From assembly GCA_004195025.1 (NCBI GenBank), contig SGBB01000003.1, positions 1 to 64,000 of the forward strand: 64,000 bases of DNA, written 5' to 3'. The notes beneath the pieces are model-generated. The model had not been told where the DNA came from. It was given only the letters and a program-made list of their open reading frames with translations, and ran no database searches. Both the position numbers and the translations under genes were made by a program. The stretch comes from Candidatus Acidulidesulfobacter diazotrophicus (GTDB lineage Bacteria; SZUA-79; Acidulodesulfobacterales; Acidulodesulfobacteraceae). Positions 1-64,000 of the stretch are shown in pieces; within the stretch, counting starts at the first letter, position 1; every line of letters starts with the position of its first letter.

Positions 1-47
1 GCATCTAATTTAAATTCTTTTGAATATGATCTTCTTTCTTCTGCCAT
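1..47 (-). CDS. Transposase N-terminus (IS3-type OrfA-like), cut by window edge
   Basis: Only the first 15 codons are visible; they read MAEERRSYSKEFKLDA. The S-x-E-F-K-L-D/E-A pattern is typical of the helix-turn-helix start of IS3-family OrfA transposases, which bind the IS ends. A clear GGAGG ribosome-binding site lies 8 bases before the ATG. The rest of the gene lies outside the window, so completeness cannot be judged. Confidence 0.6.
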   Translation of the reverse strand, partial: MAEERRSYSKEFKLD

Positions 48-109
48 AATAAAAACCTCCGATTAAGTATTGGTGTAATTATTTTATAATACCCTTAACC
101 GAGTGTCTA

Positions 110-214
110 TTAAATTATAGCAGGTCCAGTTTTCGTCGTTCCTTTATACCGGACGCCGTCTATCATCATATCGTAATACCATACGTTGCCGCGCTTTCTG
201 ATATTTTCCGACAT
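110..214 (-). pseudogene. Tyrosine integrase N-terminal fragment
   Basis: A 34-codon open frame reads MSENIRKRGNVWYYDMMIDG and then VRYKGTTKTGPAI before a stop. It matches the arm-site-binding N-terminus of the integrases at 26263 and 34190 (R/Q-G-N-V-W-Y/W, then a short beta-strand and a basic turn). Everything after residue ~34 is missing and IS3-type sequence follows, so it is probably an insertion or deletion remnant. It reads away from the 3' end of tRNA-Lys(UUU), as the element 2 and 3 integrases read away from tRNA-Lys(CUU) sequence. Confidence 0.6.
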
Positions 215-345
215 TTTATACCCCTTTTAAAAATGGGACAAATTTGGGACAATTTTTCACCAAATTTGACATTATTTTACCATTTTTAAGGATATGCTTG
301 TCAAGATTAATGTTGCTGGAAGTGCTTATTTACTGCGGTTTTAAG

Positions 346-421
346 TGGTGAGCCGCGCGGGGGTCGAACCCACGACCACCTGATTAAAAGTCAGGTGCTC
401 TACCAGCTGAGCTAGCGGCTC
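346..421 (-). tRNA. tRNA-Lys (UUU), CCA encoded
   Basis: The minus strand folds as a complete cloverleaf. The acceptor stem is GAGCCGC/GCGGCTC, the anticodon loop is CTTTTAA with anticodon UUU, the T loop is GGTTCGACCC, and CCA is encoded at 346-348. About 30 bases directly after its 3' end are identical to those after the tRNA fragment at 33985, which marks it as a second integration target of the same element family. Confidence 0.95.
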
Positions 422-496
422 TTGATAGCAAGATTTTAAATGATAATACAAATAAACTAAAAAGTCAAGATGTTTTATTTTTTTTGACAAATTAAA

Positions 497-605
497 TTGA
501 CATACTCCCCATTCCTACTAGGCAGGGAATTCTGGTATCAACAGCAGTTGCCTGCAAAGCAGGTCTTACACTGCCTACTCCAAGGGAAGATATCCCTTCT
601 CTGTA
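497..605 (-). mobile_element. IS200/IS605-family right-end remnant
   Basis: Read on the minus strand, this is a run of three small hairpins (AAGGGATATCTTCCCTT, CCTGCTTTGCAGG and an imperfect CCCTGCC/GGAATGGGG stem) ending in GGGGAGTATGTCAA. That layout resembles the right end of IS605-group elements, where the guide-scaffold (reRNA or omega RNA) is encoded at the 3' end of tnpB. No tnpB reading frame remains on either side, so it is a solo end. The family call rests on recalled similarity of the hairpins and terminus, not on a search. Confidence 0.45.
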
Positions 606-993
606 TGATTTATAAATTTTATGATAAAGTGTTAAGTACTATATACATCCAATTTATAAATTCTTCTTTTTTCCAATGAAGAAAATGATAGATTATTTAT
701 ATCTTTTTTTATAATTTTATATTTTAGAATCTTATGCTAAATTTATAAACATCATTAAAAATGCATTAAAATATTTTTATAACTAATTAAACTTAACTTA
801 ACTTAATTAGAAATTACAAGACTTAACTTAACTTGATAAAACAGCGAACTACCGCATTTCCCTATCCAATACATTCTCCTGCCCACATAAACGTAGTGAA
901 CAACGGCTCAAAAGCAAAGGCTGTTGTAAATCATATTTGATGAAAGGGTTAAAAAATGAAGTGTAATAATTTCATTTAATCATAATTTAAATA
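606..993. other. AT-rich intergenic region, no gene seen
   Basis: Mostly A/T, with short direct repeats of the type CTTAACTTAACTT around 790-835. I see no coding frame with a ribosome-binding site and no convincing hairpin terminator. Confidence 0.5.
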
Positions 994-1107
994 TTAAAAT
1001 ATAGTATAATTTAATCCCGACGCGGCAAAAATGCCTAAAGCCACTATAGCAATCACGCTTACTATAACAACCACCCATGTTATTTTTGCAGCCTGTTTCT
1101 CATCCAT
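994..1107 (-). CDS. Small single-span membrane protein
   Basis: A 37-residue frame starts MDEKQAAKITWVVVIVSVIA and ends LNYTIF. Residues 10-30 form one hydrophobic helix after a short charged, probably cytoplasmic, N-terminus. The start is supported by a GGGGG purine run 7-11 bases before the ATG. Such one-helix proteins often serve as small subunits of respiratory or transport complexes, but there is no informative neighbour, so no function is assigned. Confidence 0.55.
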   Translation of the reverse strand: MDEKQAAKITWVVVIVSVIAIVALGIFAASGLNYTIF

Positions 1108-1367
1108 AATAAACCCCCTTTTTAAATATATAAATTAAAAAATAATCTTAAAATATTTACCATATATTATATATTATATATAGTATTTCTATTACTTACT
1201 TCTTGCTTGCTTATTCTTGTTTATTTTATATTGTTATTAATATTTAATAATATATGTTATACAAATTTATGTGTACTAACTTTAATATTTTTAAAAAATC
1301 AATACATTTAATACATGCAATGCATCAAACAAATAAATAAACCATATGTATAATTATGCAATAAATT

Positions 1368-2624
1368 TTATAATTTTTCAAGATATTTATAAACATTAAT
1401 TGCAGCCATCTTTCCGCTCAAAGCCGAACGGGGCACAGATGATCCGCCTAAAATTGCATCTCCTGCGGCAAAAATTCCTTCTATAGAAGTCATATAATTA
1501 TCGTTATTTATATTAATCAGACCTCTTTCGTCTCCACATATCATTTTATTTTCTTTACAAAATTCATTATAAATTTTTGGCGGATTTACAAACAATATTT
1601 CATCGGCATCAAGTTCGTAAACGTCGTTATAATCGGGGCTAAAACCGTAATATGATGTGCTGCCTATTCTGTTTAGATGAAGTTTTATAATTTTATTTGA
1701 TTTAATATCTAAAGAATCCATAATATAATTATCAGATTCAAACATAAAAAATTTAATTCCTATATTAAAATCTTTAATAATCTGTTTATCCCAAGTCGGA
1801 ACGTTTTTAAAGTCTTTAGGGAATATTAAATAAACATTTTCGGCACCCATTTTTTTTAATCTTATTGCAAGACCAATCCCTAAATTTCCATACCCTATAA
1901 TAGCAATTGTCTTATTTTTTATTGAATTAGAATTTTTATCGTTTATAAATGCATCTGTGGGATTATCACTGATTTCGGCGAAACTTTCATTTCCGGAATA
2001 GGTCATTAAATCTTTGTCTGTATAAACGCCTACGGCAACAATCACTGCAGAATATTTTTCTTTAAGCAATTTTATTTCTAATATTCTTTTTTCAGTTAAA
2101 TAATTAATATTAGAAGGTGATTTTGACCTAATTTCTTTATCTATAATTTTTTCATGAATATTAGGTATCGGCAGCGAATTTCTAGAAAGTCCACCGAGCC
2201 ATTTTTTAGACTCATAAACATCTACGGCAACCCCCCATTTACCCAGCAAAAATGATGCTGACAATCCAGCCGGTCCCGACCCTATAACAGCCACTTTATG
2301 TTTTGACTCTTGATGTTTCAATTCATTAAAATATCCTGATTTAAATAAAGTTTCGCACAATCCGTGCATAACCTTAGATGATCTATTATCTGAATTATTT
2401 ATAGAACCGGAATTATTGTTATTAGCTATATTAAGCATTGATAATGCATAATCTAAATTGCCCTTGTAATCAAAATTTATATTAAAATTGACTGCAGCTT
2501 TTTCTCTAAAGGAACTTAAAGGACATACTGCGGAACAAATTGAATTAGAATCGTCTAGGCATCTCGAAAATTTTGATACCATATTTAAAACAAACATTGA
2601 ACGGACAGAATCATTTAATTGCAT
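1368..2624 (-). CDS. FAD/NAD(P)H oxidoreductase, GltD-like
   Basis: A 418-residue protein with the fold of glutamate-synthase small-subunit-like flavin oxidoreductases. An FAD dinucleotide site reads VAVIGSGPAGLSASFLLGKW (residues ~112-131), a second Rossmann motif for NAD(P)H reads IAIIGYGNLGIGLAIRL, and the C-terminal FAD motif reads GIFAAGDAILGGSSVPRSAL. The N-terminal ~110 residues hold scattered cysteines (C-x6-C-x3-C) like a decayed Fer4_20 iron-sulfur module, so the cluster may be lost. These enzymes move electrons from NAD(P)H to a partner; no partner subunit is adjacent. The start at 2624 has GAGG six bases upstream; a longer frame would begin with seven isoleucines and no ribosome site. 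Confidence 0.75.
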   Translation of the reverse strand: MQLNDSVRSMFVLNMVSKFSRCLDDSNSICSAVCPLSSFREKAAVNFNINFDYKGNLDYALSMLNIANNNNSGSINNSDNRSSKVMHGLCETLFKSGYFNELKHQESKHKVAVIGSGPAGLSASFLLGKWGVAVDVYESKKWLGGLSRNSLPIPNIHEKIIDKEIRSKSPSNINYLTEKRILEIKLLKEKYSAVIVAVGVYTDKDLMTYSGNESFAEISDNPTDAFINDKNSNSIKNKTIAIIGYGNLGIGLAIRLKKMGAENVYLIFPKDFKNVPTWDKQIIKDFNIGIKFFMFESDNYIMDSLDIKSNKIIKLHLNRIGSTSYYGFSPDYNDVYELDADEILFVNPPKIYNEFCKENKMICGDERGLININNDNYMTSIEGIFAAGDAILGGSSVPRSALSGKMAAINVYKYLEKL

Positions 2625-3132
2625 ACCAAACCTCACATCTATATTAATTATTATTATAATTATCATACATTTATAATAATAATATATATATATTATTATT
2701 ATAAATTTTAAATATTATAGAATCATTACAAATTATAATTAAATAAATTTATTGAATTCTTCTTTGTTTTAATTATATATTATATTTTCCTTTATTAATT
2801 ATTTTAATATAATATGCAATGATTTTATTTTCAATCAACAAATAAGTCAAGACAAAATATATTTTTATAGTTTTATAGTTCTTATAATTCTAAAGATTAA
2901 TGGTAAATTTAGGTCAATTTATATTTTTATATTGTAAATTTATAATATAAAAATATAAATATAAATATAAATATAAATATAAATATAAATATAAATATAA
3001 AAAACCATAAATTTTAATCAATTAATTTATGATTAAGAAATTTATGGTTTTTAATATTACAATTAATTATAAAAAGAAAATTTTTAACATTTATAATTTG
3101 AATATTAAAATAAATAAATTTTAATATTCAAA
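2625..3132. repeat. Hexamer tandem repeat (ATAAAT)n in an A/T intergenic region
   Basis: About eight copies of a 6-bp unit (ATAAAT) occupy 2951-3000, inside 500 bases of nearly pure A/T. The repeat lies between the upstream rubredoxin-domain gene and the oxidoreductase, both on the minus strand, so length changes could alter promoter spacing. Two hairpins at its upstream edge are listed separately. Confidence 0.6.
2999..3055. terminator. Hairpin with U tracts on both strands
   Basis: AAAAACCATAAATT pairs with AATTTATGGTTTTT across a loop that is itself partly palindromic (AATCAATTAATTTATGATT). The stem is followed by T-rich sequence on either strand, so it could stop transcription both ways. 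It would isolate the rubredoxin-domain gene from the oxidoreductase. Confidence 0.5.
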
Positions 3133-3134
3133 TT
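3095..3134 (-). terminator. Perfect 17-bp hairpin at the end of the rubredoxin-domain gene
   Basis: AATTTGAATATTAAAAT and ATTTTAATATTCAAATT are exact inverse copies around a 6-base loop. The stem begins inside the stop codon of the gene ending at 3133 and is followed on the minus strand by an AT-rich tail, which fits an intrinsic terminator made of A-U pairs. Confidence 0.5.
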
Positions 3135-3465
3135 AACCCCATTTTTGTTTATTTATATGAGCTACTATCTCAGCCTTTGACATTTGTCTCAATTCAAAAG
3201 CTGATTTTTTAGCTTTTTGGAATATAGTCAAACAATTTGGGTCAAGATTATCTGTTATACCTTCTTCTGAAATTGCAATAACCTTTGTTAGTAAATGCGT
3301 TAAATCCATATGTAATTGATTGGTCTTTCTTGAACGAACAATAAGCTGCTCAACATCCGGAGCAATTTTTTCAAATTTTTCTTTAGGCGCCCCGCATTTA
3401 GGACAAACATCGGGAGCTGAATCTCCATCATGAATATAACCGCACATAGAACATTTCCACAACAT
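3133..3465 (-). CDS. Rubredoxin-like domain protein
   Basis: 110 residues. The N-terminus is a rubredoxin/rubrerythrin-type metal knuckle: Cys5-x2-Cys8 in WKCSMCGYIH and Cys21-x2-Cys24 in DVCPKCGAP, expected to hold one Fe or Zn with four cysteines. Residues ~30-110 are helical and rich in Lys/Glu, without the ferritin-like Glu/His iron ligands of full rubrerythrins. It is likely a small electron-transfer or redox-sensing protein for life at low oxygen. An AGG/GGAGG-like site lies just before the ATG, and the gene is closed by its own hairpin at 3095. Confidence 0.75.
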   Translation of the reverse strand: MLWKCSMCGYIHDGDSAPDVCPKCGAPKEKFEKIAPDVEQLIVRSRKTNQLHMDLTHLLTKVIAISEEGITDNLDPNCLTIFQKAKKSAFELRQMSKAEIVAHINKQKWG

Positions 3466-3917
3466 AATAATACCTCCATAGTTTAATTTAAATGTTAGTT
3501 ATTTAAGTTATTTTAATAGATTTAATAGAATAGTTTAGTTAGTTTAGTTAGTTAAAAAAAAATTTATATTATTTTATAATATATTATTTATTATGTATTT
3601 TATTATTGATTGATGTTCAATATTTACAGCATATCACAAAAATTATTTAATTCAAGTCTTAATATAATAATTATTATTAATCAATATCATTTATTATATA
3701 AATTATATAATAAACAGTTTTAATTGACAAGTTTTATTTTTAGAAATATAATAACTATATTCTTTCTATATTATAACTATAACTGCCTTGCTTGAACTAA
3801 TTGATTTTGATTTCAAATAATATATTATTAAATATATAAATACTATATAAAATATAAACTGCATTATTAATTAACGAAAAATATAATTCCATAGATAAAT
3901 CAGGGTAGAATTACAAT
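3466..3917. other. A/T-rich divergent intergenic region
   Basis: 450 bases, nearly all A/T, between the divergent rubredoxin-domain gene and thiE. It must hold both promoters, but A/T richness gives many chance -10 boxes and I cannot single one out. No TPP riboswitch core is visible before thiE. Confidence 0.4.
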
Positions 3918-4538
3918 ATGCAATCTCATATCCCATTTAATATATATCTTATTGGAGAGAAAAATTTTTTTTCTTCGGAAAATGAATATCTTGATACGTT
4001 AAAAACATGCTTTGATAATGGCATAAAAGCTTTTCAGCTGAGACAAAAAGATTTATCGGTTAGACAAATTATAAATATTGGAAAAAAGATAAAAAAAATT
4101 ATTGAACAATATAAAGATATTTATTTTTTTGTAAATGACAGAATAGATATTGCACTTGCACTTGAAGCTAATGGAGTACACTTAAATAAAAATAGCATTC
4201 CGATAAAAGCGGCAAAAGAAAAATATAGGGAAATGATAATATTTTATTCGTCGCATTCATATGAAGAAGCGTTAGATGCTGAAAAAAACGGGGCAGACGC
4301 TATAACATTCAGCCCTATTTTTAAAACTAAAAATCAGGATTTTGAGCAAGGCTTAGAACCTCTAAAAAAAATAATCAACAATACAAAAATACCAGTATTT
4401 GCATTAGGCGGAATAAATAACGGCAATATACAAACAATTAGAAACGCAGGAGCAAGATATGCGGCAATTCAATCAGGGATTCTTAAACAAAAAAATATTA
4501 AAGGAAGTATAAAAATAATTCAAGATATATTAAAATAA
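3918..4538 (+). CDS. thiE: Thiamine-phosphate synthase
   Basis: 206 residues, the normal length of ThiE, the TIM-barrel enzyme that couples HMP-pyrophosphate to the thiazole phosphate to make thiamine phosphate. Visible family marks are AFQLRQKDLS near residue 40, the diphosphate-binding FFVNDRIDIALALEANGVHL near 75-95, the AITFSPIFKTK loop near 135, and the phosphate-binding FALGGINNGNI near 165. The start follows a weak AGGGTAG site. thiC lies 0.8 kb downstream on the same strand, so the two pyrimidine-branch steps are neighbours although not tightly linked. Confidence 0.85.
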   Translation: MQSHIPFNIYLIGEKNFFSSENEYLDTLKTCFDNGIKAFQLRQKDLSVRQIINIGKKIKKIIEQYKDIYFFVNDRIDIALALEANGVHLNKNSIPIKAAKEKYREMIIFYSSHSYEEALDAEKNGADAITFSPIFKTKNQDFEQGLEPLKKIINNTKIPVFALGGINNGNIQTIRNAGARYAAIQSGILKQKNIKGSIKIIQDILK

Positions 4539-4684
4539 TATTAAATATTATGAACAAAAAATTAGAAACAAATTTATTTAATTATTATTATCTTAATTAT
4601 TAAAAATTATTAAAAGTTTCACTATTTAATTAAAGGCAAAATGAAATTTTTGAAAAAATAGCTTAGTTTTCTATATATTATATT

Positions 4685-4935
4685 ACCTTAAATCACCGTT
4701 AGAAATTTCTTTTTATAGATGACCGCTTCGGTCGCTTCGGTCGCTTCGCTCTCGACTGATAGCCTCGTGAACAGAAACGGCATGCGTTTCTATCTTCTGA
4801 ACTTTCCTGCTTTCGCAGGAATGGCAATGCGGGGATTTAACTTTTAACCCAACGGGTGTCATTCCTGCGAAAGCATGATCTAGTATTTATTATATGTTAA
4901 AGCAATTTTAATATTTTCTAACGGCGATTTAAGGT
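4685..4935. mobile_element. MITE family A, copy 1 (complete)
   Basis: A 251-bp non-coding element with terminal inverted repeats. The left end is ACCTTAAATCACCGTTAGAAA; the right end is the inverse, with one change (G for A at position 11). The interior holds nested inverted copies of CCTGCTTTCGCAGGAATG and the tandem GGTCGCTTC. Related copies sit at 12766, 41060, 61004 and 62234. No transposase is inside, so it would need one in trans. Confidence 0.7.
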
Positions 4936-5316
4936 ATAAATATAATATAAATATTAATATAAATATAATAACAGACATAATTTATAATTAAATAAACTAT
5001 TTTAAAAAATTATTATATATTGTATACTATATAATAGTATATTGTAATGTAGCTTTATTTTATTTATATTATATAAGTATGAAATAATTATAATATTAAT
5101 TTAATTCTGCAATAGAAAATTTTAATTTATTGAACATATTGAATATTATAAAATATTTGTTATGCAAATTTATACTAAATAAATATATGTTTAATAATGC
5201 AGTAATATAAATACTACACTTATACTACACTTAATGAGCATCTCTGTTTTTACCTGCAAGATTAAAAATTAAAATACTATTGCCATTAATAATTTAATAC
5301 TAGAGAGGAAAAAAAT
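4936..5316. other. A/T-rich leader region of thiC
   Basis: 380 bases of A/T-rich sequence. I looked for the TPP-riboswitch core (CTGAGA and ACC...GATCTGG-type segments) and did not find it. Only the short GC-containing stretch GAGCATCTCTGTTTTTACC near 5235 stands out, and it does not fold convincingly. An AGAGAGG site precedes thiC. Confidence 0.4.
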
Positions 5317-6591
5317 ATGAACCAAATTGAATCGGCCAAGAAAAATATAACTACTGAAGAAATGCAATTTGTTGCAAAGAAAGAGGACATGGAACCTGAA
5401 AAAATTATGCATGACATTGCAAACGGGCACACAATCATTTTAAAAAATAAAGTACATAGCATAGATCCATTAGCTGTCGGGAAAGACTTATCTACTAAAG
5501 TTAATTCTAATATAGGTTCTTCGGGTGACATTTGCAGTATTGACGAAGAATTAGAAAAACTATTTGTCTCAATTGGCAGCGGCGCCGATGCCGTCATGGA
5601 TTTATCAACTGGCGGAAATATTAAAGAGTTTAGACGGGAAATACTTAAAAACTCTACAATACCTTTAGGTACCGTGCCGCTTTATGAAGCATTTCAGTAT
5701 TTAATGGACAAAAACGAACCTATAGAAAAATTCGACCCTGAAATATTATTTGAGGTCATTGAAAGACAATGCGAAGAAGGTGTTGATTTTATTACCGTTC
5801 ATTGCGGGTTAACTTTAGAAGCAATAAAAAAAATGAACGAACAATCAAGAATTCTTGGCATAGTTTCAAGAGGAGGTTCGTTAATAGCTACATGGATGAT
5901 AAAAAACAATAAGGAAAATCCTTTATATGATCAATACGACCGTCTTGTAAAAATAGCTAAAAAAAATGACGTAGTATTAAGTCTTGGAGACGGCTTAAGA
6001 CCTGGAAGCATCGCAGATGCAACAGACAGAGCTCAAATAACCGAACTTATAACACTTGGAGAACTTGCAAAAAAAGCATTTGAAGAAGATGTCCAAGTTA
6101 TGATAGAAGGTCCCGGTCATGTTCCGTTAAATCAGGTTGAAACTAATATAAAACTTCAAAAAAGTTTATGCAACGGAGCTCCATTTTATGTTTTAGGTCC
6201 TCTTGTTACAGATATTGCTCCGGGATATGACCACATTACAAGCGCTATAGGCGGTGCCATTGCTGCAGGAGCGGGCGCCGACTTTTTATGTTATGTTACG
6301 CCTGCCGAACACTTAAGACTTCCGTCTGCGGAAGATGTTAAAAATGGAGTAATAGCAGCTAAAATTGCCGCGCATGCAGGCGATATCGCTAAAGGCGTCA
6401 AAAATGCAATACAAAAAGATATTCAGATGAGCAATTTCAGAAAAACTATGAACTGGGAAGGTCAATATAACAGTGCTTTAGACCCTGAAAAAGCAAGAGA
6501 TATGCGCTCAGCTATTACATTAAAGGACGACAAGGTATGTTCTATGTGTTCTTCGTATTGTGCTATAAAACTTAATGCGTCATTTAAATAA
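5317..6591 (+). CDS. thiC: Phosphomethylpyrimidine synthase
   Basis: 424 residues, the length of the compact bacterial/archaeal ThiC form. This radical-SAM enzyme rearranges aminoimidazole ribotide into HMP phosphate for thiamine. Marks are GADAVMDLSTGG near residue 90, TVPLYEAFQ near 130, VHCGLT near 165, SRGGSLIATWM near 190, LSLGDGLRPGSIADATD near 225, MIEGPGHVP near 265, and the C-terminal cluster motif Cys408-x2-Cys411-x3-Cys415 (CSMCSSYC) for the 4Fe-4S cluster. A good AGAGAGG site precedes the ATG. BzaF-type benzimidazole synthases are close paralogues, but the nearby thiE favours ThiC. Confidence 0.88.
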   Translation: MNQIESAKKNITTEEMQFVAKKEDMEPEKIMHDIANGHTIILKNKVHSIDPLAVGKDLSTKVNSNIGSSGDICSIDEELEKLFVSIGSGADAVMDLSTGGNIKEFRREILKNSTIPLGTVPLYEAFQYLMDKNEPIEKFDPEILFEVIERQCEEGVDFITVHCGLTLEAIKKMNEQSRILGIVSRGGSLIATWMIKNNKENPLYDQYDRLVKIAKKNDVVLSLGDGLRPGSIADATDRAQITELITLGELAKKAFEEDVQVMIEGPGHVPLNQVETNIKLQKSLCNGAPFYVLGPLVTDIAPGYDHITSAIGGAIAAGAGADFLCYVTPAEHLRLPSAEDVKNGVIAAKIAAHAGDIAKGVKNAIQKDIQMSNFRKTMNWEGQYNSALDPEKARDMRSAITLKDDKVCSMCSSYCAIKLNASFK

Positions 6592-6730
6592 TTATAAACT
6601 TACTTTTTTCATTCCATAATTATTATATTATTTATTATAAATATTTTTAATAAATTTATTTATTAATTATTAAATGAATTAAATAAATAATTAAATAATT
6701 AATTAAATAAATAAATAATAAAACAAATAA

Positions 6731-6785
6731 AAATTAAATTAAATTAAATTAAATTAAATTAAATTAAATTAAATTAAATTAAATT
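6731..6785. repeat. Pentanucleotide repeat (AAATT)11
   Basis: Eleven uninterrupted copies of AAATT end five bases before the ATG of the ATPase gene at 6791 and replace the usual Shine-Dalgarno region. Such tracts change length by slipped-strand mispairing, so copy number may alter promoter spacing or translation start of this gene. Confidence 0.85.
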
Positions 6786-6790
6786 AAATA

Positions 6791-7930
6791 ATGAGACAAG
6801 CTAACTCTAACGATACTTACAATGAACATCATAATGATTCTATAAATTCAATAATTGATAAAAATGACGAGTTTAATAATATCTTAAAATCTTTTCAAGA
6901 AGAATTTAAGATTACAAATAAACTAATTTATAATATTCATAATAGTTTTTCTCAATTTAATGAAAAATTTAATACTTTAATTGATATATTACAAACAGTT
7001 TATAACAAAAGCATAAAAAATTTTGACATCAACAATTATAATACTAATGATAATGAGCATGAGAACAGCGCTACCGCAAACAATAAAATTAATATTAACG
7101 AATTGAATTCATCTTTCCAATATTTTAACTGTGTTTTGTTTAATAAAAATGATCTGCAAAATAACGGTTCATTTAAATTTTTAAAAACTGATTCAAAATA
7201 TATTTTAAAACCGATTAAAAATATTAATTCTTTAGAAATATCCGATTTTATCGGCATTGACGATATCATAAAAGAGGTTTTTAAAAACACTTTTAAATTT
7301 GCTTCAGGAAAACCTGCCAATAATGTTCTTTTATGGGGTGACAGAGGAACAGGGAAATCTTCATTGATTAGGGCAATAACAAAATCTTTCGGCAATGAGC
7401 CATATATTAATAAAATAAAATTTATTGAAGTCATTGAAGATACTGCCGAATTAATTTACGAGCTGATTACTATTATAAAAGACGAACCTTACAGGTTTAT
7501 ATTATTTTTTGATGATATAGCATTTGACGCTGATTCATTATTTTATAAAAAACTTAAATCAATTCTTGACGGCGGCTTAGACGAACTCCCTGAAAATGTT
7601 ATTATTTACGCAACTTCTAATAAAAAACATTTGACTACAGAAAAATTTGCTTCGTTAAATAATCTTGAAAATTTTATACATCCTGAGCAGGAATACGAGG
7701 AGGGTTTATCATTAAGCGACAGATTTGGTCTTAGCTTTGGACTTTATAGCTTTAATCAAGAAACATACATACAAATAGTTGAAATGTATTTAAAGAAATA
7801 CAATTTAGGCATTTCAAGCTTTAATTTAAATCAAGTAAGAAAAGAAGCCGTCAATTTTGCAACGATAAAAGGTTCTCGTTCAGGAAGAACTGCAAAACAA
7901 TTTGTTGTAAGTTTATTAAAAGATAATTAA
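6791..7930 (+). CDS. AAA-type ATPase, DUF815 family
   Basis: 379 residues. The first ~140 residues are low-complexity, Asn-rich and helical. The rest is a P-loop ATPase: VLLWGDRGTGKSSLIRA is the Walker A loop near residue 180, FILFFDDIAFD the Walker B near 235, and IYATSNKKHL the sensor-1 strand near 275, followed by ...LSDRFGLSFG and an arginine-rich C-terminus. That order is characteristic of DUF815 ATPases, whose role is unknown. The start codon sits directly after an (AAATT)11 repeat and has no recognisable ribosome-binding site, which suggests low or variable translation. Confidence 0.75.
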   Translation: MRQANSNDTYNEHHNDSINSIIDKNDEFNNILKSFQEEFKITNKLIYNIHNSFSQFNEKFNTLIDILQTVYNKSIKNFDINNYNTNDNEHENSATANNKININELNSSFQYFNCVLFNKNDLQNNGSFKFLKTDSKYILKPIKNINSLEISDFIGIDDIIKEVFKNTFKFASGKPANNVLLWGDRGTGKSSLIRAITKSFGNEPYINKIKFIEVIEDTAELIYELITIIKDEPYRFILFFDDIAFDADSLFYKKLKSILDGGLDELPENVIIYATSNKKHLTTEKFASLNNLENFIHPEQEYEEGLSLSDRFGLSFGLYSFNQETYIQIVEMYLKKYNLGISSFNLNQVRKEAVNFATIKGSRSGRTAKQFVVSLLKDN

Positions 7931-8085
7931 AAGATAACTATTATAATTTAATCCAAGTTTATCATTTAAGAGAATCGGACAATAAATACTAAAAATACTA
8001 TGTGATGTAATTATATGTATTATATGTATTATTTTTATTCAAGAATTTATTAGTTTTTAGTTTATAGTTATATAGGTGTAAATTA

Positions 8086-8550
8086 ATGATTTTAATAATA
8101 TTTTTATATGTTTATAGCATTTGTTTATCAATATTTTTTGGTTCAAGCATTTTTATAGGATATTTCACCGCTCCTTATGTATTCAAAACAATAAAATCAA
8201 GAGATGAGGCTGGGAATATGGTGGGACATCTTCTGCATAAATTCTCAATATTGGGATATATTACGCTGCCTATAATGATAATTTCAGGATACATGATTTA
8301 TATTAATAAATACAGCAATATATTTATTACGCTTGGACCGTTTATTATACTAATTTTAATCATATTTTCAGAAAATTTCATTTCAAAAAGGATGGGCATC
8401 TTAAAAAAGCAAATGATTTCAATTACGGTTACGCCAAAAGAAGATAGCAGAAGAAAAGAATTTAATTACTTACATAAATGGTCTGTTAAATTATTTTTAG
8501 TAAATGAATTATTATGCTTACCTCTGTTTTATATAATATTTATTAGATAA
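8086..8550 (+). CDS. DUF4149/TMEM205-like membrane protein
   Basis: 154 residues with four predicted membrane helices (about 3-25, 50-72, 77-97 and 130-152). The conserved small-residue pattern SIFFGSSIFIGYFTAPYVFK in helix 1 is the family hallmark. The family has no settled biochemical role. A weak AGGTG site precedes the ATG. The gene stands alone, with AT-rich gaps on both sides. Confidence 0.6.
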   Translation: MILIIFLYVYSICLSIFFGSSIFIGYFTAPYVFKTIKSRDEAGNMVGHLLHKFSILGYITLPIMIISGYMIYINKYSNIFITLGPFIILILIIFSENFISKRMGILKKQMISITVTPKEDSRRKEFNYLHKWSVKLFLVNELLCLPLFYIIFIR

Positions 8551-8904
8551 ATATGTAAATACTTGGAATAATATTGACAAGTTTAATTCCAGCTATCGTG
8601 AAATTTCGTTTTAGTGTCCGAAATGACCGCCACCGCCGTATGCGCTTAAACACCTTCTGTTGATATTAAATATTAATTAAGTTAAATTGAATATATCTAA
8701 CATTTGCTTTACTCTAAGGAAAGTTTAGTTTTCATTCGGTGTTTTATTTATTATACGTTATAATATATAATACACCAGGTAACAATAATATTTCAAATTT
8801 ACAATAAATTTACAATAAATTTACAATAAAAACAATACTGCCTCTATTGCTGCATATAGTTTTAGAATACCTGCTTGCTTGCATACTATCTCAAGAAGTA
8901 TATT
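8551..8904. other. Intergenic region with a short triplicated repeat
   Basis: The 11-bp unit TTTACAATAAA occurs three times in a row near 8799-8830. A short GC-containing stretch at 8590-8645 (CTATCGTGAAATTTCG, then GACCGCCACCGCCG) faintly resembles the interior of MITE family A but lacks its ends. No gene is seen. Confidence 0.4.
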
Positions 8905-10248
8905 TTAATGAATAACTTGAACGATTGTAAGCAAAATCAAAACAATTGTAAGAGTAACCAAAACAATTGTGATAGACAATATACGCCTATTTAATTTAAT
9001 AGTTTCGCTCATCACAATATTATCCTTTATTGTTTTTAATACAACGGTAAATTCGTTAATTTTAAAAGACGCATCAAGTAATCTCCATATCGGTTGACTG
9101 AAATTAGGATCAAAAAAAGAACTGGAATATTCCATCACTCTATTTAAAAAAAGTTGTCTCTGTTTCTTTGTTTGTCTCCAAGGAAATTTCTTTTTGGCTA
9201 ATCTAGCATATTCATTGGCAAAATAATGTAAAGCATAGAAAATGCCGGAAATAACTTCGTTTATCACAAAAGCACGGGAAACCCAGTGATCTTTTTCTTC
9301 TTCTAAATCTTTTCCCTCTTTGAAAACCATAAGAAACCTGTTGTAAGTCATAAAAAACTTTGAATCATCAGATATAGAAATGTCGTTAACAAAATCTCTT
9401 TTTTTGGCTGTCCTACTATAACTATAAATTAGATTAGGTATCTTGTCTATAAAAGTTGCATTGCTAAACATAGATGGCGGGATAAATAATATGGATGTAG
9501 TAAACAAGGTTGTATTAAAAACATTCAAAAATTCATTGTAATGTTTATAGTATTTATTATATTTACCCTTACTATTGCTATTATTTTTTGATTTACCTAT
9601 TAAATAAAATAAAAAATAATAAGCAATAAAAAAAACTTCGCTTAAAGAATATACATCTTTATTTGTATTATCAAATAAGTTGTCCAAAAAATCATTAATG
9701 TCACGATGTTGAAACCGAGCAAGAACAGCTTTTTTATCAATTGCTAAATCTTGCGGTTTCTGTAAATAACATATCGTTTCAATCATTTCATCAATACTAG
9801 AAATTTTCAGACTATCTGCTTTTGGAGGTCTGATTAACTTCACGATAGTAATAATAGATTCTGAAATTAAAAAAAATAAGCTGGCACAGGCTTCTACGCT
9901 CTTAAGAGGAAGTGAAGGAAGGACAATTAAAATCCATTTCCCTGAAAATCTACCAGCCAATGCGTTATTTCTGTATATAAAAATTTCTGATAAATATTTA
10001 TAATCTTCCTCTAAAGAATAACACTTCTCTTCTTTTGAATAATGATCTTTTTCTTCTTTGATTCTATATATTGAATCAATATAATCATTAACACCTTTAA
10101 TGTTTATAGATTCCAAAGATTTATTTTTACTTATGCTTTTCCGAAACCTATTGAAATCTCCATTAAATTCATGTGAAACAGTGTGCAATATTCTGTAATC
10201 TACAACTTCTACAGCACTATTTTCGACATATTTAGAATTAGCAGTCAT
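8905..10248 (-). CDS. Tail-anchored protein of unknown function
   Basis: 447 residues, not recognised. The body is largely helical and charged, with several long helices (for example KKKFPWRQTKKQRQLFLNRV near 350). The last ~24 residues (SITIVLVTLTIVLILLTIVQ, then VIH) form a single hydrophobic helix ending at the C-terminus, so the protein is probably anchored in the membrane with its bulk in the cytoplasm. GGAG precedes the ATG by about 8 bases. It lies alone beside repeat-rich, toxin-antitoxin-bearing DNA, so a defence role is possible but unsupported by any motif. Confidence 0.6.
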   Translation of the reverse strand: MTANSKYVENSAVEVVDYRILHTVSHEFNGDFNRFRKSISKNKSLESINIKGVNDYIDSIYRIKEEKDHYSKEEKCYSLEEDYKYLSEIFIYRNNALAGRFSGKWILIVLPSLPLKSVEACASLFFLISESIITIVKLIRPPKADSLKISSIDEMIETICYLQKPQDLAIDKKAVLARFQHRDINDFLDNLFDNTNKDVYSLSEVFFIAYYFLFYLIGKSKNNSNSKGKYNKYYKHYNEFLNVFNTTLFTTSILFIPPSMFSNATFIDKIPNLIYSYSRTAKKRDFVNDISISDDSKFFMTYNRFLMVFKEGKDLEEEKDHWVSRAFVINEVISGIFYALHYFANEYARLAKKKFPWRQTKKQRQLFLNRVMEYSSSFFDPNFSQPIWRLLDASFKINEFTVVLKTIKDNIVMSETIKLNRRILSITIVLVTLTIVLILLTIVQVIH

Positions 10249-10442
10249 AAAATTGCTCCAGGGGGGAAACTAATATTTTTTTACAGTCTTTAGTTGAACC
10301 TAAATTTATTAATTATGTTTACATAATACATATATAGTAATATTATAACTGCATAATTCAGAAAAGCAAATTTGAAGAAAATATAACGCCCGGCTAATTT
10401 AGGTATCAAATATCGGCGTAAGTTCAAAGGAATACAAAAAAC

Positions 10443-10715
10443 TATCCGATTTATTTTATCTCCTACTCCTGATTGAATTTGTAGGTAATTAAAAACATTA
10501 TTGCTTGTTTTTATGTTTTTTAAAACATATATGAAATATATCGGAACAATTTTTGTTATTTTAAATTTCTGTTAATTTCTGTTTATATATTTAATATTTT
10601 TTGAAATTTATTCAATTAATAAAATAAATATGTATTCAATATATATTTATTGATATAGATAATCAAGTTCTATATAATGGAATTTACAGAGGATAAAAAA
10701 CGGCAAATGCAGGAA
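10443..10715. mobile_element. MITE family B, copy 1 (right end lost)
   Basis: Begins TATCCGATTTATTTTATCTC and follows copies 2 and 3 nearly base for base through the internal GTTTTTTAAAACATATATGA palindrome and the GATAATCAAGTT stretch. It breaks off after GGCAAATGCAGG, where the right inverted repeat should follow. Confidence 0.6.
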
Positions 10716-10764
10716 TGCTTAACAAAATCAAATTCCTTAAAGTCGGGTATAATATAATTTAATT

Positions 10765-10934
10765 ATGGAAAACAAAGAAACCTTCGGCTACAAAAAACTT
10801 ATCGGATTTTTTACCGATTATTATATAGAACAAAACTTATTGAATGCAAAAAAATAAGCCCTAATATAGAAGATACCTTTACCAAAGACTTAAACAACCG
10901 GCTAAATAAAAAGAAATGTCCGAAGTTGGAATAA
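10765..10934 (+). pseudogene. Frameshifted remnant ending in a relaxase/HEPN-type tail
   Basis: The first frame reads MENKETFGYKKLIGFFTDYY and stops after 30 codons. A second frame continues and ends EDTFTKDLNNRLNKKKCPKL before its stop. The start resembles that of the MNT nucleotidyltransferase at 24752 (MENKE) and the end matches the C-terminal tail of the HEPN protein at 25084. It looks like an internally deleted MNT-HEPN pair stranded away from the element that carries the intact pair. Confidence 0.4.
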
Positions 10935-10987
10935 CTGGTTTTTTGGTATTTGGAATTAAAAAACGGGTATTTGGCAATTTAAAAAGC

Positions 10988-11373
10988 TATCCGATTTATT
11001 TTATCTCCTACTCCTGATTGAATTCATAGACAATTAAAAACCTTATTGCTTGTTTGTATGTTTTTTAAAACATATATGAAATACTTTATCGGGCAATTCT
11101 ATAACCGCGCAGACTATGGCAGGCTTGTTTGTATGTTTTTTAAAACATATATGAAATACATCGGAACAGTTTTTGTTATTTTCAATTTCTGTTTAATATT
11201 TATGTTTAATAATATTTATGTTTAATATTTTTTGAAATTAATTTAATCAATAAAATAAATATGTATTTAATATATATTTATTGATATAAATAATCAAGTT
11301 CCGCGTAATGAAATTTAAATAGAATAAAAACCTGCAAATCCAGGAGGGAGTAAAAGATAAAATAAATCGGATA
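10988..11373. mobile_element. MITE family B, copy 2 (complete, internal duplication)
   Basis: 386 bp between TATCCGATTTATTTTATCTC and its inverse, ending AGATAAAATAAATCGGATA. Relative to copy 3 it carries one extra repeat of the segment around GTATGTTTTTTAAAACATAT. No coding frame is supported inside. Confidence 0.7.
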
Positions 11374-11391
11374 GATAGTCTAATATACTTT

Positions 11392-11793
11392 TTAATCGTA
11401 AAATTCTGTGATGATGTGGGGAACATTAAGATAATGCTTGCCTGCGGTAACAACTTTAAGACCGTATTCCATAGCCGATGCGGCAATCCATATGTCATTT
11501 GTCGGAATAGGCGTTCCGTTTTTTCGAAGGTAATTTATTATAACGGCATATCTTTCGGAAGTTTCGTTGTTCACGGCAACAGTTTTTACCCTCGGAGATT
11601 TTAAAAATTTTAGAAGAATATCTCTATTTCGCTCTTCGCGATTTCCTAATGCGAAACCTGATAGTAATTCACCGATTATAATAGAATTTATAAATATCTC
11701 ATCGGAAATTTGCATGACCGACTTAACCTTACCATGCCCTCTCAAAAAAGCGGAATATGCGCAAGAATCCAATATTATTTTACTGTTTTCCAT
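11392..11793 (-). CDS. vapC: PIN-domain toxin, VapC type
   Basis: 133 residues, normal VapC length. The acidic residues of the PIN nuclease site are visible: Asp9 in KIILDSCAY, Glu42 in IIGELLSG and Asp100 in IPTNDIWIAASAM. VapC toxins cut tRNA or rRNA in the cytoplasm unless bound by VapB. Its start overlaps the end of the antitoxin gene by 19 bases, so the two are translationally coupled. The stop lies about 20 bases from MITE family B copy 2, and copy 3 lies on the other side of the pair. Confidence 0.85.
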   Translation of the reverse strand: MENSKIILDSCAYSAFLRGHGKVKSVMQISDEIFINSIIIGELLSGFALGNREERNRDILLKFLKSPRVKTVAVNNETSERYAVIINYLRKNGTPIPTNDIWIAASAMEYGLKVVTAGKHYLNVPHIITEFYD

Positions 11794-12047
11794 AACTCGT
11801 CATCTATTTTTCTATGGATGGCAAGATTTTTTTCAAATATTCTCGCTTCATCTTCCGTCCATAAACCTGATAAAAAATCCATGTCGTGATATATATTTTC
11901 CTTTTTCTTTTTTTCCTCATTGATTCCTGCTGCTTTCACCACTAATGAAATGAAAGCTTTATTTAGGCTTACCCCTTTTTCTTCAGCTTCTTTTTTAACA
12001 ATAGCTTGAATCTCTTCTGGTATCCCTCTTATAGTTAATTGTTGCAT
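11775..12047 (-). CDS. vapB: Antitoxin of the VapBC pair
   Basis: 90 residues from ATG 12047, which has a strong GGGGGAGG site 8 bases upstream; a longer frame to 12065 would place that site inside the gene. The N-terminus MQQLTIRGIPEEIQ and the following helices (residues ~15-45) fit a ribbon-helix-helix DNA-binding domain. The C-terminal half (YHDMDFLSGLWTEDEARIFE) is the likely toxin-binding arm. It should repress its own promoter in the gap upstream, where the palindromic TGATTCATTAATTGAGTCAT lies near the start. Confidence 0.8.
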   Translation of the reverse strand: MQQLTIRGIPEEIQAIVKKEAEEKGVSLNKAFISLVVKAAGINEEKKKKENIYHDMDFLSGLWTEDEARIFEKNLAIHRKIDDELWKTVK

Positions 12048-12221
12048 GCGCGCCGCCTCCCCCACTCAATTATTATGATTCATTAATTGAGTCATTATGA
12101 GTCTATTTTAGCATTATAAAAAAATAAGGTCAATATATTTTTTATTTTTTTTTATGTGGCTTCCTGTTTATCTGGTTATTTTATAATTGTATTTTTTAAG
12201 AATTTAAAAAGTTTAAAAAGC

Positions 12222-12531
12222 TATCCGATTTATTTTATCTCCTACTCCTGATTGAATTTGTAGGTAATTAAAAACATTATTGCTTGTTTTTATGTTTTTT
12301 AAAACATATATGAAATATATCGGAACAGTTTTTGTTATTTTCAATTTCTGTTTAATAATTATGTTTAATATTTATGTTTAATATTTTTTGAAATTTATTC
12401 AATTAATAAAATAAATATGTATTTAATATATATATTTATTGATACAAATAATCAAGTTCTGCATAATGAAATTTACAGAGGATAAAAACCGGCAAATACA
12501 AGAGGCAGTAAAAGATAAAATAAATCGGATA
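12222..12531. mobile_element. MITE family B, copy 3 (complete)
   Basis: 310 bp with the cleanest ends of the family: TATCCGATTTATTTTATCTC on the left and AGATAAAATAAATCGGATA on the right. With copy 2 it brackets the vapBC pair. Confidence 0.7.
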
Positions 12532-12575
12532 ACATAATGTTTCTTTTGCTACCTTTTATTATTATGTTCTTTAAC

Positions 12576-12651
12576 TGGTCGGGATGACTGGATTTGAACC
12601 AGCGACCCCCTGCTCCCAAAGCAGGTACGCTACCAACTGCGCCACATCCCG
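12576..12651 (-). tRNA. tRNA-Pro (UGG), CCA encoded
   Basis: The minus strand folds into a full cloverleaf with acceptor stem CGGGATG/CATCCCG, anticodon stem CCTGC/GCAGG around TTTGGGA (anticodon UGG), T loop GGTTCAAATCC, and an encoded CCA at 12576-12578. Confidence 0.95.
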
Positions 12652-12765
12652 ATAATTTTTTAATTATATATATAAAATTTATATAATATTATAACTAAAT
12701 AAATAATAAATAAATAATAGTTTCAGTATATAAAATATATAAATATAAGTCAATCTTTAAAATTT

Positions 12766-12938
12766 ATCCCAAAATTACCGATAGAAATTATTGATAATAC
12801 CGCATATTTCAACAATACTGGATGCCTGCCTTCGCAGGAATGACACCCGACCCTACAAGCGAATTTTTAAAATCCAACAAAATCATTCCCGCGTGGTTGG
12901 GAATCCGGTATATAAATTTATATCGGCAATTTTGGGAT
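12766..12938. mobile_element. MITE family A, copy 2 (complete)
   Basis: 173 bp between ATCCCAAAATTACCGATAGA and the inverse, ending ATCGGCAATTTTGGGAT. The interior contains CCTTCGCAGGAATGACACCC. The ends are a variant of those at 4685 (CCCAAAATT for CCTTAAATC). Confidence 0.7.
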
Positions 12939-13053
12939 TTATATAAATTAAAACTAAACTATTTTAAAATTTGTTTATAAAATTTAGTCTTATGTATTAA
13001 GCAATTAGTCTTATTATTTTATTAAATATTTATAGTTAGCCTTAAATAAACAA

Positions 13054-13950
13054 TCAAGTATCGACGCCTTTTTTATTCATTAGCCAATAAACTATTCCCA
13101 AAACCAAAATTAATAATCCTAAGATAGCTACTTCATGAGACTTATGAGGAGCGAGAGAAAATATCAAAACTTTTCTAAGTAATGCCGCCATTGCAAGAGC
13201 GATAAAAGCGCTTAACGCAAATTTTTTACCTTGAAGTTTTTTTACTTCCTCTTCCAAAAGCTCCCTAATAGCCCAAATAATCAGCATCGCACCTAATATA
13301 TCAACAACTGTCGTCTCAAAAGAGGCTCCGCTAAATGCAAATCTATATATTTCAAAAAAGAATAAAAAGAAGACCATCGCCGTTGCAAGCATTAAAGTTA
13401 ATACTAAAGACAAATCAAGTATATAAGAAAATTTTGAACTTAATTTTATTACTCTAGATTCAAATTTTGTATGAGATATATAAAGCTTTCCTTCATCAAT
13501 ATAAGAACTTATAATGATATCTAAATTTATATCAAGAATTTTATTTATAGATTCAATTAATGAGTCTTTTTTATCGCCATCAGTAAAATTTCTTAATATT
13601 ATAGAATGAATATAATTTCTTATGTAATTCATTGTGGCGCTAACATAATGGGAAGGAAGTTTGATATCCGAATGAACTTCCCCTATCCTTCTAAGCCTGC
13701 GCAAATAATCGTTATCATATTCACCTGAAAACATATTTAAAAACCAGAATTTAAGTTTTTCTTGATGTCTATTTCTAATTTCATCATTAGGTAAAAATTT
13801 GCTGAAATCTTCAAAATTTGAGATAAAAGAATAAACTCCGGCAATAAATTCATTTGTATTTGCTTCCATAATACTCTTTAAAAATTTCAGATTTTCAACA
13901 TCTTTATCGTTAAATGAATAAATTAATTTTATTTCATGCAAGGTATCCAT
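13054..13950 (-). CDS. Protoglobin-PsiE membrane sensor fusion
   Basis: 298 residues. Residues ~1-165 are a globin-coupled-sensor/protoglobin domain, with the proximal heme histidine expected at His93 in RRIGEVHSDIKLP. Residues ~185-295 are a four-helix membrane domain of the PsiE type (IWAIRELLEEEVKKLQGKKF marks the conserved loop). The protein is therefore likely an inner-membrane heme sensor for O2, NO or redox state, with an unknown PsiE output. It stands alone on the minus strand. The window-end gene at 63181 carries the same sensor domain on a different output. Confidence 0.75.
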   Translation of the reverse strand: MDTLHEIKLIYSFNDKDVENLKFLKSIMEANTNEFIAGVYSFISNFEDFSKFLPNDEIRNRHQEKLKFWFLNMFSGEYDNDYLRRLRRIGEVHSDIKLPSHYVSATMNYIRNYIHSIILRNFTDGDKKDSLIESINKILDINLDIIISSYIDEGKLYISHTKFESRVIKLSSKFSYILDLSLVLTLMLATAMVFFLFFFEIYRFAFSGASFETTVVDILGAMLIIWAIRELLEEEVKKLQGKKFALSAFIALAMAALLRKVLIFSLAPHKSHEVAILGLLILVLGIVYWLMNKKGVDT

Positions 13951-14361
13951 GCAACTCGCCCTTATTATATTTTAATTTTAATACTATATAAATTTATTAA
14001 ATTATATATAACAGATAACAAATATTAGATATTAGATATTAGATATTAGATATATATCCTAAAATTACCACTTATTGCAAAATAAATATTTATATCTGAC
14101 ATTTAATTTAGCTTCATTTATTCATTTATTTATTTATTTATTTAATAGCTAGATCGAATGAATAGTATATTTCAAATTTTTAAGATAAATTATACAAAAA
14201 TATAAGAACTTGACTAAAAATTATTACTATTATAAAATTACTATATTATAGAGTATTATATTATAGAATTACCATATTACAAGATGATTGTCTATATTTA
14301 TTATTATCATGCAAATACAATAGAATATATATCGTAATATCAAAATAAAATCAATTTTTTC
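13951..14361. other. AT-rich intergenic region before tRNA-Lys
   Basis: 410 bases of A/T-rich sequence with a short tandem AGATATT repeat (about four units near 14030-14055). It presumably contains the tRNA promoter, but no box stands out. Confidence 0.4.
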
Positions 14362-14437
14362 GGGCTGTTAGCTCAATTGGTAGAGCAACTGACTCTTAAT
14401 CAGTAGGTCGCCGGTTCGATCCCGGCACAGCCCACCA
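14362..14437 (+). tRNA. tRNA-Lys (CUU), CCA encoded; integration site
   Basis: Complete cloverleaf with acceptor GGGCTGT/ACAGCCC, anticodon stem ACTGA/TCAGT around CTCTTAA (anticodon CUU), T loop GGTTCGATCCC and an encoded CCA. Its last 46 bases plus one more are repeated exactly at 26091, so integration kept the gene whole. Confidence 0.95.
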
Positions 14438-14438
14438 C
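14392..14438 (+). repeat. attL: tRNA-Lys 3' half
   Basis: The 47 bases from ACTCTTAATCAGTAGGTCGC through the CCA and one further C are identical to 26091-26137. This marks the left crossover core of element 1. Confidence 0.85.
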
Positions 14439-14461
14439 GCTTTATAAGGCTTTCATAACTT

Positions 14462-15550
14462 CTATATTTTTTTGTTCACTTCCATTGTGAATTTTTTGTG
14501 AATTTTTAAATCAGCGGAGCTTATTTTCTTATCGAGCATACCTACCGCTTTTTTTATGTGCGCAGGTGCCAGATGAGCATACCTTAAAGTCATTTTAATA
14601 TCTTTGTGCCCTAACAGTTCCTTAACGGTCGTTAAATCTGCTCCCTTCATAACAAGCCAGCTCGCGAAAGTATGCCTTAAATCGTGAAAATGAAAATCAA
14701 GGATATGGCTTTTAGATAATGCTTTTAAAAAAGGCTTTTTAAAATCGTGATACGGTTTTAATGTCTGCGGATTATAAAACACGTAGTCCGTTTTTAAATG
14801 CCGAGTCAAACCAGACAGCGTTTGATACAAAGTATCATTTACCGGCAATTCCCTGCGTTCTCCGTTCTTTGTTTTATCGAGAAGGATTATCCTGTTTTTC
14901 AAATCTATCCTATCCCATGTAAGCCCTAATATTTCAGATTTTCTCATGCCGGTATTTAATGCCGTTATTACAAACGGCTTTAAGTGTGGCTCGCAGTTAA
15001 ATAATAGCTTCTCCGCTTCTTCTTCGGATAAATACCGCAGTCTTTTTATTTCACCTCTTAAAAGTTTACATTTTTTAAGCCTTTTAATCACGTCTTCGGA
15101 TACCAATTCCCAGTCTAAAGCCCTGTTGAACATTATTTTAGTTATAACGACAAGCCTGTTTGCGTATGCTGCCGACTGGCCTTTTTTAAGGATGTCTCCC
15201 TGAATATCTTCAATGTCCTCAAGGCTAAAATCATCGAGCGGCTTATCTCCAAATCTATTTATAAGATTTTTAATAAAGCTTTTAAGCCTGCTATGCGATT
15301 TTAATCTTTTGGCCGTAAACTCAAGATATTTATCCGCAAGTTCGCTAAAAGTCATTGCCGGTTTAGGTTCCGTCTTTACCGTCGTTACTACCGGCTTACC
15401 GGTACGAACAGACTCTTTTAGCTGCGTAGTCCATTCCTCGTATATCGCCCTGGCTCTCATTTTGCTTTCTGTTTCAGTGGATTTTCTGTAAAGTATGCCG
15501 TTAATAGTTTTCGACATCCAGAAAATATTACCGCGCCTGTAAATACCCAT
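14462..15550 (-). CDS. int: Tyrosine recombinase integrase of element 1
   Basis: A phage-type integrase of 362 residues. The N-terminal arm-binding segment reads IYRRGNIFWMSKTINGILYR, a SAM-like core-binding domain spans ~65-165, and the catalytic domain follows. The full active-site set is present (numbering from the GTG two codons upstream): Arg205 in NTGMRKSEI, His291/Arg294 in HDLRH, His317 in LLGH and Tyr326 in LRYAHL. It should catalyse exchange between the 47-bp tRNA-Lys cores. The stop is 24 bases from the end of tRNA-Lys. AGGGGGTG precedes the chosen ATG; the overlapping GTG two codons earlier is possible. Confidence 0.9.
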   Translation of the reverse strand: MGIYRRGNIFWMSKTINGILYRKSTETESKMRARAIYEEWTTQLKESVRTGKPVVTTVKTEPKPAMTFSELADKYLEFTAKRLKSHSRLKSFIKNLINRFGDKPLDDFSLEDIEDIQGDILKKGQSAAYANRLVVITKIMFNRALDWELVSEDVIKRLKKCKLLRGEIKRLRYLSEEEAEKLLFNCEPHLKPFVITALNTGMRKSEILGLTWDRIDLKNRIILLDKTKNGERRELPVNDTLYQTLSGLTRHLKTDYVFYNPQTLKPYHDFKKPFLKALSKSHILDFHFHDLRHTFASWLVMKGADLTTVKELLGHKDIKMTLRYAHLAPAHIKKAVGMLDKKISSADLKIHKKFTMEVNKKI

Positions 15551-15576
15551 TTTCACCCCCTATCAGTATTTACGGC

Positions 15577-15765
15577 TTACCTTTTAACGATAATATTATC
15601 ATAGCTGTTCTTGGAAATCCACGCCGAAATTTGAGATGGATTAAATCTAATTCTACCGCCGATTTTTATAAAAGGTATCTGTCTTTTATAAATTAACTTG
15701 TAAACGGCAACAGGCGTCAAGCCGACAATTTCGGCAACGTCTTTAATCTTTAACAGCTTTTCCAT
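15577..15765 (-). CDS. Excisionase-type helix-turn-helix protein
   Basis: 62 residues forming one MerR/AlpA-like winged helix-turn-helix: MEKLLKIKDVAEIVGLTPVA for the recognition helices, then YKRQIPFIKIGGRIRFNPSQ for the wing, and ISAWI. This is the usual shape of excision directionality factors (helix_turn_helix_17/Xis). It lies just upstream of int on the same strand, so it probably acts with it. An AGGAGC site precedes the start. Confidence 0.75.
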   Translation of the reverse strand: MEKLLKIKDVAEIVGLTPVAVYKLIYKRQIPFIKIGGRIRFNPSQISAWISKNSYDNIIVKR

Positions 15766-15926
15766 TTTTTAAGCTCCTTTTTTAAAAAGTCTTTTCTTTA
15801 ATACAAGTTTTAAGCTTTTTGAGAAAGGAAAAAATTGTTAAGATTTTTTCCTTTCTCTCTTAATATATTAATATCTTAATATATTAAGGCTTTTTTTAGG
15901 TCTAAAAACTTAATAATATTAATAAG

Positions 15927-16040
15927 TTATAAAATCGTCTGTTCCAGTTTAACCGAACTTTGTTCCAGTTTAACCGAACTTTGTTCCAGTTTAACCGAAG
16001 TTTGTTCCAGTTTAACCGAACCATTATTACTTTCCGTCAT
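15927..16040 (-). CDS. Possible 37-residue heptad-repeat peptide in the iteron tract
   Basis: An open frame starts MTESNN and continues as four heptads (GSVKLEQ, TSVKLEQ, SSVKLEQ, SSVKLEQ) plus TIL. It begins 14 bases after the stop of the RepC-like gene, so it could be translated by coupling. The frame exists because the DNA repeat is 21 bp, a multiple of three. Since third codon positions are as conserved as the others, DNA-level selection for iterons is the simpler reading. No separate ribosome site is visible. Confidence 0.3.
   Translation of the reverse strand: MTESNNGSVKLEQTSVKLEQSSVKLEQSSVKLEQTIL
15940..16022. repeat. Four 21-bp iterons, candidate oriV
   Basis: The unit TGTTCCAGTTTAACCGAACT (plus T) starts at 15940, 15961, 15982 and 16003 with only one or two changed bases. 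IncQ plasmids have similar 20-bp iterons that are bound by RepC at oriV. These repeats sit immediately beyond a RepC-like gene, so they are the likely initiator-binding site of element 1. A run of A/T lies next to them, as expected of an unwinding region. Confidence 0.7.
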
Positions 16041-16053
16041 ATATCAATTTTAT

Positions 16054-16758
16054 TCATCTGATAGCTTCAACCTGTTTAAATATATAGCTTTCACCCTCGA
16101 TAATTACCCTGCAATTTCGATTAGATTCTATGGCCGAAATTACCGTCAAATCCTTACAGATTCTATGACAGAACCTCTTATACGCGTAATCGTCCCCCCT
16201 CTTGCTTTTGGGTTTGCTTCCTATCGATTTATTATTCCAAAGGTTTCTAAAAGAAATCTTAAAACAGTTGCTTGGAAGCGATATAATATATGAAGCAAGA
16301 TAATATCCGCAAAGAGAATGAATCTTAGATATCGGGTTCACGTCGATAAATTTATCCCGGTTTTGCAGGACTTCAAGATAGGCAGGATTAAAGGCAATCT
16401 CGTATTTTCCTATCTCTTCCTTTTTTTTAATGTATAATATCGCGCTCATAGTTGTCAGTCCCGTGCTTGTTTTAACCCTAACAATAGTATTTTTTATCAT
16501 ATTATTTATCGTAGTTTGCACATCGTCCAGCTGTTCTTTGCTGCCATTGCGGCCGTAGATTCCGTGAAATATTTCGTTAATGCTTGCTATGACGGCAATC
16601 GTTCTAAACATCGCGCCGTCTTTTTCGTATTTGACCCATTTTACCGGCTGAGAAAGCTGAATTTTTGAAAGGGAATGTAAAACAAGTTCGCGGGTTTTGT
16701 CTAACTGGTCCCTGTCGGCATTTTGGATCATGTTCGTATTTATTTTCGTGTCTTTCAT
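16054..16758 (-). CDS. RepC-like replication initiator
   Basis: 234 residues. Two winged-helix-like halves are suggested by the patterns IHSLCGYYLASYIISLPSN and FRNLWNNKSIG...YKRFCHRICKDL, as in IncQ RepC and related plasmid initiators. The assignment rests mainly on context: a RepA-type helicase gene ends 2 bases upstream and four 21-bp iterons lie just downstream. RepC would bind the iterons and load the helicase. The sequence resemblance itself is modest, so another DNA-binding role is possible. Confidence 0.55.
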   Translation of the reverse strand: MKDTKINTNMIQNADRDQLDKTRELVLHSLSKIQLSQPVKWVKYEKDGAMFRTIAVIASINEIFHGIYGRNGSKEQLDDVQTTINNMIKNTIVRVKTSTGLTTMSAILYIKKKEEIGKYEIAFNPAYLEVLQNRDKFIDVNPISKIHSLCGYYLASYIISLPSNCFKISFRNLWNNKSIGSKPKSKRGDDYAYKRFCHRICKDLTVISAIESNRNCRVIIEGESYIFKQVEAIR

Positions 16759-16760
16759 AA

Positions 16761-17924
16761 TTACAGCCCCCTTATATTTATTATATTTTCTTTTTGAAAA
16801 GCTTCTTTATCCTCAAAATTTTCTTTAAAAATTTGTATATTTTTTTCATTCCGGAAAAACGTTTTTATACCCCAATTGTCCTTTTCTATTTTAACTATTA
16901 TATTTTTATTGTCCGATTTATCGGCTTCGAGTGTATAATGCGCCCTTGCGGCGTCAACTAAGGCAGTCGCTCCCCTTGCGTCCCCTAAATTCGCAAATTT
17001 AGCATGATGATGAATAAGAATGATAGATTTATTATCCCGTTTTGCCCATTCCGTAAGTAAATCCATAAACTGCCTGGCTTCTCCGTTGTCGTTTTCATTT
17101 CCGCCGTAAAACGCTATGAGCGGATCCAAAATTATTATTTTGAAATCCCTGCAAGCGGCCTTAAATTCATAAAAAACCGGATTTATACTGATTTGATTAT
17201 CGGATTTTTTTAAAACCTGAAACGGGATCTGGTCGGTAAATCTTAAACAGTCATTATTTACCTGAATTTCCGTAAACTGCGATATTTTTTCGAGCCGATA
17301 TTTCGTTGTATAATCCGGGTCTTCAGATAGCCACGCAAGCGTAGGAATTTGCCTGTCCGCGGCTCGTAAGGCAATTTGCAAAGCTAAAGCCGACTTGCCG
17401 GACCCGCCCCTGGATGAAATCATCGTTACGGCTCCCGCCGGCAGCGGAATAAAATCATCGAGCAAAAAAGATGTCTTTTTTGCTGTTACGCTTGACGGCA
17501 ACTTAAAATCAAATTTTACGAGCGTGTTTTGTTCGAGCTTCAGGGATAATTCAAGAATTTTCGCTTTTATTTCCGTGAAATTGCTGTTTTTATTTGAATT
17601 AATAATATCAGCCAATCGCAAAATTAATAATCTTCGGAGAGAAGCATTTTTAATTTCTTGGACATATTGATTTATATTTAATAGTCCTTCCGGCAGCTGC
17701 ATTAATTCTAAAACATAATCTTGATATTCCGTGCCGGCAAAATTAGTTAAATCGATAGCTTTCCCTGCGGTGTGAAGTTCTTTTATCTTTGCAAAAATTT
17801 CCCTGTGCCGATAATCATAAAAATCTGAATGGGTTAAAGTATCAGCTTCTTCTACTAGTTTAGGGTCGATTATAATTCCTGCGAGCAATGCCTGTTCAGT
17901 TAAAATAATGTGATTTTCCGTCAT
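16761..17924 (-). CDS. RepA-type replicative helicase with DnaB N-domain
   Basis: 387 residues from ATG 17924, which has an AAGGTG site 8 bases upstream. Residues ~1-95 (ILTEQALLAGIIIDPKLVEE, then FYDYRHREIFAKI) match the DnaB N-terminal domain. The rest is a RecA-fold hexameric helicase: Walker A in MISSRGGSGKSALALQIALR, Walker B in IIILDPLIAFYGG, and ILIHHHAKF...ARGATALVDAAR for the later motifs. This is the RSF1010 RepA/AAA_25 type that unwinds at oriV. The gene starts ATGACGGAAA, the same box seen in the hairpin array at 24321. Confidence 0.75.
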   Translation of the reverse strand: MTENHIILTEQALLAGIIIDPKLVEEADTLTHSDFYDYRHREIFAKIKELHTAGKAIDLTNFAGTEYQDYVLELMQLPEGLLNINQYVQEIKNASLRRLLILRLADIINSNKNSNFTEIKAKILELSLKLEQNTLVKFDFKLPSSVTAKKTSFLLDDFIPLPAGAVTMISSRGGSGKSALALQIALRAADRQIPTLAWLSEDPDYTTKYRLEKISQFTEIQVNNDCLRFTDQIPFQVLKKSDNQISINPVFYEFKAACRDFKIIILDPLIAFYGGNENDNGEARQFMDLLTEWAKRDNKSIILIHHHAKFANLGDARGATALVDAARAHYTLEADKSDNKNIIVKIEKDNWGIKTFFRNEKNIQIFKENFEDKEAFQKENIINIRGL

Positions 17925-17951
17925 AGTTTTCACCTTTTTTTTAAAGGCTTT

Positions 17952-18128
17952 TTAATTTTTACTTTCTCTTTTTTCTATCGTATTAGAGAATTCGTTAACA
18001 ACGTCCCAAAATTCTTCATCAATAATATCAATATTCTTATTAATTATTCTTTTCTTTAACTGTTTATTTTCTTTTTTTAGTTGTTGATTTTCTGCTTCTA
18101 AAACCTGAATTTTATCGCGCATTTTCAT
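17952..18128 (-). CDS. Small coiled-coil protein
   Basis: 58 residues beginning MKMRDKIQVLEAENQQLKKE, with a continuous leucine/isoleucine heptad pattern to about residue 35, then an acidic tail (IDEEFWDVVNEFSNTIEKRE). A strong GGGAGGTGA site lies 6 bases before the ATG. It falls between the relaxase and the repA-like gene on the same strand. A dimeric regulator or relaxosome helper is plausible but not shown. Confidence 0.6.
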   Translation of the reverse strand: MKMRDKIQVLEAENQQLKKENKQLKKRIINKNIDIIDEEFWDVVNEFSNTIEKRESKN

Positions 18129-18156
18129 TTTTAATCACCTCCCTTTAAATTTGAAT

Positions 18157-19380
18157 TTATCTCCCGAATCCTCTACTTTTGCCTTTATTAAGCCTTTTTT
18201 CCAGGTCTTCGGAAAAGGCGTCAACCTGCATTTCTTTATTTTTATTCCTGCCGAAGTCCTGCTTTTGTTCGCCGGCAAGTTCTCGTTCCGCCGAGTCTTT
18301 CTTAATCTTTTCCTGCCGCAGCCGTTCCTTTTCTCTCTCCCTTTCCTCGAGTTCGGCCGCATAATCAGGCATGGCAGCCTTTTTCTTAAGGTCGTCTATA
18401 ATGCCCTGGTTCGCCTCTAGGTCTTTTTTTATCTGCTCTTTTTCTTTTTTTGAGTAAAATTTCCCCAAAAATCCCGAAGTTTTTTTCTTGATTTTTTCTG
18501 AAAATTCTTCTACGCACACTATTTCGCCCTCGGTAGCTTTTTTAATCTTATTTTCTTTTAATTGTATTGCCCGCTCGTATAGTTTGCGCTTGCGTTCGCT
18601 GAGATATTGTGCAAACAGCGGGTATCTTTCTTCATAATCCCTCATCATCTTCCCGTTGTCTCCCTTTTTTTCCGCTTCTTCCGCCCGTTTTAATGCTGCC
18701 CCGACCCATTTGGGATAATGTTTTATCCCTTTGCCTATACCTTTCATTTGACATTTTATTTTTAACTCTGATTCTATAAAATACTTAATGTCTTTTTTTA
18801 CCGCGTCCAGCATGGTCGGGTCTTGGAACTCCCTAATCGCTTTGAAATTGCCGTCAACATTCGAGTATTGGACGTGGATATGCGGGTTTTTGAAGTTTTC
18901 CGATTTATGCAACGCTGCGCTGAAGGCATAGCAGCTTGAAAAATAGCGGCTTTGTAAAGTTTTAAGCAATTTTTCAACCTTTTCCGGATTATTTAAAATT
19001 TCTTTTGGAAGAGGGATGACAAATCTGCGCTGGATAACTGAATTTTTTTTCTGCCTAAATAACCTTTCCTCAAGCTCCCTGTATTTTTCCTTGCCTTCTT
19101 CCGGCGTGTCTCCATAAGCAATTACACACTCCTTATCGCGCTCGATATAATTCGTGAAGGCTCCGCTCCGGCCTTTAGATTCAACGCCCTTGACCCTGGA
19201 CACCTGGCAGCTGATATTCCACGTTTTCAACCCCTTAAACCCGCCTGACGGCCTGGCCTTACTCGTCAAGCCGTGGGCTCCGCCGAGCCTGATTTTTTGA
19301 TTTTCTTTTTTCGGCGGGCGTGTGTAGCCGCTGTCCCAGCCCGCCATAAAGTCGCATTTTCTCTGTATTCTTCCCTTCAT
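18157..19380 (-). CDS. MobA/MobL-type relaxase
   Basis: 407 residues. The metal-binding histidine triad of HUH-type relaxases is visible as His158 (SAALHKS) and His167/His169 (KNPHIHVQYS). The strand before it (SVIQRRFVIPLPKEI) fits MobA/MobL. A nicking tyrosine is not identified with certainty; Tyr78 in AFTNYIER is a candidate. The C-terminal half is a charged coiled coil ending DAFSEDLEKRLNKGKSRGFG, a tail shared with the HEPN protein at 25084. It should nick oriT and lead the strand into a recipient. The start overlaps the upstream stop by one base (TAATG). Confidence 0.75.
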   Translation of the reverse strand: MKGRIQRKCDFMAGWDSGYTRPPKKENQKIRLGGAHGLTSKARPSGGFKGLKTWNISCQVSRVKGVESKGRSGAFTNYIERDKECVIAYGDTPEEGKEKYRELEERLFRQKKNSVIQRRFVIPLPKEILNNPEKVEKLLKTLQSRYFSSCYAFSAALHKSENFKNPHIHVQYSNVDGNFKAIREFQDPTMLDAVKKDIKYFIESELKIKCQMKGIGKGIKHYPKWVGAALKRAEEAEKKGDNGKMMRDYEERYPLFAQYLSERKRKLYERAIQLKENKIKKATEGEIVCVEEFSEKIKKKTSGFLGKFYSKKEKEQIKKDLEANQGIIDDLKKKAAMPDYAAELEEREREKERLRQEKIKKDSAERELAGEQKQDFGRNKNKEMQVDAFSEDLEKRLNKGKSRGFGR

Positions 19381-19682
19381 TATTTCCCCGCCGCGGTTTT
19401 AAGTTTTTCTTCCAGCATTTTCTCTTCAATATCTAGACCAAAGTATTTAACACATAACCCGCCCATGATAAACTTTTTATGATCTGCCTGTTTGCGGAGC
19501 TTCACCTTGGCCGCATGGGCAACCTGGTCGGCAAGGTTTTTTTTAAGCTCCGCGAGCTCGGATTCGAGCTTAAGCCTTTCCGCGTGAAGTTTTTCGTATT
19601 CATCACGGTCCGTTTTTTTAACGTCTCGCATTTTATTTTTTACCTCTCTTATTTTTTTTGAAATTTCCTTCCTTGTTGTCAT
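19380..19682 (-). CDS. Relaxosome accessory protein (MobC/TraD-like)
   Basis: 100 residues. Residues 1-60 form a highly charged coiled coil (KIREVKNKMRDVKKTDRDEY and on), followed by KFIMGGLCVKYFGLDIEEKM. The GG-L-hydrophobic-x2-hydrophobic pattern resembles the short TraD/MobC proteins that help relaxases at oriT. It is translationally coupled to the relaxase by a TAATG overlap. Position and shape carry the call. Confidence 0.55.
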   Translation of the reverse strand: MTTRKEISKKIREVKNKMRDVKKTDRDEYEKLHAERLKLESELAELKKNLADQVAHAAKVKLRKQADHKKFIMGGLCVKYFGLDIEEKMLEEKLKTAAGK

Positions 19683-19780
19683 GGTTTAACTCCTGATTTA
19701 AAGCCTTTAATTTTCTCGGTTAATGGTTTTCTATTAATTCGTCTTGAAAAACCGATTTAAAACTCCACAGCACCATAAAT

Positions 19781-20074
19781 TTAAGGCGCAGGGGCAGTTA
19801 ATTTTTTATCCAACAATCCTTTTTTTAATCTTTCGGATATTTTTAGCTTTTCCTCTTCTGATAAAATTCTTCTTTTTTTGTTTGGATTCGGATTGTAGGG
19901 TTGGAAAGCGTATAACGAGCAGTTCTTGCTTAAGCAGTCTAATTCTTTAGGGCCTGCTCCTTCGACGTAACAGGTATAGCATTGCGCAAGTATCGCTTCC
20001 TTATGCGAGAGCTGCCCCCCGCTTTTGAATTTAATGTATTCGTTTTTGCCTTGCCTGGCGATTAGTTTTTCCAT
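19781..20074 (-). CDS. Cysteine-rich zinc-binding-type protein
   Basis: 97 residues. Cysteines are spaced as CYTCY...GPKELDCLSKNCSLYAFQPY (residues ~32-60), a pattern seen in small proteins carried by mobile elements. It probably holds one zinc ion. The C-terminal ~35 residues are charged and helical (LSEEEKLKISERLKKGLLDK). GGAGC precedes the start, which overlaps the end of the 38-residue frame before it. Function unknown. Confidence 0.55.
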   Translation of the reverse strand: MEKLIARQGKNEYIKFKSGGQLSHKEAILAQCYTCYVEGAGPKELDCLSKNCSLYAFQPYNPNPNKKRRILSEEEKLKISERLKKGLLDKKLTAPAP

Positions 20075-20178
20075 TTTTTAAGCTCCTTTTTTAGTTTTTT
20101 GTTTTCGGCTTCAAGTTTTTTTATTTTTTCTATTAATTCTTCATATTGACTTTCCGTCAGTCCGATAATTGTCCCCAT
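20062..20178 (-). CDS. Small coiled-coil protein (38 residues)
   Basis: Starts MGTIIGLTESQYEELIEKIK and continues as a lysine/glutamate-rich heptad helix (KLEAENKKLKKELKKWKN). GGGGAGG lies 7 bases before the ATG, and the stop overlaps the next start, both good signs of a real gene. It contains an in-frame TGACGGAAAGT, the box of the hairpin array. It resembles the 58-residue coiled coil at 17952 in style. Confidence 0.5.
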   Translation of the reverse strand: MGTIIGLTESQYEELIEKIKKLEAENKKLKKELKKWKN

Positions 20179-20196
20179 GTTTTTACCTCCCCTTTT

Positions 20197-20445
20197 TTAT
20201 CGCTTTTCCATTATAGTGGCAGAAAGTCTATCTATATTACATTGCAGCTGATTAAAAATAATTCTGTTAAGCGTTGCACGGGCGGCCTGAAGCCTTTTAA
20301 ACATTTTAATTTCGTCCTGTTTTTCTTCAGCCTCGCCTAAAATTTTTAATTCGGTTTTAAAGTCGTCAATTTCTTCGGCGATAAGTTCAAAAAAATCACT
20401 TGTTAAATGATAAATTTTTTCTTTTTTTATACTTATAGTTTTCAT
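20197..20445 (-). CDS. Small helical protein of the mobilization cluster
   Basis: 82 residues from ATG 20445, which has AAGGAG 8 bases upstream; a longer frame has no such site. It begins MKTISIKKEKIYHLTSDFFE and is predicted helical throughout, acidic in the middle (AEEIDDFKTELKILGEAEEK). No family recognised. It lies between the VirB6/TrbL-associated genes and the mobilization genes on the same strand. Confidence 0.5.
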   Translation of the reverse strand: MKTISIKKEKIYHLTSDFFELIAEEIDDFKTELKILGEAEEKQDEIKMFKRLQAARATLNRIIFNQLQCNIDRLSATIMEKR

Positions 20446-20540
20446 TTTTGTTATCTCCTTAATTTTTAGTATTATTTGTATTATTTTTATTGAGTTTCGA
20501 GATTTCAAGAGCTTTTGAGGGCTCGTAGCGGCTACGAATT

Positions 20541-20828
20541 TTATTTATTATTTTGTGTTTTTTTATCTAAGTTTTTTTTTATATTTTTTGTAAATATTAA
20601 TTCGTCTGCGGGGGCTGTTTTCCAGGCTTTTATTGCTTTTTTTGTCAATTTTATTAATACAAAAATAGCAATAATGTCAATAATAAACATATAAAATTCA
20701 GCTCCGCCAGCGGATTTGCGGCTTATAAGTAAACTTAAAATAATTTGGCCGAAACCGAGAAAAACCAGCAAAAAAACAGTCTCCAGACTGAAAATAAAAT
20801 TATGCATAAAATTAATTAGTTTAATCAT
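20541..20828 (-). CDS. Two-span membrane protein beside the VirB6-like gene
   Basis: 95 residues with membrane helices at about 10-33 (FIFSLETVFLLVFLGFGQII) and 45-62 (FYMFIIDIIAIFVLIKL) and a basic C-terminal tail. The start overlaps the stop of the VirB6/TrbL-like gene (TAATG-type junction), so the two are co-translated and probably act together in the inner membrane. No named family recognised. Confidence 0.55.
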   Translation of the reverse strand: MIKLINFMHNFIFSLETVFLLVFLGFGQIILSLLISRKSAGGAEFYMFIIDIIAIFVLIKLTKKAIKAWKTAPADELIFTKNIKKNLDKKTQNNK

Positions 20829-21958
20829 TATTTGCCTCCCTTAGCCCTTTCCACTACCGCCGTTTTTGCCGCTCCGCCCATTTTAACCCCGCCGGTGCTT
20901 ATGTTTTTTACGCTTGTAATAATAGGTGCAATGACGGCGGTTACGCTCATATTAGGCATACCGCTTACAATTTCACCTGCTATGCCCGGTATTTTTGTAA
21001 CTAACCAACCAAAAACTAGCAGAATAAAAGTGTATATAAGCTCGTTAATAATGGCCTGAATTGAGTAATTAGCCTTCACATTAATTGCCTGAATATAATT
21101 CAAAAGTGTATTGTTCATAAATAAGCTGAACATTTTCAAAACAACAAAAATTAAAAAATATGAAATAGCCGAAGTCAGCAAGAATTTAAGCCAGCCGTTC
21201 CAAAGAAACTCCAAGGGTTTAAAAATCATAAAAGGCACGAATATATAACCCGTAACTAACGCAATTACAATGTAAGCTTCTACGACAAATATTGTTCCTG
21301 CAACAAGAAAAAACGCTATAAGCAAAATAATAATACCTATAAAATATAAAATCACAGAAGGCAAAATGGAAAAAAAGTTAAAAATGCTGCCGGTAGAAAC
21401 TAAAGCGAACTGGGACGATAAAATATTATAAAAATCATAAAAAATATTCTGGAATAGGCTCATCGGATCCGTCACACCGGCAACGGTTTGTCCGAGCGAA
21501 TAAAACATAGATACAGTGCCGGTAAAAAAAAGATTATACGCTTCCAGCATTCCACGAACAAAAATAATAAAAAATATAAATATCATAAATTCTTTTATAC
21601 CTTTGTCGCCGAATAAAAGATTTTGAATTGACCATAAAACCATTGCTATTACGGCAAGATATGCGAATAACTGTCCGGAAATATTTGTTAAACTTGCGGC
21701 TTCCTGTGGCCCGGCCTTAAGCAGATTATGCTCAATTGAATTTAGTTTATTAAATGCAATATTTCCGCCGGTGACGTTATTCACAGTCGGCGCGGGCGCG
21801 GGAGCTGCTCCCGTTGGAGTTCCCCCCAGCGCATTAAGCGCCGCTACCTGTGCCGGTGTGGCGCCTAAAGTTCCCGTGCCGTTTCCGAGAGCATAAACTT
21901 TGCTTACAGATAAAGTCAAAGCTAAAGATATAAATAATATTAGCGATAATTTTTTCAT
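20828..21958 (-). CDS. VirB6/TrbL-like conjugation membrane protein
   Basis: 376 residues. A cleavable signal peptide (KKLSLILFISLALTLSVSKV, then YA) is followed by a periplasmic Ala/Pro-rich segment and five to six membrane helices between ~95 and 320. LFAYLAVIAMVLWSIQNLLF and FIFFIIFVRGMLEAYNLFF match the TrbL/VirB6 pattern. These proteins form part of the inner-membrane channel of type IV secretion systems. AAGAGG precedes the start. No VirB4, VirB8-10 or VirD4 gene is nearby, so it may plug into a helper's machinery or have a different job. Confidence 0.65.
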   Translation of the reverse strand: MKKLSLILFISLALTLSVSKVYALGNGTGTLGATPAQVAALNALGGTPTGAAPAPAPTVNNVTGGNIAFNKLNSIEHNLLKAGPQEAASLTNISGQLFAYLAVIAMVLWSIQNLLFGDKGIKEFMIFIFFIIFVRGMLEAYNLFFTGTVSMFYSLGQTVAGVTDPMSLFQNIFYDFYNILSSQFALVSTGSIFNFFSILPSVILYFIGIIILLIAFFLVAGTIFVVEAYIVIALVTGYIFVPFMIFKPLEFLWNGWLKFLLTSAISYFLIFVVLKMFSLFMNNTLLNYIQAINVKANYSIQAIINELIYTFILLVFGWLVTKIPGIAGEIVSGMPNMSVTAVIAPIITSVKNISTGGVKMGGAAKTAVVERAKGGK

Positions 21959-21976
21959 AATTTAATACCTCTTAAT

Positions 21977-22252
21977 TTAATATGTTATTAATTTCGGCGG
22001 CTTCGGTTGTGGAAGATATGCCGTAGCGGCCGCCGAGCAATTATTTAAGCGAGCTGCCGATGAAGCGCTGTCAGGCTCTTGATTTTGCCAGCCAGGCAAA
22101 TTCTTATTGCACCATTTATAAACTTTTTCGGCAGATTTTTTATGCTTCAAATAATAATAAACGGAGTGGTCTTGTAATGTTTTTTTAGCACACCCCGAAA
22201 TACCGAAAACGAAGAACCCCGCAATTAATACTAAAAATAATTTCTTTTTCAT
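21977..22252 (-). CDS. EexN-like entry-exclusion lipoprotein
   Basis: 91 residues. The signal peptide ends in the lipobox GISGC, so Cys21 should be lipidated. The mature part has the spaced pattern VYYYLKHKKSAEKVYKWCNK...LNNCSAAATAYL, which resembles EexN lipoproteins (V-x-x-Y-x-x-H, then Cys-x-N and Cys-x-A-A). These proteins stop redundant transfer between like cells. The place between the VirB6- and VirB5-like genes fits. The resemblance is short, so moderate confidence. Confidence 0.55.
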   Translation of the reverse strand: MKKKLFLVLIAGFFVFGISGCAKKTLQDHSVYYYLKHKKSAEKVYKWCNKNLPGWQNQEPDSASSAARLNNCSAAATAYLPQPKPPKLITY

Positions 22253-22274
22253 ATTACCCCTCTTTTTTTCTTAA

Positions 22275-22412
22275 TTAAAAATGGACATTAGATAAATTTT
22301 GGATCGGTAAATACTGTGAAAGCCAAGCAAGAATAATCCCCGCCGAGACCACGGCAATTTTAAAAATTTTATTGTCTTCGTATTTTTTATAAAATTCTTT
22401 GATTTTTTGCAT
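22275..22412 (-). CDS. Small one-helix membrane protein
   Basis: 45 residues: a charged start (MQKIKEFYKKYEDNKIFK), one helix (IAVVSAGIILAWLSQYLP) and a short tail. AAGGAG lies 8 bases before the ATG. It sits in the transfer gene cluster between the VirB5- and EexN-like genes, where short inner-membrane proteins are common. Function unknown. Confidence 0.5.
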   Translation of the reverse strand: MQKIKEFYKKYEDNKIFKIAVVSAGIILAWLSQYLPIQNLSNVHF

Positions 22413-22436
22413 TTTTTTTCTCCTTTTTTAATTTTT

Positions 22437-23285
22437 TTATGGGTTAATTCCAAAATTAGTAACTGGCGGATAAGTCCCAAACGGATTGCCGGAACTATCA
22501 TAAATTTTTAACGCCGGCGGCGAGTAAGTTTGCGAAGCCGTAGAAACCGCCGAATCTTGCTGACCTGCCTGCATAGCCGCAAGTTTCGCCCGTTCCGCTT
22601 CAAGTTTATTTAATTGATTTACTTCTTCGGTTAGTGTCACTACCGCCTGTCCTGTTGCCTGTTCCGCAGAAACAGCGGAGTTAGCTTTTCCGATATTAGA
22701 ACCAAGCTGTTCTACTAAATGCTGTTGATTTTGCGAATTATTTAAAATCCCCTGTGCGTATCCGGCAGTCTGTCCAGACTGCGTGTCGGCGGTTTGATAT
22801 TGATTTTGCATATTTTGGTTTTGCTGGGGTAAATTAGAATTATAAAGACTATTACTCCCATAAGTATTCTGATAATTCTGTAAAAACCCCTGCATAGCCG
22901 GATTGCCGTTTTCCATGCTGATAATATTAGTCATACTTGCTTGCTCCGCCGTAAGCGAGTTTTTAAGCCCCTGCAGTTCGTTAGCGGGCATCATAACAGT
23001 GCCTTCAAGATTATTAACCGCTCCCATTAATCCTGAAGCTTCCTGTTGCATATTTTGAACCTGATTCATCAGCTGCTGTCCTTGCCTCACGTATTTTAAA
23101 GCTGATAATTCTACTTGTATTTTAGATTCCGCCGCCTGAATGGCGGTATTGGCGGCGGTAATTTCTTTAATTACCGCCTGAATCCCCGCCGTCACGGGAT
23201 CAAACGTAATTATCCCTTGCGCCGAGACCGTAACCGGCATTAAAAATAAAAACATAAAAAATAATAGGAATGTTAGTTTTTTCAT
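22437..23285 (-). CDS. VirB5/TrbJ-like secreted conjugation protein
   Basis: 282 residues. A signal peptide (KKLTFLLFFMFLFLMPVTVS, then AQG) leads into a long helical, Gln/Ala-rich body with AAESKIQVELSALKYVRQGQ and VQNMQQEASGLMGAVNNLEG, the style of TrbJ/VirB5 minor pilus-tip proteins. The C-terminus is Pro/Gly-rich. It is the first gene of the minus-strand transfer cluster, facing away from the repressor gene at 23526, and its promoter lies in the 240-base divergent gap. An AGGAGC site precedes the start. Confidence 0.65.
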   Translation of the reverse strand: MKKLTFLLFFMFLFLMPVTVSAQGIITFDPVTAGIQAVIKEITAANTAIQAAESKIQVELSALKYVRQGQQLMNQVQNMQQEASGLMGAVNNLEGTVMMPANELQGLKNSLTAEQASMTNIISMENGNPAMQGFLQNYQNTYGSNSLYNSNLPQQNQNMQNQYQTADTQSGQTAGYAQGILNNSQNQQHLVEQLGSNIGKANSAVSAEQATGQAVVTLTEEVNQLNKLEAERAKLAAMQAGQQDSAVSTASQTYSPPALKIYDSSGNPFGTYPPVTNFGINP

Positions 23286-23410
23286 TTTTTAAGCTCCTAA
23301 ATGTAAAATTCTATATTGTGTTAATATATTCTACATAATTAATTATATAATTAAAAATATAATTGTCAAGTGATTTTTTCTACTTTGTAGAAATATTTTA
23401 TTTTTATTTT

Positions 23411-23476
23411 AAATCTTTTGCTCAAGACAGCAACGTTCCGTTGCAAAAATCGCATTTGCGATTAACCTGCGGTGCT
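23411..23476. repeat. Left arm of a 65-bp inverted repeat
   Basis: From ATCTTTTGCTCAAGACAGC to AACCTGCGGTGCT. Its inverse recurs at 24590-24654 with changes only at the tip of an internal hairpin. It contains two small palindromes, GCAACGTTCCGTTGC and ATCGCATTTGCGAT. It lies in the divergent promoter gap between the VirB5-like and repressor genes. Confidence 0.85.
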
Positions 23477-23525
23477 AAAATATTTGTGTTAATTTTTTTT
23501 ATAATGTGTTATAAAATTAAATATC

Positions 23526-24317
23526 ATGGCTAAATATAAACCTCTTTTAACGAAATCTGAAATATCTTTTATCGATAGATTAAGAAAAATAAGGATTGAG
23601 AAACATATAACACAGGAAGAACTTGCAAAAAAAGCGGGAGTTCCGAGGGTTTTTATTGCCGAACTTGAAAAATACTATAAAAAACCTAAAAAACAATATG
23701 TCTCTAAAATAGCGGCCGCGCTGGAATATCCGGCTGATAAACTGGATTATTTTTTTAAAAGCGCAAAATTCGATAAATTCTTTTTTGAAGAAAGAATAAC
23801 GCCGGTTCCGTTAAGCAAGGATATTATAAAAACCGTGGAAGAGTTTGAACGGTTAAGCTTGGAATCTTACGTTTTTTTACCTTATAGGCTAATTGATGTT
23901 ATTTCTTATCAACTTCAAGGTAATTTCTACGCCTATATTATGCCCGATGAGTCAATGCAGCCCTTAATCAGAAAAAACGATATTGCGTTAATTAAATTTA
24001 TAGATATTGATTTTAAGAATTTAGACGAGAGAATAAACGATATTGCCGTAGCCGTTGTTAATATGAAAACCGGCCAGGAAATCATTAGAAATTATAGCAG
24101 TAATGTTTTATATAAATTTGTAGATTCCGGACGGATCCACGAAAATATGCCGGACATCTCTCTGAACCCGATAAATCCTGAATTTGGTTCAATTATTATA
24201 GAAGAAGCCGCTAAACATCGTAGCTGGAAAATAAAAGGCCTCGTTATTGCCGTTATTAGCGAAAAAATACTAATCGATTATACCGACGGGGTCATTTTAA
24301 AAACATTTGATATGTAA
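23526..24317 (+). CDS. XRE-S24 repressor of element 1
   Basis: 263 residues. An N-terminal Cro/C1-type helix-turn-helix (ITQEELAKKAGVPRVFIAEL, residues 29-48) is joined to a LexA/CI-type peptidase S24 fold. The serine is at 143 in PDESMQPLIRKND. The position of the catalytic lysine appears to hold Arg188 (QEIIRNYSS), so self-cleavage may be impaired. It is the only left-end gene reading rightward and faces the transfer genes. It is the likely master switch of the element, releasing transfer and excision on a cellular signal. No clear ribosome site precedes the ATG, so translation may be weak or leaderless. Confidence 0.75.
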   Translation: MAKYKPLLTKSEISFIDRLRKIRIEKHITQEELAKKAGVPRVFIAELEKYYKKPKKQYVSKIAAALEYPADKLDYFFKSAKFDKFFFEERITPVPLSKDIIKTVEEFERLSLESYVFLPYRLIDVISYQLQGNFYAYIMPDESMQPLIRKNDIALIKFIDIDFKNLDERINDIAVAVVNMKTGQEIIRNYSSNVLYKFVDSGRIHENMPDISLNPINPEFGSIIIEEAAKHRSWKIKGLVIAVISEKILIDYTDGVILKTFDM

Positions 24318-24320
24318 TAA

Positions 24321-24600
24321 CTATGACGGAAAGTCAGGGCTACAATGTAGCCGTTACTCTGCGTCATATAGATATAACTTAAAACGAAGCCCCGCCTGAA
24401 TTAGACGAAAAAACTATGACGGAAAGTATTGTCAACACTGTTGACAATACGGAGAATCATATAGACACACCCAAAAACGAAGAACCGTAAGCCTTTAACA
24501 GCATTTTATATGACGGAAAGTAACGTCTACATTGTAGACGTTATTCTAAATCATACTTTTTACCCTGAAAACCGGAAACCGTAAACCAAAGCACCGCAGG
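24321..24600 (+). repeat. Three tandem 93-94-bp hairpin repeats with ATGACGGAAAGT boxes
   Basis: Units start at ATGs 24323, 24416 and 24510. Each has TATGACGGAAAGT, exactly 29 bases, then TCATA. The 29 bases form a hairpin with a 3-base loop: GGCTAC-AAT-GTAGCC, ATTGTCAAC-ACT-GTTGACAAT and AACGTCTAC-ATT-GTAGACGTT. Stem sequences differ between units while pairing is kept, and the outer TATGA/TCATA also pair. A spacer with AAAACGAAG or AAAACCGG follows. Each ATG opens a short frame (MTES..., 19, 24 and 24 residues). Not a recognised family. Confidence 0.85.
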
Positions 24601-24654
24601 TTAATCGCTAAAAGCGATTTTTGCAACGGAACGTTGCTGTCTTGAGCAAAAGAT
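24590..24654. repeat. Right arm of the 65-bp inverted repeat
   Basis: The inverse of 23411-23476: AGCACCGCAGGTTAATCGC through TTGAGCAAAAGAT. The two arms differ only at the hairpin tip (CGCAAATGCG against CGCTAAAAGCG), where both sides changed together so pairing is kept. A T-rich run follows, so it could also end transcription of the repressor and hairpin array. Confidence 0.85.
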
Positions 24655-24751
24655 TATTTTTTCATTTTTGTTTTTTTACTCCCTAATGTAAAAATAAGAA
24701 TTTTAAAAAAATTTCCGCCGATAAAGAATAGATGTGGTAAAATAAATAATT

Positions 24752-25087
24752 ATGGAAAATAAAGAATATATACTAAATACTGCGAAACAAATAATTACTG
24801 AAGAAATAGAAAAAGCCGGCTATAAAGTAGAAGCTATTTATCTTTTCGGTTCCAGGGCAAGAGGAGACTATAAAGAATATAGCGATTGGGATTTTTTTGT
24901 GGTTACAAATAGAGATCTAATAAAAAATGATTTAATAAACGTTTTGCGATTTATCCGTGAAAAAATAGTAGAAAATATAGATATATCAACCGACATAATA
25001 ATAAAATCTAAAAATCTTTATGAACATCAGCAGATAGGAACAGGTTTTCTATCTTATTATGTAAATAAAGAAGGAGTAAGTTTATGA
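24752..25087 (+). CDS. MNT-type minimal nucleotidyltransferase (antitoxin)
   Basis: 111 residues with the polymerase-beta fold motif: Gly33-Ser34 in FGSRARGDY and the two aspartates Asp45 and Asp47 in SDWDFFVV. This is the MntA type, which in known pairs AMPylates its HEPN partner to silence it. The stop overlaps the HEPN start by four bases (ATGA). No strong ribosome site is seen before the ATG. The gene lies near the right end of element 1 and probably stabilises it. Confidence 0.8.
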   Translation: MENKEYILNTAKQIITEEIEKAGYKVEAIYLFGSRARGDYKEYSDWDFFVVTNRDLIKNDLINVLRFIREKIVENIDISTDIIIKSKNLYEHQQIGTGFLSYYVNKEGVSL

Positions 25088-25560
25088 AGAAAGATGCGCA
25101 GATACTAATACAAAAAGCCGAAAAAGATTTAAATATCGCAAAAAGTTTGTCTATTGAAAACCATGACTTTTTAGAAGGAATTTGTTTTCATTGTCAACAA
25201 TCAGTTGAAAAATATTTAAAAGCATTCTTAGTTTGCAATAATCAAGAAATTAATTTTACTCACGATATTACAGCAGTATTGTCAGATTGCCATAAAATAG
25301 ATATTGATTTTAATAAACTTAAAGAATTAAATATAAGTAATTTAACAAATTACGCCGTCATCGTAAGATATGACGACATTATAGAACCGACTTTAGATGA
25401 CGCCAAAGAAGCAATATTAATCGCAGAAAAGGTTAAATTATTTGTAATAGAAAAGATAAATCTGCTTGAGCAAAAACAGACTCTATACGAGGAAGACGCC
25501 TTTACTAAAGACTTAAATAACAGGCTAAATAAAGGCAAAGGCGGTCCTAAGCTGGGGTAA
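25084..25560 (+). CDS. HEPN-domain toxin with extra C-terminal tail
   Basis: 158 residues. The HEPN fold is recognisable from AEKDLNIAKSL, CFHCQQSVEKYLKAFLV, the FTHDI loop and VIVRYDD (residues ~11-100). HEPN toxins are usually RNases held in check by an MNT partner. After the domain there is an added tail, EEDAFTKDLNNRLNKGKGG, shared with the C-terminus of the relaxase at 18157. That tail is not part of the usual HEPN protein. It is translated by coupling to the MNT gene. Confidence 0.75.
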   Translation: MKKDAQILIQKAEKDLNIAKSLSIENHDFLEGICFHCQQSVEKYLKAFLVCNNQEINFTHDITAVLSDCHKIDIDFNKLKELNISNLTNYAVIVRYDDIIEPTLDDAKEAILIAEKVKLFVIEKINLLEQKQTLYEEDAFTKDLNNRLNKGKGGPKLG

Positions 25561-25597
25561 TCGGAGTTTGTTTTGGTTTTACATCGGAGGTTTTATT

Positions 25598-25915
25598 ATG
25601 AATAAAAAACATACAAAAATAAATAAAATAAGCGCAGGTGAACTTATCAAAGAGCTTAAAAAATATCCTCCGGAAACCAGGGTTGTAATTCCCGGCTACG
25701 AAGGGGGCTATGACGATATTAAGGAATTAAAAGAAATATCACTTGTTTTAGACTGTTATATTCCGGATTATTACGGCCGGCACGAAGAAAAATCCGAATA
25801 TGAAAGCAGAATTGGCAGCATCGGAACATTTTACGAAACCGTTCGTCCGGAAGATAAAATCGGCGGTATCGTCAAGGCCTTAATATTATCCGGTCCGAAA
25901 CGCTATAATATTTAA
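25598..25915 (+). CDS. Small protein of unknown function
   Basis: 105 residues from ATG 25598, preceded by a strong CGGAGG site; a longer frame places that site inside the gene. The N-terminal helix (KISAGELIKELKKYPPETRV) and the following IPGYEGGYDDIKELKEI recur in small hypothetical proteins of mobile elements, as far as I recall. It is the last gene before the right attachment site of element 1 and may be cargo. Function not assigned. Confidence 0.55.
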   Translation: MNKKHTKINKISAGELIKELKKYPPETRVVIPGYEGGYDDIKELKEISLVLDCYIPDYYGRHEEKSEYESRIGSIGTFYETVRPEDKIGGIVKALILSGPKRYNI

Positions 25916-26090
25916 TACCATAGGTCGTCTGACTAAAAATCAGACATCCGGACTGTGAATTTTTTGTGAAGAAATTTTTTAAAAATAGGTGAAAATAAGG
26001 AAAATAACGGATAAATTAAAATAGCCGTAAATCTAAAAGGTAAGCCGTTTTCCCGCATATTTACTTAATGTTAATTTCACTCTGATATAC

Positions 26091-26137
26091 ACTCTTAATC
26101 AGTAGGTCGCCGGTTCGATCCCGGCACAGCCCACCAC
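26091..26137 (+). repeat. attR of element 1 / left junction of element 2
   Basis: 47 bases identical to the 3' end of tRNA-Lys(CUU) (14392-14438), with no tRNA 5' half before it. It is followed by AAAACGCAGTAAATAAGCC, which recurs after the third copy (34043) and after tRNA-Lys(UUU), and marks the integrase-proximal end of the element 2/3 type. Confidence 0.85.
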
Positions 26138-26262
26138 TCAAAAACGCAGTAAATAAGCCTTTCCAGGCAATATCCTTTCTCTTGACATTCTCCGTAAAAA
26201 TGGTAAAATAATGGAAAAAATAGGAAATTATGACATAATTTTTACCATAGTTAAAAGTCAAA

Positions 26263-26862
26263 ATGTTATACAAACAAGGAAACATTTGGTGGTGTGATTT
26301 TACTTTCGACGGAAAACGTCGTAGATACAGCTGCCGGACCAAAGACAAAAAAGTAGCAGAGGAAGTAGAGAATGCAATCAGGGGCGAAGTCGTCAGGGGT
26401 AAGTTCGATTTGCCGCAAAAATATAAAAGCAATCCGATATTCGGAGAAGTTTTTCAAAACTATATAAATAATCAATCCCCGGGCAAAAATAAAGATTTAA
26501 AAATTTATTCTTCAAAACATTTTTTACCTGTTTTTAAAGACAAAAATATTTCAGACATAACAACGGGAGATATTAAAAATTATCAATTACAAAGAAAACT
26601 CGAAATTTTGTCTTTGCCTAAAAATAAAGGCAAAAAAGAATCCGAAATTTCTTTCAGAATGGCAAATGCAGAAATAATCACGCTGTCCCATTTCTTTAAT
26701 TACTGCATAGAAAATGACTATATCGATAAGAAAAACCCTGCAAGCAAAATCAAAAAGCTTAACGAACTTAAAAGATTAAAAACCCTTTCCGATTCCGATA
26801 TCCAGAAACTCATCGCCGGCGCCACGAATAAGATTACCCGGGACATAATTACTTTTTTAATT
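26263..26862 (+). pseudogene. Integrase of element 2, C-terminal half lost
   Basis: The frame starts MLYKQGNIWWCDFTFDGKRR and keeps the arm-binding and core-binding domains through TRDIITFLI, then leaves the integrase pattern at ~26863 where an insertion sequence begins. The catalytic residues are all beyond that point and absent from the window, so it cannot recombine. It is closely related to the integrase at 34190 (shared HFLPVFKDKNIS). A good promoter-like pair, TTGACA-16-TAAAAT, lies just upstream at ~26183-26211. Confidence 0.8.
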
Positions 26863-27851
26863 TCCGAACTTCTCACTCTTTTTTATACACTACACCCCAA
26901 AAGTTTTAAAATTACCCCTTGTTCTTTAGTAAGTGTAACGGTTTTAGACCAGCTAAAATCTTCTTTTACGGATTTAAGCTGCACTTTATAGACGGGGGAT
27001 AGTTTTTCTAGCCCGTCTATTGCAGACATTCCTATGGGGGCTAATTTGTATTTTATATACGAAAGCAGCGTATAAGCCATATAGCAGATTTTTACGTGTG
27101 CTTTAATGTGATTCATTCTGTATTTTCTTATTGGATTAAGATTAATAGAACTTTTTAATTCTCTAAACGCTTTTTCCACGATATCTTTTTCATAATATGT
27201 TTTTATAACTTCGGCATTTGAAAGTTGAGTGGTATGGTAAATAAGGGAGTAACCCATATATTTTGCCTGATTGGAATCGAATTTGCCGAATTCTATTGCA
27301 TGGTTTCTCTTGATTAGTTCTATTTCCGGATTATAAACGGCAATCGGTTTGCCTTCCATAAAATCAAAATCGGCGGCATATACCTTTGTGTTTTTGAGTT
27401 TCACGAGACAATCGGGATGATATATCTTTTCTCTGTCTATATTTAAATAATCCCTTTTTATCTTTGCGTTAAGCCTTAAACCGGTTATTATTTTTTGGTT
27501 GATATTTTTTAAATCAGCAATTGTTTCATAGCTTATCATGCCTCTGTCAACAACTATGAAATTAAACTTTTTCAAACGGGTTTCAGATAAAAGATCCTGG
27601 AATATTTTCATATTGTTAATATTGCCCTCGTACGTTTTATGCATAATAGGAAACCCTTCTTCTTTGGTAACCGCTAAAGCTATCTGAAGAAGTTTATCGT
27701 ATTTTCCGTCTTTGCCTTTTCTTTCTTTCCAGAATGCTTCGCTTCCCGCAAAATATGTGTCGGTTATATCAAGTATTAAAGCATTTTTTTCAGTACGTTC
27801 TTTAGAAAGCCTTTCAAATATTTTTGTTTCAATTATATTGAAATCCAAATC
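26863..27851 (-). mobile_element. IS1634-like insertion remnant
   Basis: This starts where integrase homology stops and ends at the terminal TGTTAAAGTC of the IS21-like element. It holds only the C-terminal part of a transposase; the N-terminal third and the other end of the IS are missing. Confidence 0.6.
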
Positions 27852-27863
27852 TGTTAAAGTCAA
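26883..27863 (-). pseudogene. IS1634-family transposase, 5' truncated
   Basis: 326 codons remain of a protein that is normally ~500-600 residues. The frame has DITDTYFAGSEAFWKERKGK, KFNFIVVDRGMISYETIADL and the IS4/IS1634 signature EKDIVEKAFRELKSSINLNP containing the catalytic Glu. The apparent first codons (TTG-ACT-TTA-ACA) belong to the end of the neighbouring IS21-like element, so the true N-terminus was removed when that element arrived or by a later deletion. Confidence 0.75.
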
Positions 27864-28187
27864 CTAAAATTCCCCACCTAAAGAGCGTTTATTTTCCCCA
27901 CTAATTCCACAGGGTAAATTTTAATTATTTTTATAAAATAATTAATTTTTTTTATGGATTTTTTTAAAACTTTAATTAATCATAAATGCCGATTTAAAAT
28001 TACACTTACTACCTGCTAAACAACTTAATATTTATATTTGCGCCTCCTTTTTTCAACATTACATTCAAAGAACCCCCAGCATTGTCCCCCGATGGGGACT
28101 TGCGCTTTTTTTTGAAAAAAGAAAAAAAAGCGCTCTGATTTATTTGCATATTAAAAATTTACAATATTAAAAAAATATCTGCAGCTG

Positions 28188-28919
28188 TTATTGGTTGTTT
28201 TTTATAAGTTCTTTCATTCTGTAGCTGTTACCTGTTATTTTAAATACTATAGAGTGATGTATTACTCTATCTAATATAGCTGAAGCTAAAACAGCGTCTC
28301 CGAATATATTAGCCCATTCTTCAAAAGGTCTGTTTGTCGTAATTATAATAGAACCCGTTTCATATCTTCTTCTTATTATTTCAAAGAACTCGTCAACCGA
28401 TTGTATTTTTTTAAATCCCACTTCGTCTATGATTAAAAGATCCGCATTTAAAAGTTCTTTCAATATATTGACGTAGGTTCCGTCTCCTTTAGACTGTAGT
28501 AATCTGTCTAACAGCTCGGTCGTATGAAGCATTAAAACTTTATATCCTTGTTTTAACGCTTCTATTCCTAAAGCATTGGCAAGATGAGTTTTGCCTACTC
28601 CAGGATTTCCCATAAATATAATATTCTTTTTTTCTTCTAAATACCTGCATGAGGCAACATCTAAAATCTGTTTTTTATTAAGTTCAGCCTGATAGTTAAA
28701 ATCATAGGTATCTAAGGTTTTAGAATAATCTAATTTAGATTTCGTAAATCTTATTTTATAAGAATTTGATTGTCTGTTTACAAGTTCGTCCTCTATTAAA
28801 AGAGTTAAAAAATCTATATAGCTTAACTGGGATTCTACCGCAAATTTATTTCTTCCTTCAAGCACCTTGACTATTCCCGATAATTTAAGTTTTTTAAGTT
28901 TAAGTTCAAGCTCTTTCAT
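28188..28919 (-). CDS. istB: IS21 helper ATPase
   Basis: 243 residues from ATG 28919, which has GGAGG 6 bases upstream. It is an AAA+ ATPase of the IstB/DnaC type: Walker A in IIFMGNPGVGKTHLANALGI, Walker B in ADLLIIDEVGFK, sensor region in IIITTNRPFEEWANIFGD, and the C-terminal ILDRVIHHSIVFKITGNSYR. IstB remodels target DNA and recruits the transposase. The start overlaps the end of istA. The copy at 36887 is nearly identical over its retained length. Confidence 0.88.
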   Translation of the reverse strand: MKELELKLKKLKLSGIVKVLEGRNKFAVESQLSYIDFLTLLIEDELVNRQSNSYKIRFTKSKLDYSKTLDTYDFNYQAELNKKQILDVASCRYLEEKKNIIFMGNPGVGKTHLANALGIEALKQGYKVLMLHTTELLDRLLQSKGDGTYVNILKELLNADLLIIDEVGFKKIQSVDEFFEIIRRRYETGSIIITTNRPFEEWANIFGDAVLASAILDRVIHHSIVFKITGNSYRMKELIKNNQ

Positions 28920-30345
28920 TAGCGCCTCCGGTAAGTCTGTCGTATATTGCAAGATCAGTGAAGTAGCCGCTTCCTGTAGCTTCCGCAGTAAAATCTTTTT
29001 TATCGTAGAGTTTATCTTCTAATATCTTTTTTACGGAGAGATAATTAAAAGTAGAATAAAGATTAGCTCTTTTTAAAGAAGCGTTTATTTCTTCATTTGA
29101 ATAATATTTGCGGAAAGAAATAATACCGGCTATAATCCTGTGCCAGTAATGAGGTCTCAGTTTTTTAATATTATCAAAAAATATTAAAGCGTCCTGTCCT
29201 ATGGATTGCAAACTTTCATAATATTTATCCGTATTTTTTCTAAATACCGGAACATGGTCTTCTAACGTAATAAAATCTCCTTTATCTTGAGATATTGAAT
29301 GAACCGCGATTTGATTTAGTTTTTCATCGTATATTTTTAAAATATAACCGTTTGATTTTATTGTCACAAATTCGCCTTTATATTTGTAAGGCAAAGAATA
29401 GAAGTTATATCTATAGCATATATGACCGTAATTATTAATCTGCCTTCTTTCTACCGTATATATCTCAAAGCGGCTAACAGGGAGTAATGATAAATTTTCT
29501 TTTTTAAACTGTTCAAAAGGTACTTTTCTTGTAGTGCCGTGTATTCTCTGATTAATCTTGTTAGTCCATATTTTAAGTTCTTTGGTGGCTTCATAGTAAT
29601 CTTTTGTTTCAAGTCCTTTTATGAAATTGTTTTTCACGTATTTAACGCCGGACTCCACCTTGCCTTTATCGGTAGGTTGTTTAACCCTGCGCGTAACAGG
29701 CATACTGTTATAATGCATAAGCATTGCGGCGTATTCTTCTTGTATTATCGGCTCATAAAAACTTGCTTTTAATACAGCCGATTTAAGATTGTCTATTTTA
29801 ACTGTTTTAGGTGTTCCGTTAAAGAATTCAAAAGCATGAATATGGCAATTTATAAAAGTAGGCACGCTCTGATCTAAAACTAATTCAAAATAGCCGTATC
29901 TTGAAAAGGATAACACCATGCAGAAAATCCATACTTTTACTTTTTTGCCGTTTTTTAAAAAATAGCCTCCGTAACCGAAATCAACCTGCGCTTCTTCACC
30001 CGGAGCGCTTATTAAAGGCATGAAAGGGGCATCGGGCCCTTTTATGCCTTTAACATATCTTTTAACCGCAGAGTAGCTTATTGCAAGATTATATTTTTCA
30101 GTAAGCTTTTGATGGATTAATACGGAATTTAATTCATCTTCAAGATAAGACTTTATGTCATTTTTATAATTATCAAGAATACTTTTTCTTTCTATAGAAG
30201 GCGGAGTAATTTCTCCTTCTGTTATGCTTTTTTTAATCTTTCTTACTGTTTTACGATCTATATCAAATGTTCTTGCAATTTCTGAAATACTTTTGCCGTT
30301 TTCCAATAATGTTTTAACTGAATAATACATAGCGATCCCCTTCAA
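28906..30345 (-). CDS. istA: IS21 transposase
   Basis: 479 residues, usual IstA length. An N-terminal helix-turn-helix (GKSISEIARTFDIDRKTVRK) is followed by a DDE integrase core with EEAQVDFGYGGYF (first Asp), TVKIDNLKSAV (second Asp) and TDKGKVESGVKYVKN (Glu). The proposed start is TTG at 30345, with AGGAGG 7 bases upstream; an ATG five codons later is also possible. Confidence 0.88.
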   Translation of the reverse strand: MKGIAMYYSVKTLLENGKSISEIARTFDIDRKTVRKIKKSITEGEITPPSIERKSILDNYKNDIKSYLEDELNSVLIHQKLTEKYNLAISYSAVKRYVKGIKGPDAPFMPLISAPGEEAQVDFGYGGYFLKNGKKVKVWIFCMVLSFSRYGYFELVLDQSVPTFINCHIHAFEFFNGTPKTVKIDNLKSAVLKASFYEPIIQEEYAAMLMHYNSMPVTRRVKQPTDKGKVESGVKYVKNNFIKGLETKDYYEATKELKIWTNKINQRIHGTTRKVPFEQFKKENLSLLPVSRFEIYTVERRQINNYGHICYRYNFYSLPYKYKGEFVTIKSNGYILKIYDEKLNQIAVHSISQDKGDFITLEDHVPVFRKNTDKYYESLQSIGQDALIFFDNIKKLRPHYWHRIIAGIISFRKYYSNEEINASLKRANLYSTFNYLSVKKILEDKLYDKKDFTAEATGSGYFTDLAIYDRLTGGANERA

Positions 30346-30482
30346 ATTTGTACCTCCTATTATTTTATTATTTGTATTTTAATTTTATTATTTATATTTA
30401 AAATACAAATTTAATAGGAGTTATTTTACACTAAAATACTGGGGAATTTAAACGCTCTTTCCCTGAGGAAATTATATTAACA

Positions 30483-31016
30483 TTAACAATCAGAAATTAT
30501 AGATTGAATATAAATCTTGGAGGAAAGCATGAGGCAATATTTTTACTAAATATTTGCTATAAATATTTCTGCAAAATGCTGAATATTGACATAAATAATA
30601 ATTTTAATAATATTCTTATGAAAATAGTATCAGAAAATGCAGAGACTTTTAATGCAGAAGTTCTAAGTGAATATGAAAAATATCAAAACGCGATCAAAGA
30701 ATTTGCCGGGGGGTCGGGGCGGTTTTTTAATAAAATTCAGGAAAAAAAGGACGGAGATAGTTATCGTAAGCCTAATAATGGAATCATAGGACAAATCGAA
30801 ACTGAATATGCTAATGATGATGATTTTGTTTTATATTTTTATACAAACAAAGCGCTTGAAATGCTATGCAAAGAATATAAACTTGAACAAAAACGACTTT
30901 TAGATATTTTAAAACAGAAAGACGTGTTAATATCGGGCGATAAAAAAGGACAATATACAATTCAGAAAAAAATTGACGGGAATCCATTGCGGTGTTATTG
31001 CTTTAAATTATCTTAA
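30483..31016 (+). pseudogene. C-terminal fragment of a DUF927/primase-type protein
   Basis: An open frame runs from the IS21 end (TLTIRNYRLNINLGGKHEAI) to a stop at 31016, with no start of its own. The last ~80 residues (GQIETEYANDDDFVLYFYTN, then KRLLDILKQKDVLISGDKKG) resemble the winged-helix-like end of DUF927 helicase/primase-type proteins of mobile elements. The N-terminal body was probably deleted together with the integrase end when the insertion sequences arrived. Confidence 0.45.
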
Positions 31017-31396
31017 ATAATTCGGTAGCAATAACTTTACTACTTTTTAAATATCTCCAAACCCTTATATTTTATGCTATTGCGGCGGGTATATCATCTG
31101 GTAGTAATGATTTAAAAATATATAGTATGTATTTAAGAAAAAAAATATTAGTATAAAAAAAATAAAAAACCTTATAAAGCCATTATGAAATATTACTACT
31201 TTACTACCGATAGCTTTCAAACACAGTAATACGTGAGGATTAATACTGTTGTAATAAAAATATATATATTTTATAAAATATACTTATATATTAGATAAAT
31301 ACTGAATTTGCGGCGGTAGTAATAACAGTAGCAATAATTCACAATATTACTACCGGTATAAAAATCGGGGCCATAAAAAGACAGGTTTAATAGTCA
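31017..31396. other. Intergenic region with scattered TTACTACT repeats
   Basis: 380 bases. The motifs TTACTACT and GTAGTAAT recur in both orientations (31040, 31190, 31318 and 31350), often next to GCAATAA. They may be decayed iterons of element 2 or chance in A/T-rich DNA. No gene is seen. Confidence 0.35.
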
Positions 31397-32389
31397 TCAC
31401 GACCGGCGGGCATTCATTTCATCTTCTAATGCTTTAAGTCTCGTTAAAATCTCTGTGAATGCCAGTTCATTGCCAAAAATCATTTTTCCCATAGCTTTAT
31501 AATCTTTTTCCAGTTCTTTAATCCTGTTATTCTGCGGCAACAACTTCATGCTTCCTGGTTTTGCTTCATTATATTTTGCCCAACTTGACGGATAAAATTT
31601 ATTTTTAAAATCCACGACTTCTTTTAAAAGACCTAAATTTTTAAGGGCTTTATTTTTTGCCGATGATTTTGCCATAACGGCTAAATCATAATAGTGCCTT
31701 GAATATCTTGACGGTAATGATTTATCAGTCGGCCTATTTGCTTCCTGGTGTAGAATTGTTGCTTTCTCCCAAAATGTTCGTTCGGCCATAATTGCCGTCA
31801 CATTACATGCTTTTTTTTCAAAAATATCAGGAAACTCTTCTGCAGCATAAGATTTTATCGGATAAGATTCTGACGGCGACCATTGTGCCAGAGGACCAAT
31901 TTCGAGCAAAATTTGAGGCCTTATATAAGCATCCGCGAACGAGGCCGGATAAGCTATATTAATCTTTAATTTATCTTCTTCATTAATTTCGCATTTACAA
32001 AAATATGAACTGGTAATTTCTGAGATAATTGGCAATAATATATCGTTGATATAGGCTTTTACATCTTCGTTTAATTTTTCATTAAATTTAGTTTGTTTTC
32101 TTTTCGAGTCTCTTTCATTATATGGATCCTCTTTGGTTAACTCCCTCCAATCAAGTATTAAATCTATATCTTCAGAAAATCTCTCGATAAGATTAAAAAC
32201 CTTGGACAGGCTGGTACCGCCCTTTAATATTAGTATTTTATTTAACCTTTTGTCTGAGAATATTTTATAAAGTATAAAAACTACCCAAAAGTCCTTTTCC
32301 GCGATAGTTTCCGTCATGCCCCTATTCGCTGCTGTTTCACGGAAAAGTTCCTGTCTGTCCTTGCCTGATAATAAAGCTACTTTATCCAT
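31397..32389 (-). CDS. abiEii: AbiEii-type nucleotidyltransferase toxin
   Basis: 330 residues. The DUF1814/AbiEii signature is clear: LILKGGTSLSK (Gly57-Gly58-Thr59-Ser60) and IERFSEDIDLIL with Asp74 and Asp76 as metal-binding residues. AbiEii toxins transfer nucleotides to tRNA or other targets and are bacteriostatic; with AbiEi they act in phage abortive infection. The start overlaps the end of the upstream antitoxin-like gene by 8 bases. Located in the right half of element 2 as likely defence or maintenance cargo. Confidence 0.85.
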   Translation of the reverse strand: MDKVALLSGKDRQELFRETAANRGMTETIAEKDFWVVFILYKIFSDKRLNKILILKGGTSLSKVFNLIERFSEDIDLILDWRELTKEDPYNERDSKRKQTKFNEKLNEDVKAYINDILLPIISEITSSYFCKCEINEEDKLKINIAYPASFADAYIRPQILLEIGPLAQWSPSESYPIKSYAAEEFPDIFEKKACNVTAIMAERTFWEKATILHQEANRPTDKSLPSRYSRHYYDLAVMAKSSAKNKALKNLGLLKEVVDFKNKFYPSSWAKYNEAKPGSMKLLPQNNRIKELEKDYKAMGKMIFGNELAFTEILTRLKALEDEMNARRS

Positions 32390-33002
32390 TACTTAACTCT
32401 TTTTTGCAAATTTGCTTTATGGTTTCATATATCCAGGTATCCGAAGTTTTTGTATCTTCTAGAATATTACTACATGTCTTGCTATCTATCCGTTCTTTTA
32501 TTTTCGCTTTGACATCGTCTGTGATATTTTCTTTTCCTAACGACTTTAGCGCTTGCACGATTAGCGAACTTTCTTTGTATCTAAAGCCTATATTCTTAAG
32601 GGCAGAACTTTTGAATTCCAAAGAAATATTGTTTAATATCCGGTAAGTTTTTTTAGGCCCGTTGCTTAAATATATATATTTTCCCGGCACCTGGGTAGAT
32701 ATCCCCAGAATATTAAGCGCGGTATCCCCGCTGGCTTCTATCTTCAGGTTAAATTTTCTTGAAATTGCATCTGCTACTTGCCGTATATCTGGGCTTAATT
32801 CTTTTTTTAAGAAAGGGCTATATTCCGGATAATCATATATACCACGGGTCAGGCGACGTATTTTACCTTTTTGAGCTAAGCTGGATAATGCTTTCTCTAT
32901 ATTATTTATAGGAAATTCTTTTATAAAATCGCTTGATGAAAACGCATATCCTTTACCCCGACGATATAGCTTATTTAATATCTTATCTTCTATAGATTTC
33001 AT
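32382..33002 (-). CDS. AbiEi-type antitoxin/transcription factor (DUF6088-like)
   Basis: 206 residues. The N-terminal ~60 residues are a winged helix-turn-helix (DKILNKLYRRGKGYAFSSSD, then KIRRLTRGIYDYPEYSPFLK). The rest fits the DUF6088 antitoxin body with GDTALNILGISTQVPGKYIY. These proteins repress the operon through inverted repeats and neutralise AbiEii without direct contact in known type IV systems. The palindromic 10-bp repeats at 33109 lie upstream and are candidate operators. Confidence 0.75.
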   Translation of the reverse strand: MKSIEDKILNKLYRRGKGYAFSSSDFIKEFPINNIEKALSSLAQKGKIRRLTRGIYDYPEYSPFLKKELSPDIRQVADAISRKFNLKIEASGDTALNILGISTQVPGKYIYLSNGPKKTYRILNNISLEFKSSALKNIGFRYKESSLIVQALKSLGKENITDDVKAKIKERIDSKTCSNILEDTKTSDTWIYETIKQICKKELSNG

Positions 33003-33108
33003 ATATTGTTTCGCCTTATTTTTTTCAGGAAAAAGTATATATTTTCCTGAAATTATTTTATACCTTTTTTAGTTTAATTGTCAAGTTCGCTATAACACCA
33101 TATATGGC

Positions 33109-33169
33109 TAAATGTAATTAAATGTAGTCAAATGTAATTTTACATTTAGTTACATTTAACTACATTTAA
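33109..33169. promoter_or_regulatory. Helically phased inverted operator, AAATGTA repeats
   Basis: Three 10-bp units (AAATGTAATT, AAATGTAGTC, AAATGTAATT) are followed by three inverted ones (TTACATTTAG, TTACATTTAA, CTACATTTAA). Spacing of one helical turn puts all sites on one DNA face. The block lies between the divergent AbiE-type pair and the XRE regulator gene, as expected of a cooperative repressor site. Confidence 0.75.
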
Positions 33170-33207
33170 GCGTGTATAGTTGCATTTTACCTTTATTTTT
33201 ATTGTCC

Positions 33208-33281
33208 TTGACAAACATTACCTATCAAGATATAATCTTAAACTAAAAGTGATATTAATATAATTTTTAGTTTAAGATTAA
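33208..33281 (+). promoter_or_regulatory. Consensus sigma-70 promoter over an inverted repeat
   Basis: TTGACA at 33208 and TATAAT at 33231 are separated by exactly 17 bases. The -10 box overlaps the left arm of an inverted repeat, TAATCTTAAACTAAAA / TTTTAGTTTAAGATTA (33233-33280). That gives a strong promoter with a built-in operator for the regulator gene at 33314, probably autoregulated. Confidence 0.75.
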
Positions 33282-33313
33282 TAACATTTTATTATAATTT
33301 TCAAGGAGCAATT

Positions 33314-33907
33314 ATGGAGCAGGAAAAAACCTTGGGTCGTATACTTCAAGAAATCAGGCAGAGCAAACATATAACTATAGCACAGATGTCGGATAAGTTT
33401 AAAGTGGCCGCAGTTCATCTAAATCTCATAGAAGTCGATAAACGGCTTCCTAGCGGAGAGCTTCTCGAGCAGATAATAAAGCTGTTCGACCTCGACGGAA
33501 ATACGAGGGACAAACTTTATTTATTGCTTGCGAAAACCAAATTGCAGGATAAAATCCCGGACGCAGTCCTTAAAAAAATAGACTTGAAAAAAGACCGCAT
33601 GCCGGATAAGTTTATTAACAGAATTAAAAAAGACGTTCCAAAGAAAAAGACGGACAGGATAAAAGACGCCATAGAAGGCATAGATATCCTTACCAAAGAA
33701 GAAGTCATGAAACTTGCGGGAGACTTAAAGCAACCGGTCGCCGAATACTTAATGCTTGCCGGCTATATACCCGACGAATTATTGCAGCTCCTCGGATATA
33801 AAGACTTCGAAAAGTTTTTAAAAAGCATAGCGGGATTTAAGGACCCGGTGAGGATAGACAAAGTTATTAGCGGGCTCGTAAGCGCTATCAAGGGGTTTAC
33901 GGATTGA
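33314..33907 (+). CDS. XRE-family regulator
   Basis: 197 residues. An N-terminal Cro/C1-type helix-turn-helix (LQEIRQSKHITIAQMSDKFK) is followed by a long charged linker and a C-terminal helical domain (YLMLAGYIPDELLQLLGYKD). It has no S24 peptidase domain. It is transcribed from a consensus promoter whose -10 box lies in an inverted repeat, so it probably represses itself. AAGGAG precedes the start. It is the last gene of element 2 and is less AT-rich than its surroundings. Confidence 0.75.
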   Translation: MEQEKTLGRILQEIRQSKHITIAQMSDKFKVAAVHLNLIEVDKRLPSGELLEQIIKLFDLDGNTRDKLYLLLAKTKLQDKIPDAVLKKIDLKKDRMPDKFINRIKKDVPKKKTDRIKDAIEGIDILTKEEVMKLAGDLKQPVAEYLMLAGYIPDELLQLLGYKDFEKFLKSIAGFKDPVRIDKVISGLVSAIKGFTD

Positions 33908-33984
33908 ATGACATAAATTTTACCATAGTCCAAATTATATTTAAAAATATATTAGTAAAATCAATATGTTATAAATGTAATAAC

Positions 33985-34040
33985 CTGACTCTTAATCAGT
34001 AGGTCGCCGGTTCGATCCCGATCCCGGCACAGCCCACCAC
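33985..34040 (+). repeat. Third tRNA-Lys 3' copy, with a 6-bp duplication
   Basis: CTGACTCTTAATCAGTAGGT and the following bases match tRNA-Lys(CUU) through the CCA, except that GATCCC is duplicated in the T arm. The duplication would break the T stem, so it is not a tRNA. It marks the junction between elements 2 and 3. Confidence 0.8.
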
Positions 34041-34189
34041 TTAAAACCGCAGTAAATAAGCACTTCACAGTAAACCGTAAACAATCACATTGCTAAATTT
34101 TAGTCAATTTTATATAATTTTTAACATAGTTTTGTCACCTATTTGTCACCTTGAGTCACTATATAAATTTAGGGGATATTGTAGCAAGC

Positions 34190-35221
34190 GTGTATAAAAA
34201 GAAAGACGGCAACGTCTGGTATTGTAATATTTCATTTAACAATAAAAAATACCGCAGAAGCGCTAAAACAATCGATAAAAAAAACTGCCCAGCAAATTGC
34301 AAACAGCATTGAAACAGATTTAGCGCGTGAGAAATATAATTAATCCGCAATTAATAAAAATATAATTAAATTTGATGAGTTATACGAAGATTATATAAAA
34401 AGTCTTATGAATACAAAAACGACAATTAAAAATAAAATAAATATCGCTCAACACTTTTTACCTGTTTTCAAAGATAAAAACATATCCGGCATTACTCAAT
34501 CGGATATAAAAAATGACCAACTAAAAAGAAAATTTGAAAGATTGTCAATATCTAAAAACTTAGGCAAAAGAGAGCAAGAAATCTATTTTAGAACCGTTAA
34601 TCTTGAAATAAGCGCTTTACACCACTTTTTTAACTTTTGCATTGAAAAAGGCATTGTCGATAAAAATCCATGTGCGGGAATTAAAAAACTAAACGAACTA
34701 TCCCGCCTTAAAACTTTATCGGACGACGACATAGATAGCTTATTTCCGGTGCCACAAATAAACTTACAAGGGATTTAATAACCTTTCTTATTTACACCGG
34801 CTGCCGGAAAGGAGAAGCTCTTAATCTAAAATGGGACGACGTGGATTTAAGCAATAACGTTATTGCGATAAAAGGCACGAAGACTAATTATGACCGCTAT
34901 ATTCCTATACACTCAAAACTACAAGAACTCTTATTCGGTTTATATTCAGACTCTCGTGAATATGTTTTTAATATCGGCGGCAAAAAGCTAACCGATTTCA
35001 AGCGTTCTTTTTATACCGCTTGCCGCAATGACGGATTAAAGGATATGCACATCCACGACCTGTGCCACGTTTTTGCCAGCAAAATGGTTATGAACGGCAC
35101 AAGCCTTTATATCACAGGCGAGCTTCTGGGACACCGGACGACGCAGATGATGAAAAGGTATAGCCATTTGGTACAGGAGACGCTAAAGAAAGCCGTTGAC
35201 GATGTGTGGGGGAAATTATAA
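34190..35221 (+). pseudogene. Integrase of element 3, multiply broken
   Basis: Reading through three lesions gives a full integrase. A GTG start (VYKKKDGNVWYCNISFNNKK) is followed by a frameshift in an A-run near 34282, an in-frame TAA at ~34341, intact core-binding sequence (HFLPVFKDKNISGITQSDIK), a second frameshift near 34745, then TNKLTRDLITFLIYTGCRKG to the end. In the catalytic domain HDLRH has become HDLCH, so the essential arginine is gone as well. The tyrosine (MKRYSHL) is kept. The other lesions are individually fatal too, so this is a relic. Confidence 0.85.
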
Positions 35222-35282
35222 CGTATGATAAGAAATTAACCAATGCCGATTAATACTTAAAATTAAATAAGTTAATGCCGAT

Positions 35283-35531
35283 ATGACTATAAGCCAAAAA
35301 TTTATAACAAAACTGCTTAATCTTGATTCAAGAAAAAATATAGACTTTAATGATTTAACAAAATTCTTGAAAAATTTAGGCTTTACCGAAAGAATTAAAG
35401 GAGACCATTTTATTTTTAGTAAAGAAAACGTGGCCGAAATTTTAAACATTCAGCCAAATGAAAATAATAAAGCCAAATCTTATCAGGTTAAACAGGTTGT
35501 CGATATATTAAATAAATATAAAATGCTATAA
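35283..35531 (+). CDS. hicA: HicA-type mRNA interferase toxin
   Basis: 82 residues with the double-stranded-RNA-binding-like HicA fold. The catalytic histidine is expected in KGDHFIFSK (residue ~41), and the conserved end reads KAKSYQVKQVVDILNKY. HicA cuts mRNAs and tmRNA. The partner HicB gene follows 63 bases later on the same strand, which is the normal order. Located just after the element 3 integrase relic. Confidence 0.75.
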   Translation: MTISQKFITKLLNLDSRKNIDFNDLTKFLKNLGFTERIKGDHFIFSKENVAEILNIQPNENNKAKSYQVKQVVDILNKYKML

Positions 35532-35594
35532 AATTGAATTTGTTGTATTTTTATGTTATATTTTATATATTATAATATATAAGGAAGCGTTAAT

Positions 35595-35804
35595 ATGTAT
35601 AATTACGAAATGATAATCCATTACGATAAAGAAGAAAACTTGTATATAGCGGAAGTCCCAGATTTACCCGGCTGTATAGCGGACGGTAAAACCTATGAAG
35701 AAGCCGCAAGAAATGCGCACACCGTTATAGCCGAATGGATAGAAACAGCCAAAGAGCTTAACAGGGAAATACCTTATCCCACTCCAGCCACCAATTACGC
35801 GTAA
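35595..35804 (+). CDS. hicB: HicB-type antitoxin
   Basis: 69 residues with the typical HicB partial RNase-H fold: NYEMIIHYDKEENLYIAEVP, then DLPGCIADGKTYEEAARNAH and IAEWIETAKELNREIPYPTP. It lacks a C-terminal DNA-binding helix, so repression of the operon, if any, would need another factor. AAGGAAG precedes the ATG. Confidence 0.85.
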   Translation: MYNYEMIIHYDKEENLYIAEVPDLPGCIADGKTYEEAARNAHTVIAEWIETAKELNREIPYPTPATNYA

Positions 35805-36092
35805 ATTTAAACTTAATTTAAAACGGCCAATTTTTTCTTTATTAAACCACCAAAAATTTTTGCAGTTTTTTCTGCGATGGCGGTGATGATGATGGTGTCC
35901 TTATATTTACTGTAAAAATTCCTATAAAGAATAAAGATGATTGATATAAATAATCAAGTTCTTTGTAATGAAATTCACAGAGGGTAAAAACCGGCAAATG
36001 CAGGAGAGAGTAAAAGATAAAATAAATCGGATAGCGGTAATTGGATAAGGCGGACACTTAAAAAAAATTATTGACGAATATTAATTAATGTA
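35805..36092. other. Intergenic region with a MITE family B fragment
   Basis: From 35938 to 36033 it matches the right third of MITE family B (ATAATCAAGTTCTTTGTAAT ... AGATAAAATAAATCGGATA). The left end is missing. A run GATGGCGGTGATGATGATGG lies just before. No gene is seen. Confidence 0.55.
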
Positions 36093-36200
36093 GTAATATA
36101 AAAAGTACAAAGACCTTATACTTGAATTGTCACCGTATGGTGTGCGTTTGCAGGTAACCCTGCAATAGAGATAAGGTCGCCTTCATAAGGTTATATTACT
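36092..36200. ncRNA. Nested-stem element abutting the DUF3800 gene, possible structured RNA
   Basis: Four stems nest perfectly: AGTAATATAA/TTATATTACT (36092, 36191), GACCTTAT/ATAAGGTC (36112, 36171), and inside that two hairpins, CACC-GTAT-GGTG and TTGCAGG-TAAC-CCTGCAA, giving a three-way junction. The outermost arm overlaps the last codons of the DUF3800 gene. DUF3800 genes are known to lie near several families of conserved structured RNA. The strand transcribed is not determinable from sequence. Confidence 0.5.
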
Positions 36201-36825
36201 TTCCGAATTTCCATTCATTTTCTATTTTCTCAGCAATCATGCTTTTATATAAATCTTTATCCGTTTTGTCATTATAATATGAGCGATGTATAGCTCCGGC
36301 AACCATATCCGCTAACTGGATTAGAACATTTTCTTTAGAGTCTATAATCTTCAAATTAGTAAAAATTGTTTTCCCGGGGCTATTAAGCTCTTTGCGTAAA
36401 TAATTATTCATTGCCTGCTTGAATTTACGATCCCCATGTCCGTCTATCCTTATTTTTGCGTCGATTATAGTATTATCGCTATGTTTAAGGACCATTTTTA
36501 TTGCGTAATTATAAAAGGATTCTTTTGACCTTCTCAACTCTTTTCCGTAAATATTATTCTTAGGCATTACGATAGCCCTTACTCTGAATCTGGCACCTGT
36601 AATAGTATCGAGGAACATGCAACGGAAATCTTTACTACATTTATTAAATTTAAATTCGAATTTTTCCGGACGGTTTAATTTTTGTCTTAATCTTTTAATT
36701 TTTAGCGCAGTTTCTTCCGCATCAAGCGGATCGTCAAAAATAACCAGCGCAATAACAAAAACAGCAGATGAACCCTTTGTTACCTTAAAGCCAGGATCTC
36801 CTGAATCGTCAATAAATATAATCAA
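36196..36825 (-). CDS. DUF3800-family protein
   Basis: 209 residues. The start is TTG at 36825, with AAGGAG 7 bases before it; the frame runs on upstream but without a ribosome site. The family opens with IIFIDDSGDPGF, here perfectly placed, and ends with IQLADMVAGAIHRSYYN; the conserved aspartates suggest an RNase-H-like metal site. The biochemical role is unknown; such genes sit near mobile and defence loci and near structured RNAs. The 3' end merges with the stem element at 36092. Confidence 0.8.
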   Translation of the reverse strand: MIIFIDDSGDPGFKVTKGSSAVFVIALVIFDDPLDAEETALKIKRLRQKLNRPEKFEFKFNKCSKDFRCMFLDTITGARFRVRAIVMPKNNIYGKELRRSKESFYNYAIKMVLKHSDNTIIDAKIRIDGHGDRKFKQAMNNYLRKELNSPGKTIFTNLKIIDSKENVLIQLADMVAGAIHRSYYNDKTDKDLYKSMIAEKIENEWKFGK

Positions 36826-36876
36826 TAAATATCTCCTTATGTGTGAATCGTTTGAAATTAATAGTATCACATTTCT

Positions 36877-37599
36877 TTGCCTTTTAAACTTAAAAAACTT
36901 AAATTATCCGGAATAGTCAAAGTGCTTGAAGGAAGGAATAAATTTGCGGTAGAATCCCAATTAAGCTATATAGATTTTTTAACTCTTTTAATAGAAGACG
37001 AACTTGTAAACAGACAGTCTAATTCTTATAAAATAAGATTTACAAAATCTAAATTAGATTCTTCAAAAACTTTAGAAACCTATGATTTTACTTATCAGGC
37101 TGAACTTAATAAAAAACAGATTTTAGATGTTGCCTCATGCAGGTATTTAGAAGAAAAAAAGAATATTATATTTATGGGAAACCCCGGAGTAGGCAAAACT
37201 CATCTTGCAAACGCTTTAGGGATAGAAGCGTTAAAACAAGGATATAAAGTTTTAATGCTTCATACGACCGAGCTGTTAGACAGATTACTACAATCCAAAG
37301 GAGACGGAACTTACGCCAATACATTGAAAGAACTTTTAAATGCGGATCTTTTAATAATAGACGAAGTAGGATTTAAAAAAATACAATCGGTTGACGAGTT
37401 CTTTGAAATAATAAGAAGGAGATATGAAACGGGTTCTATTATAATTACGACAAACAGACCTTTTGAAGAATGGGCTAATATATTCGGAGACGCTGTTTTA
37501 GCTTCAGCTATATTAGATAGAGTAATACATCACTCTATAGTATTTAAAATAACAGGTAACAGCTACAGAATGAAAGAACTTATAAAAAACAACCAATAA
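36877..37599 (+). pseudogene. istB copy 2, 5' end lost
   Basis: Identical to the IstB at 28188 in all but a few residues from KLKKLKLSGIVKVLEGRNKF onward, including both Walker motifs. The first codons (MPF) come from flanking DNA, and there is no istA and no right IS end. It might be translated, but without a transposase beside it the unit cannot move alone. Confidence 0.8.
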
Positions 37600-37934
37600 C
37601 AGCTGCAGATATTTTTTTAATATTGTAAATTTTTAATATGCAAATAAATCAGAGCGCTTTTTTTTCTTTTTTCAAAAAAAAGCGCAAGTCCCCATCGGGG
37701 GACAATGCTGGGGGTTCTTTGAATGTAATGTTGAAAAAAGGAGGCGCAAATATAAATATTAAGTTGTTAGCAGGTAGTAAGTGTAATTTTAAATCGGCAT
37801 TTATGATTAATTAAAGTTTTAAAAAAATCAATAAAAAAAATTAATTATTTTATAAAAATAATTAAAATTTACCCTGTGGAATTAGTGGGGAAAATAAACG
37901 CTCTTTAGGTGGGGAATTTTAGTTGACTTTAACA
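36887..37934 (+). mobile_element. IS21-like element, partial second copy
   Basis: Inverse orientation to the complete copy at 27852. It keeps istB and the left terminal sequence down to GTTGACTTTAACA, nearly identical base for base. It starts abruptly in istB, so an internal deletion removed istA and the right end. Recombination between the two inverted copies could flip the 9 kb between them. Confidence 0.8.
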
Positions 37935-38247
37935 TCTTAAAAATCTATCTTAAGAACGCTCTAATTTGCATTTTAAGGCTCGGAAACGGGCGGGTAGGAA
38001 TTAAAACCATTAACTTTATTTATCTTTAGTCCAGAAAACATCGTCAACCGCCTTTCTCAACGTCTCCGTCACTATTTTTGATAAAACCTGTTATAAATGA
38101 TATAGCCGCCGAAGCAAAACCATGCGGCAAGGCAAGCGCCGACTCTTACGGAATACGCAAAAAAAACTCCGTATTTCGGTTAGTGAATTCTTTCATAACA
38201 TTGTCCGTTACTCGCGCAAATTTTACAACACGGTGCTGTTGATAACT
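37935..38247 (-). pseudogene. Gene remnant ending in TLRKAVDDVFW
   Basis: On the minus strand a short frame around 38010-38060 ends VTETLRKAVDDVFWTKDK and stops. The same TL-x-KAVDDVF string occurs in another minus-strand scrap at 39289. Both are too short to name and lack starts. Otherwise the stretch holds only a palindrome-like GCGTAAAAAAAACTCCGTATT run. Confidence 0.35.
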
Positions 38248-39021
38248 TCATTCCTTAAGAAACTTGTTAAGGATGATCATAAATATTTCTTTTTGATCTT
38301 CAAACGCGACGTGTCCCGCGAACGGAATGTTTAGTAACATCGACTTTTTGACGAGTCCCGACAACTCGACGGCAGCCTCTCTCGATAGAAGATGGTCATC
38401 ATCGCCCCTGACAATCAGCAAAGGGCAGGAAATATTTTTAACGGCTTCATTCGGACGACCGGACGAGCTCGAATCAAGCCACATTTTAATCACGGATTGG
38501 GCAAGAAAATCGAAATCCGGTTCGGGATTTAGTTTTTGGTAAGCGTCGTAAGTGGCGGGAAACTTATTTCTCCAACTCTCTCCCGTGATTTTTAGAAACA
38601 TATCTCTCGTCGGTTCTGTATTCTTAATGTGCCAGCTCGAGCCAATCGAAACCAGCTTTTCAATGTTTAACGGAGTCAGCGAAGCGAGCCTGTAAGCGAC
38701 AATCCCTCCGTCGCTGAAACCGATGATGCTCAACGTATCGATATTGAGATGTTCGAGAACGCGCTCAACATCTTTTTGAATCTGTTCGTAGGTTAACGCT
38801 TTTGAACCGAGCGTCGATTTGCCCTGTCCCCTGCTGTCAATCCCTATTACTTTAAACTCTTTATTTAAGTCCAAAAGCATAGCATTAAAATCTTCCATGT
38901 TCCCAAACCCCCCGTGCAAGACCAATAAGGCCGGACTGTTCTCATTGCCGGCGACCTCGTAATAAATTCTTGCTCCGTCGATATCTAAGTATTCTCCCGA
39001 ATTATGGTCAAAATTCCTCAT
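38248..39021 (-). CDS. Alpha/beta hydrolase
   Basis: 257 residues. The nucleophile elbow is IIGFSDGGIVAYR, the oxyanion loop LLVLHGGFGNMED, the acid VRGDDDHLL and the histidine FAGHVAF: a complete Ser-Asp-His triad in the right order. Proline-iminopeptidase-like or esterase activity is possible; the substrate is unknown. ATG 39021 has GGAGGA 10 bases before it; an ATG six codons earlier has no site of its own. More GC-rich than the surrounding DNA. Confidence 0.75.
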   Translation of the reverse strand: MRNFDHNSGEYLDIDGARIYYEVAGNENSPALLVLHGGFGNMEDFNAMLLDLNKEFKVIGIDSRGQGKSTLGSKALTYEQIQKDVERVLEHLNIDTLSIIGFSDGGIVAYRLASLTPLNIEKLVSIGSSWHIKNTEPTRDMFLKITGESWRNKFPATYDAYQKLNPEPDFDFLAQSVIKMWLDSSSSGRPNEAVKNISCPLLIVRGDDDHLLSREAAVELSGLVKKSMLLNIPFAGHVAFEDQKEIFMIILNKFLKE

Positions 39022-39053
39022 TTTTCCAATGTCCTCCATATTTATTTATTAAA

Positions 39054-39269
39054 TCACCAACAATATGTAAATAATTTATGCAAACGGAATTTAGATAAAT
39101 AACGGGTCACAAAACCGCTTCCGCAGCCTACTTCTAAAACCCGCATTCCCTGTTTAATCCCCATTAACAGGATATTTTTCTCCACATTCTCTACGATTGT
39201 CCTTAATCCGTTATCCAGAATAAATGATAAACGTGAATTGAATAACGGAAATGTTTTAAGTTTCGACAT
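39054..39269 (-). pseudogene. Truncated SAM methyltransferase
   Basis: 71 codons with the SAM-binding motif I intact (MRVLEVGCGSGFVTRYLSK) and then a stop 12 codons later. Class I methyltransferases need ~180 residues, so the substrate half is gone. The end lies 33 bases from the start of the hydrolase gene. Confidence 0.65.
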
Positions 39270-39288
39270 GAATATCCCTGAATAAATT

Positions 39289-39420
39289 TAATGCGCAAAT
39301 ATATTTTTAATATTGGCGGCAAGAATGTTTCCGCCGGATTTTATAACAACTGAATTAATTATACCAGTTTTTTTAGAAAACACATCGTCAACAGCTTTTC
39401 CCAAAGTATCCGGCGCTAAA
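39289..39420 (-). pseudogene. Gene remnant with TLGKAVDDVFS
   Basis: A minus-strand frame reads APDTLGKAVDDVFSKKTGII, then NSVVIKSGGNILAANIKNIF before a stop. It has no start and runs into the 3' end of the LysR gene. It shares TL-x-KAVDDVF with the scrap at 37935, so the two may derive from duplicated copies of one gene. Unidentified. Confidence 0.35.
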
Positions 39421-40318
39421 AATGGGGCAGCCGGACAGTTTTAATATTATTTTCTGTCCATTTCTTAGTAAGTTCTGCAAAAGCGGAAGCGGCAGGAGGC
39501 AGGCCGGTAAAGGGTATTATGGAAGCAATGCCTATCTTGCGTTGTAATGCCGGTTCAAGCGGCAAAGTTTGTACATTCGATATATTTCCGGGGATGCAAA
39601 TTTTTGGTATAATTCCTATTCCCTGCCCTTCTTTAATCATGGCCAGCATTGTTCCCATATTGCTTACCTTGTATTTCCACCGGGGAAGTTCCCCCGTCGA
39701 AGATTTAAACGCTTTTTTTACTAAAATCTGACAGTTGCTATTCCATGTTATCATAGTTTGATTTTCGGTTAATTGCTCGATGCTGACCGATTTTTGAGCT
39801 GCTAAAGTATGATTTTTAGATAAAATCACCACCATATCGTCTATGATGATAGGAATAGTTTTAAGATTATTGCACGGTAATGTAACAAACCCTATATCTA
39901 TCGTTCCGGACGCAATCCAGTCTCTTATTTCGGTTTCAGTTCCTTTAAATATTTTTAATTCGATACCGTGATATCTTAACTTAAATAAGCGCATTATCCC
40001 GGGGAGAAAATTAGTTGAAATACTCCCGAAACTTCCTATCTTTAATTGTCTCGTTTCTGTCCCCAGCAAAGCAACTTCCTGTTTTATCCGTTCCATACTT
40101 GCCGTAATCGCGGAGGCATGTTTTAGAACTAAATTTCCCGCTTCCGTAGGATAAAGTCCTTCTTTTCCCCGCTCTATAAGTTTTATGCCTAATTCCGATT
40201 CTAAATCGGATATAGAATGGCTTACCCCCGGCTGAGTAATATAAAGTTCTTCCGCCGCTCTTGAAAAGCTTTGCAGTTCAATTACTTTAGTTAAAATCAT
40301 AAGTTGATTTAATGTCAT
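39416..40318 (-). CDS. LysR-family transcriptional regulator
   Basis: 300 residues, standard LysR length. The winged helix-turn-helix is ELQSFSRAAEELYITQPGVS followed by HSISDLESELGIKLIERGKE. The C-terminal ~210 residues are the periplasmic-binding-like co-inducer domain (IKEGQGIGIIPKICIPG near 240). It is divergent from the CDGSH-cupin gene at 40437 with 118 bases between, the classic arrangement for a LysR regulator and its target. A CATACTATATGAACATTATTC stretch in the gap is a possible binding site. Confidence 0.85.
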   Translation of the reverse strand: MTLNQLMILTKVIELQSFSRAAEELYITQPGVSHSISDLESELGIKLIERGKEGLYPTEAGNLVLKHASAITASMERIKQEVALLGTETRQLKIGSFGSISTNFLPGIMRLFKLRYHGIELKIFKGTETEIRDWIASGTIDIGFVTLPCNNLKTIPIIIDDMVVILSKNHTLAAQKSVSIEQLTENQTMITWNSNCQILVKKAFKSSTGELPRWKYKVSNMGTMLAMIKEGQGIGIIPKICIPGNISNVQTLPLEPALQRKIGIASIIPFTGLPPAASAFAELTKKWTENNIKTVRLPHF

Positions 40319-40436
40319 TAATTTTTCCTCATACTATATGAACATTATTCATTTTACTTATAATTATACCAAAATTATAATAACAGAAATATTAAATTAA
40401 AAAATTAATAGTTTAAAATAAATAAGGAGAAAAATT

Positions 40437-41033
40437 ATGGAAAAAGAACCTCTGATTTTAAACGGAATTAAAGAAAAAACCTATATTTGCCAATGCGGCA
40501 AATCAAAAAATTTACCGTATTGCGACGGAACGCACAAAACCCTTTCTGAAAATATCGTCCCTGCCGTTTTAGAGCCGACAAACGAAACATTGTACATTTG
40601 CGTATGCGGAAAATCAAAACATTTGCCGTATTGCGATGCCGTTTTTATAAAACACGATACAAGCTGGACGCCTGCCAGTTCCGTCAGAGGCGAAGGAGCT
40701 TTATATAACGGCAAAGAAATAGCATTCACCAAGCAGTTAAGCAACAGGCTTGAATATGGAAAAGGAGTAGCTTATTTAATTAAATTGCTTCCTCCCGAAG
40801 GCAAAATGCTTAGAACGGTAGCGGTCGCACGCTCGGACGAACATGTTTATATAATTGAAGGAGGATTTTGCGACGACAGCGGCAGGCAAAAATCATTCCC
40901 AGGAGATTATGTGCTAAACCCGGAAGGGCATCCGCACGTTAATTTAAATATTGTCGAAACCGTCGCTCTTGTAATATGCACCGGAGCGACGGACGAGATA
41001 AAAGAATTTACGGTGGTTGAACCGAAATTGTAA
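40437..41033 (+). CDS. CDGSH iron-sulfur / cupin fusion protein
   Basis: 198 residues. Residues ~15-34 form a complete CDGSH 2Fe-2S site (Cys18-x-Cys20, Cys29, His33 in YCDGTH). A second copy at 53-70 has the three cysteines (Cys55, Cys57, Cys66), but Phe70 stands where the ligand histidine should be. Residues ~75-198 are a cupin-like barrel with RSDEHVYIIEGGFCDD and NPEGHPHVNL. A stand-alone cupin of the same type is at 43224. AAGGAG precedes the start. Likely regulated by the divergent LysR protein. Confidence 0.8.
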   Translation: MEKEPLILNGIKEKTYICQCGKSKNLPYCDGTHKTLSENIVPAVLEPTNETLYICVCGKSKHLPYCDAVFIKHDTSWTPASSVRGEGALYNGKEIAFTKQLSNRLEYGKGVAYLIKLLPPEGKMLRTVAVARSDEHVYIIEGGFCDDSGRQKSFPGDYVLNPEGHPHVNLNIVETVALVICTGATDEIKEFTVVEPKL

Positions 41034-41059
41034 TATTAACTGTAAAAATTACGCAAAAA

Positions 41060-41245
41060 CCCAAATTGCCGATAGAAATCTTTAAAATAGCTTTAAAGTT
41101 ATATGAATACTGGATTCCCGCCGAAGCGAGCTGGGACACCCGTTGGGTGAAAAGCTAAATACCCGCAAAGTCATTCCTGCGTGAGCAATATTCATGACTG
41201 CGTGAATGAATACCAGAAAATAAATTTTCTATCGGCAATTTTGGG
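41060..41245. mobile_element. MITE family A, copy 3 (complete)
   Basis: 186 bp between CCCAAATTGCCGATAGAAA and its inverse, TTTCTATCGGCAATTTTGGG. The interior has GGACACCCGTTGGGTG and TCATTCCTGCGTG, as in other copies. Confidence 0.7.
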
Positions 41246-41317
41246 AAAAACGGCGTGATTTACAAAATATTAAAAATATGATTTAATCATATAAAATATC
41301 ATATATTACGCATTAAT

Positions 41318-41869
41318 ATGCCGAAGAGAAATAACATGAATACAAATGCCGAAATTATCTATTTTTACGTAGAACATGTGGCAACGCCTATAGGCGAAAT
41401 GATAGCGGTCACGGATTCTCAAAAACGGCTGCGCGCTCTGGATTGGACGGATTGCGAGATGCGCATGCATCGGCTTTTACGCCTGCACTACGCTCACTCC
41501 GATATCAGACTGATTACAGAAACAATTCCAAAAGATATTAAACGACTGCTTGATGCTTACTGGCAAGGCGATCTTACAGCCATAGGCGATATCCCTGTAA
41601 AAACTGGAGGCACGCCGTTTCAGCAAGAGGTTTGGTCAGCTCTGCGTTCAATTCCCGCGGGAAAGACAATGAGTTATAAAATGCAGGCTGCAGAAATAGG
41701 CAAGCCGTCGGCTATAAGAGCAGTCGCCCTCGCTAACGGATCCAATCCGATAGGGATTGTAATACCGTGTCACCGCATTATAGGTTCAGACGGCTCCCTT
41801 ACGGGATATGCCGGCGGAATAAAACGCAAACTCCGGCTATTGGAACACGAAGGTATATATCTCAAATAA
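41318..41869 (+). CDS. ogt: Methylated-DNA-protein-cysteine methyltransferase
   Basis: 183 residues. The active site IGIVIPCHRIIGSDGSLTGY contains the alkyl-accepting cysteine, preceded by the helix-turn-helix PFQQEVWSALRSIPAGKTMS and AIRAVALANGSNPI. This protein removes O6-alkyl groups from guanine by a suicidal transfer to cysteine. The first ~90 residues are the N-terminal cap domain. The start could also be an ATG six codons later. GC content is visibly higher than in most of the window, and alkA follows in the opposite direction, forming a small alkylation-repair pair. Confidence 0.88.
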   Translation: MPKRNNMNTNAEIIYFYVEHVATPIGEMIAVTDSQKRLRALDWTDCEMRMHRLLRLHYAHSDIRLITETIPKDIKRLLDAYWQGDLTAIGDIPVKTGGTPFQQEVWSALRSIPAGKTMSYKMQAAEIGKPSAIRAVALANGSNPIGIVIPCHRIIGSDGSLTGYAGGIKRKLRLLEHEGIYLK

Positions 41870-41926
41870 TCGGCTAAGACTCCGATAATATCTAACGCAA
41901 GAAACTGCAACTATATAACATCATAG

Positions 41927-42868
41927 TCATTCGCTGCCGGATAGCGGCATTTCCGGCTGCATCCATAAACGCATCGCCGCATAAGCGCGCCATGGTCGCC
42001 AGACCTGAGCAGCGGCAATCAGTTCTTTAGGCGTAGGAAGTTCCTGTTTCCGTCCCAACGCACGCAACAACCCAAGATCTGACGATGGAAAAGCATCCGG
42101 TTCCCGAAGCGCGCGTATTGCGATATATTGAGCTGTCCATGGTCCTATGCCGGGCAATTCGCATAATTTTGTAATAGTTTTGTCAAGTGTGCCATACGGC
42201 TGCAAAAGCCGCTCATCGCTATTCATAGCCGACCCTAATGTCTGCAGCGCTTTCGCCCGTGCCCGCGTAAGACCTATCTGCGTAAGATCGGCCGTCATCA
42301 CAACTTCGGGTAATGGAAAAATCATAGAAATCCCTGTTTCTTTAATGATCTTCGGAACATCTATGTTTAAGGGTTTACCTAAGGCGGCTACAAGCCTGCC
42401 GGATAACGTAGTCGCCGCAGCGACGCTGATTTGCTGTCCTAACACAGCGCGAACAGCAAGTTCAAACACATCCCACGCGCCGGGAACACGCAAGCCTGGT
42501 CTTTGTTTCACGCGATACGCCAATAGCGGATCTTTAGAAAGATGAGCATCAATAACGGTCATATCTGCATCGAGATCAAACAAACAACGAAGACGTGCCT
42601 CTATTATCTTTAATGGAGTTGCTCCGCCTGCATGTACTATTACCAGAAGATGATTTGCGTTAGCGTCCGGACGAACTTGGACTACGCCGTGCACGCCGTT
42701 TAAGACAAAAGAACGAAAGTAACTATCCGACTGCACAGCCTCTACGCCAGGAATAGCTCTGCGAGCTAAAAATCCAATCATCGCCGGCCAGTCAAAAGGA
42801 GGATTAAACGGCAGCTTTACGGTAATACCCGAGGCAATGTTGCGTTTTATATCAGATTTAGCTAACAT
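41927..42868 (-). CDS. alkA: DNA-3-methyladenine glycosylase II
   Basis: 313 residues. The N-terminal AlkA domain (LPFNPPFDWPAMIGFLARRA) precedes the helix-hairpin-helix glycosylase fold: VLGQQISVAAATTLSGRLVA, then LPGIGPWTAQYIAIRAL for the hairpin, and FPSSDLGLLRAL, where Asp is the catalytic residue. AlkA removes alkylated purines. It is convergent with ogt (57 bases apart) and shares its higher GC content, so the two probably came together. Confidence 0.88.
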   Translation of the reverse strand: MLAKSDIKRNIASGITVKLPFNPPFDWPAMIGFLARRAIPGVEAVQSDSYFRSFVLNGVHGVVQVRPDANANHLLVIVHAGGATPLKIIEARLRCLFDLDADMTVIDAHLSKDPLLAYRVKQRPGLRVPGAWDVFELAVRAVLGQQISVAAATTLSGRLVAALGKPLNIDVPKIIKETGISMIFPLPEVVMTADLTQIGLTRARAKALQTLGSAMNSDERLLQPYGTLDKTITKLCELPGIGPWTAQYIAIRALREPDAFPSSDLGLLRALGRKQELPTPKELIAAAQVWRPWRAYAAMRLWMQPEMPLSGSE

Positions 42869-43223
42869 ATCCGCTTAATACAATAATTGTTTCAATAAAT
42901 ATTTTAAATGATTTTATAATTTTCATTATTAATTTGTTAATATAATTTATATATATCCTTTTAACCCATTAAGCCGGTTAAATAGAATTTGCAGGTTTTA
43001 TGGCATGCACAATCAATCTTTTAGTTGATAATCCGCGCCGTTCCATTCGCACTGCTTCATCATCTTTAGCGACTGCGGCTTCCAATCCAAAAATATAATT
43101 TTTAAATCGGTATCTGCAAATAATCAAGTTATCTATAAAATGTAAATACTTACAATATATATTTTAATTTTTAATTTATTTTTTTAACAGCTAAATATAT
43201 ATAATTGTTCTAATGATAAAATA
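42869..43223. other. Intergenic region, decayed coding remnant possible
   Basis: 355 bases. A GC-richer stretch at 42990-43090 contains ATGGCATGCACAATCAATCT and GCGCCGTTCCATTCGCACTG, which look like former coding sequence but open no frame with a start. The rest is A/T. Confidence 0.4.
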
Positions 43224-43634
43224 TCAAAGTTTCGGTTCTATTACAGTTATTTCTTTTACTTCATCTGTTGCTCCGGTGCAAATTACAAGAGCTACGGTTT
43301 CAATATTAGCCAGATTGGCATGCGGATGACCTTCGGGATTTAATACGTAATCTCCGGGAAATAATTTTTGTTCTCCGTTCCTGTGGCAGTGTCCGCCTTC
43401 GAGTATATAAACATGTTCATCCGAACGGGCAACGGCAACCGTCCTGATCATTTTGCCTTCGGGAGGAATAAATTTAATTAAATAAGCTACTCCTTTTCCG
43501 TTTTCAAGCCTTTTAGTTAATTGTTTAACGAATACTATATCTTTACCGTCATACATTACGCTTTCGCCGTAAATAGAACTTGCGGGAGTCCAGCTTGCTT
43601 CGGGCGTTCTGATAAAAATAGCGTCGGTTTCCAA
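43224..43634 (-). CDS. Cupin-like protein, paralogue of the CDGSH fusion
   Basis: 136 residues, nearly the same as the C-terminal cupin of the protein at 40437 (ARSDEHVYILEGG and NPEGHPHANLANIETVALVI), but without the CDGSH domains. His residues in DEHVYI and GHPHAN could bind a metal ion. TCTCCTAG-type sequence places an AGGAGA site before the start. It lies upstream of, and co-directional with, the SDR gene at 43694. Confidence 0.7.
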   Translation of the reverse strand: METDAIFIRTPEASWTPASSIYGESVMYDGKDIVFVKQLTKRLENGKGVAYLIKFIPPEGKMIRTVAVARSDEHVYILEGGHCHRNGEQKLFPGDYVLNPEGHPHANLANIETVALVICTGATDEVKEITVIEPKL

Positions 43635-43693
43635 TTATTTTCTCCTAGCGGTTTAAGCATCTTTTATTTAAAACAACTTTAGCATATATACTT

Positions 43694-44452
43694 TCAAATA
43701 AATATGCCGCCGGATGCTTCGATTCGTTGAGCGTTTATCCATGCGTTATTTTCGCTCAACATTGATGCTATTACACCGCCTATATCATCCGGCAGACCTA
43801 CTCTGCCTAAAGATGTTCCTGAAGCGATAAAAGCATTGACCTCATGATTGTCTCTCACGACTCCGCCGCCGAAGTCGGTTTCTATTGCGCCGGGAGCTAC
43901 AACGTTTACGGCAATTTTGCGGTGTCCGAGTTCCTTTGCCATATATTTGGTTAACACTTCAATGCCTCCCTTCATAGCCGCATATGCGGAATAACCCGGG
44001 AGCGCAAATCGGGTGAGCCCGGAAGAGACGTTAATAATCCGGCCGTTATCGGCAATCATCGGCAGCAGCTTTTGAGTAAGGAAAAATACTCCCTTAAAAT
44101 GAATATTCATAAGCTCGTCGAACTGGGATTCCGTGGTTTCCTCAAAAGAGGCATTAATTCCTATGCCTGCGTTATTAACTAAAAAGTCAAAATCCTTGCG
44201 CTGCCATTTATCAGAAAGTAAATTGCTTACCTGTGCCGCAAAATCTCCAAACGATTGGGACTTGCCTGCGTCCAGATGAAGCGCCGCCGCCTGTCTTCCC
44301 ATAGCTTTAATCTCTGCAACCACAGACAGCGCTTCTTCTTCTTTACTGTGGTAGGTAAGAATTACATCAATGCCCTGCTGCGCCGTCTTTAATGCCGTGC
44401 TTTTACCTATACCGCGGCTGCCGCCGGTAATAAGCGCAATTTTAATGCTCAT
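43694..44452 (-). CDS. Short-chain dehydrogenase/reductase
   Basis: 252 residues with all classic SDR marks: TGGSRGIGKS for NAD(P) binding (residues 9-18), FLVNNAGIG near 90, the catalytic Ser in INVSSGLT, and Tyr-x3-Lys in GYSAYAAMKGGIEVL. The C-terminal INAQRIEASGGIFI is typical. This resembles the FabG-like reductases that reduce ketones; the substrate is unknown. More GC-rich than the flanks, and it shares orientation with the cupin gene. Confidence 0.85.
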   Translation of the reverse strand: MSIKIALITGGSRGIGKSTALKTAQQGIDVILTYHSKEEEALSVVAEIKAMGRQAAALHLDAGKSQSFGDFAAQVSNLLSDKWQRKDFDFLVNNAGIGINASFEETTESQFDELMNIHFKGVFFLTQKLLPMIADNGRIINVSSGLTRFALPGYSAYAAMKGGIEVLTKYMAKELGHRKIAVNVVAPGAIETDFGGGVVRDNHEVNAFIASGTSLGRVGLPDDIGGVIASMLSENNAWINAQRIEASGGIFI

Positions 44453-44530
44453 AAATTGTCTCCCATGTTTAAAATTAAAATTTGTAAAATATTTTACAAT
44501 CCGTTTATATGTTCTATTGAACGCATATAC

Positions 44531-44788
44531 TTATAGCTCAACTAATCTTGCGACTTCTTTACCGCAATGCTTGCATTTGCCTTTTAAAACTACATCGCTG
44601 TAGTATTCGTTTAGAACAACTGTGTAATCAACAATAGTGGTTGCTCCGCAAACAGAACAAAATACGTTATTTATGAGTTTTTCTTTTATTTCTTCCGGAA
44701 GATTTAACCATTTTTGTATTACTTGCTGTGCTTCCTTAGAATTTTCTGCCGATACTTTAGAGTTTGGAAAATTAATTATTTTCGCCAT
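44531..44788 (-). CDS. Zinc-ribbon protein
   Basis: 85 residues. The C-terminal half has paired cysteines (FCSVCGATT at ~44-47 and KCKHCGKEVARL at ~72-75), a one-zinc ribbon. The N-terminal half is a helix with EEIKEKLINNV. Not matched to a named family. A further 28-codon frame (MATRYYKVVEFYQAERKEDK, 44851-44937 minus) lies upstream but without a ribosome site, so it is not called. Confidence 0.55.
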   Translation of the reverse strand: MAKIINFPNSKVSAENSKEAQQVIQKWLNLPEEIKEKLINNVFCSVCGATTIVDYTVVLNEYYSDVVLKGKCKHCGKEVARLVEL

Positions 44789-45066
44789 AAAAGTTCCTCA
44801 ATGATTGTAAGGCTAAAAGCCATGCATTTTTTGCAATTTTTGTAATTTAACTATATTTTCTTTATCGCAAGTTCGTATTTATCTTCTTTTCTTTCCGCCT
44901 GATAAAATTCTACAACTTTATAATATCTGGTAGCCATTTATATTTTGCATATTTATAAATCATAATAAAAACTGCCTCTTGAATATCAGCGATGTAATTT
45001 TATTAGCATATTTTTATTGCCTTAAAATTTCCAATAAACAGCTTTTCTAATTATTATATACGGTTA

Positions 45067-47871
45067 TTACCACTCTTCAAATACCGATACGAATTTTCTT
45101 ATTATTTCTTTTATCTTATTTATTATGTTTCGCCTGTCTTTAAGTCTTAGCTCAGTATTTAATGCGAAAACTATCTCGTCGCCAATCGGCATCCTGTCGG
45201 AATAGAAGTAATTAACAATAAGCTGTTTGAATTTTTCTTTATCTAAACCTTCTTCTTCAACGGCTCTATTTATAAATCCTTCTTTTTCTATATTTAAGAA
45301 ATTATCGTACTCTTTTTCTATGTCTTTGCTTTTAATATACGGCAAATATTTTTCGATAAACTTTCTAACATACGGCTCTTTATCCTTAGAATTTATGTCT
45401 CTATTGAGTTTTGATAAAAATTTCTCTTTTTCGTCGTTATATTCAGGCGTGTTTTCTTTTTTCTTAAGATTAGTCAAAAGATTGATAATATAGTCATAAT
45501 TAATAATATCTTCGCGAGTCAGTTCTGTTAAAAAATCTATATTGCCAATATCCTTATCGTCTTCATTGTCATGTCTTTTTTCGTATAGATCAAGATACTG
45601 GCTTTGAAAATTAGCATACTCTTTTTCATCCATATTTACATCGGCAAAACTAAATTCCATATATGTTTCAAGAGACGATTTTAATTTCATTATATCTCTG
45701 AAACATTTAACAAATTTAATTTTATCCGACTCGCTTTTTAGATTGGTAATGTCATTATGCGTGGGGACAAAATCCTTTAATTCAGTCACTTTATTTATAA
45801 ATTTTTCTCTTTGTTTTTCGTAAGATTCTTTAAATACAATATCTTTTGCATTTTCGTTGCCGAATAGTGCCAAGGCTTCATCGGTATTTTCCTTTAAATT
45901 TCTGAAGCAGACTATATTGCCGTGAGGTTTTTTTTCATTAGGATTATATAGTCTGTTAGTTCTTGAATATGCCTGTATAAGTCCGTGATAACGCAAATTT
46001 TTATCTACGTATAAAGTATTTAGCGTCGGAGCGTCAAAACCTGTAAGAAACATATTTACGACTATTAATATATCTATTTCTTTGTCCCTTAGTCTATTCT
46101 GAACATCTTTAAAATAATTATAAAACAGCTCCGTGGAACAATTAGTCTTAAATATATCATTATAGTCTTTAATACAGTCTTCTAAAAAATCCCGGGAATT
46201 TTTATCTTCTTTGCCTGAAGCAAAAGCGTCTATGTCAAGAAAATCGCTTCTTTCTTCGTTTACCTGAAAACTGAATATAGCGGCTATTTTTAGATCATGT
46301 TGTTTTGTCTTGAATAATTTATAATATTTTTTTAATATTTCTATCTTATCCGTCGCCAATATAGCGTTAAAAATATTTTTTGTTTTATTTTTATGCGCCC
46401 GTAAAATATAATCAACGATTGTTTCTATCCTTTTGTCGCTTTCTAATAGTTTTTTATTATCAATATCTACTTCTATATCTTCGTTAAATAAACTGTTTTC
46501 ATCTTTAATTACATATTTTCCGATATATTCTACGGAAAATCCGAGCACGTTATTATCGCTTATAGCATCGGTAATGACGTATTGATGAAGGCATTTATCA
46601 AAAACATCTGCGGTAGTTACTCCGCCTGTGCGATTTTCTTCAAATATAGGGGTTCCGGTAAAACCGAATAATTGCGTATTATTAAAAAATCTTTTAATAT
46701 TTGCGTGCGTTTTGCCGAACTGGCTTCTATGGCATTCGTCAAATATAATTACTATTTTTTTGTCTTTTAGAAATTCAAATTGTTTATTATAATTCTCTTT
46801 GCTAATAGCTAAATCAAGTTTTTGAATCGTCGTGACTATAAGTTTTCTATTTTCGTCTTCTAACTGTTTAACTAATTCTTTTGTGTTTTCAGTGCTGTCG
46901 ACACTGCCTTCGCAATATTCATTAAATTTTTTTACGGTTTGCGTATCTAAATCTTTTCTGTCCACTACAAAAAGCACTTTTTTAACATCGGGTAAATCTT
47001 TTATAACTTGAGACGCTTTAAAAGAAGTCAATGTTTTGCCGCTTCCTGTGGTATGCCAGACATAACCGTTTTTAGTACAATTTTCTACTTTTTCTATTAT
47101 TTTTTCTACGGCATAATACTGATAAGGGCGAAGTATCATGGGCATATTTTTATCTTCGCTTAAAACGATGTATTTTGCTATCATTTTAGAAATATGGCAG
47201 GGCTCTAAAAATATATCGGTAAATTGTTCAAGATTTGTAATTTTATTATTATTTTCGTCTGTCCAGAAAAATGTTTTTTCAAATCCGTGTAGAGGATTGT
47301 TTGCAAAATATTTAGTATTTACGCCGTTAGATATAACAAAAATCTGGATATGTTCAAATAAAGTGCCGGGGTATGAATGAGCGCGGTATCTGTTTATCTG
47401 ATTAAACGCTTCTTTTAACTCCACTCCTCTTTTTTTAAGCTCTATCTGCACTAAAGGCAGACCGTTTATTAAAAGAGTAACGTCGTATCTGTTACCGAAC
47501 GTGCCTTGAACTCTCATCTGGCGGGCAACCTGATAGTTATTCTGACACCATTTGTCGGTATTTAAGAATTTAATATAAGTTTCGGACGGATTTTTCAGAT
47601 TTTCCTGATCGTTAACTACCGAAACCTCGTCTCTTTTGAGAAGAAACCTGTCCCTTAAATTGGATGCTTTAGTATAACGGTTGCCGCTGTTCAGATGATT
47701 TAATATTCTTTTAAATTCGTTATCGGTAAAAACTGTATCGTTAAAGTCTTCCAACTGTTCTTTAAGATTGCGCAAAAATTGGGATTCGTCGTGAATCCCT
47801 GCAGATTCATAGCCTAATTTTTGCAGCTGGCCTATAAATAAACTTTCCATAATACTTTCGCTTTCGAGCAT
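45067..47871 (-). CDS. hsdR: Type I restriction enzyme R subunit
   Basis: 934 residues. The PD-(D/E)xK nuclease is at RYDVTLLINGLPLVQIELKK (residues ~128-147). The SF2 motor follows: Walker A in YVWHTTGSGKTLTSFKAS, DECH box in IIFDECHRSQFG, motif III in FGFTGTPIF, and motifs V-VI in LTGFDAPTLNTLYV and GLIQAYSRTNR. The C-terminal ~200 residues are the helical domain that docks on HsdM. HsdR cuts unmodified DNA after translocation. It is last in the operon, 100 bases after hsdS. Confidence 0.92.
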   Translation of the reverse strand: MLESESIMESLFIGQLQKLGYESAGIHDESQFLRNLKEQLEDFNDTVFTDNEFKRILNHLNSGNRYTKASNLRDRFLLKRDEVSVVNDQENLKNPSETYIKFLNTDKWCQNNYQVARQMRVQGTFGNRYDVTLLINGLPLVQIELKKRGVELKEAFNQINRYRAHSYPGTLFEHIQIFVISNGVNTKYFANNPLHGFEKTFFWTDENNNKITNLEQFTDIFLEPCHISKMIAKYIVLSEDKNMPMILRPYQYYAVEKIIEKVENCTKNGYVWHTTGSGKTLTSFKASQVIKDLPDVKKVLFVVDRKDLDTQTVKKFNEYCEGSVDSTENTKELVKQLEDENRKLIVTTIQKLDLAISKENYNKQFEFLKDKKIVIIFDECHRSQFGKTHANIKRFFNNTQLFGFTGTPIFEENRTGGVTTADVFDKCLHQYVITDAISDNNVLGFSVEYIGKYVIKDENSLFNEDIEVDIDNKKLLESDKRIETIVDYILRAHKNKTKNIFNAILATDKIEILKKYYKLFKTKQHDLKIAAIFSFQVNEERSDFLDIDAFASGKEDKNSRDFLEDCIKDYNDIFKTNCSTELFYNYFKDVQNRLRDKEIDILIVVNMFLTGFDAPTLNTLYVDKNLRYHGLIQAYSRTNRLYNPNEKKPHGNIVCFRNLKENTDEALALFGNENAKDIVFKESYEKQREKFINKVTELKDFVPTHNDITNLKSESDKIKFVKCFRDIMKLKSSLETYMEFSFADVNMDEKEYANFQSQYLDLYEKRHDNEDDKDIGNIDFLTELTREDIINYDYIINLLTNLKKKENTPEYNDEKEKFLSKLNRDINSKDKEPYVRKFIEKYLPYIKSKDIEKEYDNFLNIEKEGFINRAVEEEGLDKEKFKQLIVNYFYSDRMPIGDEIVFALNTELRLKDRRNIINKIKEIIRKFVSVFEEW

Positions 47872-47971
47872 TGTCGCTTTCCTTTATAAAAATAAAACAA
47901 ATAAATAAATTAACAGACTAAAATAAATAAACAAATAAACAAAATAAATAAACTATGTTAAAAATATGAAT

Positions 47972-49177
47972 TTATAGGAACATTTTTTGTAATAAGCCTT
48001 TCTTGTATGTTTTAAGGTTTTCTAATTTTTTGCTAACTAATTCTATTTTCTTATCGATAGCGGATAAGAATGAGGCGATTTTTTGCTGCTCGGGAAGGGA
48101 AGGGAACAGAATTTCAAAATTACTTATTGCCTTTTGTTGAATATTAAGTAATCCAGACCCTACTCTTAGCCTTGATACATGTTTTTCGTTAAATTTTAAA
48201 TATTGATACAAAAATTCTACTACGATTATATTTTTTAATTCTTCTAAAGTATAACAATGTCCACCACTCCAAAACTTAGTTTTAATAAAATTTGTATATC
48301 CGCAAGCCCCGCCCTCGCTAATTACTATGGTATTTTCATTTTTATTATATTTATTTAAATATCCAGAAGGTCTTATTCCGCCGTTAATAACCGGATATTT
48401 ATCAAAATTGTTTAATGATATTTTGTTTAATTGTTCACCTTTTTTGATTTTACATATATTTCCTAACCTTTCTTCCTTCCACTCATCATTAAACCCTGGA
48501 AATCTTATTTCACCGGTTAAAAGCTTTTGCATTAAGCCTTTTTTATAGTTTTCCAAATGCTTTATTTTTTTAGCAACTATCTCTATTTTCTTGTCAACGG
48601 CGGTTAAGAATGAGGCGATTTTTTGCTGTTCGGAAAGAGCAGGGATGTTTAAAGGAATTTCTTTCATTCTTTTACTCGAAATACTCAATACCTTTGTCCC
48701 TTGAGCAATCATTTTTATTTGATAGCGCACATTATTAGATTTCAGCATATGTCCGGTAAATCCAATAATCAACTTATTATTTATTGGCCTAGCCATTAAA
48801 GTATGAAGACCTGCAACTACTTTTTCGTTATTCAAATTAACTAACTCTATGGCTTTTCCAATGCCTTCATAATCTTCCGATGCATCTGCAATTACTATGT
48901 CTCCCTCTTTGCAAAAATTAATCTCCGTTATTTTTCCATTTAGAATTTCTTTGTTAATAAAGGGTGCATATTCCTTTGTAATGTCAAATAAACTTCTAAA
49001 TTTAGTATGAATATCACCATAATGAATATTTTTTACTTCTCCTATTTCATAATTCAAGTTATCTCTCGAAAATGAATTTGTTGAAAGAAATGAAAATAAT
49101 TCTCCTAATCTTTTTTCTTCCCATTCTCCGCTAAATTCCTTAAATCTCAGCTCGGGCACATTTTTAGTTACATTCAT
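47972..49177 (-). CDS. hsdS: Type I restriction-modification specificity subunit
   Basis: 401 residues with two target-recognition domains of unequal sequence, each followed by the conserved helix: LSEQQKIASFLTAVDKKIEI near 190 and LPEQQKIASFLSAIDKKIEL near 375. Both spacer helices end LKTYKKGLLQK-like, so the two halves are clear internal repeats. HsdS sets the bipartite DNA site. The start overlaps the hsdM stop by one base. Confidence 0.9.
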   Translation of the reverse strand: MNVTKNVPELRFKEFSGEWEEKRLGELFSFLSTNSFSRDNLNYEIGEVKNIHYGDIHTKFRSLFDITKEYAPFINKEILNGKITEINFCKEGDIVIADASEDYEGIGKAIELVNLNNEKVVAGLHTLMARPINNKLIIGFTGHMLKSNNVRYQIKMIAQGTKVLSISSKRMKEIPLNIPALSEQQKIASFLTAVDKKIEIVAKKIKHLENYKKGLMQKLLTGEIRFPGFNDEWKEERLGNICKIKKGEQLNKISLNNFDKYPVINGGIRPSGYLNKYNKNENTIVISEGGACGYTNFIKTKFWSGGHCYTLEELKNIIVVEFLYQYLKFNEKHVSRLRVGSGLLNIQQKAISNFEILFPSLPEQQKIASFLSAIDKKIELVSKKLENLKTYKKGLLQKMFL

Positions 49178-50764
49178 TATCTAACCTCATTGATTTTAAA
49201 CGGCGGTTCAATCCCTAATTCTTTGCAATATCCGTCTATTTCTTTATCTACCGCTATTTCTTCTATTTCTAATTTTTTAATTTCTTCCGCCAAAGATTCT
49301 AAATCGATAGCTTCTTCTTTTTCAAAAGTATCTAAATATCTCGGAATGTTTAAATTGTAATCGTTGTCTTCAATTTCTTTAAGACTTACCAAACGCGAGA
49401 ATTTTTCAATTTCTTTCTTTTCTTTATATGATTCAACTATCTTTTCAATATTTTCATCGGTTAATATATTCTGATTCTTGCTTTTCTCAAATTCTTTGCT
49501 TGCATCTATAAATAATACGCTATCGTCTTCTTTTCTACACTTGCTGAAAACCATTACGCAAACGGGAATGCTTGTTCCGTAAAAAAAGATTTGACGGAAG
49601 CCCGATAACGGCATTAAGATAATTTAATTTTTCTATTAAGTATTTTCTTATCGTTTCTTCCGCCCCGCCTCTGAATAATACGCCGTGAGGCAATACTATA
49701 GCCATACTGCCGTTATCCGCCAAATGATGAAGCATGTGCGTGACAAACGCGTAATCTGCTTTATTGGCGGGAGCCAATGCGCCATATTTGCTGAATCTTT
49801 CATCGGAGTTTAATAAAGGATTGTTCTTGCCTTTCCATATTGCGCTGAATGGCGGATTTGCGACAACGGCTTCGGCTCTTAAATCCGGAAAATAATCATC
49901 GGTCAGAGTGTCGCCCTGTTTAATATGAAATTGTGAATAATTAATGCCGTGCAGTATCATATTCATTCGCGCAAGGTTATACGTCGTTCTGTTTAATTCC
50001 TGCCCGTAAAAATCAGTCACGTTTGCGTAATCTTTTATGCGAATCAATAAAGAACCGGAACCGCAGGTAGGGTCGTAAACAGACCTTATTTTTTCCTTGC
50101 CTGAGGTAACTATCTGAGCTAATATTCTTGAAACCTGCGCCGGAGTATAAAACTCTCCGCCTTTTTTGCCGGCTCCGGCGGCAAACTGTCCGATTAAATA
50201 TTCATAGGCGTCGCCTAACACATCGCTTTTGGCATCGGAGAGCTTAAAATCTATTTTATTTAAACGCACTAATATTTCTATAATTACTTCGTTTTTCTGT
50301 TTTTCGCTTTTGCCGAGCTTAGCGGAGCTTAATTCAACGTCTTCGAACAATCCGAAAAAATCTTCTTCGCTTTCATGCCCTATCGTGTTTTGTTCTATAG
50401 CGTTAAGAATATTTTTTAAGTCTTCTATAATAAAATTATCTTCCCCTAATTCTTTATTGCCTTTTTTTACCAAATATGAAAAAAGCTGACCAGGTTTTAA
50501 GAAAAAACCTATATTTTCTAAGCTTTCTTGTTTAATTAAAGATATATATTCTTCTTTACCGTTATCACCGTTAAGGTCTATATATTTTAAATTATCCTGT
50601 TTTAACAAATTATCTGCGTATATTTCCTGCTTTTCCGAAAGATATTTTAAAAATATAAAACCTAATACGTAGTTTTTGTACTCGTCGGCGTTCATCTTGC
50701 CCCTGAGCAAGTCGGCTATAGCCCATAACTGCTGTTCTAATAATCTTTTTTGTTCTTCGGACAT
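49177..50764 (-). pseudogene. hsdM: Type I methyltransferase subunit, +1 frameshift
   Basis: Two overlapping frames make one HsdM. The first (409 codons) has the HsdM N-domain, motif I DPTCGSGSLLIRIKDY and motif IV VANPPFS, then goes off course at LPSNLF. The second continues with YGTSIPVCVMVFSK through the C-terminal coiled coil to the hsdS overlap. The break is one extra base in a run of seven T (49581-49587, A on the plus strand). Without a -1 slip, no full methyltransferase is made, which would be dangerous beside an intact hsdR. It could be a sequencing error, decay or a phase-variable tract. Confidence 0.85.
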
Positions 50765-50798
50765 AATCCACCTGTATTTGGTTTATTTTTTATTATTT

Positions 50799-51308
50799 TT
50801 AAAACCTCATCATCGCTTCTAACTTTATCCCGTTCAGGACATAAACATAAACGGCATTGCCGTATACTTGTTTCTTTCCTATTACTCTGTATCCGTTATA
50901 ATTAGCGCTTGCCTTGCCGTATTGCCTTGTTTCGGCTATTACGCTATCTATAAGAGGTTTAATACCGTTTGGCAAATTATTCCAGCCCGCAGGATTGGTA
51001 TTTTCGACATCGGATATAGAACTGTTGCAAATTTTATAATTCTCGATATCCTTGTTGCTAAAGCTCTGCGTTTGCCTTATTATGCTTATAATTTTACATC
51101 CGGACGCGGTGGACGTAATCGGTATTGCGTTATAGGTATAAGCGCCCTGCGTGAAGATATACGAGCTATTTGAATTATATACCCGCATTGCTAATTTATT
51201 AAAGTTAGAATCTGATTTATTATAATTGCCGCCAAGCGTCCAAGCCGAAACCGTAGTTACGGAAAAGGCGATAAGTGCAAATATAAGTATTTTAAATATG
51301 CTTTTCAT
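50799..51308 (-). CDS. Exported protein of unknown function
   Basis: 169 residues. A signal peptide (KSIFKILIFALIAFSVTTVS, then AW) is followed by an aromatic, Asn/Ser-rich body with two cysteines (ASGCKIISI and NYKICNSS) that could pair in the periplasm. No family recognised. It is the first of a run of exported proteins that extends to about 59.9 kb. Confidence 0.55.
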   Translation of the reverse strand: MKSIFKILIFALIAFSVTTVSAWTLGGNYNKSDSNFNKLAMRVYNSNSSYIFTQGAYTYNAIPITSTASGCKIISIIRQTQSFSNKDIENYKICNSSISDVENTNPAGWNNLPNGIKPLIDSVIAETRQYGKASANYNGYRVIGKKQVYGNAVYVYVLNGIKLEAMMRF

Positions 51309-51349
51309 AATAAATATTTCCTTTTATGCCTTATTTTTTTAAATCCTAT

Positions 51350-52429
51350 CTAATATTGTATTTTAAAGGGTTTGTTTATCTTTACTGGTATAACTTCTTT
51401 ACCTTTTTTATTCATATAAGCGTATTCACCGTTTATACTTTCAAAACGGGCTAATCCGTCGTAAAAACTTAAAACAAATTTAATTTTATACGACAAAATA
51501 AGAATAACTTTACCTTTTTTATTAATTAAACCCCATTTTTTATTATTAAATTCAACGGATGCAATCCCCTCATGAAAATCATTCGCACGCCTAAACTTTG
51601 CAGGTATAATTAATATTCCTTTTTTATTAATAAAACCATATTTATTATTAATTTCTATTGGAACTAAGCCTTCATTGAAAGATAATCCCCATATATTATG
51701 ATATTTTGGCAATAAAACTAATATGCCTTTTTCATTGATAAACCCCCACCCGTCTTTATTTTTAATTTTTACGGCCGCTAATCCATCTTGAAAACCCCAT
51801 GTATGCACAAATTCTTGCGGTATGACCATTATGCCGTTTTTGTTTATAAATCCTCGTTTTATGTTATTATTTGTATTGACATTTGCTAATCCATCGTGAA
51901 ATCCGCCACTTATATCAAATTCTGGCGGTATAACCCATTGACCCATTTTATTAATATAGCCACTTTCTCCGTTATTATCTTCAACTTTTGCCAATCCTTC
52001 ATTAAAGCTTGAAGCAAATTTAAATTCTGGCGGTATTACCCACTTTCCCTTTTTGTTAATAAAGCCCCATTTTCTTGAATTATTTTCAATCGGGCACAAT
52101 CCTTCTCTAAAATCCCATGCGCTTCCGCCAAACAAAAATGGTATAATCAATTTACCATTTTTGTTTATAAAACCATGCTTACCGTTAATTTTAATATCAG
52201 CCAATCCTTCGCTAAAAGAAGATAAATAAGTAGAGATAGTGCCTTTAAATCTAATTATATTATTATATTTTATTGTTATGGCGTTTTTGTTGTTAGGTTT
52301 ATAATTATTATCCCTAACCAAATAGGTCTCACCATTGCTATTTGTATATAAGAAAACTTTCGCATATACGCTACCTGCGTAAAATATAAAAATAAATATA
52401 GTAAAAACAATAAATAATTTTTTAAACAT
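51350..52429 (-). CDS. Exported WG-repeat protein
   Basis: 359 residues. After a signal peptide (IVFTIFIFIFYAGSVYA) come eight or nine ~37-residue WG repeats of the form F-x-E/D-GLA-x-(I/V)-x-(N)-x3-GFIN-x2-G-x-(W/L)-(V)-IP. Examples are RKWGFINKKGKWVIPPEF and NKYGFINKKGILIIPAKF. WG repeats form a beta-propeller-like binding scaffold; the partner is unknown. An AGGAG site precedes the start. Confidence 0.75.
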   Translation of the reverse strand: MFKKLFIVFTIFIFIFYAGSVYAKVFLYTNSNGETYLVRDNNYKPNNKNAITIKYNNIIRFKGTISTYLSSFSEGLADIKINGKHGFINKNGKLIIPFLFGGSAWDFREGLCPIENNSRKWGFINKKGKWVIPPEFKFASSFNEGLAKVEDNNGESGYINKMGQWVIPPEFDISGGFHDGLANVNTNNNIKRGFINKNGIMVIPQEFVHTWGFQDGLAAVKIKNKDGWGFINEKGILVLLPKYHNIWGLSFNEGLVPIEINNKYGFINKKGILIIPAKFRRANDFHEGIASVEFNNKKWGLINKKGKVILILSYKIKFVLSFYDGLARFESINGEYAYMNKKGKEVIPVKINKPFKIQY

Positions 52430-52509
52430 TTATGGCTCCTTAACCTGACCTTTTTATTTTGTGATTTTTGTTTATCCCGCTTAAAATCTTAGGCTTTAAT
52501 TATACCATG

Positions 52510-53283
52510 TTAATAGTTTTCTATTGCCTTTTTAAATATGCCTTTAACATCGCTATAGATTTCTTCGGCAAATAACGGTTTGCCTTGCGGCAAAACGGTA
52601 TTGCGGTGTTTAAAGGTTTTTTTTAATGCTTCGGCAAGCTGTAATCCGTTAAAATTAAACCGGCGCATCGTAATCCATATATCGTAGAAGTCTTTCATCC
52701 TGCTGTTAAGGGAACCGAGTTTAACTATTGCCTCAAATTTCTCGCTTACCACGCTTTCTATGGAGTATCCCATAAGGACAGGTCCCGGCAGGTCTAAAAT
52801 AACGGGATAATTGATAGAACTGCATCCCTGGTGAATGATATCGCCAAAACCGATATCAACCTGCATCGGTATGCGCGAACGCTCTAAAAATCCAAGGAAC
52901 TTCAGACGCACGCCTTCATAATCCATATCTTCTTTTATTTTCTGCCCATGTAACGTTTTTGAATCAAAAACAAGTCCGTCCGCAACCACTTCCAGACTGC
53001 AAATATCTGCCATAATTCCTTCGATAATTTTTACCTCGTTGCTATAATATCCTAATAAATCTATATCGAGAATCGTGCGGCGTTCGGGAATCTGCCATGC
53101 CGTAAACATTAACGAACCCTTTAAAATAAATTTATCCGCATATTCCGAACGGCTGAATCTATAAAGAAACCTTTCCATAGCGTAATATTGAAGAACTTCC
53201 GAGAAAGGGCGGTTAGTTTCCTTTGCTTTATTCTGAAGTTGCGCACGTATGGAAGCTTCTATATTCTTAATTTCCTTTTTCAA
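52510..53283 (-). CDS. AbiEii-type nucleotidyltransferase (second pair)
   Basis: 257 residues with KFILKGSLMF (Gly56-Ser57) and TILDIDLLGYY (Asp73, Asp75), the AbiEii/DUF1814 motif. It is more distant from the toxin at 31397 (GS for GGTS). The start overlaps the AbiEi-like gene by four bases, as in a co-translated toxin-antitoxin pair. Lys/Arg-rich C-terminal residues may bind RNA. Confidence 0.8.
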   Translation of the reverse strand: MKKEIKNIEASIRAQLQNKAKETNRPFSEVLQYYAMERFLYRFSRSEYADKFILKGSLMFTAWQIPERRTILDIDLLGYYSNEVKIIEGIMADICSLEVVADGLVFDSKTLHGQKIKEDMDYEGVRLKFLGFLERSRIPMQVDIGFGDIIHQGCSSINYPVILDLPGPVLMGYSIESVVSEKFEAIVKLGSLNSRMKDFYDIWITMRRFNFNGLQLAEALKKTFKHRNTVLPQGKPLFAEEIYSDVKGIFKKAIENY

Positions 53284-53882
53284 AGAATAGCCTCCAGTAT
53301 GGGTTTTATTATATTACCGACGCGGCAAATCTTGGCATACCGCATTATTTCTTCCGGTTTTATATTTTTTTCCGCAATGGCCGTTTTAATGGCCTGCCGC
53401 GCTACATCCATACCTATTTTATTGCGGAATTTAAAACAGTCTGCAACGGTCTTGGCGAGACTATAAACTTTAATTTTATAGCCTTCTATTTCATGTTCTT
53501 CAATCCCCGCCCCCCATGATTTGATATTGAACCGGTAAAATCTTACAGGGGGGTATTTGATTCTGTGCGCATGGGTACCTTGAGGGATAGCCATATCCAC
53601 ATATTTGGGGATTTCAACCGTAGCCTCGTGAAAGGAAAGGGCGGAAATAAGACAGATAACCCCCCTTGGCGCTTGAAGGGATGCGGCGACGAGATCTGGA
53701 TGTGTTTTAATAGCGTGATTAGTCAGCCCATAAAGCCCCCTGGCGATTTTTTCGACTTTCTTTTCTTTTTTAAGGATATTAAGAGAATCAGGGTGAAATC
53801 CTTCCTTTATAATAGTCGAAAACCTGACTGTCCCGCCGTTGCTCTGAAAAAGATTTATAAGCCGATCCGTTTTTCTTTGCAT
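53280..53882 (-). CDS. AbiEi-type antitoxin/regulator (second pair)
   Basis: 200 residues. The N-terminal winged helix (RLINLFQSNGGTVRFSTIIK, then KVEKIARGLYGLT) and the following PRGVICLISALSFHEAT are the AbiEi_4-type pattern, with YSLAKTVADCFKFRNKIGMD in the C-domain. It probably represses the operon and counters the nucleotidyltransferase. The 305-base upstream gap holds AATAATATTCCG-like inverted bits near the start, but no clear operator. Confidence 0.8.
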   Translation of the reverse strand: MQRKTDRLINLFQSNGGTVRFSTIIKEGFHPDSLNILKKEKKVEKIARGLYGLTNHAIKTHPDLVAASLQAPRGVICLISALSFHEATVEIPKYVDMAIPQGTHAHRIKYPPVRFYRFNIKSWGAGIEEHEIEGYKIKVYSLAKTVADCFKFRNKIGMDVARQAIKTAIAEKNIKPEEIMRYAKICRVGNIIKPILEAIL

Positions 53883-54188
53883 AATATATTCCGTATAATT
53901 TTATAATACTTATAAATAAGTATATATATTTTATACGGAAAATGTCAAGCGCTTTATGGGAATAAATATTAAGGGGGGGTTATTGTCAATGACGGGAATA
54001 TTAAGGAATGATGAAAGTTTGGTTAAAAAATAGTTAATTATTTTTTTAACGGCAAACTCTAATATTTTATTGACAAATTACCGTTTACCGTATATATATT
54101 ATAAATAGTTTTAAAAGCTTTACTACTTAACGGTTTTAATAACAGTTTCACAAATTAATCAAACTTAATTTAATAATCAGGAGTTATT
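53883..54188. other. Divergent gap upstream of HU
   Basis: 305 bases between AbiEi-type and hup. A likely hup promoter is TTGACA near 54070 with TATATT ~17-20 bases on (TTGACAAATTACCGTTTACC). An AGGAG site precedes hup. Otherwise A/T-rich. Confidence 0.45.
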
Positions 54189-54491
54189 ATGACAAAGAAA
54201 GAATTAGTAGACGCTATGGCAAAAGAATCAAGGCTTTCCAAAATTGACAGCGAGAAGGCGTTAAATTCATTTGTAATCGCTGTTACCAACGCTCTCAAAA
54301 AGGGAGACGAAGTTAAAATGATAGGTTTCGGAAATTTCAGCGTTATAAGCAGGGCCGCAAGAACCGGCAGAAATCCGCAGACAGGAAAAGCAATTCAAAT
54401 TAAGGCTTCTAAAGCGCCTAAATTTAAAGCGGGAACGGCTTTAAAAGATGCGGTTAATACCGTTAGCGCAAAGAAAAGCGGTAAAAAGTAA
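54189..54491 (+). CDS. hup: HU-type histone-like DNA-binding protein
   Basis: 100 residues, typical HU length plus a lysine-rich tail. MTKKELVDAMAKESRLSKID forms the helical dimer base; GFGNFSVISRAARTGRNPQT contains the conserved GxFxxxxRxxRxGRNPxT of the DNA-binding arms, and IKASKAPKFKAG follows. HU bends and compacts DNA and supports integrase and replication complexes. CAGGAG precedes the start. Confidence 0.92.
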   Translation: MTKKELVDAMAKESRLSKIDSEKALNSFVIAVTNALKKGDEVKMIGFGNFSVISRAARTGRNPQTGKAIQIKASKAPKFKAGTALKDAVNTVSAKKSGKK

Positions 54492-54564
54492 TTTTGATAA
54501 TATTTTTTACATTTTGTTAAAGATAAAATTAGGCAACCCTTTACAATACTGACTGGCGATAAGA

Positions 54565-54595
54565 TAAGGCATATTATTTTATTCCATATGCCTTA
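54565..54595. terminator. Hairpin between convergent genes
   Basis: TAAGGCATAT and ATATGCCTTA pair perfectly over an 11-base loop, followed by ATTTCTTCC. The position between hup (+) and the minus-strand gene ending at 54617 suits a shared terminator. Confidence 0.55.
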
Positions 54596-54616
54596 ATTTC
54601 TTCCTTATTTGTCTTT

Positions 54617-55756
54617 TTATTTTTGCCTTTTTCTTTTTGCAATAACAAAGCCTCCGATTATACCGCCGATTAAAACAACACCTGCGACAATAAATACAAT
54701 ATTGTAGTTTATTGCCGGTTTAATTAACACATAATTTTTATATTTTTTATAGTTAGCAAGATTTTTCCCAAAAAAGCTTTTTTCAGAATAGCCCTTATGA
54801 GCATCTTTATTTTCATAATAATAGATAAACCTTTTCGCATAACTGTTAGGATATGGCTTTTTGTTTTTCACAGATAAATATTCAATTTTTGCGGCAAAAG
54901 GATGTTTTTTAGCAAGCTCTTCAATTGTTTGTCCTTTAATCAAAGTATTATATAGTGCGGATTGTATCTTCCCAGGTTCTATTTGATTTGCGAATTGATG
55001 AGATATTGACCTTCCATCCGTAGCAAAATAATTTATATAACTTTTGACATGTTTCACAATTCCTGCGATTTTCATATATTTATAGTTAATTAAGCTGGCA
55101 TTAGCGTCAGTAACAGGCGCGAAAACAGTTATTTCATTGATAATATTATGATTGGTAGACAAAATATATAATTGTAAAAGCGAGTCTATCGCCTTAAAAT
55201 TATTTTGCCTATAATAACGTATTAGCATTAACGCACCAGATAAGACATGGTTAAAACCGCCTGTAGTTATAGTAAAGTTTTTGCCGATAAAATTACAAAA
55301 ACTAAGGTTATAGTTAATGTTAATCTGATTTGACGACGACAATTCCTGCGACATACTTTTTGCAATATCGTTAGCGTCTTCGCTTTTGGTAGATTTAACG
55401 TTTCCTATATTAACTCCAGTTATCTCGGGTATAGATATTCCTGTTTTTTTGTCTATCTCATTAATGAGATTATTGGAGACGGTTTTAGACTTATTAATAG
55501 AGTGGATTACTTCTTTATAGTTAGAAACGGTTACCGGTAGACCATTTATTCCGGTAATTGCCGAATAAGGCATATTATTGATATATTGATTTAGACTGCC
55601 GTTCATATTCCACGAAAAGTATATTTTTATGCCGCCCGCAGTTGCGACACAAGCGCCGTTCGTGCAATTTTCGTTAATCTCTATTGCATTAGCGGCTTTG
55701 CCGATAAAACCGAACAAGCCAAAAAATAATAATAATGCAATGATAAGTTTTTTCAT
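54617..55756 (-). CDS. Exported, C-terminally anchored protein of unknown function
   Basis: 379 residues. A signal peptide (IIALLLFFGLFGFIGKAANA) and a C-terminal helix with a positive stop (YNIVFIVAGVVLIGGIIGGF, then AKRKRQK) make it a type I membrane protein with its body in the periplasm. Three cysteines at the N-terminus (NENCTNGACVATAGG) and one further on are notable. The layout resembles LPXTG-like or archaeosortase-type sorting tails (hydrophobic stretch plus basic end), but no sorting motif is evident. Unknown family. Confidence 0.55.
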   Translation of the reverse strand: MKKLIIALLLFFGLFGFIGKAANAIEINENCTNGACVATAGGIKIYFSWNMNGSLNQYINNMPYSAITGINGLPVTVSNYKEVIHSINKSKTVSNNLINEIDKKTGISIPEITGVNIGNVKSTKSEDANDIAKSMSQELSSSNQININYNLSFCNFIGKNFTITTGGFNHVLSGALMLIRYYRQNNFKAIDSLLQLYILSTNHNIINEITVFAPVTDANASLINYKYMKIAGIVKHVKSYINYFATDGRSISHQFANQIEPGKIQSALYNTLIKGQTIEELAKKHPFAAKIEYLSVKNKKPYPNSYAKRFIYYYENKDAHKGYSEKSFFGKNLANYKKYKNYVLIKPAINYNIVFIVAGVVLIGGIIGGFVIAKRKRQK

Positions 55757-55850
55757 ATTTAATAACCCTTTTTTTTAAGGTTAATTTTATTATTCGCCGG
55801 TTTTGCAATACTGAAAACGGTTTAGAAATTATAAAAACATATTTATCACG

Positions 55851-56777
55851 TTATTTTTTTGTTTCGTTTTTTATTTTACTTATCATAAAAAGGCAATCCT
55901 GAGCTAAAGAGCTGTCGCCGCTTATTTTAAACATATTATAAGCCTTCTGATAATACGACAAAGCTTTTTTATTATGCCCTTCATTCCTGTAAAGCCTGCC
56001 TAGGTATTTATATCCGATCCCAATCCAGTCTTTATTGCCTATTTTTTTCTCCATTAAAATGCCTTTAAGGATATATCTTTTGGCTTTAACATAATTTTTA
56101 GCATATGTATATAATGAGCCGAGATTTAAATAATCATTAGCGGTTCTGTAATAGTTGCCTATGTTTTCGTCTAAATTCAGAGCTTTTATTTCGTACCTTA
56201 CAGCTTCGGGATAATTGTTCATATTCGAATAAACCATAGCTATATTATTATAGCTTCCCGCTTTTCCTTTTTTGGTTGTCCTTAACAATAATGATTTTTT
56301 TTCATAACGCAGGGCTTTTTGATATTTGCCTTCGTTGAAATATATTCCGGCTATATTATTAATATCCTCAGACTCTAAACTTATATTATTAAGCTGCCTT
56401 GCAAGTTTTAACGACCTGAAATCATACATTAAGGCATCTTTTTTGTTTCCGACGGAATCAAATACACTGCCTATCCAGTTGTAAACAAGCATTAATCTAT
56501 TTTTATCGTTAGCAAGAGGGATGGCCTGTTTAAAATCGTAAAGCGCAGGTTTGTATAAACCGAGATATTGATCCGTCTCTCCGAGACAAAGATGAGCGTA
56601 GAAACTGTTAGGTCGGTCGTTTACCGCTCTTATTCCCCAAGTCCTTGCGGTTTTAAAAGACTGAGCGCTTATATGGTCAAAGCACTCTTTCGTCGAATAA
56701 GGCAAGGCGTAAGATTTAACTGCGAATAAAGATAAAAATAAAAAAGATACTGCTAATAATAAGATTGTTTTGATCAT
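55851..56777 (-). CDS. Exported tetratricopeptide-repeat protein
   Basis: 308 residues. After the signal peptide (LLAVSFLFLSLFAVKSYA) there are at least five TPR helices in pairs, for example KGKAGSYNNIAMVYSNMNNY-PEAVRYEIKAL and YLNLGSLYTYAKNYVKAKRY. TPRs bind other proteins; this one acts in the periplasm. It is between other exported proteins on the same strand, so it may help assemble a cell-surface structure. Confidence 0.75.
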   Translation of the reverse strand: MIKTILLLAVSFLFLSLFAVKSYALPYSTKECFDHISAQSFKTARTWGIRAVNDRPNSFYAHLCLGETDQYLGLYKPALYDFKQAIPLANDKNRLMLVYNWIGSVFDSVGNKKDALMYDFRSLKLARQLNNISLESEDINNIAGIYFNEGKYQKALRYEKKSLLLRTTKKGKAGSYNNIAMVYSNMNNYPEAVRYEIKALNLDENIGNYYRTANDYLNLGSLYTYAKNYVKAKRYILKGILMEKKIGNKDWIGIGYKYLGRLYRNEGHNKKALSYYQKAYNMFKISGDSSLAQDCLFMISKIKNETKK

Positions 56778-56812
56778 AAATAAAACTCCTTTTTTTGATA
56801 TAAATATTAACT

Positions 56813-57379
56813 TTAAAAAGCGCTACTCTCCGATTTAGCTTTTTTTGCGGTTCTGGCTTCTTTTTGCTTATGGTATTCATATAAAAATCTTTGATAATTT
56901 ATTTTATTTCTTAAGTTTAAATAAACAGTAGAACTCGGCCAGCCTCTAAAAATTTTAATTTCCATATTTGAACCAAAATACCAGAAAGCAGTAACGTCTC
57001 CTAACCTGTAATTGCCGTTGATGCTTGACGGATTACCGTATTTATCCGAAACGATATTTATTACATGTTTTACGAGCTCCGTATTCATAAAAGCCGAAAA
57101 AATATATTGCGCATTGGCAAATCTGTTGTTTTTCGTATAACAAACATCTAACCTCGATGCTCCGCTAAGCTGTCCCGTTACTTTATAGCTGTCGCACCAG
57201 TAATTAAAACCCTGCCTGATCGGAATAAGTCCCGCTTTTTGTATGGCCGATTCTAAACTTGTTCTGCTTGCGCTTTTCAGGTTCGTCCCGAATAATACAA
57301 GCGGCTTTGCATAAGCCGAAGAAGTAAATAAAGAAAATGAAATAATTGCAATAAATATTAAAATACTTTTCTTTTTCAT
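56813..57379 (-). CDS. Exported protein of unknown function
   Basis: 188 residues. A signal peptide (KSILIFIAIISFSLFTSSAY, then A) is followed by LVLFGTNLKSASRTSLESAI and a body with a CDSYKV...LDVCYTKN cysteine pair. Family not recognised, although the pattern of a ~25-residue helix then beta-strands recurs in small periplasmic proteins. It closes 11 bases after the lipoprotein gene that precedes it, so they share an operon. Confidence 0.5.
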   Translation of the reverse strand: MKKKSILIFIAIISFSLFTSSAYAKPLVLFGTNLKSASRTSLESAIQKAGLIPIRQGFNYWCDSYKVTGQLSGASRLDVCYTKNNRFANAQYIFSAFMNTELVKHVINIVSDKYGNPSSINGNYRLGDVTAFWYFGSNMEIKIFRGWPSSTVYLNLRNKINYQRFLYEYHKQKEARTAKKAKSESSAF

Positions 57380-57390
57380 CAGTTTCCCCC

Positions 57391-57777
57391 TTAAAATTTA
57401 ACAAAATCCCCACATATGTTAACTATCGAAGAATTCCATTCGGAACCCTGTAACGCTGCCGTTGCATCCGTTACTCTCATATTAATGAAGGCGTTTGCTC
57501 CCATTTTCATTCCCTTGGCCTGTATTTGGATAATCGCAAGTTGAAATTTTAACCGATAATTTGACGGGGTTCCTCCGTAAATAAAATAATTACAGTAAAA
57601 TCCGTCTGTTTTTGAAATGTTTTTGCTGGGGATAGAGTGCAGAGTGCTGACGATGAAGGATTGTTTTTTAGATTTTTGTTTGGCGGTTTGTGGTTTGCCG
57701 GAAATATGGCATCCAGTAAGAACTAAAGAAAACACAAATAAAAAGGAAAGTAAGGCGATAATCTTTTTGCGTTTCAT
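57391..57777 (-). CDS. Lipoprotein of unknown function
   Basis: 128 residues with a lipobox (LVLTGC; Cys22 lipidated) and an unstructured Lys/Gln-rich linker. The C-terminal GANAFINMRVTDATA resembles the GANA-hydrophobic strand of YbjQ/DUF4156-like periplasmic proteins, but only over a few residues. The start has an AGGAG site. It is the first gene of a small operon with 56813. Confidence 0.5.
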   Translation of the reverse strand: MKRKKIIALLSFLFVFSLVLTGCHISGKPQTAKQKSKKQSFIVSTLHSIPSKNISKTDGFYCNYFIYGGTPSNYRLKFQLAIIQIQAKGMKMGANAFINMRVTDATAALQGSEWNSSIVNICGDFVKF

Positions 57778-57872
57778 TTTTTAACTCCTCCTAAAGAGAT
57801 TATTGAACTTATAACTTATAAATTCTAACACGCAGAATATAATCTAATCTTAATTTATGGTAGCATTATATA

Positions 57873-58334
57873 TTATTTTTCTATTGATACTATTCCATGA
57901 TGAGGATAACCGAATTTCATATCTTCCGCATTAAACCCATTAATATAATTATGAACGATAAATCCATTGTTTGTTTTTCTATATACATATTCAATCCTAT
58001 TAAAACTACCACTATTAGATATATGCCGAGATACCCCTTCTAAGAAATTATTAAGAAATGTTGCGTTTGTAAATTTTTTGGTTAAAAATATTCTAGGGTG
58101 AATAGCAAATATCATCCTCATTTTTTTGCCATTAACTGTGAGCATTAATCCTTTGAATATTCGACAGCTATTCCAAACATCAAGCTTAACATTACCGATA
58201 AATTTCAATTGTTCATATTCTTTAATATTTTCTTTTTTTAATTTTGTTATTTTAGCTTTTCCTGATGCTAAAATACCCCCTTGTTTTTGATAAATTTTAT
58301 TTGGCGCATATATAACTGGAGCTTCATAGTGCAT
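57873..58334 (-). pseudogene. Protein of unknown function, N-terminus probably lost
   Basis: 153 codons. All neighbours on this strand have signal peptides; this frame has none, and its first codon (ATG 58334) touches the end of an IS21-type element (TGCAGCGGTCATATCGGACA). The original start was therefore likely replaced by the insertion. The remaining body has beta-strand-rich stretches (FIGNVKLDVWNSCRIFKGLM) and a YPHHG loop. Not recognised. Confidence 0.5.
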
Positions 58335-58640
58335 GCAGCGGTCATATCGGACACCTCAGCCGTAAATTTTCGGACACTAAAAACGGAGTAGTCGGACACT
58401 TTTTATATTATAATAATTAATTAGTATTGTGCAATAAAAAAAATTAAATTATCAGCATTAATTTTCTAAACTCATCTTTGAATTTAATTCATTAGAAAAA
58501 TCTTTTGATTTTATTTTTCTCATACTTTCGCCTTTCAGGTTTATTTTATATGAGCTGTAAACTAATCTGTCTAAAATAGCATCCGCAATAGTCGGATCGT
58601 TAAAATAATTATACCAGTCGGCAATAGACAAAACTTGAAA
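58335..58640 (-). mobile_element. IS21-type remnant, second group
   Basis: The end carries TCGGACACC, TCGGACACT and GTCGGACACT repeats (58352-58400), the multiple end-repeat style of another IS21 group, followed after 60 bases by the istB tail. The element is not related in sequence to the IS21-like copies at 27852 and 36887. Confidence 0.65.
58458..58640 (-). pseudogene. istB C-terminal fragment
   Basis: The frame reads LFQVLSIADWYNYFNDPTIA, then DAILDRLVYSSYKINLKGES and ends with MSLEN. The D-P-x-x-A-D-A-I-L-D-R-L string is diagnostic of the IstB sensor-2 region. Nothing before ~58640 remains. Confidence 0.8.
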
Positions 58641-59498
58641 TAATATGATTTAGACTTCTAAAATTAAACAAAATTATATGGGTAAATTTGGGTTAGAAAA
58701 AAGGATGCTATAACAAAAATATCAGGCAATATAAATATATAAACATAGTAGTAAAATTTTAATTATGAAAAATAAAAAAAGAAAAATTGTTTATTGCATA
58801 ATATAATTACCCAATATTGCAATATCCATAAAGATAAATATTCCAAGACCTATACAGATAGACTCAAGAACGGTTAATAAATGAATACCCGCAAGATATG
58901 CAAAGATAAAGCCTGTTAATATAAGAACAATAGGTATTATCGTAGATATCCTTTCAAAATAGCATATCGGTCAAAGACATTAATATTAATCCTGAAAATA
59001 ATATAAGATATTTCAGATTAAAACTTGCAGGAATGATAAATTTATCGGTTAAAGGAATACAAAGAATACAACGTTAAAAATTCTTTGCTAATCTCTTTCA
59101 TTTAAGATTAGGCATTTCATACTGACACGGAATTTTAAACGGTCTTGTTATATCTTTATTGCTTTACGCTACTTGCCTGAAAAATCGACTCTGCCTGATG
59201 CGGCTTGTAAGCGCGGCAGAGGGATGCAATCAACAAAAGAGTAACGCCTGATTGCCTGATTGATTAGCCTGTTTGATGTAACAAAAAGTTATCCGATTTA
59301 TTTATTTCCGTACTCCCGCTTGAATATGCGGGTAGTGATTTTTATTTTACGGCTATTTCTAAATAGAGTTGGGCATTATGAATAAATTAGATGATATTGA
59401 TTTTGACAACGAGCATAAGATAAAAAAATAAATATAAAAATAAAAGCTAATAACGCTATAAATTTATATTTAGTTATCATTTTTACTTTTAATATTAA
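58641..59498. pseudogene. Region of decayed genes, including a membrane-protein fragment
   Basis: On the minus strand, 58791-58968 encodes a start-less, two-helix scrap (IPIVLILTGFIFAYLAGIHL, then LGIFIFMDIAILGNYIMQ). A MITE family B left end (TTATCCGATTTATTTATTTC) is at 59289-59333. Around 59100-59280 there are GC-richer stretches without a frame. No intact gene seen. Confidence 0.45.
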
Positions 59499-59867
59499 TT
59501 AATTATTTTTATATTTTATTATAATAGGCGAACCAGCGGGAACATAATACGGCGGAGGTCCGACAGGAATATAATATGCTGGTCTTTCATAATACGGATA
59601 TATGTCATAACCGCTTTTAATATAATAATTGACTTTTCCGTAAGGAATAAACATTACATGAGAACGGCTTCCGTTAGGGAATATTTCAATAAAATACTTA
59701 CTTGATTTTGACGGAGCATTATAATTATAAAAATATTGATATTGATATTGATTGTTATAGGCTATTTCAGGAGACATCGGCACAATAACTCCATTATAGG
59801 CGTAAACTTTTGTAGAAAACAGAAATAAGCCCGATATAATCAATACAATTAATAATATTTTTTTCAT
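59499..59867 (-). CDS. Small exported Tyr/Pro-rich protein
   Basis: 122 residues. Signal peptide (KKILLIVLIISGLFLFSTKV, then YA), then a tyrosine-rich body: NQYQYQYFYNYNAP and YDIYPYYERPAYYIPVGPPP. No cysteines. A surface or outer-membrane coat role is suggested only by composition. Next to the exported cluster. Confidence 0.5.
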   Translation of the reverse strand: MKKILLIVLIISGLFLFSTKVYAYNGVIVPMSPEIAYNNQYQYQYFYNYNAPSKSSKYFIEIFPNGSRSHVMFIPYGKVNYYIKSGYDIYPYYERPAYYIPVGPPPYYVPAGSPIIIKYKNN

Positions 59868-59890
59868 AATTAGCCTCTATTGTCTTATGT

Positions 59891-60103
59891 TTATGTAGCG
59901 AAGTTAATTTTAATTTCAATTTCCGGATAAAAATATCTTATAATATCAATCTGTTCCAAATATAATCTGCTGCCGACTTTACAATCGATTAATTCTTCTT
60001 CGCCGCTGTCTGCTTTAGGATTATGTAAATCTTCTACTCCCGTGTTTTCGGTAATTATGAAAACATTTTTTGTAATTTCTTTAATTTCTAATATTTTTAA
60101 CAT
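59891..60103 (-). CDS. Small protein of unknown function
   Basis: 70 residues with a mixed alpha/beta pattern (ILEIKEITKNVFIITENTGV, then IIRYFYPEIEIKINFAT). No motif recognised. AAGGATATA precedes the start. Its stop lies just before the exported Tyr/Pro-rich gene, so they may share a transcript. Confidence 0.45.
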   Translation of the reverse strand: MLKILEIKEITKNVFIITENTGVEDLHNPKADSGEEELIDCKVGSRLYLEQIDIIRYFYPEIEIKINFAT

Positions 60104-60165
60104 TTATATCCTTATTTTTTTAAATAAATATATTTAATTAATTTTAATATTTTTCATCGGTATTG

Positions 60166-60417
60166 TTACTTATTTTCACCATTCTTATTTTTAATATTGC
60201 CGTTTCCGAATTTAAATAAATTTTTATCTTTTGAATTTTTTATAACTACAAAATATATTATACTTCCTATTAAATTAAATAAGACGACTATTAATAGCCA
60301 TATAATTTTATTTGCTCCATTCATTTCAGGTTGTTTAATAATATCAAAAATGGCTATAATAATTACTATAGCTCCTATAAGCCATAAAATGCCGAAACCG
60401 AAAAACATACTGAACAT
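60166..60417 (-). CDS. PLDc_N-type membrane protein
   Basis: 83 residues with two helices (LWLIGAIVIIIAIFDII and NKIIWLLIVVLFNLIGSIIY) and the phospholipase-D N-terminal signature W-x4-V-x-x-F-N-x-I-G-x-I-I-Y-F-V-V. The domain is often found alone as a small membrane protein of unknown function. A GGAAG-type site precedes the start. Confidence 0.65.
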   Translation of the reverse strand: MFSMFFGFGILWLIGAIVIIIAIFDIIKQPEMNGANKIIWLLIVVLFNLIGSIIYFVVIKNSKDKNLFKFGNGNIKNKNGENK

Positions 60418-60520
60418 AATAACTTCCTTAAATATTATTAAACATTATTTTTAGCATTTTTATTTTTACAATATAAAATAAATTATTTTATATTGTAAAT
60501 TTTTATATTACATATACAAT

Positions 60521-60955
60521 TTAACTAATTGCCGCAATTATAACCTTTCTGGTTCTAGGACCGTCAAATTCACATAAAAAAATACCTTCCCATCTGCCTA
60601 GAAGAAGTTTTCCGTTCAAAACAGGAACAATTCGAGAGTTGCCGATTATTGAAGATTTTATATGAGCGTCTGAATTCCCTTCCGCGTGATTAAATTTAAT
60701 GCCTGCGGGTATAATACCCTTTAAAAAGTTTTGTATATCTGAAACGACATCGGAATCGGCATTTTCGTTTATTATTATCCCCGCCGTAGTGTGCGGAGTA
60801 TAAATCAGGCACAGTCCACTTTTTAAAGAAGTATCCTTATCATTAAGGTCATTAAGGTCACACTTCTTAAAACACGAGTTTATAGAATTTATTACTTCGT
60901 CAGTGATGTCTATAAAATTAGTCTTTTTTAATGTGTTAATTTCAAAATCGGATAT
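60521..60955 (-). CDS. YjbQ/UPF0047-family protein
   Basis: 144 residues. CLIYTPHTTAGIIINENADS and GNSDAHIKSSIIGNSRIVPV carry the family's conserved histidines; the end GRWEGIFLCEFDGPRTRKVI is also standard. Known members show low thiamine-phosphate-synthase-like activity. A longer frame reaches 61018 but its first codons come from a MITE end, so the internal ATG is preferred. No tight operon partner. Confidence 0.75.
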   Translation of the reverse strand: MSDFEINTLKKTNFIDITDEVINSINSCFKKCDLNDLNDKDTSLKSGLCLIYTPHTTAGIIINENADSDVVSDIQNFLKGIIPAGIKFNHAEGNSDAHIKSSIIGNSRIVPVLNGKLLLGRWEGIFLCEFDGPRTRKVIIAAIS

Positions 60956-61003
60956 CATTTTTTTTAATAATTTAACATTTATTTTTAGATAATATATTAT
61001 ATT

Positions 61004-61094
61004 ACCTAAAATCACCATTAGGAATCATTAAAGCTGTTTCAATATACGTATACGGTACATACTGAATTCCTGCTTTCGCAGGAATGACACCCTG
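61004..61094. mobile_element. MITE family A, copy 4 (left part)
   Basis: ACCTAAAATCACCATTAGGA is a variant of the family end at 4685, followed by CCTGCTTTCGCAGGAATGAC and ACCCTG. The right end is missing. Confidence 0.55.
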
Positions 61095-61104
61095 TTTGAA
61101 TTGT

Positions 61105-61248
61105 TTATGGTTGTTGAGCCAATTTAGTTCCTGCATATCCTCCTACTGCGCCGCCTGCTAAACCGCCCATAAAACTGGCGCATCCGCTTGTCATTGATAT
61201 CATAGAAATCAATAAAACACCTAAAATTATTATTTTAATTTTTTTCAT
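61105..61248 (-). CDS. Small glycine-rich lipoprotein
   Basis: 47 residues. The signal MKKIKIIILGVLLISMISMT ends in the lipobox TSGC (Cys23 lipidated), followed by a short glycine-zipper tail (FMGGLAGGAVGGYAG). CTGGAG lies about 8 bases before the ATG. Glycine-zipper lipoproteins of this size often sit in the outer membrane; role unknown. Confidence 0.6.
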   Translation of the reverse strand: MKKIKIIILGVLLISMISMTSGCASFMGGLAGGAVGGYAGTKLAQQP

Positions 61249-61596
61249 TTTTTTCTCCAGGTATTATAATGTTTAATTAAATTATTTTATTAAGTTATTT
61301 TCTAATTTGTTCATTTTTAGTTTAATATTTTATCGTTAAATTGTATTTTTTTGTTTATAATAATATTTATTTATTTAATATTTACAATATTTTTGTATTA
61401 TTTGTATTATTTGTATTATTAGTTTAGAAAACAATAGAATTAATGGTTTTACTTGCAAAACTTTTGCATAAATAAAAATATTTATTAATATATTTTTCTA
61501 TTTCTTGCACTGCACTGCACTACACTGTCCTACACATAAGTTTGCTGTTATTTTGTCAATTTCAGCATTAATCATTAAATGATACTGAGGCAAGGC
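61249..61596. other. A/T-rich intergenic region
   Basis: 350 bases, nearly all A/T, with direct repeats of TTTGTATTAT at 61391-61420 and CACTGCACTGCACTACACTG at 61506-61530. No gene is seen. The latter looks like a short tandem repeat of CACTG. Confidence 0.4.
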
Positions 61597-61821
61597 TTAT
61601 TTTTTCCTGCGCGTAAAAAACAGAAGCGATGCTCCACCTATTATTCCTCCAATACCAACCCATGTCGGGATGTTTACAGTTCGCTTTTGCTTACCTATGA
61701 CTTTAACAGGACCTACCTTTGCGTACTGAACCTCCTTGGTGTAGCTAAATTGACCATACGCAAGCCCCAGAACGCCTGCCACTATCAGTATAATTGCAAT
61801 GATTTTAATTCCTGAATTCAT
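61597..61821 (-). CDS. DUF3185-like membrane protein
   Basis: 74 residues. Helix one IIAIILIVAGVLGLAYGQFS, a loop VGPVKVIGKQKRTVNIPTWV, and helix two GIGGIIGGASLLFF, ending in RRKK on the cytoplasmic side. The L-A-Y-G...TVNIP-x-W-x-G order matches the DUF3185 family of small inner-membrane proteins. A GGAGGG site precedes the start. Confidence 0.6.
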   Translation of the reverse strand: MNSGIKIIAIILIVAGVLGLAYGQFSYTKEVQYAKVGPVKVIGKQKRTVNIPTWVGIGGIIGGASLLFFTRRKK

Positions 61822-61887
61822 CTACCCTCCTTAATGCTGTATAGGCTGACATTAAATAAAAAATAAATAATGATGATTAAGCCGAGC

Positions 61888-62046
61888 TTATATTATTATG
61901 CGCATCAGGACAAGGATTAAAACTATCACCAGCACTACACCGATAACTCCGGTTGGACCATATCCCCATTCCCTGCTATGCGGCCAGGCTGGAAATGCAC
62001 CAAGAAGCAGTACAACCAAAATTATTAATAATATTATACCTAACAT
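61888..62046 (-). CDS. DUF3309-like small membrane protein
   Basis: 52 residues: MLGIILLIILVVLLLGAFPA, then WPHSREWGYGPTGVIGVVLV and a hydrophobic end. The WPHS-x-x-WGYGP motif between two helices is the DUF3309 hallmark. AAGTTT/GGAGAAAG precedes the ATG. Together with 61597 it forms a cluster of tiny stress-type membrane proteins. Confidence 0.7.
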   Translation of the reverse strand: MLGIILLIILVVLLLGAFPAWPHSREWGYGPTGVIGVVLVIVLILVLMRIII

Positions 62047-62542
62047 AAACTTTCTCCTTTTACAGCTTGCAAAAGAACTACATAACGTGAGACAGCAACC
62101 TCATTAAATCCTTTTACAAATATTAAAGTAATTATTTTATATATTTAATTAAAAATTAATTATTTATATAACATATTATTATAATATAACATAAATTTAA
62201 ATAGTCAAGATTCAAAGTAATCTTGCCAATATTATCTCAAAATTGCCGATAGAAAATTTATTCCGGATGACCGCTTCGCTCTCGGCTTATAGCCTTGCAA
62301 ACAGAAACGGCGTGCGTTTCTACTTCGGAGCTTTCCCGCCTGCACTGTGTAGAATGACTTTACTAATATTTATTGTTTCACCCTTCTTGAATAATTTTAA
62401 AAAATATTTAAAAAATTATTCGTCCGATGATCTGACAAAATTTAATAAATTTAATTTTGTTTTAAAAAATATGTTAAAATAAAATTAAATTTTAGGATTT
62501 TCAAATATAAGCTGTTGACAGGACGAACGAAGGATTAAATTA
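62047..62542. other. Intergenic region with a MITE family A fragment
   Basis: 62234-62358 matches one half of MITE family A (AATTGCCGATAGAAAAT, GACCGCTTCGCTCTCGGCTT, AACAGAAACGGCGTGCGTTT). The other end is missing. The rest is A/T, with TTGACAGGACGAACGAAGGA just before the next gene. Confidence 0.5.
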
Positions 62543-63073
62543 ATGTTAAACCAAACGGCATTAGACTTAGACGGAGTAATATTCGATTACGAGAAAACTT
62601 TCTTAAGGGAAGCCTGTAAACTTAATCTAAATATCTCAATCAAGCATCCTGTAATATATAGTATGGCGGATAGATACGAAATAACGCAAGAGCAGATATC
62701 CTTAATTAATTCAAAAATAGATTTTTCCGATATGGATATTTTTGACGAAGTCAGAAACTTAAAGTATTACATTAATAACATTAAATGTTTTATAACGTCA
62801 AGTCCCATAGAGATATTGCATAAGCGGAAAGCTAATCTATTAAAAATATTAGATAAAGATATTCCCGTATATTATGCCGAACCCGGAGATAAACATATCG
62901 TTATTAAAGATTTGGGTATTAAATACTTTATAGACGATTATAATGCTGTTATTCATCATATAGATTTAAATTGTCCTGATTGTAAGGCGTATTGGCTTAA
63001 TAGAGGATATAAAGATGAAACGTTGCCTGAGACGATTAACAAGATAAATAGTCTGGCGGAGTTTTTTGAATAA
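62543..63073 (+). CDS. HAD-like hydrolase (5'-nucleotidase type)
   Basis: 176 residues. The HAD nucleophile motif is ALDLDGVIFDYEK (Asp8 nucleophile, Asp10 acid), motif II CFITSSPIEI, and motif III/IV KYFIDDYNAVI. The length and DLDGV start suit the deoxyribonucleotidase/NT5C-like branch. The substrate is not certain. A GAAGGA site precedes the start. Confidence 0.65.
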   Translation: MLNQTALDLDGVIFDYEKTFLREACKLNLNISIKHPVIYSMADRYEITQEQISLINSKIDFSDMDIFDEVRNLKYYINNIKCFITSSPIEILHKRKANLLKILDKDIPVYYAEPGDKHIVIKDLGIKYFIDDYNAVIHHIDLNCPDCKAYWLNRGYKDETLPETINKINSLAEFFE

Positions 63074-63180
63074 ATTTTCTTTTGGAGTCAATTTTAAAAA
63101 CATTTACATCTTACGAGTATTAGTATGAGTTTTTTTGAATAAATTTCTTTTTAAAGAGCGATATAGTAAAGGAGTTAAAA

Positions 63181-64000
63181 ATGGATAAGTTTACTGAGAT
63201 ACTACAAAAAAACGATATGTCGGCTAAAGGAATTACAGGCATCGTTAATCTTTTTTCCCAAAATCACAGAGATTTAATGTTTAAACTCGCAAATTTTACC
63301 CAATCGGACATAAATAATATATCTAAAATAAGCTCGTGTATGAAAGAAACCGCTCAAAACATAGCAAATTCTTTTTACGATTATTTATTATTAATAGAGG
63401 ATACTAAAAAAATTATACTTTCAAAAGACGGTCTTTTGGAAAGATTAAAAATAACCCAAACAGAATATATAAAATCTTTGTTCAATTTGAGCTACAATGA
63501 AAATTATTTTAAAGACAGAATAGCTATCGGATTTGCCCACGACACTTTTAATATCTCTCCGTCTATTTATATCGGAAGCTACGGTTATTATAATTACTTA
63601 ATGTCTCAATACATTCTAAAATGCTGTGAAAAGAACGGGATTGATTTAACGCAAGCTTTAAACATCATAAATTCCGTTCAAAAAATAATCACTATAGATA
63701 TAACGCTTGCCATAGAATCTTATTATAAAAAATCTACGGATGACGTATATAAAATAGAACAGGCGTCTTTTAATCAGCTTGTAACAATTGCGGAATACAA
63801 AGACGAGGATACGGGCAAGCATATTTCAAGGATGTCTAATTTTGCAAAAGTGATAGCTTCAAGTCTCGGTATGGATGCAATGTATCAGGAACAGCTGCTT
63901 CATGCAGCTCCGATGCACGATATAGGAAAGGTCGGAATACCCGATAATATCCTTTTAAAGCCTGGAAAACTCACAAGAGAAGAATTTGAAATTATGAAGT
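63181..64000 (+). CDS. Protoglobin-HD-GYP c-di-GMP phosphodiesterase, 3' partial
   Basis: 273 codons are visible and the frame runs off the window. Residues ~20-195 are a globin-coupled sensor with proximal His120 in IAIGFAHDTFNIS. After a linker, the HD-GYP domain begins: YKDEDTGKHISRMS and HAAPMHDIGKVGIPDNIL carry the first metal ligands. HD-GYP enzymes degrade cyclic di-GMP, so gas binding at the heme would set the signal level. An AAAGGAG site precedes ATG 63181. The sensor relates to the one at 13054. Confidence 0.88.
   Translation, partial: MDKFTEILQKNDMSAKGITGIVNLFSQNHRDLMFKLANFTQSDINNISKISSCMKETAQNIANSFYDYLLLIEDTKKIILSKDGLLERLKITQTEYIKSLFNLSYNENYFKDRIAIGFAHDTFNISPSIYIGSYGYYNYLMSQYILKCCEKNGIDLTQALNIINSVQKIITIDITLAIESYYKKSTDDVYKIEQASFNQLVTIAEYKDEDTGKHISRMSNFAKVIASSLGMDAMYQEQLLHAAPMHDIGKVGIPDNILLKPGKLTREEFEIMK

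Follow-up and report, generated by a model that had tools for sequence, protein, structure and literature searches.

The window analysed here, a 64-kb stretch of DNA from Candidatus Acidulidesulfobacter diazotrophicus (genome G000 in the following), carries a mobile element of 11.7 kb that is integrated at tRNA-Lys(CTT) and has 47-bp direct repeats at both ends (attL, in the tRNA gene, 14392-14438, + strand; attR, 26091-26137, + strand). The element codes for an integrase, a replication protein, a DnaB-N/AAA helicase, an XRE repressor (23526-24317, +) with an S24-like C-terminus below threshold and a weak TrbA match in the helix-turn-helix, and a toxin-antitoxin-type cargo (24752-25560, +) made up of an MNT nucleotidyltransferase (24752-25087) and a HEPN protein (25084-25560). 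A relaxase-like protein was assigned from its HxH motif and has no Pfam match. Transfer functions are represented by an EexN lipoprotein, TrbL/VirB6 and a likely VirB5-like protein (22437-23285, without family match). All open reading frames on the element are too short for VirB4 or VirD4; judging from its gene content, the element would therefore need a helper and is probably mobilizable rather than self-transmissible. The combination of a likely VirB5 with EexN and VirB6/TrbL, without VirB4/VirD4 (20828-23285, - strand), is reminiscent of SGI1-type elements, which replace parts of the helper's transfer apparatus. An EexN-like homologue is also encoded on the conjugative plasmid of genome G029.

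Four iterons of 21 bp (15940-16020) adjoin the replication gene. They can be read as an SVKLEQ(T/S) peptide, and the sister element in G006 has two iteron copies with identical internal bases altered in both (TTTAA to AATAC), another case of concerted change (see below).

The repressor gene and the array behind it are together bracketed by inverted copies of an element of about 65 bp with two hairpins, the left one at 23412-23476 (-) and the right one at 24590-24655 (+), directly 3' of the array and before the MNT/HEPN cargo. Across its occurrences, this inverted-repeat element comprises about 65-85 nt (AGCACCGCAGGTTAA, two hairpins with changing stems, usually a GAA loop, and TTGAGCA). It forms inverted pairs in sister elements as well (G006, G021 and contig C47 of G006, written G006:C47) and precedes differing toxin-antitoxin or nuclease cargo in G002 and G012:C1. 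The stem of the second hairpin is the same in both copies within G000 and within G006:C69, and different between these two elements. It could be oriT-like, a terminator or leader, or the end of a cassette. The leader following the right copy (24656-24751) is conserved, but different genes come after it: MNT/HEPN in our element, a DUF6036-type pair in G006 and a restriction-like gene in G012:C1. Elsewhere in the window we found a DUF3800-IX RNA (Rfam RF02968, 36112-36182, +, 59.5 bits) and an IS21-type istA/istB pair together with an AbiEii/DUF6088 toxin-antitoxin pair (28188-33002).

The repeat array

The array consists of three tandem units of 93-94 bp (about 24322-24589, spacings of 93 and 94), in each of which TATGACGGAAAGT and TCATA enclose exactly 29 nt (24322-24368, 24415-24461 and 24509-24555), just as the first-pass annotation had described them. 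Throughout the 2.46-Mb genome this pattern has three matches, all in the array, and the reversed pattern, used as a control, has none. Unit 1 (24322-24414, +, 93 bp) comprises the box at 24322-24334, the dyad GGCTACAATGTAGCC at 24338-24352 and TCATA at 24364-24368. The dyad of unit 2 (24415-24508, +, 94 bp) is the strongest, spanning 25 bp at 24426-24450 (GTATTGTCAACACTGTTGACAATAC, 12-bp arms, 1-nt centre), and that of unit 3 (24509-24589, +) lies at 24521-24543 (TAACGTCTACATTGTAGACGTTA, 11-bp arms). All three are perfect or near-perfect. Two dyads in the array have arms of 9 bp or more and a loop no longer than 5 nt, whereas shuffles of the region contain 0.02 of this kind per 600 bp. The array region also folds far better than shuffled sequences on both strands (z of -5.7 and -6.4).

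The first-pass annotation had taken the changing stems as a sign that structure rather than sequence is selected. One half of this statement holds, since pairing is kept amid sequence change in four plasmid genes (see below); the other does not, since the stems of all three units share the core C(T/A)ACANTGT(T/A)G, with two types of half-site among them (CTACA and CAACA). Because of this shared core, a DNA operator has to be weighed against an RNA hairpin.

Each unit contains the short MTES frame that had been reported, and the similar NH...P endings noted for two of the units are present as well. These frames (MTESQGYNVAVTLRHIDIT, MTESIVNTVDNTENHIDTPKNEEP and MTESNVYIVDVILNHTFYPENRKP, each followed by a stop codon within the unit) encode 19, 24 and 24 amino acids. 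Of the two places where the box was said to recur at start codons, the one at 16029-16040 (-) is an exact match, whereas that at the start of the repA-like gene (17913-17924, -) has one mismatch. Adjoining the iterons, 17 nt are identical to unit 3 (TATATGACGGAAAGTAA, 16027-16043, -); in the sister element G012:C6 this position is occupied by a unit-like copy ending in TCATA.

Two further suggestions for the array are not supported by the sequence. The GTTRRRY or RYYYAAC core of cassette (attC) sites is absent from both strands of 24301-24600, and as regards an oriV, the iterons adjoin the replication gene and are unlike the array.

A dyad at the transfer promoter

The genes for VirB5, EexN and VirB6 are preceded by a consensus promoter (TTGACA-16-TATAAT, 12/12; 23342-23369, -). 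A bare dyad (TTCTACTTTGTAGAA, 23378-23392) lies 8 bp upstream of its -35 box and is the sole match to CWACNNNGTWG outside the array in the 64-kb window. Dyads with the same core are located 7-8 bp upstream of the TTGACA box in G000, G012:C3 and G021; the promoter-proximal dyad is missing from those sister elements whose repressors are of other types (G006:C69 and G012:C6). The distance between array and transfer promoter amounts to 0.95-1.15 kb. A LexA (SOS) box was considered for the dyads and rejected: the lexA promoters carry GTTCGCCTTTTGTTCG and, like the recA promoter, are devoid of the dyad. GTTCGCCTTTTGTTCG is a direct repeat common to the regions upstream of lexA in G006, G012 and G000 and may represent the LexA box of this phylum.

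Occurrence in other genomes

A search with a covariance model built on the 47-bp unit, whose E-values stem from a shortened calibration, revealed about 16 copies among 30 genomes that the labels of the metagenome-assembled genomes (MAGs) assign to the same phylum; the copies are few, and two MAG contigs end inside arrays. Eight of the 30 genomes have units at E<=1e-4. No unit was found at E<=0.01 in 69 genomes of other families; the negative control in other phyla was run with stricter filters and is weak proof of absence. All copies sit on mobile elements and none is dispersed through the genomes; nearly all contain the core ACANTGT, and hairpin-less units occur in G006 and G004:C10. Named relatives of the element are present in FK_Sedi_B_Bin.167, a MAG labelled Deltaproteobacteria, and SKS5.bin53, labelled as bacterium only.

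In the sister element of G006 the array retains 87% DNA identity, whereas the repressors of the two elements share just 30%. G012 harbours two sister elements with the array, one behind the same repressor type and one behind a third type. The array therefore does not track the repressor, being kept behind three differing types.

A DNA search of PLSDB plasmids and phages returned no match, and the Rfam search of the array gave no match above gathering score and nothing relevant at a permissive threshold. Exact pattern matches in IMG/VR (two, inside coding genes) and in G092 lack the dyad and were dismissed as chance.

Copies inside ParB2 and Rep_3 genes

On conjugative plasmids that encode a relaxase (G004, G029, G001 and, diverged, G013), the unit lies inside a gene for a ParB protein with ParB_N and HTH_ParB domains, here termed ParB2. 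It was further found in the C-terminal tail of Rep_3 initiators, with two units in G021 and one in G006:C47, and the tails of these two proteins differ by exactly 31 residues, i.e. one unit. No ParB2 was seen near the units of these Rep_3 elements. All copies inside long open reading frames (7/7) use the same open frame, in which the box is read as MTE(N/S). It is therefore probable that the MTES frames of the array represent a version of this coding-compatible unit that now contains stops, and were not designed as leader peptides. No Pfam repeat matched in the ParB2 or Rep_3 carriers.

Between the ParB2 genes of G029 and G001, 35 of the 36 identical residues within the unit have identical codons, compared to 193 of 283 elsewhere (p=6e-5). 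Among plasmid proteins, matches to ParB2 are confined to the ParB domain of general ParB proteins, and no relatives were found in IMG/VR. At E<=1e-20, ParB2 is absent from the genome carrying the array and from G012.

Kept pairing and concerted changes

The dyads at the orthologous place of the four ParB2 genes read ATAACAGCTACACTGTAGCTGTTAT (G004), TAAGGTAAACAGTGTTTACCTTA (G029), AAGGTAAACACTGTTTACCTT (G001) and AACAAGAACAGTGTTCTTGTT (G013). Each is perfect over about 21-25 bp, and yet there are three different sequences among them, and the encoded residues differ too. The central base of dyads flips between C and G among relatives.

In the same four plasmids, a bare dyad without the flanks of the unit overlaps or just follows the stop codon of the relaxase gene: CTACACTGTAG / GTCTACACTGTAGAC in G004, GTAAACAGTGTTTA in G029, GTAAACACTGTTTA in G001 and GTGAACGGCGTTCA in G013. 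Every one of them matches the core of a ParB2 dyad on its own plasmid; in G013 this counterpart is another ParB2 dyad, which lies one unit further upstream. That two separate sites have changed in concert suggests a single protein that recognises both. The HTH of ParB2 is alike in G029 and G001 and differs among G004, G013 and the G029/G001 pair, and the sites group likewise. This correlation could also be plain divergence. In addition, the close relationship of G029 and G001 keeps the number of independent events small.

Covariation in homologues, asked for at the outset, exceeds that of all shuffles in a set of 11 copies, a control that does not amount to a probability. In these first 11 copies, which were chosen by similarity, every variable stem pair changes on both sides or breaks. 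The ten element contigs covered contain 41 dyads whose outer arms measure 6 bp or more, against about 6.6 expected; this count includes some with unpaired central bases and a few shared among plasmids by descent.

Discussion

Several known systems resemble the unit in part. Rickettsia palindromic elements (RPEs) are palindromic repeats of ~150 bp with many copies in unrelated chromosomal genes (PMC10969869). They have in common with our unit the in-frame location within protein genes (here ParB2 and Rep_3 tails) and one preferred open frame. In contrast, the unit described here measures 93 bp, has few copies, is tandem and confined to mobile elements, and is accompanied by matching bare dyads; instead of a high dispersed chromosomal copy number there are three copies in this genome, in one array. 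PARCEL repeats occur in tandem in protein-coding sequence, show dyad symmetry at the DNA level and are linked to mobile elements (PMC2996958), features shared by our unit. However, PARCEL is an amphipathic repeat of 25 residues in membrane-targeted proteins, whereas here we find a polar repeat of 31 residues in ParB/Rep tails, and noncoding copies too.

Another likeness is to the KorB operators (OB) of IncP-1 plasmids. The dyads on ParB2 plasmids are odd-centred with C or G, one is placed just upstream of a -35 box with others dispersed, and the plasmids bearing them encode a ParB-family protein (ParB_N, HTH_ParB) as a candidate binder. The sequence is a different one: the dyads read NNNACANTGTNNN with the core ACANTGT, not TTTAGC(C/G)GCTAAA. 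The putative operator is, moreover, embedded in a longer perfect palindrome and in a coding repeat, and varies by plasmid, unlike OB. The KorB operator TTTAGC(C/G)GCTAAA, with its odd C/G centre, is located just upstream of the -35 box and also acts from >1 kb (PMC2680271; PMC11790492). SGI1, finally, is a mobilizable element with parS-like sites tied to the parB region of its conjugative helper family (PMC10954446). The element studied here likewise bears copies of a sequence linked to the parB region of a likely helper; here, the relation to this helper is suggested by gene content.

We tentatively favour, without considering it certain enough to call it probable, that a dimeric plasmid regulator, ParB2 being the foremost candidate, binds the dyads and acts on the element in trans. 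According to this proposal, a coding-compatible palindromic unit of 93 bp would have spread among the mobilizable elements and conjugative plasmids of one phylum, and a ParB/KorB-like protein from a helper plasmid would act at the transfer promoter of the element, with the dyad at 23378 as the proximal site and the array, about 1 kb off, as a distal cluster. As ParB2 is absent from the genome of the array and from G012, a transient helper would have to supply the binder. KorB acts together with KorA or TrbA, and the element's own XRE repressor possibly takes part alongside ParB2. The sites could also give the element a share in the partition machinery of the helper. That these dyads are bound, by which protein, and with what effect on the element is what we infer from their sequence and position. 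Several observations fit the proposal poorly: the Rep_3 elements of G021 and G006:C47 have units with no ParB2 seen close by, the two half-site types in the array are odd for a single protein, and each arm of the unit dyads pairs over 10-12 bp, more than a 13-15 bp operator would require. A more elaborate form, to which we give rather little credence, holds that the element captured the unit of a helper parB in tandem, so that the embedded dyads mimic the sites of the helper's ParB/KorB-like protein; the presence of the helper would be sensed at the VirB5-EexN-VirB6 promoter, its partition system shared or jammed, and the unit would double as a coding repeat in other proteins.

The main rival, which we regard as unlikely though clearly worth consideration, is a passive, selfish in-frame palindromic repeat, similar to RPEs, that spreads between mobile elements, its open forward frame making it tolerable in disordered tails and linkers. 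Here the arms would be kept identical by template-switch (quasipalindrome) correction instead of selection; template switching is able to create and keep perfect stems (PMC8794818), and a central base that flips between C and G is expected of such events in inverted repeats. The single open frame of all seven long-ORF copies and the Rep_3 tails with one versus two 31-residue units agree with passive spread, as does the varying copy number, and the hairpin-less units of G006 and G004:C10 show that the dyad can be lost. On the other hand, a selfish repeat with just about 16 copies, all on mobile elements instead of dispersed, would be unusual, and the core ACANTGT has been retained in nearly all of them. 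It is mainly the flankless dyads at the relaxase stop codons, matching the unit dyad of their own plasmid, that lead us to prefer a recognising protein; neither spreading nor arm correction predicts them.

The remaining explanations appear less attractive. Hairpins in the 3' UTR of the repressor mRNA, serving stability, processing or as a small RNA, would account for the folding on both strands and for the covariation, and the unit in the G021 repA gene keeps its pairing via two G-U pairs. Any perfect dyad, however, folds well on either strand, no one-sided stem change is kept by G-U in the 11-sequence set, and the unit also resides inside coding genes and has no Rfam match, which makes an RNA function improbable. 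(In view of the two G-U pairs in G021, we dropped the scarcity of G-U as proof of DNA over RNA.) We think equally little of auxiliary operators for the XRE repressor of the element, with looping from 23385 to the array as known for phage CI. All three elements that have this repressor type (G000, G012:C3 and G021) possess the promoter dyad, which is lacking in G006:C69 and G012:C6, and units 1 and 3 share its core CTACNNNGTAG; yet the array, unlike the promoter dyad, is kept with the 30%-identical repressor of G006 and the other type of G012:C6, and the TTGTGTTAAT repeats at 23316-23325 and 23484-23493 offer an alternative candidate operator. Apart from looping, the proximal dyad could be the repressor's own operator, because it is missing in sisters with other repressors. 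Control of repA by an antisense or decoy RNA or by leader peptides, as proposed in the first-pass annotation, is hardly credible any more. Identities of 16-17 nt do link the array boxes with the repA start and the 16040 site. Nevertheless, the match is not maintained in G012, where ATGACAGAAAATCAC stands at the repA start but ATGACGCAGAGT in the array box, and at 16040 G006 has ATA in place of the ATG of the supposed peptide, despite having kept ACGGAAAGTAATAATGG. The array ATGs lack ribosome binding sites (Shine-Dalgarno pairing of +0.1 to +1.2 kcal/mol versus -4.3 for repA), an argument that is weak alone since the repressor's own start is also without pairing.

In the ParB2 genes, a palindrome stays perfect at an orthologous place of a protein gene while its sequence and the encoded residues change, with a second site changing in step. 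If a plasmid regulator is behind this, the system would provide a testable route to the joint switching of operator and regulator specificity on plasmids, and to how mobilizable elements sense or parasitise their helpers. If the passive repeat should turn out to be true, in-frame palindromic elements would extend beyond Rickettsia and PARCEL to a new phylum and to the backbone genes of mobile elements.
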